Source: Candidatus Kaiserbacteria bacterium (lineage in GTDB: Bacteria; Patescibacteriota; Minisyncoccia; Phycocordibacterales; UBA2100). From it: a DNA stretch of 43,141 nucleotides. A program made the position numbers and the translations under genes. The stretch spans positions 1 through 43,141 of the forward strand of contig JACRFH010000063.1 of NCBI GenBank assembly GCA_016217975.1. The letters are read 5' to 3'. The notes beneath the pieces were generated by a model, which did not search any database, was not told where the DNA came from, and was given only the letters and a program-made list of their open reading frames with translations. Below are positions 1 to 43,141 of this stretch, piece by piece (position 1 is the stretch's first letter; each line of letters begins with the position of its first letter).

Positions 1-8
1 ATTTTTGC

Positions 9-14
9 TATAAT
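9..14 (+). promoter_or_regulatory. -10 element (TATAAT) of the recombinase leader transcript
   Basis: Sequence TATAAT at 9-14, about 100 nt upstream of the ATG at 119. Confidence 0.55.
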
Positions 15-20
15 AGATTT

Positions 21-106
21 GCACTCAATCGGACAAGTTGTCTTTTTTAATGGCCGTCTCAGGTCAGTTTAGGGCAACTTGGATTGAGTGCACCGGGGCG
101 GCCATT
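21..106 (+). ncRNA. Putative H-type pseudoknot 5' leader upstream of the recombinase
   Basis: GCACTCAATC (21-30)/GATTGAGTGC (82-91) and CAAGTTG (34-40)/CAACTTG (75-81) interleave with AATGGCCG (49-56)/CGGCCATT (99-106). Confidence 0.5.
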
Positions 107-118
107 TAAGTTTTCAAT

Positions 119-1891
119 ATGAACACTATGCAAAATCTATCATCGCAAAAATTCTTTTTGTATGCTCGCAAGTCTACTGATGTCGAGGACAAGCAGGTTC
201 TTTCGATTGAAGCACAACTCCAAGAATTGCGAGACTATGCCAAGCGAGAGAATATTGAAATCTCCGCCGAGATTGTGGAAAAACAATCTGCGAAAATTCC
301 AGGTCGTCCGATTTTCAATAAAATGTTAGATGAGATTGAAAAACTCGGCGGAAATATCCTCGCTTGGCATCCGGATCGCCTCGCTCGCAATTCTGTTGAT
401 GGTGGACGAGTAATTTATCTCCTCGACACAGGAAAACTTACGAGCTTGAAGTTTCCGACTTTTTGGTGCGATAGCACTTCGCAAGGAAAGTTCATGCTCA
501 ACATCGCCTTTGGGCAAAGCAAATACTATGTGGATTCGCTTGCCGAGAATACCAAACGAGGATTGCGCCAAAAAGTGAGGCGCGGAGAGTATCCCTGCCT
601 TGCGCCTATCGGCTATATCAACGATGTGCGGACAAAAACTGTGGTCGTGGATAAAAAGCGCGCCTCACTCATTCGCAAAGCGTTTGAGCTGTATGCGAAA
701 AATGGGAGCAGATTAGAGGACATCTCAAACTTTTTGGCGCAATCTGGCATCCATTCAAAAAACGGCAAGCGACTCCACCGAGACAGAATTACTTTTATCC
801 TTTCCAATCCATTCTACTACGGACATTTTCGCTATGGCGGCGAAATCCACGAGGGCAAGCACCAGCCAGTCGTCTCAAAGAAAATTTTTGACAAGGCGCA
901 GGAAGTTTTGAAACAGCGAGGCAGACCACACCACAAGCAGAAAAACGAACCACAACCATTTTGCGGCCTCTTATCCTGCGCCTCGTGCGGAATGATGATA
1001 ACTGGCGAATACAAGGTGAAGCACCAAAAGAACGGCAATGTTCACGAGTATGTCTATTACCACTGCACTAAGAAATCAAAACTCAAATGTCCCGAACCTT
1101 GTATTCGCCAAGAAGAACTGGATCGCCAGTTATCATCTCTATTACAAGAATTTTCTTTGAGACAGGATTGGGCGGCGGAATTACAAAAGATGTTAGAAAA
1201 AGAGAACTCCGAAGCCGCCCAATCCTCAACCGCTTTTGTTCAGGAAGTCGGAAACAAAATCCGCGCCATACAAGCAAAACTCCAGCGACTTCTCGATGGA
1301 TATTTGGAACAGGATATTGAAAGAGAAATCTACCGAACCGAAAAAGCAAAACTCCTTTCCGAAAAGAAGTCGCTGGAAGAACAAATGACGCGGATTGAAC
1401 AAAAGCGGACTGGCTGGCTCGAACCGATGGCGGAATGGATAAAAGAGGCAGGAAACCTGCCTGAAATCGCACGGGAGAGTAGCCTTTTTGCGAAAAAGGT
1501 TGCTGCCAAAGAAATCTTTGGCTCGAACCTCGTTTTGGCCAACCGCGAGGCGCGACAGAGCGCGCCGAGCGGAGAGGATTTGTCGGGGCAAAACGCATGG
1601 GCGGCACTTCGTGCCGCCAACGAAAAAGTCGGTCAATTTTCTGAAAGTCAGATTTTGGTGCGGGTAGCGGGAATCGAACCCGCATTTTTTGATTGGCAAC
1701 CAAACGTTCTACCACTGAACCATACCCGCGATACTGAACTTGGCGATTATAGCCTGAAATTCAGGGATTCTGCAATTTCGCTACTTCCTCGGCTCCTTCA
1801 AAAGCAGAATCTGGTGTTGTATCTCGGGCTTGAGCATCGTGGCGATGAGTCCCACAATCGCGATCAAAGTCGCAAGCGCTGGCGCCCATGA
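119..1891 (+). CDS. Large serine recombinase (resolvase + recombinase + zinc ribbon); the C-terminal ~80 codons are readthrough antisense to a tRNA
   Basis: N-terminal FFLYARKSTDVEDKQVLSIEAQLQEL, recombinase region GYINDVRTKTVVVDKKRASLIRKAFELYA, Cys motif CGLLSCASCG...YYHCTKK. Confidence 0.9.
   Translation: MNTMQNLSSQKFFLYARKSTDVEDKQVLSIEAQLQELRDYAKRENIEISAEIVEKQSAKIPGRPIFNKMLDEIEKLGGNILAWHPDRLARNSVDGGRVIYLLDTGKLTSLKFPTFWCDSTSQGKFMLNIAFGQSKYYVDSLAENTKRGLRQKVRRGEYPCLAPIGYINDVRTKTVVVDKKRASLIRKAFELYAKNGSRLEDISNFLAQSGIHSKNGKRLHRDRITFILSNPFYYGHFRYGGEIHEGKHQPVVSKKIFDKAQEVLKQRGRPHHKQKNEPQPFCGLLSCASCGMMITGEYKVKHQKNGNVHEYVYYHCTKKSKLKCPEPCIRQEELDRQLSSLLQEFSLRQDWAAELQKMLEKENSEAAQSSTAFVQEVGNKIRAIQAKLQRLLDGYLEQDIEREIYRTEKAKLLSEKKSLEEQMTRIEQKRTGWLEPMAEWIKEAGNLPEIARESSLFAKKVAAKEIFGSNLVLANREARQSAPSGEDLSGQNAWAALRAANEKVGQFSESQILVRVAGIEPAFFDWQPNVLPLNHTRDTELGDYSLKFRDSAISLLPRLLQKQNLVLYLGLEHRGDESHNRDQSRKRWRP
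1656..1729 (-). tRNA. tRNA-Gly(GCC), CCA encoded
   Basis: Reverse strand GCGGGTA TG GTTCAGTGGTAGAAC G TTTGG TTGCCAA TCAAA ... GCGGGTTCGATTCCCGC TACCCGC ACCA; cloverleaf folds by eye. Confidence 0.93.
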
Positions 1892-2710
1892 GCCCGTGCG
1901 ACACTGGGCCGAAACGTACCAGAAGAGGAGGAGCCCGACAAAAATGGCAAGTATGAGGGCGACATTCCATTCCCTGCTATAGAGACTCGCCTCGTCAAAT
2001 TTCTGCAGCACCAGCGTGAGGACGAAAATGAGATAGAGTACGAGCAGGATCGCCCATAATTTCGACGCGCCGCCGACGAGGCAGAGATTATTAAGTGCGT
2101 TTGTTGCAGTAACAGCTCCCGTGGTTTCGATTTGTGGAACGGTAGTTGTGGACGATGTAGTGCCCTGGATTCCCCCGATGTCTCCGCCCTTGTCGCCTTC
2201 CGTAATTACTGGAGGCGGCATAGTTGTCACGGTATCAGATGGATATTCGTACGAGACGATCGGGACATAAGGTGTCGGCGCCATGATGCCAGTGACAAGG
2301 CCCGACAATGAGTATGCGCATGTCTGTGAGGCGCCCGTGCTGTCCTTTAGAGCCGCGAGGAGTGTTACACGGATCGTTACATCGGGGCCACGGGGCGATT
2401 CGGGCATGTCCACGTGCATGCGGAGACTTCCATCGGCATTGGCCCAGCGGGTCATGAAGTAAAAAGGCACCGAGACATCCCCTGCCGAGGCCGCGATTGC
2501 CACGTAGGAAGGGTCGGAAACCGTGAAATCGAATGAATCGAGGCTCCCGTTGTACACGTGGGCCTGTATATCCGAGAGCGTGATGGCCGCGCAGGCATTT
2601 TGGCCAGGCGGGAGGATTTGAGACGGGAGAACTGTGTTTGCGGAAGCCGATCCGGGAGCAAATATAACAAGCGCGAGAGCCGCGACAGATCCTGCCAAAA
2701 AGCGTTTCAT
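1781..2710 (-). CDS. Secreted/membrane protein with signal peptide and C-terminal TM helices, function unknown
   Basis: MKRFLAGSVAALALVIFAPGSASA signal sequence; three hydrophobic segments at the C-terminus. Confidence 0.7.
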   Translation of the reverse strand: MKRFLAGSVAALALVIFAPGSASANTVLPSQILPPGQNACAAITLSDIQAHVYNGSLDSFDFTVSDPSYVAIAASAGDVSVPFYFMTRWANADGSLRMHVDMPESPRGPDVTIRVTLLAALKDSTGASQTCAYSLSGLVTGIMAPTPYVPIVSYEYPSDTVTTMPPPVITEGDKGGDIGGIQGTTSSTTTVPQIETTGAVTATNALNNLCLVGGASKLWAILLVLYLIFVLTLVLQKFDEASLYSREWNVALILAIFVGLLLFWYVSAQCRTGSWAPALATLIAIVGLIATMLKPEIQHQILLLKEPRK

Positions 2711-3041
2711 GGCGGCACCTTAGTACCTCTCAATGTATGAGTCAATTGATGTTTAGTAATCGAACACACTTTTAGAAAAAAGCGAGGTTTAAAGCCATTC
2801 TATCGGACATGCAGTACTGGAAAAAGAGGCATTGTGAAGGACAAATTCAAAATACCAAAATGAAGCAAAATATAGCCAAAACTGGGGAAAACTCTGGGGA
2901 TATGTGGATTACAAGGACACGCGTATCTTACGGTGTATAGGTCATGGCGATTATTTGGCTCAAAATATACCTATTCCAGACATATTCCGAAAACGGACAA
3001 TTAATCACTGACGTAATTCGTTACTAAGTAACGTGTTTTGA

Positions 3042-3059
3042 TGTTTTCACGTGAAAACA
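3042..3059. promoter_or_regulatory. parS-like palindrome TGTTTTCACGTGAAAACA
   Basis: Perfect 18-bp palindrome centred on CACGTG; one extra T/A per arm versus the TGTTTCACGTGAAACA consensus. Confidence 0.4.
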
Positions 3060-3097
3060 ATTTAAATTGTCGATTGGAGAGGCTGTATAATCCTCGA

Positions 3098-3493
3098 ATG
3101 ATTACCTCGAAAAGACAAACGGGAAACCTTGGAGAGGAGATCGCAGTCCAGTTTCTCGTGAAAAAGGGATTCAAAATCATTGAGAGGAATTACAACAAGC
3201 CGTGGGGTGAGATAGATATCATAGCCGAGAAAGGGAATATAGTGAGGTTTGTAGAGGTAAAATCTGTTTCACGTGAAATAAAAGAGGGTGTTACACGTGA
3301 AATCGACTACCGTCCGGAGGAGCTTGTGAATGCGAGAAAGCTGCGAAAATTGGCTCGGACGGCTGCTCTCTACATGGAGTCAAAGCGAGATAAGAGGGAA
3401 TTTCAGATCGATGCCATAGGCGTAATAATGGATGAATCAAAAAGAATCGCTCGGTGTAGATTTTTCGAACAAGCTCTCGAGGATAACTTGTAA
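3098..3493 (+). CDS. yraN: YraN family (UPF0102) endonuclease-like protein
   Basis: RQTGNLGEEIAVQFLVKKGFKIIERNYNKPWGEIDIIAEKGNIVRFVEVKS; start chosen 6 nt after TATAAT. Confidence 0.85.
   Translation: MITSKRQTGNLGEEIAVQFLVKKGFKIIERNYNKPWGEIDIIAEKGNIVRFVEVKSVSREIKEGVTREIDYRPEELVNARKLRKLARTAALYMESKRDKREFQIDAIGVIMDESKRIARCRFFEQALEDNL
3265..3280. promoter_or_regulatory. parS-like site TGTTTCACGTGAAATA
   Basis: 15/16 match to the canonical parS TGTTTCACGTGAAACA, inside yraN. Confidence 0.55.
3289..3304. promoter_or_regulatory. parS-like site TGTTACACGTGAAATC
   Basis: 14/16 match to TGTTNCACGTGAAACA, inside yraN. Confidence 0.45.
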
Positions 3494-3523
3494 AGGACAT
3501 CAAGGACATGATGCTGTCCTTTA
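3491..3523 (+). terminator. Hairpin downstream of yraN
   Basis: TAAAGGACA ... TGTCCTTTA inverted repeat right after the yraN stop. Confidence 0.4.
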
Positions 3524-3605
3524 ATATTCATGATATGGTTGTTGCTAACTTACCTTGCGATCTAAGCGGGCCTCGCCCGTCGTAGCTCGCTTCGGCGAGC
3601 GAAGA

Positions 3606-3676
3606 CGGGGCGTCGTATACCGGTAGTACGCTTGCTTTGGGAGCAAGTAGACAGAGTTCGATTCTCTGCGCCCCGA
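3606..3676 (+). tRNA. tRNA-Pro(TGG), CCA not encoded
   Basis: CGGGGCG TC GTAT ACCGGTA GTAC G CTTGC TTTGGGA GCAAG TAGA CAGAG TTCGATT CTCTG CGCCCCG A. Confidence 0.92.
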
Positions 3677-3680
3677 CAAA
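3662..3680 (+). repeat. att-like direct repeat, left copy (tRNA-Pro 3' end)
   Basis: TTCTCTGCGCCCCGACAAA, identical to 7958-7976. Confidence 0.85.
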
Positions 3681-3750
3681 GAACTCGACGGGATGTGCGG
3701 GGCACATTTTACCCGTTTCATAAAATCGCATTCCGTGGCATGATTTCGAA

Positions 3751-4101
3751 ATGAGAGACAATTGGCACGATATACAGAAAAAAGCCATTAATTTCAGGGA
3801 TATTCGGGATTGGAAACAGTTTCACAACCCAAAGGATATGGCACTTTCTCTCGTTCTGGAGGCGGCCGAAGTCATGGAGCATTTTCAATGGAAGTCGGAA
3901 AAAGAGATAAAAGCTTACGCCAAATCAAACAGAGATGAAATCGGCGATGAATTAGCGGACGTTGTCTACTGGATTGCAACAATGAGCCACGACCTAGGTA
4001 TTGATCTCCCAGAGGCGTTCAAAAAGAAAATGAAGAAGAACGATCAGAAATACCCAGTTACTAAATCCAAAGGCAAGCACACAAAGTACACCGATCTGTA
4101 A
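3751..4101 (+). CDS. MazG-like nucleotide pyrophosphohydrolase
   Basis: RDWKQFHNPKDMALSLVLEAAEVMEHFQW...EIGDELADVVYWIATMSHDLGIDL. Confidence 0.85.
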   Translation: MRDNWHDIQKKAINFRDIRDWKQFHNPKDMALSLVLEAAEVMEHFQWKSEKEIKAYAKSNRDEIGDELADVVYWIATMSHDLGIDLPEAFKKKMKKNDQKYPVTKSKGKHTKYTDL

Positions 4102-4104
4102 GTT

Positions 4105-6129
4105 ATGACTCAGATCCAGACTTTCCCGTTTGAGAAGGATAAATTCGATCAGCTAAAAGAATATCATTTTGGGTTGAATTGGCCCGTCGTCTATATTCAA
4201 GAGAACGGGAAGGAGATGTACATAGGCCAATCGACGAGTGTATATAGCCGCAGTAAGCAGCACTTTGATAACCCGGACAGAGTTCGCTTAAAAAGATTAC
4301 ATATCATTACGGATGAAGAATTTAATTTATCGTCCGCGTATGATTTTGAAGCGTATTTGATTCAATACATTGCTGCCGAAGGAATATATAAATTGCAAAA
4401 TGAAAATGGCGGACTCGTTAATCATAATTACTTCGATAGGGAGAAATATCTAGCCAAGCTTGAAACCGTTTGGCCTCTACTTCGTGAAAAGGCATTGGTT
4501 AAACAGGAACTCAAAGACATAAGAAACAGTGAGTTTTTCAAGTACTCACCCTATAAGGCATTGACACCGGAACAATTAATAGTTTCCGAGAATCTTGAGA
4601 AAAGTATAAGGAAAGGCAAACCTGTAACGCATGTCATAAATGGGTCGCCCGGAACGGGTAAATCTATTCTCGCGCTTTATCTATTGAAGCTCTTGAGAGA
4701 AACGAAACAAACCAAACATCTAAATGCAGCTCTCGTAGTGCCAATGCGTAGTCTGCGAGGCACTCTGCAAAGGGTTTTGAAGCGCGCCCCGGGCATGGGC
4801 GCTGGTATGGTTATCGGCCCGAGTGACGTGATAAAGCAAAAATACGACCTCCTCATTGTCGACGAAGCGCATAGACTACGTCGACGAGTCAATCTGACGA
4901 ACTTTCCATCCTTTGACGGTACTAATAAAGCTCTTGGGCTGAGTAAAGAATCGACACAGCTAGATTGGATTATGGCGTCTTCTGTGCAACAGATTTTCTT
5001 CTATGACCAGCGCCAGAATATTGTTCCTGGCGATGTTCGGCCAGCAGATTTTGAGGAGCTGAATGCCATTCAGCACGAATTAGTGAGTCAGATGCGTGTA
5101 GAAGGCGGCGATGATTATTTGAAATTTATTGACGATCTTCTTGAGCTTAATCGGGCAACTCCGCTGAAATCTGAGAAATACGAGTTCAAAATTTATGACG
5201 ATATTCGAGATATGGTTCGCGACATCAAGATGAAGGATGCAGAGCATAAGCTAGCTAGACTTGTGGCCGGATATGCATGGTCCTGGAATACAAAAGGAGG
5301 CAAAGATGGTCACGATATTGAAATCGACGGTCTAAAGCTCGTCTGGAACAGTACCAATTTAGACTGGGTAAATTCCAGGAATTCGATCAACGAAGTTGGA
5401 TGCATCTACACGGTGCAGGGATATGATCTAAATTATGCTGGGATCATCATCGGACCTGAACTTTCCTATAACGAATCGACAGGCAAGCTAGTTATAGACG
5501 AGAAAAAGTACAAAGACATCAACGGCAAGCGTTCCATTACTGAGCCCGGCGAGTTGAAGAGATACATAATCAACATTTATAAAACTCTTCTCACCCGTGG
5601 AATTAAGGGAACATATGTATACGTGGTTGATGAAAAACTGAGAAATCAATTCAAGCAATTGCTTGGCAATATGTCAGTTAAAAGTCCAATTGTGATATCA
5701 GAGAAACTGACACTTTCTCCGATCACGGTCGCGATGGTACAAATACCCCTCGTGGGCTCTGCGCCTTGCGGAAACCCATTGCTGGGTGAAGAAAATATCG
5801 AAGAGCACATTTTAGTCGAGAAGTCGAAAATAAAACATGGTTATCAATATTTCATTCTTCGGGCAGAAGGTGACTCAATGGATCTTGCGGGGATTAATGA
5901 TGGAGATATTGTCCTATGTCGTCAGCAAGAGAAGGCTGATACCGGAGATCGTGTAGTAGCGCTTTTAGGTGGTGAGAATGTGACAATTAAGAAATATGGT
6001 CCACGCGAAAATGGGATCCGCTTGCTCTTGCCCGTAAGTTCAAACAAAAGTCATATACCAATTACTCCAGGTGAGGGCGACAGTGTGCAGGGCATCGTGC
6101 AAGAAGTAATCGAAGAAAGAGATGAATAG
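4105..6129 (+). CDS. GIY-YIG nuclease - DUF2075-type helicase - LexA/UmuD-like S24 peptidase fusion
   Basis: N-terminal VVYIQENGKEMYIGQS...SRSKQHF; Walker A NGSPGTGKS; Walker B YDLLIVDEAHRLRR; GCIYTVQGYDLNYAGIIIGPEL; C-terminal PLVGSAPCGNPLLGEENIEE...ILRAEGDSMDLAGINDGDIVLC...GDRVVALLGGENVTIKKY. Confidence 0.85.
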   Translation: MTQIQTFPFEKDKFDQLKEYHFGLNWPVVYIQENGKEMYIGQSTSVYSRSKQHFDNPDRVRLKRLHIITDEEFNLSSAYDFEAYLIQYIAAEGIYKLQNENGGLVNHNYFDREKYLAKLETVWPLLREKALVKQELKDIRNSEFFKYSPYKALTPEQLIVSENLEKSIRKGKPVTHVINGSPGTGKSILALYLLKLLRETKQTKHLNAALVVPMRSLRGTLQRVLKRAPGMGAGMVIGPSDVIKQKYDLLIVDEAHRLRRRVNLTNFPSFDGTNKALGLSKESTQLDWIMASSVQQIFFYDQRQNIVPGDVRPADFEELNAIQHELVSQMRVEGGDDYLKFIDDLLELNRATPLKSEKYEFKIYDDIRDMVRDIKMKDAEHKLARLVAGYAWSWNTKGGKDGHDIEIDGLKLVWNSTNLDWVNSRNSINEVGCIYTVQGYDLNYAGIIIGPELSYNESTGKLVIDEKKYKDINGKRSITEPGELKRYIINIYKTLLTRGIKGTYVYVVDEKLRNQFKQLLGNMSVKSPIVISEKLTLSPITVAMVQIPLVGSAPCGNPLLGEENIEEHILVEKSKIKHGYQYFILRAEGDSMDLAGINDGDIVLCRQQEKADTGDRVVALLGGENVTIKKYGPRENGIRLLLPVSSNKSHIPITPGEGDSVQGIVQEVIEERDE

Positions 6130-6238
6130 GGCAGTGGACGCTCGCTACGGCAAACGCTTATTCAAATCCGAGCCTGAGCGGCTCGAATTTCTTTTCGACC
6201 TTTATATGGGGATAATTGCAAAAGATGTTGCAAAATAA
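6122..6238 (+). CDS. 38-aa micro-ORF overlapping the helicase stop (MNRAVDARYGKRLFKSEPERLEFLFDLYMGIIAKDVAK)
   Basis: ATG at 6122 overlaps the upstream TAG (ATGAATAG); open to TAA at 6236; below the ORF-track length cutoff. Confidence 0.5.
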   Translation: MNRAVDARYGKRLFKSEPERLEFLFDLYMGIIAKDVAK

Positions 6239-6310
6239 GGCTATTTCGACACGTGAATAATTTACCTTGTTGGTAAAGAAAACTTGCGCTATAATCCCAT
6301 TCCATATACT

Positions 6311-6616
6311 ATGGAAATATCCTTCAAGAACGGTCGAGAGAAGGAATTTTATCAGAGTAAGTCCGCTCTTACGAGCGCATATGGTGATCGAATGGCGCGA
6401 AAGATTGCCCAGCGAATCAGCGAGCTGCAGGCAGCGGGAACTGCGCAGCAACTACCGAGCGGAGCACGATTCCACGAGCATAGCGGAAGGCGTGAAGGAC
6501 TCTTCTCCATCAATTTAGTACAGCCTATGCGGCTCATCGTAAGGCCAACGTGCTCGTATAAAGCTTGGGTCGAGATAACGAGCGTGGAGATTTACGAGAT
6601 AATGGACCCCCACTAG
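6311..6616 (+). CDS. HigB-like (RelE superfamily) toxin
   Basis: MEISFKNGREKEFYQSKSALTSAYGDRMARKIAQRISELQAA...GLFSINLVQPMRLIVRP; adjacent HigA-like gene. Confidence 0.8.
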   Translation: MEISFKNGREKEFYQSKSALTSAYGDRMARKIAQRISELQAAGTAQQLPSGARFHEHSGRREGLFSINLVQPMRLIVRPTCSYKAWVEITSVEIYEIMDPH

Positions 6617-6622
6617 AAATAT

Positions 6623-7693
6623 ATGGTCGAGACAAAACTTTCTTATAATCCGGATTTCGCTATACACCCTGGCGAGACACTTCGCGAGGAACTTGATCTC
6701 GCGAGCATCTCCCAAGTGGAACTCGTGCAACGAACGGGCCTTAGCGAGAAACACATAAGCCAAATCATAAACGGCGAGGCCTCTGTCACTCCAGATACAG
6801 CTATCAAACTTGAGCGTTCTTTGGGCATAGCTGCTGAATTTTGGGCGAATTTACAGAAAAATTACGATGTGACAGTAGCGAGAATAGAATCAGAGAAACG
6901 ACTCGCAAAGGAAATAGATGAATCTAGGAAATTTAAATGCTATGAAGAACTTGTCAGTGTTGGTTGCATAAAGCCCGCACAAGATTTGAAAGAAAAAGCA
7001 GAAAATCTCTTGAATTTCTTTGCCGTAGATTCTCTTGCTTATTTGCCGCAAACGGAAGCAATCGCTTTCCGCCAAACTCGTGGAAAATTCGATGAACGCT
7101 CTCTTGCTGCATGGTTACGGTGTGGAGAAATTGAAGCGTCGAGGCTTCAAGTCGGACCGTTTAATAAAATGCGGGTGCGAGAAATTATTCCAGAGATCAA
7201 GAAATTGACCTTACTTCCCGAGGGATTTGGTAGAAAATTACAAACGCTTTGTGCAACAGCTGGCATTGCAGTAGTGTTTAGTCCGTATTTTAAAAAGACA
7301 CGCGTAAGCGGGTCAACCAGATGGATTGGGGACAAGGCTGTAATTCAGATAAATACAAAAGGTGCGTATAGCGACATATTTTGGTTTACGTTTTTCCATG
7401 AGCTTGGACACGTGATGTTGCACGGTGTTAAAGAACGGTTCTTAGAATTTGAGGGGAAAACGAAAGATGAAAAAGAGCGAGAGGCAGATGAATTTGCAGC
7501 CAAGAATCTCATACCAGAATCGGAATACGGGACATATATTCGATCTGGTAAACTGGACCGCGTCACTGCAGAAAGATTCGCGAGATCAGTTGGTATCGAT
7601 GCAAGTATTGTCTTGGGTCGACTGGCATACGATGGGTTTGCTCAGTGGCGACAAATCGCACATGATAGACCACGCTTAATGATCCGACCTTAA
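6623..7693 (+). CDS. HigA-type HTH antitoxin fused to an ImmA/IrrE metallopeptidase
   Basis: HPGETLREELDLASISQVELVQRTGLSEKHISQIING and FTFFHELGHVMLHG (HExxH-like). Confidence 0.9.
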   Translation: MVETKLSYNPDFAIHPGETLREELDLASISQVELVQRTGLSEKHISQIINGEASVTPDTAIKLERSLGIAAEFWANLQKNYDVTVARIESEKRLAKEIDESRKFKCYEELVSVGCIKPAQDLKEKAENLLNFFAVDSLAYLPQTEAIAFRQTRGKFDERSLAAWLRCGEIEASRLQVGPFNKMRVREIIPEIKKLTLLPEGFGRKLQTLCATAGIAVVFSPYFKKTRVSGSTRWIGDKAVIQINTKGAYSDIFWFTFFHELGHVMLHGVKERFLEFEGKTKDEKEREADEFAAKNLIPESEYGTYIRSGKLDRVTAERFARSVGIDASIVLGRLAYDGFAQWRQIAHDRPRLMIRP

Positions 7694-7700
7694 TTTTGGT

Positions 7701-7952
7701 ATGAGCAAGAAAGACGCACAAAAGAATATCAAGCTTTCTCTGGAGTTCGATACCTATGTATCGCACAATCCAAAAGTCCTAGACTCTCTGCCGAGAGGTT
7801 CACATATTATTGTTGTTTCTTCAGGTGACAAAAGACTTTCAGATGAAAATCTTAAAATGGCTCGAAATAGTAGATCAGGGAAGTTTGTCGTTGCTTCGAA
7901 GGAGGATAGTCATTGGAATATAAAACCACTCTCCAAGTGGGTGGCTGCGTAG
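7701..7952 (+). CDS. Small uncharacterised protein, possibly DUF5647-like
   Basis: 83-aa ORF LSLEFDTYVSHNPKVLDSLPRGSHIIVVSSGDKRLSDENLKMA; last gene before the right repeat. Confidence 0.45.
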   Translation: MSKKDAQKNIKLSLEFDTYVSHNPKVLDSLPRGSHIIVVSSGDKRLSDENLKMARNSRSGKFVVASKEDSHWNIKPLSKWVAA

Positions 7953-7957
7953 GTTTT

Positions 7958-7976
7958 TTCTCTGCGCCCCGACAAA
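7958..7976 (+). repeat. att-like direct repeat, right copy
   Basis: TTCTCTGCGCCCCGACAAA, identical to 3662-3680. Confidence 0.85.
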
Positions 7977-9122
7977 CTAGTGGGAGAGCACCGCCACGTA
8001 TTTAGCGATGAGAACCGGAGCGACGTTTTGCCTGAAATCGTTGGCTTGCTCTGTGATGTTGCCAGTCAGGATCGTTTGCAGATTCTTGCCGCTCTGTGCG
8101 GCGATGTCGGTGTTGATGTAGCTAAGGGTAAGCGCCCGCAAATCGCGCTCGGCGGTCGTTGCTCCTTCGCTTGTGGTTGTGATCATGCCTATGAGGCGTC
8201 CCCAGACGTTCACGACGGGCCCACCACTAGAGCCTCCTTGGGCTTCCACGACGCCACCGATGGAGAAGATGTCGACGCTTCCGCTTGAGAAAGTGAGGAG
8301 CTCGCGAATGGTGCTGATTGAGCTCACGGGGTAAAGACCATACTGTGCAGCGATGCCGCCGACGAATTCTGCGGGGTATCCGGCAGCGAGCACTTGGTCA
8401 TCAAGAAAGCCGATCGCTTCACGCGAATCGGGCTCGAGGTAGGGGAGTGGCCCGGGGAGAGGCGTTCCAGAAATTGTCGATACGACGCGCAGAAGTGCAT
8501 AGTCATGCTCTCCCGTCCCCGTTGGCTTATCTATTGTGATGTCTCTTGCATGCTCAGCCACCCAGACTGATGGCATGAAAAGTACGTCGGCAATCAGGGC
8601 AGGCTGCGCAGGTGCGCCCACGCGAATAGTGCATGAGAGATCAAATCGTGGATCTTGCGAGAGAAGGACGTACTGCGCGACGTGGGCGTTGGTCAGAATG
8701 ACACCGCTTGGCGAGACGATGACGCCCGAGCCAGAGATCGGCTTCAATGAGCCGCTTCGCGGCGCACAGAGAATATTAACGAGCGCTGCGCGTGTCGAGG
8801 CATTGACTTCCTCCATGGATTTTGGCGCAAAGGGATAGGGGTTTTGGATGCGAGTGATTTGTGACGTAGTCGCATTCGAGGTCGTATTTGCGGGGGTTTT
8901 TGCCGCTTTAGGCTTCGCAGCTTTTGGTGTTGTTTTTGGAGTGGACGATACCCCGGGAGCCGATGTTGTTGCGGGAGCTACGACAGCGATGCTCGCGCTT
9001 TGCGACGTGGTTGCAGTACTGTTTTGCACGGCGACTTCAGGGACAGAGGCGGCAAGGATGAAAACAGCAAGCGCGACAATGCACAGCGCCGCAATCCAGG
9101 TAAATAATGATCGGGAGAACAT
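7977..9122 (-). CDS. Trypsin-like (S1) serine protease, membrane-anchored
   Basis: SGSGVIVSPSGVILTNAHVAQ, HDYALLRV, EAQGGSSGGPVVNVWGRLIGM. Confidence 0.85.
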   Translation of the reverse strand: MFSRSLFTWIAALCIVALAVFILAASVPEVAVQNSTATTSQSASIAVVAPATTSAPGVSSTPKTTPKAAKPKAAKTPANTTSNATTSQITRIQNPYPFAPKSMEEVNASTRAALVNILCAPRSGSLKPISGSGVIVSPSGVILTNAHVAQYVLLSQDPRFDLSCTIRVGAPAQPALIADVLFMPSVWVAEHARDITIDKPTGTGEHDYALLRVVSTISGTPLPGPLPYLEPDSREAIGFLDDQVLAAGYPAEFVGGIAAQYGLYPVSSISTIRELLTFSSGSVDIFSIGGVVEAQGGSSGGPVVNVWGRLIGMITTTSEGATTAERDLRALTLSYINTDIAAQSGKNLQTILTGNITEQANDFRQNVAPVLIAKYVAVLSH

Positions 9123-9200
9123 TTTCTCAAGAATACTCGGTATTCACACATAATGCAATCGAACCGTTGTCTTATGTACGGACGTATATATAATCAGTAA

Positions 9201-9878
9201 ATGAAGGTTTCTGCCAAATATAAAGCGATAGAGCTGCGAAAGGCCGGGCACTCATACAACTACATCGCACCGATCGTCGGTGTTTCAAAAAGTACTCTTG
9301 GAGTATGGTTGGTCAATGTTCCTTATGAGCCCAACTCCGAGACTCTCGAACGCATCGGCAAGGCGCATGTTGCCGCGGGGCAAGCGAAAAGCCTATTAAA
9401 AATGGCCTCAATACAAAGTGCGAAGATCGAGGCGGCTGCTGACATCGGCGCACTTTCTTCTCGGGATATTTTCATGCTCGGTCTCGGTCTTTATATCGGG
9501 GAAGGTGCGAAATCTCTTCAGGAAACGCGTTTCGTCAATGCGAATCCGGCGATCATGCGATTTATTGTGCGTTGGTTCGTTGAAGCAATTGGGTTGAACA
9601 AGAAAAACATCAGAATACGCCTCCATTTGTATCCGGATTGCAACGAAGAAGCCAGCCTCAAGTTCTGGTCGAATGTTATCGGTATTCCGAGAAGCCAATT
9701 CTTGTCGTGTTCTATCGATAGGAGAGACAATAAAAAATCAAAGAAAATAGGCAAATTACCTCACGGGACGGCACATTTAACAACGCGGAGTTTGGGAGAG
9801 AAGCGTTTTGGTGTATTCTTGGCACGTAAGATAGCGGCATGGTCAGATATAGTACTTGGTCAAGAGAAGCGGGATTAG
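9201..9878 (+). CDS. HTH protein with a LAGLIDADG-like endonuclease region
   Basis: N-terminal HTH (IELRKAGHSYNYIAPIVGVSKSTLGVWL), then LGLGLYIGEGAKS...FVNANPAIMRFIVRWF. Confidence 0.6.
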   Translation: MKVSAKYKAIELRKAGHSYNYIAPIVGVSKSTLGVWLVNVPYEPNSETLERIGKAHVAAGQAKSLLKMASIQSAKIEAAADIGALSSRDIFMLGLGLYIGEGAKSLQETRFVNANPAIMRFIVRWFVEAIGLNKKNIRIRLHLYPDCNEEASLKFWSNVIGIPRSQFLSCSIDRRDNKKSKKIGKLPHGTAHLTTRSLGEKRFGVFLARKIAAWSDIVLGQEKRD

Positions 9879-9939
9879 TTTAGTGGTAAAATGCGACTTT
9901 TCCAAAGTTGAATCGGGGGTTCGATTCCCCCATCCCGCA
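9869..9939 (+). tRNA. tRNA-Gly(TCC), CCA not encoded
   Basis: GCGGGAT TA GTTTAGTGGTAAAAT G CGACT TTTCCAA AGTTG AATC GGGGG TTCGATT CCCCC ATCCCGC A. Confidence 0.93.
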
Positions 9940-9947
9940 CAAAAAAC

Positions 9948-9973
9948 AAAAACCCGCCATAGAGCGGGTTTTT
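9948..9973. terminator. Bidirectional intrinsic terminator between tRNA-Gly and HU
   Basis: AAAAACCCGC-CATAGA-GCGGGTTTTT. Confidence 0.85.
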
Positions 9974-9993
9974 GCGTTCTCGACTCAAGATAC

Positions 9994-10269
9994 TTACTTA
10001 ATCGCGTCTTTGAGAGTCTTCGAAGCCCTAAACTTCGGGACCTTCATCGCCTTGATCTGAATCGTCGCGCCGGTCCTAGGATTCCTACCGGTGCGACCTG
10101 CTCGCATCTTGGCCTCGAATATGCCGAGTCCTGCGACAGAGACCTCTTCACCCTTCTTGAGCATGTCGGTGATCATCGAGATCACCGCCTCCACTGCGCG
10201 CTCGCCATCGGCCTTGGTGCAGCCGATCGTCGAAGCCACTTTCTCTACCAAATCCATTTTATTAGCCAT
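9994..10269 (-). CDS. HU family DNA-binding protein
   Basis: MANKMDLVEKVASTIGCTKADGERAVEAVISMI...GRNPRTGATIQIKAMKVPKFRASKTLKDAIK. Confidence 0.95.
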   Translation of the reverse strand: MANKMDLVEKVASTIGCTKADGERAVEAVISMITDMLKKGEEVSVAGLGIFEAKMRAGRTGRNPRTGATIQIKAMKVPKFRASKTLKDAIK

Positions 10270-10363
10270 ATTTTGTGTATTAGTGTATTAGTTTTTGCGC
10301 ACTTATAATCACATAAGAACTATTCGACCAATATACTACCATATTGAGCCGTTTTTTAGGCGT

Positions 10364-10472
10364 GTCAACCCCGTAGAGGCCTAGACGTGAATAATTAAAT
10401 TTTGTCCATATTTTGACAAGTACATGATGAAGGAATGGCGCGATTTTCGCGGAGGCCTTTTACGGGGTCAAC
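10364..10472. repeat. ~109-bp intergenic segment bounded by an imperfect inverted repeat
   Basis: GTCAACCCCGTAGAGGCC (10364-10381) versus GGCCTTTTACGGGGTCAAC (10454-10472). Confidence 0.5.
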
Positions 10473-10537
10473 GCAATCCCGAAATTACAGTGGGGATATG
10501 CCATTTTGTCCATAGCGCCAAAATATGGCTCTAGATA

Positions 10538-10876
10538 TTATGAAAAAAGACCTTGAACCGTCTTTTGGACGGCTGTTTTGGTCGCAGTATCGAGAATGCC
10601 CACTTTTTTCTCGATGAGCGATGCATCAACGCATGCGATTTTTGCGGTCCTAACGATTGAAGGGATCGGAAGACCGGCTCTCTTTAGATCGGTAACGGCG
10701 ATGTCTCCCTGCCAACCTTTCAGTTTGGTGCTTGTGATCATGAGCACCCAGTATAGTTCAATGTTTCGGAATGGTCGCAGAGAGGCAATACAGACCGCTG
10801 GCCGTTTTTTCATCAGAAGATCGTCTGCATAGGGAAATGCAGTCACGACCACATCGAAGCGCTTAAAGCGCATCAT
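10538..10876 (-). CDS. PemK/MazF family toxin
   Basis: FKRFDVVVTAFPYADDLLMKKRPAVCIASL...ELYWVLMITS. Confidence 0.75.
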   Translation of the reverse strand: MMRFKRFDVVVTAFPYADDLLMKKRPAVCIASLRPFRNIELYWVLMITSTKLKGWQGDIAVTDLKRAGLPIPSIVRTAKIACVDASLIEKKVGILDTATKTAVQKTVQGLFS

Positions 10877-11099
10877 ACGCGTCGTTGGTCGGATCATTCC
10901 ATTCGTTGAATGTTGCAAACGGAATATCGAAAACGTCAGGACTTACCGAACTAGCACCGCGGTCAATAGGCACGATGCGCGCCAGAGGTTTTCCTGCGCG
11001 CGCGACGGTGAATCGCTCGCCGCGCAAAGACACGCGGTTCATGATCTCGCCGAAGCGCTTGCGCGCCTCCATCGCCGATACCGTTTTCGCTAGATTCAT
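10863..11099 (-). CDS. Phd/YefM-like antitoxin
   Basis: SAMEARKRFGEIMNRVSLRGERFTVARAGKPLARIVPI; overlaps the PemK-like gene. Confidence 0.8.
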   Translation of the reverse strand: MNLAKTVSAMEARKRFGEIMNRVSLRGERFTVARAGKPLARIVPIDRGASSVSPDVFDIPFATFNEWNDPTNDAYDAL

Positions 11100-11182
11100 G
11101 CAATCATACTAATTCTATCAATTAATAGTGTCAAGCGCTTATCCGGATCGAGATCAATGTGTAGCGCAGACATTGACAGAAT

Positions 11183-11208
11183 TATACCCAAGTATATATT
11201 TGGGTATA
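11183..11208. promoter_or_regulatory. Palindromic operator candidate of the RelB/YafQ-like module
   Basis: TATACCCAA-GTATATAT-TTGGGTATA between TTGACA (11173) and the ATG at 11208. Confidence 0.6.
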
Positions 11209-11474
11209 TGAATACCAAAACGACATTACTTATCAAAGTCGACAAAAAGGTGAAAGCGGCAGCGCAAAAGGCGGCTAAGGATATCGGGATTCCCTTGGGG
11301 ACTGTCATGGGCATGTATCTGCGAAAGTTTGCAAATGAACGAAGGTTTGAATTCGAGGTGCCGAACGCACGCACCGCCAAAGCTCTACGACAATCCCAGC
11401 GCGAATTTGAGCAAGGGAAATACGCGGGCCCATTTTCGAATCTCGACGATCTCTACAAGTCACTTACGAAGTAG
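11208..11474 (+). CDS. RelB/DinJ-like antitoxin
   Basis: NTKTTLLIKVDKKVKAAAQKAAKDIGIPLGTVMGMYLRKF. Confidence 0.8.
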   Translation: MNTKTTLLIKVDKKVKAAAQKAAKDIGIPLGTVMGMYLRKFANERRFEFEVPNARTAKALRQSQREFEQGKYAGPFSNLDDLYKSLTK

Positions 11475-11476
11475 AC

Positions 11477-11740
11477 ATGGAATTTGTCCACTCGCGGCTC
11501 TATAAGCGGCAATTCAAGAGATTGCCTCGCGATTTGCAGATGAAGGTAATGGAGCGTCTGGTACTTTTCGTGCGAGATGAAATGCATCCACTTCTCGATA
11601 ATCACGCTTTAGGACATCAATGGGCAGGCTGCAGACGCATCAACATCACTGGCGATTATCGAACGATCTTCAAAAAAGAATCAGAAACTCTTGTTCGACT
11701 TGAGGCAGTCGGCACTCACCATCAATTGTACGGAAAGTAG
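11477..11740 (+). CDS. YafQ/RelE-like toxin
   Basis: HSRLYKRQFKRLPRDLQMKVMERL...RRINITGDYRTIFKKE. Confidence 0.75.
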   Translation: MEFVHSRLYKRQFKRLPRDLQMKVMERLVLFVRDEMHPLLDNHALGHQWAGCRRINITGDYRTIFKKESETLVRLEAVGTHHQLYGK

Positions 11741-11820
11741 ACGAACTGAGAATTATGAAGAAATCTGGAGAGTCTGCTATCCGGGGTTTCCCGAGAAAAG
11801 GCCTTATTTCTTTTAGCGGC

Positions 11821-12141
11821 TTAGTCGCTATAGACGCAGATATAGGAGACGGGCCCCGAAGTTTTGAATTGAATTTTGTCGCCCTTCTCGAATATCAATG
11901 TATCTCCAGCTCGATAAAAACGATTTTTCGGCTCGGGGCCAGTAATCCCGCCGCTCGTTATGGTTATTTCTTCACGACGAGATGCTTTGCCGAAATCCCA
12001 ATTTCCCGCGCCACGGATCACTCCGATCGTTGCGTCTTTGCCCTCTGTCGTCTTGAATTCCAGACTCTGGACGTTTCCATCTTCGTAGATGTTGTGGCGG
12101 ACTTCGGGCAACCTTTGGTTCTCGCTTTGCTCAAGTCCCAT
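11821..12141 (-). CDS. PpnP-like (DUF1255) cupin, pyrimidine/purine nucleoside phosphorylase family
   Basis: ATIGVIRGAGNWDFGKASRREEITITSGGITGPEP...FRAGDTLIFEKGDKIQFKTSGPVSYICVY (read from the translation). Confidence 0.6.
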   Translation of the reverse strand: MGLEQSENQRLPEVRHNIYEDGNVQSLEFKTTEGKDATIGVIRGAGNWDFGKASRREEITITSGGITGPEPKNRFYRAGDTLIFEKGDKIQFKTSGPVSYICVYSD

Positions 12142-12245
12142 GATTGGATGATTATAAGACGATCTACACCATAGCGTCAACCATTTTGTGCATGATGACG
12201 AATACCAAAGAAGAAACAGATTAGAAGTTGGATATATTGATTCGT

Positions 12246-12372
12246 TTATCTCGCATACTCGATCACTCGAGTCTCTCTAATTACCGATATCTTTATCTCG
12301 CCCGGGTACTGCATTTCTTTTTCGATCTTGTCGGCGATGCAGCGGGCGATTTCGTAGTCCTTTAGACCTGAC
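12246..12372 (-). pseudogene. Relic of an RNase Y (rny) 3' end
   Basis: Minus strand encodes ...[40 protein letters not shown], matching the C-terminus of the intact rny at 13580. Confidence 0.8.
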
Positions 12373-12399
12373 TTTTTCACAGACTAACTCAAAATAGTC

Positions 12400-12427
12400 T
12401 TGACTTTTGTATATTCGGGGGTACAAT
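12400..12427 (+). promoter_or_regulatory. Sigma70-type promoter of the DUF4143 ATPase
   Basis: TTGACT (12400-12405), 16-bp spacer, TACAAT (12422-12427). Confidence 0.6.
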
Positions 12428-12448
12428 GGTCGGATGAGGAGAATACAA

Positions 12449-13558
12449 ATGGAAGCAATAACGAAAGACCTCGAGAAGAAAATGGTCTTTTTGGTTGGCC
12501 CCCGGCAAGTGGGAAAGACCTGGATTGCGCAGGAAATCGGAAAACGGTTCGCGCATACAACGTATCTCAATTACGACAGCGCGCAAGACCGAGACATCAT
12601 CAAACATGAAAGATGGACGCCGGAGACGGAGCTCTTGATCCTCGACGAATTGCATAAAATGCGCATGTGGAAGAATTTCCTCAAGGGGGTGTACGACACC
12701 AAGCCTGCCTCAATGCGGATACTCGTGACTGGAAGCGCGCGTCTTGACGCGCACCGGAAAATGGGTGACTCGATGGCGGGACGATATTTCGTTCACCACA
12801 TTATGCCGTTCTCACTTCTCGAACTGAAGGGTACGCCGTGGCAAGGTAATCTCGCGCGGCTTCTCGAAAGGAGCGGATTCCCCGAGCCCTTCCTTGCAGA
12901 TAGTGCGGCAGATGCAGATAGGTGGCGGCTTAGATATGCGGAGAGCATGGTGCGTTCTGACGTACTCGATTTTGCGACCATTGGCGATGTGCGCGCTATG
13001 CAGGAAGTGTTTGATGCTCTGCGCCGCTCGGTCGCCTCTCCTATATCGTATCGGTCTATCGCCGAGACAATTGGCATCTCACCTATAACGGTCAAACGCT
13101 ATATCGAGATATTTGAAGCGCTGTATATCCTGTTTCTCGTCAGGCCATTCACGACGAAGATATCGCGCTCAATTCTCAAAGAACCGAAAGTATACTTTTT
13201 CGACAGCGGACTCGTCGAGGCGGGCGGGGCGCGATTTGAAAATACGATCGCCGTTGCGCTTTTAGGACACTCGCTCATGCGGGAAGATGCGACAGGCAAA
13301 AGGTGGCGTGTCGGATATCTGCGAACGAAAGAAGGAAAGGAAACCGACTTCGCGCTTTCCGATGATACGCATATGCTCCGGGAAATTATCGAGGCGAAGC
13401 AATCGGATGCATCTCCTGCGAAGAATCTTCTCTATTTCTCCGAGCGCTACGACGTGCCGGGGACGCAAATCGTCGGGCACCTTCGCAATGATTTTCATGC
13501 GAACCGGTCGGTACGCATCGCCGACGCACTCCGGTATCTTGAAAATCTGAGCGTGTGA
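12449..13558 (+). CDS. AAA ATPase with DUF4143-like domain
   Basis: VFLVGPRQVGKTWIAQEI, LLILDELHKM, LVTGSARLDAHRKMGDSMAGRYFVHHIMPFSLLEL. Confidence 0.85.
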   Translation: MEAITKDLEKKMVFLVGPRQVGKTWIAQEIGKRFAHTTYLNYDSAQDRDIIKHERWTPETELLILDELHKMRMWKNFLKGVYDTKPASMRILVTGSARLDAHRKMGDSMAGRYFVHHIMPFSLLELKGTPWQGNLARLLERSGFPEPFLADSAADADRWRLRYAESMVRSDVLDFATIGDVRAMQEVFDALRRSVASPISYRSIAETIGISPITVKRYIEIFEALYILFLVRPFTTKISRSILKEPKVYFFDSGLVEAGGARFENTIAVALLGHSLMREDATGKRWRVGYLRTKEGKETDFALSDDTHMLREIIEAKQSDASPAKNLLYFSERYDVPGTQIVGHLRNDFHANRSVRIADALRYLENLSV

Positions 13559-13579
13559 TCAGGCGCGAGTTTCGGAAAA

Positions 13580-15109
13580 TCATCTTGCGTATTCGATCAC
13601 ACGAGTCTCGCGGATGACGGAGATTTTGATCTCTCCAGGATATTGCATTTCTTTTTCGATCTTGTCGGCAATGCGGCGGGCGACGTCGCGGCACTCGAGG
13701 TCGGTGAGCTCGGCCGGCTTCACGATGACGCGTACTTCGCGGCCCGCGGCGATGGCGTAGCTCTTCTCGACGCCTTGCTCGCCATTGGCTATCGCTTCGA
13801 GGTCTTCGAGGCGCTTGATGTAGTTGGCCACAGAATCACGACGAGCTCCGGGCCTTGCACCCGAGATCGCGTCTGCAACCTGCACGATCATAGATTCAGG
13901 CGTCTCGTACGGATATTCCTCATGGTGCGCTTGCATTGCCTTGATCACGCGCTCGTCGATGTTGAATTTCTGCAAGATGCGGCGGCCGATTTCCACGTGC
14001 GTGCCAGGGACCTCGTGGTCGACGGCTTTGCCGATGTCGTGGAAGAGTGAGCCCGCGCGCGCAATTGCTGGGTCAGCGCCCAATTCTTCGGCAAGCATCG
14101 CGGCCAAGTGCGCGACTTCCACCGAGTGGTCGAGGACATTTTGCCCGTAGCTTGTGCGGAAGTAGAGGCGGCCGAGGATCTGTAAGAGTTTCGGATCGAG
14201 ATTTGGCACTTTGGCTTCGTATGCAGCCTCGGCACCCTTTTTCTTGATGACCGTATTGATCTCTTCCTCTGCTTTTTTCACGGCCTCCTCGATCTTGGCC
14301 GGCTGGATGCGGCCGTCGAGAATCAGATTTTCAAGCGCGATCCTTGCTATCTGGCGACGGATCGGATCGTATGACGATAGGGTAATCGTGCCCGGCGTGT
14401 CGTCCACAATGACGTCGACACCCGTAGCGCGCTCGAGCGCGCGGATGTTTCTGCCCTCCTTGCCGATGATCTTGCCCTTCAATTCATCATTCGGGAGCGC
14501 CACGGTCGTTGCCAAGACGTCGCCTACCACGGAATTCCCGAGGCGGTGCACGGCGGTCACCAAAATGTCGTTGGCTTTTTGCTCGAGTTTTTCATTGCCG
14601 GAGATCTCGAGCTTGCGCATGCGGCTCTCGATGTCGCTCTCAGACTGTTTTTCGATCGTCGCGATCAATTGATCCTTCGCTTCAGTCGCGGTGAGACCGG
14701 CGACTTGCTCCAATTTCTGCTGCTGCTCGGCAAGTGCCTGATTCACACGCTCCTTCTCGCTTGTCAGCTCCTCATTTTTCTTTGCGAGTGTTTCCTGATC
14801 GTTGTCGAGCTTGGTCTGGCGTTTGTCGAGCAGATCTTCTTTGCTCACCAGGCGCTCTTCGGTGGCTTTGAGATCGCGCGCTTTTTCACTTGCCTCAAGC
14901 GTGAGCGCATCGCGCCGAGCCGCGCCTTCTTTCTCGGCAGTCGAGATTATTTTCTTCGCACGCTCTTCAGCGTCGAGCATCATTTTACGGATCTGGAGCT
15001 CGGCGCTTCCGCGCTGACCGAGGCTGATAAGGAAGCGCAAGTAGTAGCCGAGGCCGGTGCCCGCGAGGCCCGATGCTACGAGGAGACCGATGATAAGTAG
15101 TGTGGACAT
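13580..15109 (-). CDS. rny: Ribonuclease Y
   Basis: N-terminal TM, coiled coil, KH (GRNIRALERATGVDVIVDDTPGTITLSSYDPIRR) and HD (FHDIGKAVDHE) regions. Confidence 0.95.
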   Translation of the reverse strand: MSTLLIIGLLVASGLAGTGLGYYLRFLISLGQRGSAELQIRKMMLDAEERAKKIISTAEKEGAARRDALTLEASEKARDLKATEERLVSKEDLLDKRQTKLDNDQETLAKKNEELTSEKERVNQALAEQQQKLEQVAGLTATEAKDQLIATIEKQSESDIESRMRKLEISGNEKLEQKANDILVTAVHRLGNSVVGDVLATTVALPNDELKGKIIGKEGRNIRALERATGVDVIVDDTPGTITLSSYDPIRRQIARIALENLILDGRIQPAKIEEAVKKAEEEINTVIKKKGAEAAYEAKVPNLDPKLLQILGRLYFRTSYGQNVLDHSVEVAHLAAMLAEELGADPAIARAGSLFHDIGKAVDHEVPGTHVEIGRRILQKFNIDERVIKAMQAHHEEYPYETPESMIVQVADAISGARPGARRDSVANYIKRLEDLEAIANGEQGVEKSYAIAAGREVRVIVKPAELTDLECRDVARRIADKIEKEMQYPGEIKISVIRETRVIEYAR

Positions 15110-15309
15110 AACGTAAAGGTTTTTAAACCCTCACGCATGCACCTATGAAAAGCCAGCGGTAAATACTTAGAACAACGTCACAATGTTGAGGTTTAGAGCC
15201 CCATTATTGATATCTGCAAGCATTTCTCCTGCCTTTTTCATGGATGAACGCGTGAGGGAAATAGACATAATTAATAGGTGTGACCTCAATATACCACATG
15301 CAAAGCTAT

Positions 15310-15337
15310 TAGCCAGTAGCCTGTGGCCAGTAGCCAC
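15310..15337. repeat. Heptamer array TAGCCAG/TAGCCTG/TGGCCAG/TAGCCAC
   Basis: Four consecutive 7-mers in exact period 7. Confidence 0.8.
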
Positions 15338-15362
15338 TCGAAATGCGTCGAACGCGGATTTT

Positions 15363-15397
15363 GCTGCAGGCTGCAGGCTTAAAGCTTCAGGCTATCC
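15363..15397. repeat. Heptamer array GCTGCAG/GCTGCAG/GCTTAAA/GCTTCAG/GCTATCC at the clpP 3' end
   Basis: Five period-7 units; the clpP stop codon lies inside the array. Confidence 0.7.
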
Positions 15398-15985
15398 AAG
15401 CACCTTATCAATAATTCCGTACTTGTGTGCCTCGTCGGCGCTCATGAAGAAGTCGCGGTCCACGTCGGCGGCGATCTTCTCGAGTTTCTGGCCAGTGTTT
15501 TTGGCAAGAATTTTGTTCAAGCGCTCGCGCAGTTTCAAAATTTGCTTTGCGGTAATTTCGATATCGGTCGCCATACCTTCGGCGCCGCCGGACGGCTGGT
15601 GGATCATGATCTCGGCATTTGGAAGCGCGAATCGTTTCCCTTTTTCTCCGGCAGAGAGAAGCACGGCGCCCATAGATGCCGCCATGCCCACGCACACGGT
15701 GGAGACATTGGGCTGGATGTGATTCATGGTGTCGAGAATCGCAAGTCCTGCCGAGACATGGCCGCCGGGACTATTTATATAGAATGAGATGTCTTTTTTG
15801 GCGTCTTCGCTTGCCAAGAAAAGAAGCTGCGCCACGACGAGATTAGCCACATCACTATCAATCGGTCCGCCGAGGAAAATGATGCGCTCTTTCAAGAGCC
15901 TTGAATAAATGTCATACGCTCGCTCGCCGAGCGATGACTTTTCGATAACCATCGGAACCAACATTTGTGCTTTTGGGGTATTCAT
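15392..15985 (-). CDS. clpP: ATP-dependent Clp protease proteolytic subunit
   Basis: [27 protein letters not shown]...[15 protein letters not shown]...[16 protein letters not shown]...IMIHQPSGG. Confidence 0.95.
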
Positions 15986-16043
15986 GTCGCATGAGTGTAT
16001 CAGAAAAGAGCCATTATGTGCAAATTTGCGATAAGATACACAT

Positions 16044-16388
16044 ATGATTAATCCGATTTTGCTGCTTTTCATTTCTCAAGCAATCTTTAGCTGCGGAGAT
16101 CTCTTGGCTCGGTATTACATGCATACGTACGGATTCACCGTGAGCAACTTTCTCTCGCCATGGTTTTTCTTCTACTTTTTCCTGCGCACGGTTGCGATGT
16201 TCTTTCAACTATATCTTTTCACACAATTCGAGCTCGGTAGGAACGCGGCACTTTTTGGCGTCGCCTCGATTATGTTCGCGAATATTCTTGGTTTCCTCGT
16301 GCTTGGCGAGATGTTAACGGTCGCCCAATATCTAGGAGTGGCGCTCGCTATCTTGGCTTTCTTAATGTTGGCGCTAATTAAATTATGA
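16044..16388 (+). CDS. EamA/SMR-like small membrane protein
   Basis: 114 aa, four hydrophobic segments, [29 protein letters not shown]. Confidence 0.65.
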
Positions 16389-17002
16389 ACAAAAATCGAT
16401 TGGAGGCATTGTCGGACGGAGTGTTTTCGATATTGATGACACTTCTCGTGTTCGAAATATCACTCCCGGCACTCCGCGTGGCGCCCACGAATGCGCTGAT
16501 ACTGGCAGATCTTGCGACGCTCATTCCGCTTTTTGTGAGCTACTTCATTAGCTTCGCGGTTCTCGCGATGTTTTGGATATCGCACAATTTCTTCTATCAC
16601 TCGTTCACGCGCGAAGTGAACCGCACGCTCGTGCTCCTCAACATGGCGTATCTCGCCGCGCTCTCGCTCATTCCATTCTCCGCAAAGCTTCTCGGCGAGT
16701 ACGACTATCTGCAAGTGGCTGTTGTTGCCTATGGCATCAATGTCTTGGTGATTGGAATTTTGGCGGCTACCGTGCTGCACTACGCTATATTTTCGGATGA
16801 GATAGACATTAGCCATGTCTCGCCGCGGCTCCTTACACAGGCACGCATACGCTCGCTCCTTACTCCTACCTCAGCTTTGATTGGCATCTTGGTCTCGATG
16901 GTAAGCGTACATGTCGCGCTTTTCTTTTTCGCGCTCCCGATTATCTTTATGGTGCCGGGCGTGCTTACCGCGACAGAAAAGATGTTTGGATTGGAATTTT
17001 AG
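16385..17002 (+). CDS. TMEM175-like (DUF1211) membrane protein
   Basis: [27 protein letters not shown]; multiple TM segments. Confidence 0.8.
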   Translation: MNKNRLEALSDGVFSILMTLLVFEISLPALRVAPTNALILADLATLIPLFVSYFISFAVLAMFWISHNFFYHSFTREVNRTLVLLNMAYLAALSLIPFSAKLLGEYDYLQVAVVAYGINVLVIGILAATVLHYAIFSDEIDISHVSPRLLTQARIRSLLTPTSALIGILVSMVSVHVALFFFALPIIFMVPGVLTATEKMFGLEF

Positions 17003-17748
17003 AATCCGAGCGACGTTAGAAACGTTGCAAGCTCCGCGCCTTTGAGTTCGCGGTGGCTACCGCTCTTAAGGCTAGCCAGTTCGATGTTTATTATTTTCTT
17101 GCGCTCAAGGTCGTCGACTGCAAGGTCGAGGGCGGCGCACATGCGGCGGATTTGATGTTTCTTACCTTCGACGAGCGCGATCGAGAATCGTTTAGGGCCG
17201 ACAACCCGTATCTTGCACGGCTTGGTAATGTAACCTTCGATATTTATTCCTGGCTTAAGCCGGTTCTTAATATTATTCGGCAACTCTTCGCGCGTCGTCA
17301 CCATATATTCTTTTTCGTGTTCGTAGTCGGGATTCAATAATTTATCGGTGATGCGGCCGTCGTCGGTGAGGATCATGAGTCCATGCGAATCTTTATCGAG
17401 TCGGCCGATAGGGAAGACGCCAACGAGAGGAATCGTCTGCTTGATATCTCGTTCGTGTTCGGCCGGCGAGTGGGTGATGATCCCGCGCGGTTTGTTGTAT
17501 GCGAAGTATCGGTACTTTTTGACGCGGAAAAGCACTTTCACGTCATCAGTTTCCTGCACCTTGCTCCCGAGTACCGCCTTCTTGCCGTTGATCATTACCT
17601 TGCCCGCCTCGATAAGTGTGTCGGCTTCGCGCCGCGTGCACAGATTCTTGTGCGCGAGATATTTGTTGAGCCGCATAGGGAAAATCTCGGGCTTCATGAG
17701 TGAGAGCATACACTGCTTTCCATCTTTTGCGCACCATGAGATACTCAT
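16999..17748 (-). CDS. RsuA/RluB/RluF family pseudouridine synthase
   Basis: S4 domain MRLNKYLAHKNLCTRREADTLI; PIGRLDKDSHGLMILTDDG. Confidence 0.85.
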   Translation of the reverse strand: MSISWCAKDGKQCMLSLMKPEIFPMRLNKYLAHKNLCTRREADTLIEAGKVMINGKKAVLGSKVQETDDVKVLFRVKKYRYFAYNKPRGIITHSPAEHERDIKQTIPLVGVFPIGRLDKDSHGLMILTDDGRITDKLLNPDYEHEKEYMVTTREELPNNIKNRLKPGINIEGYITKPCKIRVVGPKRFSIALVEGKKHQIRRMCAALDLAVDDLERKKIINIELASLKSGSHRELKGAELATFLTSLGF

Positions 17749-17751
17749 TTT

Positions 17752-18153
17752 ATGAATAGCAAAATCATTGGAGCAGTAATCATTATCGTAATTCTTATTG
17801 GCGGTGGATATTGGTATATGAACATGAAGCCAGCGACTCTTGACGAAAAACAGGTCGCAGCTGGAGGATTTGGCACTTACAGTTACGAATGCGATGAGCA
17901 CGTTACATTCAGTATGACGCCCGCGAGCGACATGAGCTCAGTCACGATCACGCCGACTTCTGGCACCTTCCCGCCTGCCGCGACACTCGCACACAAAGGT
18001 GCAGGGAGCGCCGGTGGCCAGGTATTCGAAAGCAATGGCATCACATTCACCGGCAAGGGTGAGAGTGTCTCGATCGCAAGCGTTGGGTCTGACGCACTGA
18101 ATTGTTCACCGGTTGCAAATCAGGACGTTGCTCCGTTCAACTTCGGCGACTAA
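17752..18153 (+). CDS. Small membrane-anchored exported protein
   Basis: N-terminal TM IIGAVIIIVILIGGGYWYM followed by a soluble domain. Confidence 0.6.
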   Translation: MNSKIIGAVIIIVILIGGGYWYMNMKPATLDEKQVAAGGFGTYSYECDEHVTFSMTPASDMSSVTITPTSGTFPPAATLAHKGAGSAGGQVFESNGITFTGKGESVSIASVGSDALNCSPVANQDVAPFNFGD

Positions 18154-18215
18154 TCGGGGTTTCCTGCAAATAGATTGCGGTCACCATGGCATGTAAGATG
18201 ACTGGTATGTACGAT

Positions 18216-18249
18216 TGTAATTAACCCCGCCTACGCCGGGTTAGTTACA
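18216..18249. repeat. 34-nt imperfect palindrome beside the BrnA relic
   Basis: TGTAATTAACCCCGCCTACGCCGGGTTAGTTACA. Confidence 0.65.
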
Positions 18250-18250
18250 A

Positions 18251-18354
18251 TACCGCAGGGTTTGTATGTCGTCGTCAAGAAAAAGGCGGCACGGGAAGGG
18301 ATCAAAACACAGCGCTTTATCCGCCTCGCTCTAGAGCGCGCGGTTTCTCAATAA
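18251..18354 (+). pseudogene. BrnA antitoxin 3' relic
   Basis: Encodes LYVVVKKKAAREGIKTQRFIRLALERAVSQ*, near-identical to the 3' end of the gene at 19705-19962. Confidence 0.85.
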
Positions 18355-18404
18355 ATTGATTGCTTGACGACTGCGATGATTTCGCTATATTGGCAGTAGG
18401 AATG

Positions 18405-18610
18405 TTCCAAAGCGATGAGGGAGAATAGTACCCTGAGAGAAATCGAATGGGGAACCGACTCCGGAGCTGCACCCGATGAGGAGTGACGGAAGCCCAACCG
18501 TAAAACAGGGACGCTGTGTCGGCCAAAAGCCAGAGCAGCTAGAAAGACTTCTGTAGCGATACGGGAGTAAAGCAAGGTGGTACACGAAATCGGAGAGGTC
18601 TCGTCCTTGC
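18405..18610 (+). ncRNA. T-box-like leader RNA
   Basis: GCAAGG-TGGTAC-ACGA (18572-18587) pairs with TCGT-CCTTGC (18601-18610) as a T-box antiterminator with a UGGU bulge; upstream GCGATGAGGGAGAATAGTA stem I-like segment; 5' boundary approximate. Confidence 0.6.
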
Positions 18611-18675
18611 AAAGTCCAGCGATGGTCTTTGTAGCGACGAGGCTTTTGTCGTTTGTAGCTAGAAGGAGAGCTGAC

Positions 18676-18876
18676 ATGACGCAAGACTCATACAAAGGTC
18701 TTTCGATTGTAAAAGGGCGATTTCTCGTTGACGGAGAAGTTGTCTCGTTTGAGAAGTTCTGCAATGAGCTGATCCAACGACAATCGGAATTTCCTTTAGG
18801 CGACGCCAAGTACGATCGCCTGCCCGAGGTCATTAAACTCGAGGCAAGACAGAGTCAGGAATGGCTGCTCTTCTGA
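18676..18876 (+). CDS. Small uncharacterised protein downstream of the T-box-like leader
   Basis: 66-aa ORF MTQDSYKGLSIVKGRFLVDGEVVSFEKF... preceded by an SD-like AAGGAGAG. Confidence 0.55.
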   Translation: MTQDSYKGLSIVKGRFLVDGEVVSFEKFCNELIQRQSEFPLGDAKYDRLPEVIKLEARQSQEWLLF

Positions 18877-18893
18877 CCCAACGGCAGAAGCTC

Positions 18894-18925
18894 GTCCGGG
18901 GCAACGCATCTTCGTTGCCCCGGAC
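18894..18925 (+). terminator. Strong hairpin after the orphan ORF
   Basis: GTCCGGGGCAACG-CATCTT-CGTTGCCCCGGAC, 13-bp perfect stem, no clear T-tract. Confidence 0.5.
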
Positions 18926-18966
18926 AGAGATTTGCTGCGCTTTATTAAAAGGTAATAATCGTATAT

Positions 18967-19296
18967 ATGGCAACAATTGAAGATTTCGAGAAGATAGATA
19001 TCAGAGTGGGGAAGATAATTGCAGTAGAGGATTTTCCTGAAGCGAAAAAGCCAGCGTACAAGCTCAAGATCGATTTTGGCGAATTCGGGACCAAGGCGTC
19101 GAGCGCACGCATCGTCGATCTGTATTCAAAAGAAGATCTGATAGGAAAGTTGGTTGTTTGTGTAACGAATTTCCCGCCGCGCAAGATCGGTCCGTTCGTC
19201 TCCGAGGTCTTGACCTGCGGCTTCTACCGACCAGACGGCTCGGTCGTTCTCGCCGTTCCCGACAAAGATGCGCCTCTCGGAGCCAAGCTCGGATAG
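18967..19296 (+). CDS. CsaA-like tRNA-binding domain protein
   Basis: IEDFEKIDIRVGKIIAVEDFPEAKKPAYKLKIDFGE...GKLVVCVTNFPPRKIGPFVSEVL. Confidence 0.9.
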   Translation: MATIEDFEKIDIRVGKIIAVEDFPEAKKPAYKLKIDFGEFGTKASSARIVDLYSKEDLIGKLVVCVTNFPPRKIGPFVSEVLTCGFYRPDGSVVLAVPDKDAPLGAKLG

Positions 19297-19322
19297 GTTT
19301 CACAAGCTGCTATCATAGCGGC

Positions 19323-19361
19323 ATGTGCTTTTCTGCTCCAGCAAGTTTTGCGGCGGGTGCG
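19323..19361 (+). pseudogene. 5' relic of the DUF6629-like gene
   Basis: Encodes MCFSAPASFAAGA, the start of the intact gene at 20008, preceded by the same TATCAT-N6-ATG. Confidence 0.75.
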
Positions 19362-19399
19362 GGCGATGTGGATAATTGTATGTACGATTGTATATACAT

Positions 19400-19708
19400 A
19401 TGGTAGAATGGGCCTTGAAGGGAGAAGGGCACGCTTTTGATTGGGATAAAGCCAATGCAAAGAAGTGCCAGAAACACGGCATCTCTATTGCCGAGATAGA
19501 ATCTCTCTTCGCAAGCGTATCGATCGTTTATCCTGATCTTAAACATTCGGATGCCGAAGCGCGATATTCCGCAATTGGGCGGACCAGCACGGGAAGAGGG
19601 GCCTTCGTTGTGTTTACTTTTCGGGAGCGAGATGGCATGCGACTTATTCGTCCTATAAGTGCAAGATACATGCACAAAGAGGAAATTAATTATTACGAAT
19701 CATTATGA
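19400..19708 (+). CDS. BrnT family toxin
   Basis: FDWDKANAKKCQKHGISIAEIESLF...FVVFTFRERDGMRLIRPISARYMHKEE. Confidence 0.85.
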   Translation: MVEWALKGEGHAFDWDKANAKKCQKHGISIAEIESLFASVSIVYPDLKHSDAEARYSAIGRTSTGRGAFVVFTFRERDGMRLIRPISARYMHKEEINYYESL

Positions 19709-19962
19709 AAAAGAAACTCAAGAAATTCCCAATATTCACATCTGATAAACAAGCGGAAGATTTTGTTGCGCATTCAGACCTAACTCAATATGATCTTTCG
19801 GGTTTTAAGAAAGTCCACTTTGAATTCGAACCGAAGTCTCTTGCGGTGAGCGTCCGACTACCGGAGAGTTTGTACGTCGTCGTCAAGAAAAAGGCGGCAC
19901 GGGAAGGGATCAAAACACAGCGTTTTATCCGCCTGGCTCTTGAGCGAGCAGTTTCTCAATAG
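19705..19962 (+). CDS. BrnA/CopG-like antitoxin
   Basis: FDLSGFKKVHFEFEPKSLAVSVRLPESLYVVVKKKAAREGIKTQRFIRLALERAV-like C-terminus; overlaps brnT by 4 nt. Confidence 0.8.
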   Translation: MKKKLKKFPIFTSDKQAEDFVAHSDLTQYDLSGFKKVHFEFEPKSLAVSVRLPESLYVVVKKKAAREGIKTQRFIRLALERAVSQ

Positions 19963-20007
19963 ACTGTTTCACATGGGAGATGTTTCCGCGCCTGCTATCA
20001 TGCAGAC

Positions 20008-20655
20008 ATGTGCTTCTCGGCTCCGGCGAGTTTTGCGGCGGGTGCGACACTCGGTGTTTTGGGAGTTGTGACGATCTCGAAAGCGAGGACAACGAAAGAA
20101 ATTCCTCTGGCAAGCATTCCGCTTCTCTTGGGGCTCCAGCAAGCGACGGAAGGCATCGTGTGGATCTCTTTTGGTGCACCGCTTCTCAATTCGGCCGCCA
20201 CTTTTATATATTCGTTATTCGCGTACGTGCTCTGGCCGATCTATGTGCCTCTCGCGATATTTCTCATCGAACCAGATCCGGTGCGCAAATCTGCGCTCCG
20301 GCTCTGCGCGTTCATCGGTGGATTCTTGAGTCTGTATCTTTTGTACTTCGGTGTCACCGAGCCTGTCTCGTCCGAGATCGTTGGCCAAAGCATCGCGTAT
20401 CACTCGGCGACACTCTATCCGATCGCTTCGATTCTGATCTATCTTGTCGCCGTGTGTGGGAGTTGTTTCCTTTCGAGTCATCGTATGATTCAGATTCTCG
20501 GCCTCACACTTTTCATCGCCTTCGGTATCTCCTACTGGTTCTACACGCAGACGTTCTTTTCGGTCTGGTGCTTCTTCGCCGCGCTCTTGAGCGTCACCAT
20601 CTATTTCCACCTTGCGCACACCCGAACTACTTCTGTTTCTCAAGTTACGTTATGA
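20008..20655 (+). CDS. DUF6629-like multi-TM membrane protein
   Basis: MCFSAPASFAAGATLGVLGVVTISK...; about seven hydrophobic segments. Confidence 0.65.
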   Translation: MCFSAPASFAAGATLGVLGVVTISKARTTKEIPLASIPLLLGLQQATEGIVWISFGAPLLNSAATFIYSLFAYVLWPIYVPLAIFLIEPDPVRKSALRLCAFIGGFLSLYLLYFGVTEPVSSEIVGQSIAYHSATLYPIASILIYLVAVCGSCFLSSHRMIQILGLTLFIAFGISYWFYTQTFFSVWCFFAALLSVTIYFHLAHTRTTSVSQVTL

Positions 20656-20723
20656 CAACTTCATTGTCTCTAAAACCAGAATTAACGCATGAAAATAAGG
20701 CAGAAATATGGTAAAATGCAAGT

Positions 20724-20957
20724 ATGAAAACGCTCCAGAAAGTCGCTTTGTTTTGGGACGTGGATAGAGAAAAGCTCGATCCAAATCAGAGTGCTGATTT
20801 TATTATTAAGCGCATTTTGGCATACGGGGACGTTGATGACGTGAAATTCGCGCTTACTACCTATGGCGCAGCGCGCATGTACGACGTCCTTTCGCGTACC
20901 CGCGATCTCGACAAGAAAAGCAGAAATTTCTGGAACCAGTATTTCGCGCATGCATAA
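20724..20957 (+). CDS. DUF6922-like putative antitoxin partner
   Basis: VALFWDVDREKLDPNQSADFIIKRILAYGDVDDVKFALTTYG; overlaps the AbiEii gene. Confidence 0.6.
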   Translation: MKTLQKVALFWDVDREKLDPNQSADFIIKRILAYGDVDDVKFALTTYGAARMYDVLSRTRDLDKKSRNFWNQYFAHA

Positions 20958-21573
20958 GGAGACACTTGCACAAGAGACAGCGAAGCTTTTTGCCCGACTC
21001 GGGAAAGATGGCAATCTTCGGAAAGATGGCTTTTATCTTGCAGGCGGAACTGCGCTTGCGCTCCACCTCGGACATAGGCAATCCATCGATCTCGATTTCT
21101 TCACCAAAGAGCGCGACCTGCCGAAATATCTTCTCGAATATCTGGAGAGCGTTGGAAAATTCAAGGTTGTTCAGCAGGAAGACAGGACGCTTCATGCGAT
21201 ATTAAACGGCGTGAGAATCAGTTTTATCTCGTTTCCATATCCGCTACTTTATCCTTTGCTGGAAATGGAAGGGGTTATGCTTGCCGACGAACGTGACATT
21301 GCGACGATGAAAATCTCTGCAATATCAGGAAGAGGTGCCAAGAAAGATTTTATCGATCTATATGTGCTTTTGCAGAAATATTCTCTTGAGGATATTCTCG
21401 CCGATTTCGAGCGGAAGTTTGCGGGGCGGGAGTATAGTAGATTGCATATTCTGAAGAGCATCAGCTATTTTGATGATGCGAATGCGGAAGATGAGCCGGT
21501 GATGCTTGCTCGTTATTCGTGGGCAGACGTCAAGAATAAACTAACGAGCGAAGCAAAAAGACTCGCGGAGTGA
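20950..21573 (+). CDS. AbiEii/AbiGii-family nucleotidyltransferase toxin
   Basis: FYLAGGTALALHLGHRQSIDLDFFT; DERDIATMKISAISGRGAKKDFIDLYVLL. Confidence 0.88.
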   Translation: MHKETLAQETAKLFARLGKDGNLRKDGFYLAGGTALALHLGHRQSIDLDFFTKERDLPKYLLEYLESVGKFKVVQQEDRTLHAILNGVRISFISFPYPLLYPLLEMEGVMLADERDIATMKISAISGRGAKKDFIDLYVLLQKYSLEDILADFERKFAGREYSRLHILKSISYFDDANAEDEPVMLARYSWADVKNKLTSEAKRLAE

Positions 21574-21582
21574 CCGCTTGTT

Positions 21583-22665
21583 TCACGCCTGCTTCTGTTT
21601 CTCAAGCCATGCGATGACGGATTCGTTCTTAAGCGCGTGCGAGATGTGGGCGCGGAGCGCCGCGGTGTCGGTTTTGGGGTAGTGTTTCTTCGCGCGATCA
21701 AGTTCGTGCGTCAGCTTCTCGTGATCTGCTTCGAGCTTTTCGGTGCGTGCGATTTCAGAGAGGACGAGTCGTACTTTGGCGCGCTCGTCGGCCTGTTTAT
21801 CCCACTCTTTGCGAAGATCCTCGCGCGTTTTCTTTAGAGATCCCAGATATTTCTCAAGTGTCGTCCCCATGCGCTCCAAGTCTCCGGCCATTCTAGCTTC
21901 CATGTCGTCGAGCTCGTATTCTTTGAGGACGATCGGATATTTGATCGTCGAGCCCTTCACGAGTTCGTCGAGAAGTATCGCGCGACGCTTTTCTTCTTCG
22001 CGCAATTCTTTTTCACGCTTGATGTTATTCCGGACGCTGTGTGAGAATTTCTCGAGCGATTCATAGCCGAGCGATTTCACGAACTCTTCGTCGAGCTCGG
22101 GAAGATCTTTGTCTTTAAGTTTCTTTGCTTCCTCCGCTGCCTCCTCCGGCTTCTTGCCAGCTTCCATGTGCGAGATGCGTGCTCTCTCGCGCCGCAGATG
22201 CTTCAAGGTCTCGGCATGCTCCTCTTCCGACACCTCTGCCTCTACCTTCTTGGCGTTACTCTCTGCGGCAATTTTTTGATAGTCAGGTAGTTTCACTTCT
22301 GGCGCCATCGGCGCGCGTGCGGAAAATTTGAGTGGCTGACCAGCGACTGGCGGCTCAACAGCAACGCGCGGAGAGTCCACGATGTTCACTTTTTCTTTCG
22401 CAAGTAATTCCGGAAGCACGTGCTTCACCGCATGCTCTGCCGCGTGTTCGAGTATCGATTGCTCGCCGTATTTTTGGATCACAATCGCTTCGGGTGCTTT
22501 CCCGGGCCTGAATCCATCAATCTTTGCTTCTGATTTTATTTCTTTGAGGGCCTCGGCGCGGAATTTCTCCAGCTCATCTGCAGGAATTTCTGCGCGCACT
22601 TCAAGCTCCCACCTCTCTTCGTCGCGCGTGACTTGTAAGTTTGTAACGTGATGTGCGTGAGACAT
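21583..22665 (-). CDS. tig: Trigger factor, apparently without a PPIase domain
   Basis: EIPADELEKFRAEALKEIKSEAKIDGFRPGKAPEAIVIQKYG. Confidence 0.85.
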   Translation of the reverse strand: MSHAHHVTNLQVTRDEERWELEVRAEIPADELEKFRAEALKEIKSEAKIDGFRPGKAPEAIVIQKYGEQSILEHAAEHAVKHVLPELLAKEKVNIVDSPRVAVEPPVAGQPLKFSARAPMAPEVKLPDYQKIAAESNAKKVEAEVSEEEHAETLKHLRRERARISHMEAGKKPEEAAEEAKKLKDKDLPELDEEFVKSLGYESLEKFSHSVRNNIKREKELREEEKRRAILLDELVKGSTIKYPIVLKEYELDDMEARMAGDLERMGTTLEKYLGSLKKTREDLRKEWDKQADERAKVRLVLSEIARTEKLEADHEKLTHELDRAKKHYPKTDTAALRAHISHALKNESVIAWLEKQKQA

Positions 22666-22696
22666 CGAACGAATATATCAGAAAAACAGATCAAAG

Positions 22697-22909
22697 CTAC
22701 GGGAGCGTCGTCGACGCAAAACCCTGGATCTCAATCGTGTTGCCGGTGTCGGCCGGAATGTAGGCCGGAGGGTTTTGATTTTGCCGGTTCAATCGCTCGC
22801 CCCAAAAATAGAGCGCGCCGACTCCCATGAGAAGAAGAATGATGATGATGCCGATCGTCGGACCCATCGGAGTCTTTTGCTGCGGGGGAGTGACAATCGG
22901 TGGAGGCAT
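22697..22909 (-). CDS. Small single-pass membrane protein
   Basis: TIGIIIILLLMGVGALYFWGERL. Confidence 0.6.
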   Translation of the reverse strand: MPPPIVTPPQQKTPMGPTIGIIIILLLMGVGALYFWGERLNRQNQNPPAYIPADTGNTIEIQGFASTTLP

Positions 22910-23064
22910 ACCCGGTCAGTACAATTTTGAATAATTACTGCCGCTGTCTCGACAGACTGCGTATTGCATATCAGCGAACGTCGTTTGTCCTGACTTTATG
23001 ACGAAATAGCCCATATCAAGGCGATTCAAAATTGTCCTACCGGGCATGAGAATAGTATAGCAGT

Positions 23065-23092
23065 TAGCCACTAGCCAATAGCCACTAGTGAA
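23065..23092. repeat. Heptamer array TAGCCAC/TAGCCAA/TAGCCAC/TAGTGAA
   Basis: Exact period-7 units. Confidence 0.85.
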
Positions 23093-23194
23093 ACTGGGGA
23101 AAATTCGGTCTTGGAATCTCTATTTATTCCTCCAGGTGCAATTTGAGAAAGCAGGCGTGAAATGGATCGACCGATAGGCAGTAGAACTGACGCG

Positions 23195-23485
23195 CTAGTC
23201 ACTCTTGCGGTCGTACTCTTCCTGCGCGTATTTGTGGATGAGGGCGTTGATGGCTGTTTGATACGGGAGTCCTTCGCGCTCGGCACGGGCTCGCAGTCGC
23301 TCCAGATCGTGCTCGCGCACCCGTATCGATACCATGGTGGTCTTTTCGCGCTGCGTGCGGGCGGAAGCAGCCAAGTGTTTTTTGTGCTGTGCAAGATTCG
23401 GGAGACTCTTCGCTTTGCCGGAAGTGATCCATTTCACGATGTCGCGCTCTTCTTTTGTAAGTCTGTATGATCTGACATTTTTCAT
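23195..23485 (-). CDS. BrnA/CopG-like antitoxin
   Basis: TTMVSIRVREHDLERLRARAEREGLPYQTAINALIHKYAQEE; 4-nt overlap with the BrnT-like gene. Confidence 0.8.
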   Translation of the reverse strand: MKNVRSYRLTKEERDIVKWITSGKAKSLPNLAQHKKHLAASARTQREKTTMVSIRVREHDLERLRARAEREGLPYQTAINALIHKYAQEEYDRKSD

Positions 23486-23787
23486 AATTGATCCTCGTTA
23501 TCTAATAAATACCTTTTAGCAACATCTCGGTGAGCAAATATTGTTTTGAGGAACACTTTCTCGTTATCGACTACGCAAGGCACGACATGGATATATCCGT
23601 TGAGTTCTAGGACAATAATTTCCTGATGACCAAAGCGCCCTTTGTTCCAATGGGGAAGTATGTCAATAATCTCATCCTTCTCGATTGCCAACGCAACGTC
23701 GTTGAAGGAAACTCCTCGAGAATGAAGAAGTTCCCGATTCTTCTCTTCGCTCCACTCAATGCGTTTGTCCTTGAAGGGCCACCGCAT
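23482..23787 (-). CDS. BrnT-like toxin
   Basis: IEWSEEKNRELLHSRGVSFNDVALAIEKDEIIDI...VVDNEKVFLKTIFAHRDVAKRYL. Confidence 0.75.
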   Translation of the reverse strand: MRWPFKDKRIEWSEEKNRELLHSRGVSFNDVALAIEKDEIIDILPHWNKGRFGHQEIIVLELNGYIHVVPCVVDNEKVFLKTIFAHRDVAKRYLLDNEDQL

Positions 23788-23886
23788 CCAGAAAGTATAT
23801 ATGGCCTTCGATAGCTGTCAATACTCTGTATATACAGGCGTGGATAATGGGTGGCGCACAAGCTCAAGCACGGGTATACTGCCCTC

Positions 23887-24801
23887 ATGATAAAAGTGTT
23901 TGGGCATAAGGCGCCGGATACCGATACTGTGTGCTGCGCTGTGCTTTGGGCGTGGTATTTGAACGAGCACACGACGACGAAGGCCACGCCGCATGTACTA
24001 GGCGATTTGAACAAAGAGACGCAATTTGTGCTCAATAGGTGGAAAGTCGCGGCGCCGGCACTTCTCGAGAGCGTGGGCAAGGACGATGAGGTGGTAATAG
24101 TAGACACCAACAACCCGCAGGAGCTTTTTGAAAATATTAACGAAGCCAACATTCTCGCAATTATCGACCACCACAAGCTTGTGGGCGGCCTCGAAACCAA
24201 GGCACCGCTTACGATGACCATTCGGCCTCTGGCCTCGACCGCATCGGTGATCCACGATTTGATTGGTGAAGTGAAATTGCCGGAAGACATGATGGGCCTC
24301 ATGCTCTCGTGCATACTCTCTGATACGCTCGAATTCCGCTCGCCGACGACGACTCCGCACGACAAGATGATCGTAGAAAAGCTGGCGAAGTCGCTCGGTG
24401 TGAAAATTTCCGACTACGCAGCCGAAATGTTTGCCGCAAAATCCGATGTATCGGACTACACTGATTCCGGACTCATCAATCTCGACAGTAAGAAATTTGA
24501 AGTCGGCGGCAAGAATCTTCGCGTCTCGGTCGTCGAGACGACTACGCCCAAAACAATTCTTGATCGCAAGTCAGGAATCGTCGCCGCAATAGAAAAAATG
24601 GTCGCCGATGAGAGTGACACCGACGATGTACTCTTTTTCGTCGTCGATATCTTGAAAGAAGAAGCGACGGTGTTTACCTACAACGATCTCACCACAAAAA
24701 TAATCGAATCCTCATTCGAAGTAAAAGTCTCCGGCGACACCGCGATCCTCCCCGGCATCGTCTCCCGCAAGAAGCAGATAATTCCAGCGCTGAAGATTTA
24801 A
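23887..24801 (+). CDS. ppaC: Manganese-dependent inorganic pyrophosphatase (DHH family)
   Basis: VFGHKAPDTDTVCCAVLWAWYL; AIIDHHKLVG; SCILSDTLEFRSPTTT. Confidence 0.92.
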   Translation: MIKVFGHKAPDTDTVCCAVLWAWYLNEHTTTKATPHVLGDLNKETQFVLNRWKVAAPALLESVGKDDEVVIVDTNNPQELFENINEANILAIIDHHKLVGGLETKAPLTMTIRPLASTASVIHDLIGEVKLPEDMMGLMLSCILSDTLEFRSPTTTPHDKMIVEKLAKSLGVKISDYAAEMFAAKSDVSDYTDSGLINLDSKKFEVGGKNLRVSVVETTTPKTILDRKSGIVAAIEKMVADESDTDDVLFFVVDILKEEATVFTYNDLTTKIIESSFEVKVSGDTAILPGIVSRKKQIIPALKI

Positions 24802-24802
24802 T

Positions 24803-25555
24803 ATGGACTACGACAAAACAGACCTCGCATCCAAATACGATGCCGCCCGAGGTCTTTCACCGGAGGCAATGAAGCTGTGGCTCAACTTGGTTTCAGGTAA
24901 TGTCCTCAAAGAAAGTATCAAAGATATTGTTGATCTCGGATGTGGTACCGGCCGATTCACAGCACCTCTCGCGGAGCATTTTGGTGCTTCGGTAACGGGC
25001 GTTGAACCTTCGGACAAGATGCGTGCACAGGCAGAAGCAAAGAAACTGCCTCAGAATGTACGGTTTGTATCAGGATCGGGTGAGTCAATTCCTGTAGGGG
25101 ATAACTCAACTGATTTGGTTTTCATTTCCATGGCGATGCATCACTTTAAAGATATTCCAGCAACTGCCCGCGAATGCCACAGAATACTTCGCTCTCACGG
25201 GTTCGTGTGCATCAGAAATTCGACTATAGAGACTGGAATTCCGTATGCGCCGTTCATTCCAGCAGTAGAGAAAGTGATTAAAGATGAATTGGTGACGCGG
25301 GACGAATTACAAACGCCGTTCCTGTCAGGTGGATTTGATCTTGTAAAGCATGAAGTGGTAGGGAATGAATTGGCGAAGAGCTGGATGGAATACGTCGATA
25401 AACTTACTGCCCACGCAGATTCTTTCTTGGAGCGCATAGATCGAGAAGATCTGAGAGATGGTTTGGCGCGACTTCGCGCGCATGCTCGTACTCAGAATCC
25501 GAATGAGCCGGTTATGACAAAAACAGACTTCTTCGTGTTTAAGAAGAAAGACTGA
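24803..25555 (+). CDS. SAM-dependent methyltransferase
   Basis: IVDLGCGTGRFTAPLAEHFGASVTGVEPSDKM. Confidence 0.9.
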   Translation: MDYDKTDLASKYDAARGLSPEAMKLWLNLVSGNVLKESIKDIVDLGCGTGRFTAPLAEHFGASVTGVEPSDKMRAQAEAKKLPQNVRFVSGSGESIPVGDNSTDLVFISMAMHHFKDIPATARECHRILRSHGFVCIRNSTIETGIPYAPFIPAVEKVIKDELVTRDELQTPFLSGGFDLVKHEVVGNELAKSWMEYVDKLTAHADSFLERIDREDLRDGLARLRAHARTQNPNEPVMTKTDFFVFKKKD

Positions 25556-25557
25556 AA

Positions 25558-26826
25558 TTACTCTGTCTGGCCTTCGACTTTCGGGCTGGCGACGTCGCGG
25601 TCTTCGCCCGCTCCTGGTTCGGTTAGTTCTTCGCCTTCTTTTGCTTTTTCCTCGGCAGTTTCGGTCTCGGCGGCGGCTTCGACTTTGAGATCTGCTGGAG
25701 CAATTGCAGCTTCGGGTTGGCCACCAGGCAGGCCTGCGCCCTTGATGTCTATCTTCCATCCGGTAAGGCGCGCAGCGAGGCGGACGTTTTGGCCGCCGCG
25801 GCCGATCGCGAGCGATTGCTGATCGTCGGCGACGGTGACTTCGGCACGGCTTTCATCTTCGAAAATCTTTACGTCGAGGACCTGCGCGGGCTTCAAGGCC
25901 TCTTTCACAAAATCAGCTGATTTCTCGGACCACTCCACGACATCAATTTTCTCACCGCCGAGCTCGCTTGTGACAACGGCAACGCGGACACCGCGCTGGC
26001 CCACGAGTGCGCCCACCGGATCCACATGCGCGTCGTTGGAAAATACGGCGATTTTTGCCCGGGACCCGGGCTCGCGGACGATTTGCTTGACTTCGACAAC
26101 ACCCGAGGCCATTTCAGGAACCTCGATCTCAAAAAGCTTGGTGAGGAATTTGGGGTGCGATCTTGAGAGGCGGATGAAGGTGCCGCGAACGCCTTCGTCT
26201 ACACGAAGGAGGAGTGCGCGGACGCGCTCACCTTGGCGGTATCTTTCGCCGGGGATTTGTTCGTCGTAGGGAAGGATGGCGGTCGCGCGGCCGAGGTCGA
26301 CGAAGAGATTGCCGCGCTCGAATCGCTGCACGTGGCCTGTGACGATCTCGCCTTCGCGCTCGCCGTATTCGGCGATGATACTTGTTCGCTCCGCTTCGCG
26401 GACCTTCTGCATGATGACTTGTTTGGCGGCTTGCGCGGCGATGCGGCCAAAATCTTCTTGGCTTTCGAGTGGGAAGGAAATCTCGGTATCGAGCTCGGCA
26501 TCTTTCTTCATGCGCTTGGCGTCTTCGAGCATGATGTGCTGCTCGGGGTTGAAGCGTGAGCGATGATCATCATCACCTGTCGGCTCTTCATCATCTTTCC
26601 GCACCAGGCTTTCGTCGACGACGATCTTGGCCTGACGGAATTCGATATCGCCCGTCTCGGGATTGATCGTGGCACGGATGATCTGACCGCGCTTGCCGTA
26701 CTCGCGGCGGTAGGCTGCGGCAATCGCTGTCTCGAGCGCATCAATTACGCTCTCGCGCGAAATACCGCGCTCCTGCTGAAGCTCATCAAACGCTGCCGAA
26801 AGTGCTTTGAGGTCGAATAGGGCCAT
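25558..26826 (-). CDS. nusA: Transcription termination/antitermination protein NusA
   Basis: MALFDLKALSAAFDELQQERGISRESVIDALETAIAAAYRREYG; S1 and KH regions (DPVGALVGQRGVRV, LAIGRGGQNVRLAARLTGWKIDI). Confidence 0.95.
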   Translation of the reverse strand: MALFDLKALSAAFDELQQERGISRESVIDALETAIAAAYRREYGKRGQIIRATINPETGDIEFRQAKIVVDESLVRKDDEEPTGDDDHRSRFNPEQHIMLEDAKRMKKDAELDTEISFPLESQEDFGRIAAQAAKQVIMQKVREAERTSIIAEYGEREGEIVTGHVQRFERGNLFVDLGRATAILPYDEQIPGERYRQGERVRALLLRVDEGVRGTFIRLSRSHPKFLTKLFEIEVPEMASGVVEVKQIVREPGSRAKIAVFSNDAHVDPVGALVGQRGVRVAVVTSELGGEKIDVVEWSEKSADFVKEALKPAQVLDVKIFEDESRAEVTVADDQQSLAIGRGGQNVRLAARLTGWKIDIKGAGLPGGQPEAAIAPADLKVEAAAETETAEEKAKEGEELTEPGAGEDRDVASPKVEGQTE

Positions 26827-26839
26827 ATGAATAGTTAAT

Positions 26840-26867
26840 TAGTTATTAGCCACTAGCCAATAGGGAA
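26840..26867. repeat. Heptamer array TAGTTAT/TAGCCAC/TAGCCAA/TAGGGAA upstream of nusA
   Basis: Exact period-7 units. Confidence 0.75.
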
Positions 26868-26960
26868 ACCCAATAAATGGTTATACTTCAACAAAAATTC
26901 CGGCCCAAGCCGGAATCAATATATGCATTATATGCCTCCCTATAAGGAAGTCAATACAAT

Positions 26961-27506
26961 CTAACCCAGTTTTGCGAAGAACGAAATGAGATTCGCGATG
27001 TGGTCATCCAGCGAGACGCCGAGAGCATCGAGCCCGCGGATGATAGTGGGGCGGTCGATCTTGGCGGCAAATTTTGCTTCGTTGAAACGCTTTTTTATGG
27101 AAGATGCTTTCATTTGCGAATACGGCGCGGGATTTATTTTCTTGTACGCATACACAATGCCGCTCATTTCGTCGCAGGCCATGAGAGCGCCGGCCAGCTT
27201 GGTCGTCGGAAGTGTCGTGAACCCATTGTATCCATACGCATGTGCTTCGGCTGCGTGGATTAACTCCTCGGGGTAGCCCCATTCCTTGAACCACGTGAGT
27301 GATTCCGCCGGATGTTTATCCGGATGCTCCTCGAAATCAATGTCATGAAGCAAGCCCGTCACATACCAAAGCACCGGACCCTCCCCGAACTTTCCCGCAT
27401 ACCCCTCCATCGCCGTCGCGACCATCTTTGCGTGATACCGCTGGTACTCATCTTTGACATGTTGCTCCAGTAATAGTTGCGCTTCTTCCTTGGACGGAAT
27501 CGTCAT
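26961..27506 (-). CDS. HD domain hydrolase
   Basis: VTGLLHDIDFEEHPDKHPAESLTWFKEWGYPEELIHAAEAHAYG. Confidence 0.85.
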   Translation of the reverse strand: MTIPSKEEAQLLLEQHVKDEYQRYHAKMVATAMEGYAGKFGEGPVLWYVTGLLHDIDFEEHPDKHPAESLTWFKEWGYPEELIHAAEAHAYGYNGFTTLPTTKLAGALMACDEMSGIVYAYKKINPAPYSQMKASSIKKRFNEAKFAAKIDRPTIIRGLDALGVSLDDHIANLISFFAKLG

Positions 27507-27526
27507 AGTGTCTTATTTGAACAAAT

Positions 27527-27901
27527 TTACTCTTGCAGCGAAGAATCAATTCTCACATCAATAGTCTCGAGTCCTGGGAGAGTGATCTCTTCCTGTTTTA
27601 GCGCGAAGCTCTGCTCTTGGCAGAAAATCTCGATTTGATGCATGACAGCCTTTGTTCTTCGCGTATTCGCATCCTGTTTGTCAGCTTTTTGATCAGCAGA
27701 CTCGTACGCCAGCCGGTATGCGCACGCGAGGTCTCTCAGAACTTCACCGTACCGGAGACCGTAGTGCTCACTTCCTTTATCAAGTTTGCCGAATACGGTG
27801 ACAGCTTTTCCCGCTAAGAATTTCGCTCTTTGTAGTTTCGCGTCCTGCTCTGCCTGTAAAAGACGCGTGTCTTCGCGCAAAGGCATATGTGTTTCAATCA
27901 T
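27527..27901 (-). CDS. Conserved hypothetical protein
   Basis: ORF with TATAAT-N6-ATG start; no family recognised. Confidence 0.45.
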   Translation of the reverse strand: MIETHMPLREDTRLLQAEQDAKLQRAKFLAGKAVTVFGKLDKGSEHYGLRYGEVLRDLACAYRLAYESADQKADKQDANTRRTKAVMHQIEIFCQEQSFALKQEEITLPGLETIDVRIDSSLQE

Positions 27902-27998
27902 ATGATGATTATACATGCGGCCACACGATGTAAAACCATCTCAGACCATATCGCGAGAGTAGGTTGACGAGATTCTGATAGTAGCTATAATAGCTCTT

Positions 27999-28265
27999 AT
28001 GGCTAAAGTAACTATCGTTCCGGCAAGAGAGGCCAAGAATCGTTTCGGCGAATTATTGGATGCTGTCCAGCGGCAGCCCGTGATTATCACGAAGAAGGGT
28101 CGCCCGGTCGCGAAGATGATCGCGTTTGTTGATAAAAAACGCTTTGAGGAGGTGGAGGATCAGATCTGGGGCGAGCGAGCCCTCAAAGCGGAACGGGAAG
28201 GAAAATGGCTCGGCACGGATAAATCTGAAGCGTTCTTAAAAAAAATGCGCAATGCTCGATCTTGA
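27999..28265 (+). CDS. Phd/YefM antitoxin
   Basis: VPAREAKNRFGELLDAVQRQPVIITKKGRPVAKMI. Confidence 0.88.
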   Translation: MAKVTIVPAREAKNRFGELLDAVQRQPVIITKKGRPVAKMIAFVDKKRFEEVEDQIWGERALKAEREGKWLGTDKSEAFLKKMRNARS

Positions 28266-28524
28266 TCTCAAACCACGTGCGACTAAATTCATGCGTAGGC
28301 TACCGCCGAAACATAAGCGGCAGATTGGCGATAAGATCTTCGCTCTCCGATTCGATCCGACGCCTCCCGACTCAGCGAAGATGACGGGATTTGCATATCG
28401 TCGCGCCGACATCGGGGAGTATCGGATTATCTATCGCGTCGAAGGACCGAAGCTTCTTATTCCGCTCGTCGGAAAGCGCAATGACGATGAGGTATACAGA
28501 CAGCTAAAACGGCTGGAAGGATAA
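28252..28524 (+). CDS. RelE/ParE-like toxin
   Basis: FMRRLPPKHKRQIGDKIFALRFDPTPPDSAKMTGFAYRRADIGEYRIIYRV; overlaps the antitoxin. Confidence 0.85.
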   Translation: MLDLDLKPRATKFMRRLPPKHKRQIGDKIFALRFDPTPPDSAKMTGFAYRRADIGEYRIIYRVEGPKLLIPLVGKRNDDEVYRQLKRLEG

Positions 28525-28571
28525 TTCGGAGTGCTATAATTTCCTGAAAGCTAAACTGACTGCTGGCAGCT

Positions 28572-30326
28572 ATGTATATTTCCGACACACACCTACGATC
28601 TTTTCTTGCCGATGCGGGATTGGTGTCGCAGAAAGATTTCGATGCGGCAGAAATCGAGGCGAAGGCATCGCACAAGACGATCGCCGATATCCTCACCGCC
28701 AAAAATGAAATAGGGGAGGATGAGTTGCGCCGCACCTATGCCTACATTTTGGGCATTCCTTTTGTCTCGCTCGTTGGCACCGTGATCAAATTCGAGACAC
28801 TTAGTCTCATCCCCGAGCCGGTGGCACGAAGGAACAACATCATAGCGTATGCGCAAAAAGGCGACGAGCTTGAAGTGGCCATGCTCGATACCGATGATCT
28901 CGCGGCGATTGATTTCATAAAGAAAAAGACGCGGCACAAGATTCTCGCGCGTCTCACCGATGTTGCCTCGATAAAAAGTGCCTTGAAGCAATACCAACAA
29001 GGGCTCAAAGACAATCTCGGTGATGTGATCAAGCGCGAGACAGAATCGCTTGCACGGTCCGCCTCCGCCCTGGGCTCTGGCGAGATAAAAGACGAGGATC
29101 TGCACAAAGTCGCCGAGGGAGTTCCAGCGGTGCGCATCGTCGACACGCTTTTGCGCCATGCCAATGCGCAGGGCGCTTCTGACATTCACATAGAACCGCT
29201 CGAGAATTCACTTTTGATACGCTATCGAATCGATGGCATCTTGCACGACGCGATGGAATTGCCCAAGCACGCTGCTCCCGCGATTACGGCTCGACTCAAG
29301 GTACTCTCCAATATGCGCCTCGATGAGCACCGGCTTCCGCAAGACGGGCGATTTAGTGCAGAAGGATCGGGCGAGCGTGTCAGTTTTCGCGTCTCCGTTT
29401 TGCCTACCTATTTTGGCGAGAAGATCGTGATGCGCTTGCTCCGTGATTCCATTTCGGGCTTTACCCTCGAAGGGATCGGTTTTCACGGCACGGGATTGGA
29501 GCGCATGCACGAAGCGATGAGGAAGACCACCGGCATGATACTTTCGTGTGGTCCCACTGGCGCAGGAAAATCGACGACACTCTATACGCTCCTCGATATC
29601 GTAAACACGCCCGATGTAAATATTTCTACGATCGAAGACCCGATCGAATATCAGATGGCACGCGTGAATCAAACGCAGGTGCGCCCCGACATCGGCTTTA
29701 CATTTGCAAATGGTCTCCGAAGTCTCGTGCGTCAAGATCCCGACATCATTATGGTGGGTGAAATCCGCGATAAGGAGACGGCCTCTCTTGCGATCAATGC
29801 GGCCTTAACGGGCCACCTTGTGCTCTCGACCTTGCACACCAATTCCGCCTCCGGCGCTATCCCGCGGCTTCTCGACATGGGTGTCGAGCCGTTTCTCTTG
29901 GCCTCAACGCTTCGTGTGATCATCGGTCAGCGCCTTGTGAGAAAGCTCGCAGGAGAGAAAGAACAATACGAGCTCTCGCGCGACGAGACTGCGCGGCTTG
30001 AGAAAACGGTGGACGTGGGCACGGTACTCAAAGCGCTTAAAGAAGAGAAGGCGGTCGCTGCAAGCGCGACGTGGAAAAATATCTCGTTCTACAAACCAAA
30101 AGAATCTACAACAGCTCCCTCTGGCTACAGCGGCCGATCGGGAATCTATGAAGTATTGCCGGTCACTTCGACGATCAAGGAATTGATGATGAAAAACGGT
30201 GGGGGAGACGAAATGGAAAAACAGGCCAAAAGCGAAGGTATGCTCACCATGAGTGAAGACGGCATCTTCAAAGCTGCGCAAGGCATCACCACGATAGAAG
30301 AAGTGCTCCGAGTAATCACGGAATAG
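28572..30326 (+). CDS. pilB: Type IV pilus assembly ATPase GspE/PilB
   Basis: CGPTGAGKSTTLYTLL, DIIMVGEIRDKETASLAINAALTGHLVLSTLHTN. Confidence 0.95.
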   Translation: MYISDTHLRSFLADAGLVSQKDFDAAEIEAKASHKTIADILTAKNEIGEDELRRTYAYILGIPFVSLVGTVIKFETLSLIPEPVARRNNIIAYAQKGDELEVAMLDTDDLAAIDFIKKKTRHKILARLTDVASIKSALKQYQQGLKDNLGDVIKRETESLARSASALGSGEIKDEDLHKVAEGVPAVRIVDTLLRHANAQGASDIHIEPLENSLLIRYRIDGILHDAMELPKHAAPAITARLKVLSNMRLDEHRLPQDGRFSAEGSGERVSFRVSVLPTYFGEKIVMRLLRDSISGFTLEGIGFHGTGLERMHEAMRKTTGMILSCGPTGAGKSTTLYTLLDIVNTPDVNISTIEDPIEYQMARVNQTQVRPDIGFTFANGLRSLVRQDPDIIMVGEIRDKETASLAINAALTGHLVLSTLHTNSASGAIPRLLDMGVEPFLLASTLRVIIGQRLVRKLAGEKEQYELSRDETARLEKTVDVGTVLKALKEEKAVAASATWKNISFYKPKESTTAPSGYSGRSGIYEVLPVTSTIKELMMKNGGGDEMEKQAKSEGMLTMSEDGIFKAAQGITTIEEVLRVITE

Positions 30327-30394
30327 AAAAAGTCGAACTTGCACTGCGGTTGCAGCGAGGGTCAGAAAGATTCACTGCATTTAAGGATTTGTGG

Positions 30395-31029
30395 ATATGA
30401 CGCTCCTTGCGCGGCCGCGCAAGGGGAGATATATCAGAGGGGGAAAGATTTCCTTAAGTGTTCCTCGTTTTCTATTTTATCGACGACCGCATAGAGCAGA
30501 TACTTGCGCAACCCCGTTTCTTTTCGGATAAGTTCCGTGAGCTCGTGGCATTCGTGCGGGAAGATCCAGAGGCTATGATGGAGTTTCTTAAATCCCGCGC
30601 GAATGAGAATGCCTCGAACAGCATCTCGAAGTTTCTTATGTGTTTCGGGAATATCATATGACACGATGCGCCACCTGAAATCCCATTTTTTGTTGCCGAG
30701 GAGCGCCCGTGTCTTGGAAATCGTAGAATCGATGGCCTTAAGGCCTGTGTCTGTAATTGAGACTCGCCTTCCTTTTTGTCGCACTAACCCTTGAGTGGTA
30801 AGTCTCTCGATCGCGAGCCGCGTGCGATACCGACGCGCAGCGCGATCTTTGGCGAGCTTGAACATGCGCTTAGTCGACCGTGCCGAACAGAGGAATCCGA
30901 TGAGGAGGTCTGAACCGGATAAGTCGGTTAATATCTCGCGCTCAATGTGTCCGAGAGGTGATGTCGATATTCGTCGTGCCACGTAAAGATTATAGCGCTC
31001 CTTATGCGGCCGCGAAAGGAGCGTCATAT
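30395..31029 (-). mobile_element. ~635-bp cassette bounded by ~32-bp inverted repeats, carrying a PaaX/Cas2-like gene
   Basis: ATATGACGCTCCTT at 30395-30408 and its reverse complement AAGGAGCGTCATAT at 31016-31029; both extend inward through CGCGGCCGC. Confidence 0.6.
30434..30982 (-). CDS. PaaX-like regulator with C-terminal Cas2-like domain
   Basis: KWDFRWRIVSYDIPETHKKLRDAVRGILIRAGFKKLHHSLWIFPHECHELTELI; GTG start 6 nt after TATAAT. Confidence 0.75.
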   Translation of the reverse strand: MARRISTSPLGHIEREILTDLSGSDLLIGFLCSARSTKRMFKLAKDRAARRYRTRLAIERLTTQGLVRQKGRRVSITDTGLKAIDSTISKTRALLGNKKWDFRWRIVSYDIPETHKKLRDAVRGILIRAGFKKLHHSLWIFPHECHELTELIRKETGLRKYLLYAVVDKIENEEHLRKSFPL

Positions 31030-31085
31030 GCATCCAAGGGGATAAATCCAAGCGGGAGGTTACGTTTTGGCGCTATACTTAGCGC

Positions 31086-32303
31086 GTGGCGAGATTTACT
31101 TATACTGCGGAAAAGAACGACGGGGAGATTTACAAGGGCGTCGGTGAGGCCGCCGATCGTTTTGAATTATATGGGCAGGTGCGCCGTGAAGGAGGAAAGA
31201 TTCTTTCTGTGTCCGAAGATACCTCAAACGTGTGGTGGAACATCCGCTACTGGAACGCGAAATTCTCGACCGTCACCGAATACGACAAAATCCTTTTTGC
31301 GCGCAACCTTGGCGCGATGCTCTCGGCTGGGCTCTCGCTTTCGCGGGCACTTGCAGTCATAGAGCGGCAGACGAAAAACGTAAAGCTATCGATGGTGGTC
31401 TCCCAGATATCATCTGATATACGGCACGGCGAGACGCTGCACGCGAGCGTAGCAAAGTGGCCGCACGTGTTTCCGAATCTTTTTGCTGCAATGGTGCGTG
31501 CGGGTGAAGAGGGCGGCGATCTTTCCGCATCCCTCACGCTCATTGCCGATCAAATGGAGCGCATGTATACACTAAAGAAAAAGATCCGCGGTGCGATGAT
31601 CTACCCGTGCATTATTATCATTGCGATTATCGGCATTGGTATTCTCATGATGATCGAAGTGGTACCCACTCTCTCTGCCACCTTCAAAGAAATGCATGCG
31701 CAGCTGCCATCTTCGACGCAATTTGTGATCAACATGAGCGACTTCCTCGTCAATCATTCTATCCTCGCGCTTGAGCTTTTCGCCGCGTTTGCCGCCAGCA
31801 TGTTTGTGCTTGCGCGTACGGCATTTGGTAAGCGCCTTTTTGATACCATTCTCATCAGAATGCCGCTCATCAAGGGCATGGTGCGTGAGGTAAATGCTGC
31901 GCGCACGGCACGTACGCTCGCCTCGCTCTTGGGCGCTGGGGTTGACGTGCTCACGGGTCTCGAGATTACGGGCAACGTCGTCCAGAATTCATATTTCCGC
32001 GAAGTAATAGCCGCCGCGCAAAAAGGCGTTGCGCAAGGCGAGCCACTATCAGCATCGTTTGTGAAGCGCGAAGATCTCTACCCAGCTTTCGTGGGCGAAA
32101 TGATGGCGGTCGGCGAGGAGACGGGGCAAACGCCCGAGATGCTCAAGCGTCTTGCCATTTTTTATGAAAACGAAGTTGATGAAAAGACCAAAGATCTGTC
32201 GACCATCATCGAGCCGTTTCTCATGATATTTATCGGCGCTGCGGTTGGCTTCTTCGCGATTTCGATGATAACTCCCATTTATTCGCTTTCGCAAAATATC
32301 TAG
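31086..32303 (+). CDS. pilC: Type IV pilus/type II secretion inner membrane protein PilC/GspF
   Basis: LFARNLGAMLSAGLSLSRALAVIERQ; FPNLFAAMVRAGEEGGDLSASL. Confidence 0.93.
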   Translation: MARFTYTAEKNDGEIYKGVGEAADRFELYGQVRREGGKILSVSEDTSNVWWNIRYWNAKFSTVTEYDKILFARNLGAMLSAGLSLSRALAVIERQTKNVKLSMVVSQISSDIRHGETLHASVAKWPHVFPNLFAAMVRAGEEGGDLSASLTLIADQMERMYTLKKKIRGAMIYPCIIIIAIIGIGILMMIEVVPTLSATFKEMHAQLPSSTQFVINMSDFLVNHSILALELFAAFAASMFVLARTAFGKRLFDTILIRMPLIKGMVREVNAARTARTLASLLGAGVDVLTGLEITGNVVQNSYFREVIAAAQKGVAQGEPLSASFVKREDLYPAFVGEMMAVGEETGQTPEMLKRLAIFYENEVDEKTKDLSTIIEPFLMIFIGAAVGFFAISMITPIYSLSQNI

Positions 32304-32306
32304 CGT

Positions 32307-32341
32307 TAGTGAAAAGTAAATAGTGAACAGAGAAAAGTATG
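32307..32341 (+). repeat. Left heptamer array ending in the start codon (TAGTGAA/AAGTAAA/TAGTGAA/CAGAGAA/AAGTATG)
   Basis: Five period-7 units, the last containing the ATG of the CDS at 32339. Confidence 0.8.
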
Positions 32342-34129
32342 AATACAAAGGCAGGCGGCTTCTCACTTCTCACTTCTCACTTCTCACGGCATGCCGCTTC
32401 TCCGCAACGCGGCGTCTCACTTCTCGATTCGCTCGTAGGAGTTTTTCTCATGCTCGTCATATTTCTCGGGATCGCTGCCGCATTTCAACTCTCGGTAGAT
32501 GTGATTACCAACAACAAAGCGCGCGCAGGAGCAGTTGCGCTCGCAAACGAGCGCATGGAATACATCCGCTCTCTTGCATACGCCTCGCTCGGCACTTCGG
32601 GCGGCATTCCGTCTGGCGCGATTCCACAGACGGAGACGATCTCTCTCAACGGCATTAGCTACACTCGCCGCACGCTCATCGAATATGTGGATGACGCAAA
32701 AGACGGCACCGGCGCGTCGGATTCAAATGGCATCACGGCCGATTACAAACAGGTGAAAGTCGATCTCGCGTGGAGCTCGCGCGCGGGTACCCGGCACGTG
32801 ACGCTTGCTGCGCGCGTCTCGCCGCCAACAGGCCTCGAAAGTGCGGTTTCCGGCGGGACGCTTGTCATAAATGCGGTTTCATCTACGGGCGCCGCGCTTG
32901 TGGGCGCGCAGGTGCAGGTTGTGAATGCCTCGACAACGCCAACGATCAATGAGACGACCTATACCAATGCGAGCGGCACGGTCACGCTTATCGGCGCGCC
33001 CGCCGCATCGAATTACCAGATCACCGTTTCGGAGTTAGGATATTCGACTGCACAAACCTATAGCGCGACCGCACAAAACACGAATCCGAGTCCCGCGAAT
33101 CTCACGGTGACGAACGCGCATACTACTACAGGCACATTCGCGATCGATGTGCTCGGATCGCGGAGTGTAAACACCTGGACGCAGATTCTTACCGGTACGT
33201 GGACGGATACCTTTGCCGATTTGTCGAAAATAGGGACGACAACGAACGCAGATATTTCCGACGGCGTTGCCCGCCTTGCCGGAAGTTCTCCGTACACAAG
33301 TCCCGGCGAAGTGCAGTCGTTTACGATTGGTCCGTCATATTTGAACAAATGGAAGACGTTTAGCTGGATTGATGCGGAACCTCCGGACACATCGATTCGC
33401 TACTATGTATATGACGGTCCAGGAACCACACTCGTGCCCGACGCGCAGCTTCCCGGCAATAGCGCTGGATTTACGACGTCGCCCGTCGATCTTACGGGAG
33501 TCTCGACGTCGACCTATCAGGCGATTCGCATCGACGCGATACTTACAACGTCGTCAACGACTGCGACGCCCTCGATCGATTCATGGTCGGTCGGCTACGA
33601 TTATGGTCCGCAGCCGCTTCCGTCGATTGCTTTCACGATGCAGGGCGCAAAGACGATTGGGAGCGGCCCAAACGGCACAGTGTATAAGTACAATAATTCT
33701 GGCCTCACGACCAACACCTCCGGCGTCGTCTCAATCTCGAATCTCGAGTGGGACACGTATCTCATTACGGTAAATGGCACGACGACTGGCTATGATATCG
33801 CAAGCTCGTGCGCCTCCCCGCAGCCCGAGAGTCTGTCTCCGGGAGCGATGCTTTCCACCAATTTGTATCTTGCGGCGCACACGCAGAACTCGCTTCTTGT
33901 CGATGTGCGCTCTGCCGCGAGCGGTGTCCTCTTGTCGGGGAGTACCGTGGTTGTCTCGCGCACCGGATTTGCGGCAACTTCAACAAGCGATGGATGCGGC
34001 CAGACATTGTTCCCGTCGCTTATGTCTTCCAATAGTTACACCGTGCAAGCCGGAGCGACGGGCTATGCCACTTCGACCGCCACCAACGTATCGGTCGGCG
34101 GCGCTTCGACGAAATCGATGACGATATGA
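32339..34129 (+). CDS. Prepilin-like protein with carboxypeptidase-regulatory-like repeats
   Basis: QRGVSLLDSLVGVFLMLVIFLGIAAAFQLSVD class III-like signal; repeats such as LVINAVSSTGAALVGAQVQVVN. Confidence 0.75.
   Translation: MNTKAGGFSLLTSHFSRHAASPQRGVSLLDSLVGVFLMLVIFLGIAAAFQLSVDVITNNKARAGAVALANERMEYIRSLAYASLGTSGGIPSGAIPQTETISLNGISYTRRTLIEYVDDAKDGTGASDSNGITADYKQVKVDLAWSSRAGTRHVTLAARVSPPTGLESAVSGGTLVINAVSSTGAALVGAQVQVVNASTTPTINETTYTNASGTVTLIGAPAASNYQITVSELGYSTAQTYSATAQNTNPSPANLTVTNAHTTTGTFAIDVLGSRSVNTWTQILTGTWTDTFADLSKIGTTTNADISDGVARLAGSSPYTSPGEVQSFTIGPSYLNKWKTFSWIDAEPPDTSIRYYVYDGPGTTLVPDAQLPGNSAGFTTSPVDLTGVSTSTYQAIRIDAILTTSSTTATPSIDSWSVGYDYGPQPLPSIAFTMQGAKTIGSGPNGTVYKYNNSGLTTNTSGVVSISNLEWDTYLITVNGTTTGYDIASSCASPQPESLSPGAMLSTNLYLAAHTQNSLLVDVRSAASGVLLSGSTVVVSRTGFAATSTSDGCGQTLFPSLMSSNSYTVQAGATGYATSTATNVSVGGASTKSMTI
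32360..32387 (+). repeat. Right heptamer array (TTCTCAC)x4 in the prepilin leader
   Basis: Four perfect tandem copies coding for SLLTSHFS. Confidence 0.95.
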
Positions 34130-34722
34130 AAAATACCCGCGGGATGACTTTCATCGAAACGGTTGTTTGGATCGCGGTATACACCGCCGCGATGATAGCG
34201 CTTGCGACATCGGTCCTCTATTTCTATCGCACCGCGAGCTACTCTATAGAGCAGGCAAGCGCTGTTGCCTCTGCGCAACACGGTATCGACGTTATGGTGC
34301 GCTCGATTCGCGAAGCCTCATATGCAAGTAATGGCGCGTACCCTATCGTTTCGATGTCGTCGAACGACTTGGTCTTTTACGCCAATATTAGAAAGAATGA
34401 TCCGCTCGTCCAGCGCATACATTATTATGTGGTGGGCACGACGATTATGCAGGGTGTCCTTGAGCCAAGTGGGGATCCGCCAATCTACTCGGGATCTGAA
34501 GACGTGACGATCGTCGCCCCCTATGTACAGAATATCGCGGTTTCGACCACGACTTTCACGTATTACGATTCAAGCGGACTAAAGATCAGCGATTACGCCA
34601 AAATCGCCTCGGTGCGATTCATCTCGGTGAATGTCGTTGTCGACATCAATCCCAACAATCAACCGGTGCAGCTTACGCTGCGATCTTCGACGGCACTGCG
34701 GAATTTGGATAGCAACAACTAA
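34126..34722 (+). CDS. Prepilin-like protein
   Basis: RGMTFIETVVWIAVYTAAMIALATSVLYFY. Confidence 0.75.
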   Translation: MKNTRGMTFIETVVWIAVYTAAMIALATSVLYFYRTASYSIEQASAVASAQHGIDVMVRSIREASYASNGAYPIVSMSSNDLVFYANIRKNDPLVQRIHYYVVGTTIMQGVLEPSGDPPIYSGSEDVTIVAPYVQNIAVSTTTFTYYDSSGLKISDYAKIASVRFISVNVVVDINPNNQPVQLTLRSSTALRNLDSNN

Positions 34723-34724
34723 AC

Positions 34725-34759
34725 TAGTCATTAGCCACTAGCGACTAGCCATTAGTATG
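34725..34759 (+). repeat. Left heptamer array ending in the start codon (TAGTCAT/TAGCCAC/TAGCGAC/TAGCCAT/TAGTATG)
   Basis: Five period-7 units, the last containing the ATG at 34757. Confidence 0.85.
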
Positions 34760-36244
34760 AATACAAAACGCAAACCAAAGCATTTCCCCAGCGGCTATTG
34801 GCTAGTGGCTAGTCGCTCGCAACGCGGCGTAACCGTGCTGCTCGTCGTCGGATTCATGGGCATTTTCATGCTCATCCTCGGGACGATCACGAGTTTTGCC
34901 ATGCAGCAGGCAAAATATGGGCGTGCTCTTTACGATCGCGAACAGGCGCTCCATTCTGCGGAGGCGGGTCTCGAATATTACAGATGGTTTCTTGCGCACA
35001 ATCCCAACAACCTCACCAATGGCACCGGGTTGCCTGGCCCCTACGCCTATCTCGTAAATGATCCGGAAGGGGGAAATCTCGGGAGTGCCTCTATCTCTGT
35101 CTCGGGCGCGACGCAGTGCAGTCAAATCCAGTGGATCGATATCACGTCGGTCGGCAAATCTAATCTCAATCCAAGTTTTCCGCGCACGCTCTTTGCACGC
35201 TATATGCGCCCGTCGGTGGGCGCGTACTCATATTTGCTCAACAGCAACGTCTGGGCGGGCGCCGACCGCAATATCACGGGGCCCTATTTCAGCAATGGCG
35301 GAATCAGAATGGACGGCACAAATAATTCCGACGTGTCGAGCGCAGTTGCCACATGGAGTTGCGATTCTTCGTTTGGATGCAGCCCGACACAGACTAAAAA
35401 TGGCGTATGGGGTGCCGGCACGGGGAGCGCGCTTTGGAGTTATCCTATCGCATCGATCGATTTTGCGGCGATCGCCGCCAATTTCACGACACTCAAAGGC
35501 TATGCACAAAATAATGGCGGGAGATTTTTCGACACACCATCGGGGAGCACCTCGCAGCGCGGATATCACATCATCTTCAAAAGCGACGGCACGTTTGATG
35601 TCTATCGTGTGACGTCGACAACGGCAACTGCGAGCTACTCCAGCCAATATGGCTGGACAAGCGCCGAGTACAGTATCATCGCAACGCAGGTCTTCGTCGG
35701 AAATTACTCGATTCCGTCGTCATGTTCGCTCGTCTATATACAAGACAGAGTGTGGGTCGAGGGAGTAGTGTCGGGGAAGGTGACGGTGATTGCGGCGGAC
35801 ACTGTGCACTCCGGCGTCGTACCCGACGCGTATCTCTCCGGCAATATTACCTATGCAACAAACGACGGAAATGCAGGACTTACGGTCATTGCGGAAGGAA
35901 GTGTCTTGATTCCGCTCAATTCTCCTGACACGATGGAGATTCACGGCATCTTCGTGGCGCAAAGCGGGCACTATGGGCGCAATTTCTACACCTCTAATAG
36001 CGCCTATAGTCCCTACACCGTGCCTTCTGCATACAATTCATATGTGCTTCGCACCCAGCTTACGACCAACGGCTCCGTAGTCTCCAATGCGCGTACCGGC
36101 ACCTCATGGTCGTCGGGGGGCGCTACGATTTCCGGCTACCAATCTCGTGTCGATGCGTATGACGAATTGCAAGCGACCGCTCCGCCGCCCTTTACGCCGT
36201 CGGCCTCGACCGACTATCGGTTTGTGATTTGGCGGGAGCAGTGA
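34757..36244 (+). CDS. PilX-like prepilin/minor pilin-like protein
   Basis: SQRGVTVLLVVGFMGIFMLILGTITSFAMQQAKYGRALYDREQALHSAEAGLEY. Confidence 0.75.
   Translation: MNTKRKPKHFPSGYWLVASRSQRGVTVLLVVGFMGIFMLILGTITSFAMQQAKYGRALYDREQALHSAEAGLEYYRWFLAHNPNNLTNGTGLPGPYAYLVNDPEGGNLGSASISVSGATQCSQIQWIDITSVGKSNLNPSFPRTLFARYMRPSVGAYSYLLNSNVWAGADRNITGPYFSNGGIRMDGTNNSDVSSAVATWSCDSSFGCSPTQTKNGVWGAGTGSALWSYPIASIDFAAIAANFTTLKGYAQNNGGRFFDTPSGSTSQRGYHIIFKSDGTFDVYRVTSTTATASYSSQYGWTSAEYSIIATQVFVGNYSIPSSCSLVYIQDRVWVEGVVSGKVTVIAADTVHSGVVPDAYLSGNITYATNDGNAGLTVIAEGSVLIPLNSPDTMEIHGIFVAQSGHYGRNFYTSNSAYSPYTVPSAYNSYVLRTQLTTNGSVVSNARTGTSWSSGGATISGYQSRVDAYDELQATAPPPFTPSASTDYRFVIWREQ
34793..34820 (+). repeat. Right heptamer array GGCTATT/GGCTAGT/GGCTAGT/CGCTCGC in the prepilin leader
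   Basis: Period-7 units coding for GYWLVASRS. Confidence 0.85.
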
Positions 36245-36263
36245 GAGGATTAAATCGCATCTC

Positions 36264-36291
36264 TTGACAATGTGATCACATTGTCTACACT
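36264..36291 (+). promoter_or_regulatory. Promoter/operator of the RelB/YafQ-like module
   Basis: TTGACA (36264) and TACACT (36286); perfect 20-bp palindrome GACAATGTGATCACATTGTC (36266-36285) overlaps the promoter. Confidence 0.75.
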
Positions 36292-36297
36292 ACCACT

Positions 36298-36603
36298 ATG
36301 GTAGCAGTAATTACAAACGCAAAGAAGGACACAACAGTGCATGTGCGCATGAGCGCGCGTACGAAGCGTGAGGCGCAAAAGACCTTGAGGCGCATGGGAC
36401 TCGACGTCTCGACGGCGGTCAATTTGTTTTTGCATCGTGTTGTGAGCACGCAAGCCATTCCGTTTGAAGTGCGTACCGAGAACGGTTATACACCGGCACA
36501 AGAAAAACAAATCATTAAAGACACCGAATGGGCCCTCAAATACGGAAAGCGCTACGACGATATCGATGAAATGCATCGCGATATCATGAAAAAGTACGGC
36601 TAA
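36298..36603 (+). CDS. RelB/DinJ family antitoxin
   Basis: TVHVRMSARTKREAQKTLRRMGLDVSTAVNLFLHRVV. Confidence 0.88.
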   Translation: MVAVITNAKKDTTVHVRMSARTKREAQKTLRRMGLDVSTAVNLFLHRVVSTQAIPFEVRTENGYTPAQEKQIIKDTEWALKYGKRYDDIDEMHRDIMKKYG

Positions 36604-36605
36604 GC

Positions 36606-36887
36606 ATGTATACCGTCGTTGCGTCCGCAAAATACGGAAAGTCATACGTTCGCATCATGCGAGGCGGAAAGGTTAAGCCTGCGGCTGTTGATTTTGTTAT
36701 CGGTTACCTAAAGCGAGGCGAAGCACTGCCCGCCATTTGCAAAGACCATCAGCTAAAAGGCGACATGAGCGTGTATCACGAGTGTCATATCAAACACGAT
36801 CTCTTGCTGCAATATCGGCGCGACGAAGAAGCGAAACTGATAGTTCTCGTAAACATCGGGACGCATCAGGATTTGTTTGGCGATTAA
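36606..36887 (+). CDS. YafQ-like toxin
   Basis: GEALPAICKDHQLKGDMSVYHECHIKHDLLLQYRRDEEAKLIVLVNIGTHQDLF. Confidence 0.85.
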   Translation: MYTVVASAKYGKSYVRIMRGGKVKPAAVDFVIGYLKRGEALPAICKDHQLKGDMSVYHECHIKHDLLLQYRRDEEAKLIVLVNIGTHQDLFGD

Positions 36888-36960
36888 GCCGTCTGAAACC
36901 CCCGATATTTTTATGTCTCTTAGGGAGACAGAAGTTTAGTGCCCGTTAGTCCCTGTCATC

Positions 36961-36994
36961 TTGACAGGATGCGCAGGCACGGTAACATGTTACC
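36961..36994 (+). promoter_or_regulatory. Promoter/operator of the MazEF-like module
   Basis: TTGACA (36961-36966); 14-bp palindrome GGTAACATGTTACC (36981-36994) over the -10 region. Confidence 0.6.
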
Positions 36995-36995
36995 T

Positions 36996-37250
36996 ATGTC
37001 CCGCACACAGACCGCAAAGTCAAAGAGTCGGCTCGCTTCCGTTGCAGCAAAGATGCAGCGATACCGGGCTCGTCTGCGTCGGAAAGGCTTACGTCTCGTC
37101 CAGATCTGGGTCCCTGATACCCGAGCGCGCGGATTTGCAGAGGAGGCGCGTCGTCAATCGCTTGCCGTATCGAAGTCGAGGGAAGAACGAGCTGACATTG
37201 CTTTTGTGGAGGGCTTACTTGCAGACAACTTCGATCTTCCGAAGACATGA
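36996..37250 (+). CDS. MazE-like (DUF3018) antitoxin
   Basis: SVAAKMQRYRARLRRKGLRLVQIWVPDTRARGFAEEARRQS. Confidence 0.8.
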   Translation: MSRTQTAKSKSRLASVAAKMQRYRARLRRKGLRLVQIWVPDTRARGFAEEARRQSLAVSKSREERADIAFVEGLLADNFDLPKT

Positions 37251-37576
37251 AGCGCGGCGATATCGTGACGGTTGCTTTTTCCGGAGATTATGGCAAGCCG
37301 CGTCCGGCTGTCATCGTCCAGTCAGATCTTTTTAACGATACGCATGCGACGATACTTGTGTGCCCGTTCACCAGCAGTGCAGTTTCCAGCTCCATATTCC
37401 GCATTTCCGTGAGCCTATCCGCCGAAAACGAATTGCGTGTATTATCGCGCATTATGGTGGACAAAATCGCTCCGATACGGCGCGAAAAGATCGGGAAGAA
37501 GATAGGCACGCTGGACGGGGAGACGCTCTTACAACTCAACCGCAGTCTCGCATTATTCGTGGGATTGATATCTTAA
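37247..37576 (+). CDS. MazF/PemK toxin
   Basis: MKRGDIVTVAFSGDYGKPRPAVIVQSDLFNDTHATILVCPFTS. Confidence 0.9.
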   Translation: MKRGDIVTVAFSGDYGKPRPAVIVQSDLFNDTHATILVCPFTSSAVSSSIFRISVSLSAENELRVLSRIMVDKIAPIRREKIGKKIGTLDGETLLQLNRSLALFVGLIS

Positions 37577-37620
37577 GCGTTGGAATCCTTAAGTATGGGA
37601 ATAATGCTACAATCCGCGGG

Positions 37621-38382
37621 ATGAAAGCCCTGATCGTTGCCAATTGGAAGATGCAGCCAGCGACGTTTCGTGAGGCCCGCGCGTTGTTTGATGCGACCAA
37701 GAAAGCAGCTGATGCGGCAAGGGGCGTGCAGGTGATCGTCGCGCCTCCGGCGATCTTTTTGCGCGAGCTTTCAAAAGGATATCGCGGCAGGATCACGTTT
37801 GCCGTGCAAAATGCGCATTCGGCGACAGACACGGCACATACCGGTGAGATCTCATTTGCGCAGGCGCGTGACGCACGCGCGACTTACGCGCTCGTGGGCC
37901 ATGCCGAACGCCGCCATCCGCCGACTGGCGGAGGGGAGATCGATGAGGAAGTGCGCAAGAAAGTTGCAGCCGCACTTGCTGCGGACATCATTCCGATACT
38001 GTGCGTCGGCGAAGTGGAGCGCACCGGCAGTGGCGAGCATTTTAATTTTGTGAAAGAACAATTGCGTGTCGGTCTCAAGGACGTATCGCCATCTAATCTG
38101 AAGCGCGTGATTATCACCTATGAACCTCTATGGACGATCGGACAACCCAGACCGATGGATGCGCGCGAGATGCACGAGATGGCGATCTTCATCAGGAAAT
38201 CAATTGTCGAATCATATGGTCAGGCGGGTATGGATATAAAAATTCTCTATGGCGGCTCGATCAATGAGGCCACCGCTCCCGACATGCTCAAAAACGGCGA
38301 CGTGAAGGGTCTCCTCGTCGGCCGCGCAAGCGCCGATGGAAGTCATGTCACCAGACTGCTCGCATCGATAGCAAACGCTTAA
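37621..38382 (+). CDS. tpiA: Triosephosphate isomerase
   Basis: LIVANWKMQPATFREA; YALVGHAERRHP; ITYEPLWTIG; ILYGGSINEATAPDML. Confidence 0.93.
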   Translation: MKALIVANWKMQPATFREARALFDATKKAADAARGVQVIVAPPAIFLRELSKGYRGRITFAVQNAHSATDTAHTGEISFAQARDARATYALVGHAERRHPPTGGGEIDEEVRKKVAAALAADIIPILCVGEVERTGSGEHFNFVKEQLRVGLKDVSPSNLKRVIITYEPLWTIGQPRPMDAREMHEMAIFIRKSIVESYGQAGMDIKILYGGSINEATAPDMLKNGDVKGLLVGRASADGSHVTRLLASIANA

Positions 38383-38408
38383 TATATGGACATGCCATGT
38401 CCATATAT
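38382..38408. repeat. 27-nt near-perfect palindrome across the tpiA-pgk junction
   Basis: ATATATGGACATG-C-CATGTCCATATAT (13-bp perfect arms). Confidence 0.9.
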
Positions 38409-39551
38409 CCAGACCATATGAAATGCATCGATGAAATACCGGCAGCGGAATTGAAGGGCAAGCGAATACTTCTTCGTACCGGTATCGACTTACCGATCGA
38501 CGATAAAGGCAACGTATCGGACGTCTTTCGCCTTGAGCGTTCTCTTCCGACCATTCAGTTTCTATCCAAATGTGGCGCGCGAGTAATTATTGCCTCGAAA
38601 GCGGGGCATGCGCCAAAAGAAAAGATATCGATTGCCCCTATTGCAGAAGCACTGAAGAAATATATTTCTGTGTCATTCGTTCCTGATCTTACGGGAACCG
38701 CGGCACATGATGTTGTCGCGACCATGAAAGACGGAGAGATGATAATGATCGAAAATCTACAGCGCGATCCGCGTGAAATTGCCGGAGATGATTCATATGC
38801 AAAGGAATTGGCATCGCTGGCGGAGATATATGTCAATGACGCGTTCCCAAGCGCGCATCGCAAAAGCGCGACGATGACCGGAGTTCCAAAATTCCTGCCT
38901 TCGTATGCAGGTCTTCTCATGCGTGACGAAGTGCGCGAGATAAACGCTGCGCGTTCGCCGAGTTCCCCATCGTTTGCCATCCTTGGCGGTGCCAAATTCG
39001 AGACCAAGGCGCCGCTCATCAAGCTGCTTCTCGAGAAGTATAATCATGTATTTATTACAGGTGCCTTGGCCAATGATGTGTTCAAGGCGCGGGGGCTTCC
39101 TACGGGCCGATCTCTCATCTCGAAAGAATTGCCAGGTGCCGATATTCTCTCAAATCCGCGATTTCTCGCACCGATTGATGTCACCGTCGAGCGCTCTGAC
39201 AAGCAAGCGCGCGTGAAAAAGCCCGAAGAAGTTGAAACTGATGACAAGATAGTCGACATTGGGCCCGATACGGTAGCGATGCTTGCGCCGCATATCGCAA
39301 GCGCGAAATTTATTCTTTGGAATGGTCCGACAGGGATTTTTGAAGAAGGATATATCCGATACACTCAAAATATTGCCGAGCTCGTCGCAAAAAGCGAAGC
39401 AAAAAAAGTCATCGGCGGCGGCGATACGATCGCGGCGATAGAGCAGAGCGGTGTCGATCAATCCAAACTCGGGTTTCTCTCTACCGGCGGCGGCGCGATG
39501 CTCGAATATCTATTGAAAGGCACGCTTCCCGCGATCGAAGCCTTGAACTGA
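38397..39551 (+). CDS. pgk: Phosphoglycerate kinase (start may be the ATG at 38418)
   Basis: LKGKRILLRTGIDLPIDDKGNVSDVFRLERSLPTIQFL; FAILGGAKFETKAPLI; WNGPTGIFE. Confidence 0.9.
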   Translation: MSIYPDHMKCIDEIPAAELKGKRILLRTGIDLPIDDKGNVSDVFRLERSLPTIQFLSKCGARVIIASKAGHAPKEKISIAPIAEALKKYISVSFVPDLTGTAAHDVVATMKDGEMIMIENLQRDPREIAGDDSYAKELASLAEIYVNDAFPSAHRKSATMTGVPKFLPSYAGLLMRDEVREINAARSPSSPSFAILGGAKFETKAPLIKLLLEKYNHVFITGALANDVFKARGLPTGRSLISKELPGADILSNPRFLAPIDVTVERSDKQARVKKPEEVETDDKIVDIGPDTVAMLAPHIASAKFILWNGPTGIFEEGYIRYTQNIAELVAKSEAKKVIGGGDTIAAIEQSGVDQSKLGFLSTGGGAMLEYLLKGTLPAIEALN

Positions 39552-39554
39552 ATC

Positions 39555-39587
39555 CACAGCGCGCGGCGCATAGTGCCGCGCGCTGTG
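39555..39587 (+). terminator. GC-rich hairpin downstream of pgk
   Basis: CACAGCGCGCGGC-GCATAGT-GCCGCGCGCTGTG, 13-bp perfect stem, no T-tract. Confidence 0.5.
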
Positions 39588-39601
39588 CTACGCTTCGCGT
39601 A

Positions 39602-40495
39602 ATGCCTGCGGGTTCCTCTTCGAATCGAGTATCACAACTTGCGCTCGTCGCGCTTTTTGCGGGACTCGGTGCAGCGCTTGCGGTCGCGCTTACCACCTGG
39701 GGCATGCAAACATTTGCAGCGCACAAAGCCGCCAGTGGACTTGCTGGATATCCAGAAGCACAGGCGTGTAATGTGCTCGGTATACAGATACACGGTCAAG
39801 TCGTCGGAAGCCGCTCATATGTTCCAGTTGCCGATATGCAACCCCTGCAGAATCCGGATGGCAGCGCGACGCTCATTGCCCAGAATTACACGATCGCGGA
39901 CGAAGCCGATGACTTGCTCCGAAATGCTTCGAGGGATGAGTCGATAAAAGCGATACTCCTTGATATCGATTCAGGAGGAGGCTCGGTTGTCTCGGGCGAC
40001 GAGCTCTCGGCGAGCATTCGCAAGGTTGGGAAACCATCCGTTGTGGTGGTACACGATGTCGCGGCATCGACCGCATATCTCATAGCATCAGCCGCCGATC
40101 GCATTTTTGCATCGCAGGATTCCGCGATAGGGAGCATTGGGGAAACGGCCTCATTCATCACGCAAGTAGAGAAGAATAAAAAAGACGGATTGAAATACGA
40201 AATTCTTTCATCGGGGCCGTTTAAAGATATGTATAGCCCTGACAAGCCGATTACCGATGATGAACGTAAGCTCATCATGCGCGATATCCAAATCGGGCAC
40301 AACAATTTCGTAGAACTTGTTGCCTTGTACCGTCACCAGCCGGTCGAGGCAATAGAAAAGTTAGCTGATGGCTCGACAATGCTCGGCCGTGCTGCGCTTG
40401 CGAGTGGCCTCATAGATGAGATCGGGGGCATGTGGGAAGCGCTGGATTACCTCGAGAAGCAGATTGGTGAGCCGGTCTCGATCTGCTGGCAGTAG
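39602..40495 (+). CDS. sppA: Signal peptide peptidase SppA (S49 family)
   Basis: AILLDIDSGGGSVVSGDELSASIRK; VVVHDVAASTAYLIASAADRIFASQDSAIGSIG. Confidence 0.88.
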   Translation: MPAGSSSNRVSQLALVALFAGLGAALAVALTTWGMQTFAAHKAASGLAGYPEAQACNVLGIQIHGQVVGSRSYVPVADMQPLQNPDGSATLIAQNYTIADEADDLLRNASRDESIKAILLDIDSGGGSVVSGDELSASIRKVGKPSVVVVHDVAASTAYLIASAADRIFASQDSAIGSIGETASFITQVEKNKKDGLKYEILSSGPFKDMYSPDKPITDDERKLIMRDIQIGHNNFVELVALYRHQPVEAIEKLADGSTMLGRAALASGLIDEIGGMWEALDYLEKQIGEPVSICWQ

Positions 40496-40531
40496 ATGTA
40501 AGTTGAACGCATACCAGTCGTCTTATCCACC

Positions 40532-41998
40532 ATGAACTATCTCAAGAGGAGTTTCGCAGTTGCACTAACAATAGTCTCGCTTGGCGCTATGCCTATTGCA
40601 GCGGGAGCGCTTACGGTGGACGAAGTCCAGGCGCAGATACAATCACTCCTCTCGCAGATCTCCAGCCTCACAAACATTCTGAACACTCTGCGAGGACAGG
40701 CGAACACGGGAGTGGGCGTCTCTGGTTCGGCTGTTTCGCCAGAACCCGCCAGGCACCGTATCTGCGGAGTCGTGTGGCGGAATCTCTCGCAAGGCGCGCA
40801 AGGCGACGATGTACGCGCGATGCAGGAATTTTTGAGCGAACAAGGGTATCTTTCAGCGAATGCGACCGGATATTTTGGCCCGATGACCGCGAAGGCGGTT
40901 GCCAGTTGGCAAACATCACAGGGTGTTTCTGCTGTCGGCGCATTCGGTCCCATGTCGCGCGAGCGCGTCAAGATGTGGTGCGGGGGCGGAGGTGGCGGGA
41001 GCCTTCAAGCATCTCCGACGCGAGGCAACGCGCCGCTCACGGTGTACTTTTGGCACGTGATCGGAGGTGGTGCGTCGGAAGGGTACTCTATTGATTTTGG
41101 AGACGGAACGACGGGAACGCTTGATATCGGTTGCGGCGTCAATCCGCAATCCGGCGTCGGTGCATGTCCTCGTGCTCTCACCGCGTCGCATACGTATACT
41201 CAAAACGGCACGTACACGGCCACTCTTGTGCATTACACCAATCCGTGCGCTGGAGTGCGAACGGCGCCGACGGATGGTCCTGGATGGGAAGGCATCACAT
41301 GCATGGCACCAATTAGTCAAGAAATCGTCGGCAAAGTGCAGATCAATGTCGGCCAGGTAGCGTGTACCATGGAATACAAACCGGTGTGCGGCTCGAAGCA
41401 GATTTACTGCAGCACGACGCCGTGCAATCCGGTTCAGCAGACGTACGGCAATAAGTGCACGATGGAAGCGGACGGCGCGACGTTCCTCTACGATGGCCAG
41501 TGCCAAGACGTTTACGGCAACAGGCCACCGGTGATTTCAGGATTCTCCGGTCCGACAACGTTGAGCGTCAATCAAACAGGAACGTGGACGATTAATGCGA
41601 GCGATCCTGAAAATGGCCAACTGAGTTATCGTGTTTCTTGGGGGGATGAAAATTATGGACTTGCACCGCACGATGCGACTTTAGTCCCTTTGTTTATTCA
41701 AACGACCACCTTCACGCACGCGTACGCCAACGCTGGCACCTATACCGTTAGCGTTACTGTGCAAGATTCGAATGGTCAATCAGCGCAAACAACAACGACA
41801 GTGCAAGTGGGAAGCGGTGTCGCCTGCACGATGGAATACGCGCCGGTGTGCGGCCAGCCGCCGGAGCCGGCATGCCGCCACTCGATTCCCGCTTGTATGA
41901 TTGCAACTCCAGGGCCGCAAACCTATAGCAATCGCTGCATGCTGAACGCCGCAGGCGCGACGTTCCTCTACCAAGGTCAATGCGCAAATATGTACTAG
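40532..41998 (+). CDS. Secreted protein: peptidoglycan-binding domain, PKD domains, two Kazal-like Cys-rich domains
   Basis: GAQGDDVRAMQEFLSEQGYLSANATGYFGPMTAKAV; YSIDFGDGTTG; CTMEYKPVCGSKQIYCSTTPCNPVQQTYGNKCTMEADGATFLYDGQC and a second related copy. Confidence 0.8.
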   Translation: MNYLKRSFAVALTIVSLGAMPIAAGALTVDEVQAQIQSLLSQISSLTNILNTLRGQANTGVGVSGSAVSPEPARHRICGVVWRNLSQGAQGDDVRAMQEFLSEQGYLSANATGYFGPMTAKAVASWQTSQGVSAVGAFGPMSRERVKMWCGGGGGGSLQASPTRGNAPLTVYFWHVIGGGASEGYSIDFGDGTTGTLDIGCGVNPQSGVGACPRALTASHTYTQNGTYTATLVHYTNPCAGVRTAPTDGPGWEGITCMAPISQEIVGKVQINVGQVACTMEYKPVCGSKQIYCSTTPCNPVQQTYGNKCTMEADGATFLYDGQCQDVYGNRPPVISGFSGPTTLSVNQTGTWTINASDPENGQLSYRVSWGDENYGLAPHDATLVPLFIQTTTFTHAYANAGTYTVSVTVQDSNGQSAQTTTTVQVGSGVACTMEYAPVCGQPPEPACRHSIPACMIATPGPQTYSNRCMLNAAGATFLYQGQCANMY

Positions 41999-42061
41999 AT
42001 AGATGGTTGTATATCCCCACAACTACAGGCGGCGTGGCGCATGTGCTTGTATCATTCACGC

Positions 42062-42937
42062 ATGACCCTCACTGCCGTCATCGCACTTCTGCAAGCCGCA
42101 CTCACACTCCTCACGCTTGTATCTGCGCACCCGGAGCTCGGCCAGAGTTCCCGCGACAACGCAATGCAGGTCGCGTCGCAAGCGATCACCGTGGCGACAC
42201 AAGCGCTTGCGAACCCGCAGCCCTCTTCCACGGTACCACCGACGCACACAACTCCGATTTCCAGCCTCATCAACGTCCAGACCTGCCAGCATATCACCAT
42301 CCCCGCATGCTCGACAACCCTTGCTGCTTCATACGACAACAAAGGCTGCGTCACGAGCTATACGTGCGCACCGGTGCAGACGACAACTGCAAACACCCAA
42401 ATGCAGACGACGAGTACGCAGCCAAAGAGCGATGGGAGTTGTGTCGTGCACAATGCCTATTGTGGGGACACAATTATTCCAAATGGGGATTATTCCTATT
42501 ATGACTGCTGTCTCGCCGGTATCACTGCGCTGTGCCAAAACGGTACTTTGGTGCCTTCACAATGGGTTGGTCATGGTGCGAACGTACACACAACGAATTG
42601 GTGTCCACAAGATCCTGGGCACTATACAGCGTCCGATATTCGGATAAAAAAAGATGTAGTACCTATACGTGATGCCCTCGACAAACTATTACAGTTGCAC
42701 GCCATATTTTTCAAATGGAAAGACAGCGCGATGCCGCAAAGCGAACAAATGGGACTCATCGCGCAAGAGGTGCAGAAAGTATTTCCCGAGTCCGTCATTC
42801 AGGATGCGAGTGGCACGCTCTACTTGAATTACGCCTCACTTATTGCGCCTATTGTAGAGGCTCTAAAAGAGCTTAAGGCCCAAAACGATGCACTCCGCGC
42901 AGAAATAGAATCGTTTAAAAACCACGAATCCCATTAA
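42062..42937 (+). CDS. Secreted protein with C-terminal S74 intramolecular chaperone (endosialidase-like) domain
   Basis: SDIRIKKDVVPIRDALDKLLQLHAIFFKWKD...MGLIAQEVQKVFPESVIQDASGTLYLNYASLIAPIVEALKEL. Confidence 0.8.
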   Translation: MTLTAVIALLQAALTLLTLVSAHPELGQSSRDNAMQVASQAITVATQALANPQPSSTVPPTHTTPISSLINVQTCQHITIPACSTTLAASYDNKGCVTSYTCAPVQTTTANTQMQTTSTQPKSDGSCVVHNAYCGDTIIPNGDYSYYDCCLAGITALCQNGTLVPSQWVGHGANVHTTNWCPQDPGHYTASDIRIKKDVVPIRDALDKLLQLHAIFFKWKDSAMPQSEQMGLIAQEVQKVFPESVIQDASGTLYLNYASLIAPIVEALKELKAQNDALRAEIESFKNHESH

Positions 42938-43019
42938 GATTTCGGACGACAACGTACTGTGTTTATCCCCATCGTGAAGGCTAATAGAGAGTGACGACGG
43001 GTATACTAGACCCATTGCT

Positions 43020-43036
43020 CCGAAGCTCTGCTTCGG
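43020..43036. repeat. REP-like hairpin upstream of the partial transposase
   Basis: CCGAAGC-TCT-GCTTCGG. Confidence 0.55.
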
Positions 43037-43066
43037 TGCCAACGGAACAAAGAGTATGCTACCTGC

Positions 43067-43141
43067 ATGGAGAAACGTCATATTGCGAAGAGCCACAACA
43101 CAAGCTGTTTGCTCTACCACGTCGTCCTTCCGATCAAGTAC
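43067..43141 (+). CDS. N-terminus of an IS200/REP-associated (Y1) transposase, truncated by the window end
   Basis: MEKRHIAKSHNTSCLLYHVVLPIKY; TATGCT-N6-ATG start. Confidence 0.6.
   Translation, partial: MEKRHIAKSHNTSCLLYHVVLPIKY

Follow-up and report, generated by a model that had tools for sequence, protein, structure and literature searches.

A probable site-specific island with two defence-type modules and no integrase of its own at tRNA-Pro(UGG) of a Candidatus Kaiserbacteria bacterium

A 4.3-kb block of DNA located directly behind tRNA-Pro(UGG) in a Candidatus Kaiserbacteria bacterium is well supported as an insertion, and the observations as a whole are probably best explained by a site-specific island bearing two defence-type modules. 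The window, i.e. the whole stretch of DNA analysed here, comprises 43,141 nt (GCA_016217975.1, contig JACRFH010000063.1, positions 1-43,141, forward strand) of a 0.94-Mb genome in 65 contigs. Its relevant features are the following.

119..1891, + strand: large serine recombinase (PF00239/PF07508), outside the island, a candidate for action in trans only
3038..3493, + strand: YraN/UPF0102 (PF02021, 1.5e-20), conserved flank outside the island, found in 44/53 congeners; start not refined
3606..3677, + strand: tRNA-Pro(TGG), intact, the presumed integration target (ARAGORN; Rfam RF00005, 56.5 bits)
3662..3680, + strand: left 19-bp repeat, from the T-loop to the end of tRNA-Pro, plus CAAA
3688..3716, + strand: hairpin ACGGGATGTGC-GGG-GCACATTTTACCCGT near the inner edge of the left repeat, seen in the sequence
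3751..4101, + strand: MazG-like nucleotide pyrophosphohydrolase gene (PF12643, 1.8e-18)
4105..6129, + strand: predicted fusion of GIY-YIG nuclease, SLFN-g3 (SF1) helicase and S24 (LexA/UmuD-type) autoprotease (PF09848, 8.8e-67; PF00717, 8.4e-20)
6122..6238, + strand: putative micro-ORF of 38 codons overlapping the stop of the nuclease-helicase gene, found by eye from sequence only
6311..6616, + strand: HigB/RelE-like toxin gene (PF05015, 0.0013, below cut-off)
6623..7693, + strand: fusion of HigA antitoxin (HTH) and ImmA/IrrE M78 peptidase, PD-lambda-2 B-like (TIGR02607, 3.6e-19; PF06114; PADLOC PD-Lambda-2_B, 1.6e-29)
7701..7952, + strand: DUF5647 gene, 83 aa (PF18882, 4.5e-10)
7958..7976, + strand: right 19-bp repeat, a displaced copy of the tRNA-Pro 3' end, directly adjoining the stop codon of the protease
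7977..9122, - strand: trypsin-like protease (Trypsin_2, PF13365, 4.8e-13), conserved flank outside the island, found in 44/53 congeners

The exact 19-bp repeats claimed in the first-pass annotation, TTCTCTGCGCCCCGACAAA, are indeed present at 3662-3680 and 7958-7976, where they enclose the 4.3 kb between tRNA-Pro(UGG) and the convergent protease, and the gene order that it had given for this interval was confirmed. The pair is unique: allowing up to 3 mismatches, no third copy was found in the window (shuffle expectation 0.01) or anywhere in the 0.94-Mb genome. The island is tightly packed, with 70 bp from the left repeat to the first start codon and 5 bp from the last stop codon to the right repeat, and its G+C content is 43.6%, versus 51.4% for the remainder. 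An intact tDNA at one border and a displaced tDNA fragment at the other are the hallmark of tDNA islands of the Islander type. A hairpin like that at 3688..3716 is also observed behind tRNA-Pro in two relatives (G035 and G011).

Comparison with congeners shows that empty sites exist and that the 4.3 kb at this site represents an insertion: of the 25 congeners with tRNA-Pro followed by the protease, 21 have a gap of 8-280 bp between the two genes and the other 4 one of 0.8-0.9 kb; the 4.3-kb gap is found in the window only. Empty sites have the order YraN/UPF0102 - tRNA-Pro - protease - tRNA-Gly, and the CAAA-CTAG flank behind the distal repeat resembles the sequence directly behind tRNA-Pro in such sites. 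The refuting conditions set out with the earlier reading of an insertion were checked and did not overturn it. The cargo of the window was found at the tRNA-Pro site of no relative searched, the site being occupied in other relatives by single genes for a patatin, a DMT-type transporter or unknown ORFs; the closest proteases of relatives are only about 57% identical to that of the window. No close relative carries the same island to show integration or excision directly. The joined empty site would read ...CTCTGCGCCCCGACAAACTAGTGGGAG..., and the junction of an excised circle would read from the right end GTTTTT through the repeat into GAACTCGACGG. The locus is valuable because the island, defence-type in content and free of an integrase, has sharply defined borders, lies in a lineage of reduced genomes and can be compared with many empty sites.

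We infer an integration event, and a recombining enzyme behind it, by which positions 3681-7976 would have been inserted, as a small, compact genomic island, by site-specific recombination at the tRNA-Pro(UGG) 3' end. A copy of that end would have come in with the island, so that tRNA-Pro remained complete and the 19 bp originally there ended up on the far side. As in the tDNA islands catalogued by Islander (PMC4383910), one end is formed by an intact tRNA and the opposite end by a displaced 3' fragment that keeps its orientation, with variable cargo at one tRNA among relatives. Standard tDNA islands, however, carry integrases (PMC4383910), whereas the island of the window is very small (4.3 kb) and lacks a tyrosine integrase: no recombinase or integrase gene of any kind was detected between the repeats among ORFs and Pfam matches, and the term “non-autonomous” used earlier holds in this sense. 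The island would therefore have been moved in trans or have lost its integrase. Mobilisation in trans would recall CALINs and MITEs (PMC11389934), integrase-less hitchers which likewise are mobile-looking DNA without a recombinase of their own, although here, unlike in those elements, neither a common family of end sequences nor a helper was found. The serine recombinase gene at 119-1891, a candidate in trans, lies 1.8 kb beyond the left repeat, and its C-terminal frame ends antisense over tRNA-Gly(GCC) as located by ARAGORN; a second copy of this recombinase-over-tRNA layout occurs on another contig (C33) at tRNA-Ser(cga). Around the two tyrosine recombinases (C61, C7) of this genome, the stretches read contain no tRNA.

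Loss of the integrase gene from an autonomous element with att sites left intact, a special case of the site-specific island, is a conceivable though rather doubtful history. It would account for the lack of an integrase normally present in tDNA islands (PMC4383910), but the dense packing of the genes leaves hardly any room at the two ends of the island, and no integrase remnant appears among the Pfam matches. As between trans-mobilisation and decay, the evidence fits both and cannot tell them apart. It is unlikely that the cargo arrived without an integrase, by homologous or illegitimate recombination between repeated pieces of the tRNA-Pro 3' end. Such pieces are frequent behind tRNA-Pro within the genus: G003, G015 and G066 carry exact copies of 21-23 bp at a distance of 127-224 bp from it, G011, G028 and G067 tandem pieces of the tRNA 3' half, and G035 an imperfect but close copy by the protease end. 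But the window has two copies only, which are exact over 19 bp, extend past the tRNA end and have clean flanks. An assembly chimera, with foreign low-GC DNA mis-joined via the 19-bp repeat, is hardly credible: the GC step, the 65 contigs and the lack of close strains would be compatible with it, but the same 19-mer would be needed at two independent junctions, the closest relatives of the first module (68-74% identity) share phylum and genus, and relatives have similar insertions at the tRNA-Pro site.

The first module consists of the MazG-like gene and the nuclease-helicase gene, which adjoin in 75/80 related loci from many phyla. The product of the latter, previously read as GIY-YIG-helicase-S24, retains this architecture, refined to GIY-YIG, SLFN-g3 helicase (PF09848) and Peptidase_S24. 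The GIY-YIG residues YIG, R49, E82 and N101 are invariant, and in an AlphaFold model (pLDDT 85.6) the fold agrees with that of the UvrC GIY-YIG domain at a probability of 0.92-0.98, but with E values of 0.05-0.13; both motif residues and fold are thus those of a GIY-YIG nuclease. In the S24 part, a Cys-Gly site and the catalytic Ser and Lys align with LexA, giving the residues of an autoprotease, and Cys-Gly, Ser and Lys are kept in the S24-bearing homologues compared; the tail is missing from about half of the homologues. The Cys-Gly cleavage dipeptide and Ser-Lys dyad are those of LexA and UmuD, but the S24 domain of the window sits behind a nuclease-helicase rather than a repressor or polymerase subunit. 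Among PADLOC systems, Nhi/AbiO shares the superfamily-1/SLFN-g3-type helicase core (2.5e-10, 1.7e-9), with residues 147-375 alone matching and no full-length match including the nuclease part; unlike Nhi/AbiO, the window features a GIY-YIG nuclease, an added S24 tail and MazG encoded alongside.

Elsewhere, neighbours of this module often include restriction, RloB/AAA_21, SocA-Panacea, AbiEii/Abi, Fic, RhuM and DNA-methylase genes. A search for the same genes at other tRNAs, suggested earlier, located several relatives behind tRNA-Ser, Gln, His, Leu and Thr/Tyr. Flanking tRNA repeats at tRNA-Ser (L085) and tRNA-Gln (L088) were rejected as weak, chance-level matches, as were those at further tRNAs except tRNA-Asn (L145) and tRNA-Met (L198), where repeats are present but the module lies outside them. 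Carriage of the nuclease-helicase by viruses found little support, IMG/VR yielding two weak matches only. Judging from its domains and residues, the GIY-YIG-helicase protein would most likely attack invading or damaged DNA, with the LexA/UmuD-like tail acting as a switch that damage triggers through self-cleavage at Cys-Gly, while MazG would hydrolyse nucleotides which the response needs cleared. No complete known defence system was identified by PADLOC in the island, and no description of the MazG/GIY-YIG/SLFN-g3 pair was found in the open literature. Conserved across phyla and with no complete PADLOC match, the pair is a candidate for phage challenge.

The second module resembles PD-lambda-2, an anti-lambda system of HigB, a HigA-peptidase and a third gene (PMC9519451), in the order of a HigB-like gene, HigA fused to an ImmA-type peptidase and a small third gene. 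The B component is clearly recognised. The HigB of the window has no match to the PADLOC A model, but its homologues score higher against PF05015, 3/4 passing the cut-off; a homologue (L240) is 39% identical, and HigB also adjoins HigA-ImmA in two other genomes (G044 and G092). The small last ORF reported earlier is present and was identified as DUF5647, elsewhere the partner of DUF7718, in place of the C component, which is related to a P4 antitoxin; with no PADLOC match at E<=10 it fits no C model, and full membership in PD-lambda-2 was rejected. Like PD-lambda-2, the HigB/HigA-ImmA toxin-antitoxin unit probably gives abortive infection. For the island as a whole we infer a defence role from family membership and neighbourhood.

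In relatives, a covarying three-way-junction element of about 115 nt is observed at the end of tRNA-Pro, terminating in a copied tRNA 3' end. The genome of the window lacks this element, and it was rejected as the terminus of the present island, its model (R1) finding nothing in the window and, genome-wide, reaching at best 15.5 bits (E 0.94). Rfam holds no family for it, and a search of the open literature found no paper on such a tRNA-end element. A single T-arm-targeting insertion system of Patescibacteria might yield the island and also spread the 115-nt elements, including those at tRNA-Pro, but this we regard as improbable; if true, some recombinase supplied in trans would load defence genes behind tRNAs much like an integron loading cassettes. 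From the tRNA-Pro site the analysis arrived at a family of structured elements tracking tRNA and tmRNA genes, through which it becomes directly testable what brings DNA to the tRNA ends of Patescibacteria. The same element lies behind at least 20 other tRNAs and tmRNA, ending in each case in a copied 3' end of the tRNA concerned; it is present in 46 genomes and absent from 7, and numbers up to 18 per genome.

The island is a real insertion with precise boundaries and of an ordinary kind, a tRNA-end island, in a window that makes up the entire contig C54 of this 0.94-Mb Patescibacteria genome. The exact pair of 19-bp repeats, TTCTCTGCGCCCCGACAAA, that the first-pass annotation placed at the end of tRNA-Pro and next to the protease stands: both copies are exact, and no third copy with up to 3 mismatches was found in the window (0.01 expected) or in the genome. 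The insertion has a displaced tRNA end. All genes between the two copies are co-directional and none encodes a recombinase, as had also been claimed, and G+C content is 43.6% within the island versus 51.4% outside.

3606-3677, tRNA-Pro(TGG)
3662-3680 and 7958-7976, exact copies of the 19-mer
6122-6238, putative micro-ORF of 38 codons, which overlaps the nuclease-helicase stop codon and precedes HigB

Empty sites, expected from the same annotation, were found in relatives. YraN/UPF0102 is present in 44 of the 53 genomes of the genus, as is the protease, with tRNA-Pro between them wherever the region is contiguous. Among 25 congeners with tRNA-Pro directed toward the protease, 21 have 8-280 bp between the tRNA 3' end and the protease and the other four 786-914 bp, compared to 4.3 kb in the window. 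Several empty sites continue after the tRNA with GAC-AAA or GAC-TAG, resembling the window's flank beyond the distal copy. Findings that would have spoken against an insertion, such as the lack of an empty-site allele, were looked for and not encountered. The longer gaps hold a patatin-like gene (G004), an EamA/DMT-like transporter identified by eye (G076) or ORFs of unknown function (G018 and G010). Since other cargo occupies these gaps, the tRNA-Pro 3' end is a recurrent insertion site. In G015, tRNA-Pro lies in the opposite orientation, followed by about 4 kb with a toxin-like ORF (by eye) and a dehydrogenase.

The island holds two modules of defence-type families. Two features are unusual: it has no integrase, and its first module is a nuclease-helicase pair that seems not to have been described. 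This module consists of a MazG-like gene (PF12643) and a gene for a 674-aa GIY-YIG / SLFN-g3 helicase / S24 protein. The two genes adjoin in 75 of 80 related loci (L127-L206) from Patescibacteria, Bacteroidota, Firmicutes, Actinobacteria and Proteobacteria, and thus form a two-gene unit, of which no description was found in the literature searched. Residues Y39, G41, R49, E82 and N101 are invariant across 22 N-terminal homologues, and the AlphaFold model (pLDDT 85.6, pTM 0.82) resembles the UvrC GIY-YIG domain (probability 0.92-0.98, E-value only 0.05-0.13). Nhi and AbiO (PADLOC) match the protein partially, over its helicase part. The S24 tail, seen in 34 of the 80 loci and absent from the sampled Firmicutes and Actinobacteria loci, can be aligned with LexA and has both the Cys-Gly cleavage site and the Ser/Lys dyad; it may serve as a damage-sensing switch. 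Neighbours of the module's relatives include AAA_21 with RloB, SocA-Panacea, AbiEii, Fic, RhuM and a DNA methylase, and the cargo could act in phage defence.

The gene set was also looked for at other tRNA genes. Several Patescibacteria copies of the first module follow a same-strand tRNA at a distance of 1.7-4.3 kb (Ser, Ser, Gln, Thr/Tyr, His, Leu; also Gln in G037). Their number is about double the rough expectation from tRNA density, and no flanking repeats surround the module there; the association is suggestive only. In Aeromicrobium massiliense JC14 (L198), a 42-bp exact tRNA-Met 3' repeat has its distal copy 4.8 kb downstream, with the MazG/GIY-YIG-helicase pair immediately outside that copy.

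In the second module, HigB is a weak PF05015 match and HigA is fused to an ImmA/M78 peptidase (PD-Lambda-2_B match, 1.6e-29); the two occur together again in G044 and G092. PD-lambda-2, which protects by abortive infection, combines a HigB-like protein, a HigA-peptidase and a third gene related to a P4 antitoxin (PMC9519451). Membership was rejected, as the island's third gene is instead DUF5647, found elsewhere behind DUF7718, and the module is therefore at most PD-lambda-2-like in action. DUF5647 follows DUF7718 in two other genomes (L252:1480-2060, L253:1447-2003), and the two look like an undescribed two-gene unit, perhaps of toxin-antitoxin type.

The island would have entered by site-specific recombination, with a recombinase supplied in trans or an integrase of its own since lost. 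The genome encodes two tyrosine recombinases, for which the stretches read show no tRNA nearby. It also encodes three serine recombinases; two of them, one in the window at tRNA-Gly and one in C33 at tRNA-Ser, run antisense into the tRNA gene. In the following large serine recombinases, the C-terminal reading frame enters a tRNA gene antisense or ends just short of one:

window 119-1891, tRNA-Gly at 1656-1729
L126:269-2035, tRNA-Ser at 1914-1999
L135:2640-3995

As Islander knows only tyrosine recombinases to target tRNA genes (PMC4383910), the genome's two tRNA-linked serine recombinases are candidate helpers worth testing.

Short tandem pieces behind tRNA-Pro in relatives (L039, L031, L106; also L034) combine the tRNA-Pro 3' half with a hairpin that reads GGATGTGC-GGG-GCACATCC or is a compensated variant of it. 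A similar hairpin opens the island (3688-3716), and about 50 bp including one lie between two tRNA ends in G035.

In relatives, the tRNA-Pro site can also carry an element of about 115 nt folding as a three-way junction (model R1), for which Rfam has no family. In most copies the 3' end duplicates, usually exactly, the final 17-27 nt of the tRNA in front of it, starting at the T-loop; the element begins with a strand that is the reverse complement of the same tRNA's T-arm. Absent from the window's own genome, it is present in 46 of the 53 congeners (as many as 18 copies in one genome, and tandem copies exist) and in 54 of 147 genomes that sample the class. Of 69 placed matches, 57 stand within 400 nt behind a same-strand tRNA, of more than 20 kinds (10 of 10 matches read in G305 stand behind tRNAs); three others stand behind tmRNA (gaps of about 77-81 nt), and most of the remainder near contig ends. 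The presence of the element behind tmRNA as well suggests that it targets T-arms generally, not just tRNA genes. Examples (those behind tRNA are a selection from many more) are:

L031:2805-2922, L033:1365-1470, L043:1105-1231, L097:1535-1651, L211, L218, element directly behind tRNA
L289:10488-11005, L290:8467-9012, L292:641-1219, element behind tmRNA

At tRNA-Gly(TCC), G028 carries the element and the window does not, and the ancestral terminator follows the distal copy; the elements are therefore insertions. In an alignment of class-wide matches, mostly from outside the genus and fitted to the model, which favours the modelled structure, 93.9% of cells pair; covariation in this model-fitted alignment is 0.609 (0.177 +/- 0.012 shuffled, at most 0.15 when slid). 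Exceptions to pairing are as rare for G-T (22) as for A-C (20), which hints that the structure is one of DNA, not RNA. The nearest parallel would be the rtT repeats behind E. coli tyrT. In L145 (minus strand), tRNA-Asn is followed by two elements (10279-10411 and 11577-11672) with small ORFs in the roughly 1.2 kb between them, which may be a cargo-bearing form; the distal element bears an exact tRNA-Asn end, and a MazG/nuclease-helicase pair lies just past the two.

Follow-up and report, generated by a model that had tools for sequence, protein, structure and literature searches.

LexA-type autoproteolysis is known mainly in repressors and in UmuD. Cleavage inactivates LexA, and in E. coli the C-terminal ...AA of LexA marks the fragment for ClpXP. 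LexA and the phage CI repressors place an N-terminal effector, a hinge and an S24 module in that order, with a Ser-Lys dyad and an (Ala/Cys)-Gly site 35–36 residues before the serine. UmuD, a subunit of Pol V, is an S24 protein that is not a repressor and is cleaved at Cys-Gly. Here we examined a 674-aa protein encoded in a 43,141-nucleotide stretch of Candidatus Kaiserbacteria (contig JACRFH010000063.1), referred to as the window. It shares fold, dyad, site spacing and domain order with LexA and CI, and the Cys-Gly site with UmuD. It differs from the repressors in lacking an HTH and in having a nuclease-helicase as the N-terminal partner, and its response to RecA is presumed. It differs from UmuD in that the S24 module is covalently fused to an enzyme, the N-terminal part is much longer and there is no UmuC-type polymerase.

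The enzymatic part has relatives of its own. SLFN-g3 (DUF2075) helicases with GIY-YIG or PD-(D/E)XK-like N-termini, which PADLOC lists only as the candidates PDC-S14 and PDC-S41, have the same backbone and a MazG-like neighbour, whereas S24 is missing from about half of the loci examined. The Nhi and AbiO phage-defence helicases are distantly similar over the core of the helicase (PADLOC E 2.5e-10 and 1.7e-9), but the match spans residues 147–375 only, the nuclease is a different one and there is no S24. Human SLFN11, also a Schlafen-type superfamily-1 helicase, is the top Foldseek match of the whole model, with LexA lower in the list. The two proteins are only 12% identical, SLFN11 has no S24, and the SLFN/AlbA_2 RNase core domain has no Pfam match in the window protein.

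Domain organization of the window protein

A sequence-only reading of this DNA had proposed a GIY-YIG nuclease, a DUF2075 helicase and an S24 module in one protein. The reading frame is free of internal stops and Pfam agrees with this composition, although the GIY-YIG match in the protein itself is weak (residues 32–86, 17.5 bits, cut-off 22.6). GIY-YIG is matched at E ≤ 1e-3 by 28/46 aligned relatives, and the presumed catalytic residues (Y30, Y39, G41, R49, E82 and N101/N106) do not vary among the five full-length fusions. The match to SLFN-g3_helicase, formerly DUF2075, covers profile positions 4–354 of 354, and by this match the helicase part is assigned to the Schlafen group 3 class. Walker A (NGSPGTGKS) begins at residue 179 and Walker B (LLIVDEAH) at residue 249. 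Numbering by script also reproduced the positions obtained earlier by counting codons, namely C555-G556, S591 and K629/K630. An AlphaFold model built from a 46-sequence alignment has a mean pLDDT of 85.5, and low confidence is confined to the linker and the surroundings of the predicted cleavage site (residues 552–564).

Table 1. Features of the locus, in window coordinates.
Feature	Position	Strand	Evidence
MazG-like nucleotide pyrophosphohydrolase, 116 aa, upstream partner	3751..4101	+	PF12643, E 1.8e-18
Complete ORF, GIY-YIG + SLFN-g3 helicase + S24, 674 aa	4105..6129	+	ORF and Pfam
GIY-YIG-like nuclease region, residues about 27–107 (Y30, Y39-G41, R49, E82)	4183..4425	+	Sub-cut-off Pfam match and motif residues
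SLFN-g3/DUF2075 superfamily-1 helicase, residues 176–509	4630..5631	+	PF09848, E 8.8e-67
Flexible linker, residues 524–545	5674..5739	+	pLDDT < 50 at 524–542, AlphaFold model
S24 (LexA/UmuD-type) autoprotease module, residues 546–670	5740..6114	+	PF00717, LexA structures (3k2z etc.)
Predicted scissile Cys555-Gly556	5767..5772	+	Column Ala-Gly/Cys-Gly in 35/36 distinct fusions
Predicted nucleophile Ser591	5875..5877	+	Ser in 39/39 fusions
Predicted general-base Lys629	5989..5991	+	Lys in 39/39 fusions

An S24 module with a LexA-type dyad and a predicted cleavage site

Peptidase_S24 (PF00717) matches residues 548–661 with an E-value of 8.4e-20, and phmmer aligns the window protein with T. maritima LexA at 3.1e-12. 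In the AlphaFold model the C-terminus adopts an S24 fold with a TM-score of about 0.74–0.8 to LexA. Compared alone, this part matches LexA of T. maritima, E. coli and P. aeruginosa, the lambda repressor and UmuD. Together the phmmer and model results place the S24 match far beyond chance. Among the close structural matches are the LexA chains of the RecA-LexA complexes 8trg, 8gms and 8s7g. The mutations named in the PDB titles of LexA matches (S119, K156 and G85) are consistent with this LexA numbering of dyad and site.

The S24 modules of 39 fusions were aligned; 36 of them are distinct, as three genes occurred in two collections. The serine proposed earlier as nucleophile is invariant. The lysine had been left as K629 or K630, and the alignment decides for K629 because the K630 column is variable. 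The Ser-Lys spacing is 38 residues, compared with 37 in LexA (S119-K156), as close as had been claimed. The scissile column, which the same reading had likened to a cleavage site, is Ala-Gly or Cys-Gly in 38/39 fusions and Ser-Gly in one. Ala-Gly occurs in 19/36 distinct fusions, and cleavage there would mostly leave a C-terminal ...AA, as it would at Bacteroidota-type A-A-Gly sites. Patescibacterial sites would leave ...APC or ...VGC.

The S24 modules fall into two deeply separated groups with about 20% identity, so conservation of the dyad and site is not due to recent common descent alone. Their retention across such divergence is expected if self-cleavage is selected. In close pairs S24 is under purifying selection (L045/L067, dN 0.086 and dS 1.09; L047/L048, dN 0.048 and dS 0.55). 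These results support a genuine S24 module of the LexA/UmuD type whose Ser-Lys dyad is intact, with a predicted Cys-Gly site at the helicase/S24 boundary. Pfam and NCBIfam scans found no HTH in the protein, and its score against the NCBIfam LexA equivalog (72.9) is under the cut-off of 110.95. Lacking an HTH, the protein is a fusion to an effector rather than a repressor, in line with the earlier suggestion that this is no transcriptional switch.

Distribution of the fusion

A search for GIY-YIG, DUF2075 and S24 in one protein, the check proposed with the sequence-only reading, recovered the combination repeatedly. The 36 distinct helicase-S24 fusions come from Patescibacteria, Bacteroidota, Pseudomonadota, Thermodesulfobacteriota, Myxococcota and Planctomycetota. 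Bacteroidota carriers include Flavobacterium, Chryseobacterium, Pedobacter, Chitinophaga, Robiginitalea and Phocaeicola. In 199 genomes of the window's order, four full-length relatives (L004, L005, L006 and L008) are 48–59% identical to the window protein, and two GIY-YIG/helicase relatives (L009 and L011) have no S24. The same order holds another backbone, whose N-terminus is PD-(D/E)XK-like, a class assigned only by motif (ELKQW). This backbone occurs with S24 in L013 and L014 and without it in L015 and L016. Judged by sequence, the architecture recurs in several phyla and on two nuclease classes and is not a one-off.

Distribution within the phylum is patchy. Among 389 phylum-sampled genomes, two have the complete GIY-YIG/helicase/S24 gene and a third only a C-terminal piece of it (a 242-aa frame). 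All three belong to the window's order, and the two genomes of the same genus that were searched lack the fusion. Two scans of viral contigs found no relative of the fusion. In phage records S24 matches are mostly of the LexA/CI type, the GIY-YIG and helicase part is present on a single unannotated contig of a faecal phage, and no match covers 80% of the query. Plasmids carry GIY-YIG + DUF2075 homologues without S24; RefSeq and PLSDB label this backbone 'DUF2075 domain-containing protein'. A 909-aa S24 fusion suspected in G183 was rejected, as no such ORF was found.

S24 as an exchangeable cassette

In several pairs the similarity of the S24 module departs from that of the protein before it. 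L013 and L014 share 80% identity ahead of S24 but 46% inside it. Conversely, L013 is only 32% identical to the GIY-YIG protein L036 in the N-terminal part and 77% in S24, and L014 and L008 show 34% and 63%, respectively. In the S24 tree, L013 with its PD-(D/E)XK-like nuclease lies inside a clade of S24 modules from GIY-YIG fusions. The helicase tree, a quick tree in which S24 gain and loss are indistinguishable, shows at least 11 changes in the presence of S24 and one in nuclease class. L061, whose frame is truncated close to the end of its contig, was left out of the S24 count. Relatives without S24 end soon after the helicase, near the junction, and one of them (L011) is 75% identical to L008. 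The predicted cleavage product would thus resemble a naturally occurring form. The available flanks of these relatives contain no stand-alone S24 ORF. By these comparisons S24 is an exchangeable, often absent C-terminal add-on.

The helicases of L079 and L088 are 87% identical and their S24 modules only 62%. In some pairs the cassette thus diverges faster than the effector.

A MazG-like partner gene

Directly upstream lies a MazG-like gene that the sequence-only reading had not mentioned, its stop separated by 3 bp from the helicase ATG. A public-genome scan was carried out with one genome per species, and the best 80 loci were taken. In 66/80 a MazG-homologous ORF adjoins the helicase, usually overlapping its start or a few bases from it, and downstream in five loci. 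It accompanies both backbones, whether S24 is present or absent. The MazG linkage is the most constant feature of these loci, and the unit consists of at least two genes, MazG-like and nuclease-helicase. The 92 genes flanking S24-bearing loci included no recurrent partner except MazG and no consistent defence partner, a weak result, as only these flanks were scanned. Many Pfam matches in the flanks are ordinary genes, and PADLOC matches among the window neighbours are partial or to candidate models only.

Several other genes lie nearby. Directly downstream (6284–7693) are a HigB-like toxin, below threshold, and an antitoxin-like protein with an HTH and an M78 metallopeptidase domain that matches PADLOC PD-Lambda-2_B at 1.6e-29. 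A PemK/MazF-like toxin gene (E 6e-12) is at 10538–10918 on the minus strand. A large serine recombinase at 119–1891 overlaps an opposite-strand tRNA-Gly(gcc) at 1656–1729, possibly the edge of an integrated element. A tRNA-Pro at 3606–3677, 73 bp upstream of the MazG start, is a possible insertion point of the module.

RecA and other S24 proteins

The window's genome encodes RecA. Neither a separate LexA nor any other S24 protein was detected in this genome, which is 90.6% complete. A second S24-like match was rejected as signal peptidase I.

Other genomes of the order encode LexA-like proteins (LexA_DNA_bind + S24) fused at the C-terminus to DNA methyltransferases (L022, L023, L026–L032, L115:458-2323 on the minus strand and L117:821-2686 on the plus strand), with N6_N4_Mtase in L027 and L030. 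They keep the serine, the lysine, usually an A-A-Gly site, and the HTH. By domain content they are another S24-effector fusion, one in which the HTH is retained.

Discussion

The order effector, linker and S24, the intact site and dyad, and a genome that encodes RecA and in which no other S24 protein was detected suggest a RecA-responsive self-cleaving enzyme. We propose that a MazG-coupled nuclease-helicase carries a LexA/UmuD-type S24 cassette and is switched on by RecA-triggered self-cleavage, and we give this reading a probability of about 0.45. The module would cut its own chain at C555-G556. The trigger would be the RecA-ssDNA filament, as it is for LexA, UmuD and phage repressors, a supposition drawn from the fold. 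S24 dimerises in known relatives, and here it may keep the intact enzyme restrained. Cleavage would then free a product of residues 1–555, similar to the relatives without S24, so that damaged or invading DNA turns the nuclease-helicase on. The process acted on could be defence against foreign DNA or the handling of damaged forks. We favour activation by release, given that relatives lacking S24 have the same partner gene.

The enzyme might instead serve chromosomal repair and the nucleotide pool and have no part in immunity. MazG would clean damaged nucleotides while the S24-controlled enzyme processes stalled forks, making it an SOS effector that acts without a transcriptional step. In its favour, the pyrophosphatases of the MazG family have a house-cleaning role, the whole model is structurally closest to SLFN11, a replication-stress factor, and ordinary genes are frequent in the flanks. 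We hold a repair role to be possible but less likely than not, since the patchy distribution described above, the plasmid homologues without S24 and the swapping of cassettes look like a mobile accessory trait.

Cleavage could also act in the opposite direction. The intact enzyme, dimerised through S24, would be active, and RecA filaments on the host chromosome would provoke self-cleavage that monomerises it, exposes a degron and removes it before it attacks repair intermediates. This is the logic of LexA and CI. GIY-YIG restriction enzymes act as dimers, and inactivation is a serious rival in view of how LexA works and of the A-A-Gly sites. We nevertheless consider it less likely than activation. 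Relatives without S24 are frequent and still have MazG as partner, yet they can neither be switched in this way nor dimerise through S24, and the Patescibacterial ends are less degron-like than ...AA.

Recruitment is a further alternative, in which S24 mainly brings the enzyme to RecA-coated ssDNA or dimerises it and cleavage only tunes its lifetime. The resemblance of the model to LexA in RecA complexes fits such a role, and exchangeable cassettes would suit targeting. Docking alone would not need full conservation of the serine, the lysine and a Gly-containing site, and we judge it improbable. Finally, a functionless S24 remnant or an assembly artefact, which decayed-looking copies might suggest (L010 of the window's order, split between frames; L007, with an in-frame TGA; and G535, with residues 429–669 only), is already contradicted, as far as sequences tell, by the recurrence of the fusion across phyla in many independently made assemblies, by the conserved dyad and site and by purifying selection on S24, and is given almost no weight.

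The domains are individually known; what appears new is a LexA-type autoprotease on a nuclease-helicase effector. A literature search, with most subscription journals outside its reach, returned nothing on this architecture or on DUF2075 function. A BREX survey mentions only Schlafen RNases (PMC12839542). At its broadest, and tentatively, the finding may describe a widespread and previously undescribed class of MazG-coupled nuclease-helicases under exchangeable LexA-type cassettes, which RecA filaments on damaged or invading DNA would cause to cut and switch themselves on. Such a response would be SOS without transcription, and the protein may here be the only LexA-fold client of RecA.

The S24 fusion offers a practical way into the uncharacterised DUF2075/SLFN-g3 helicases and the MazG-like proteins that accompany them. 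A nuclease-helicase fusion conserved in several phyla would let DNA damage set the state of an enzyme directly via self-cleavage, and such damage, or an infection, may thereby act as a direct switch of these enzymes.
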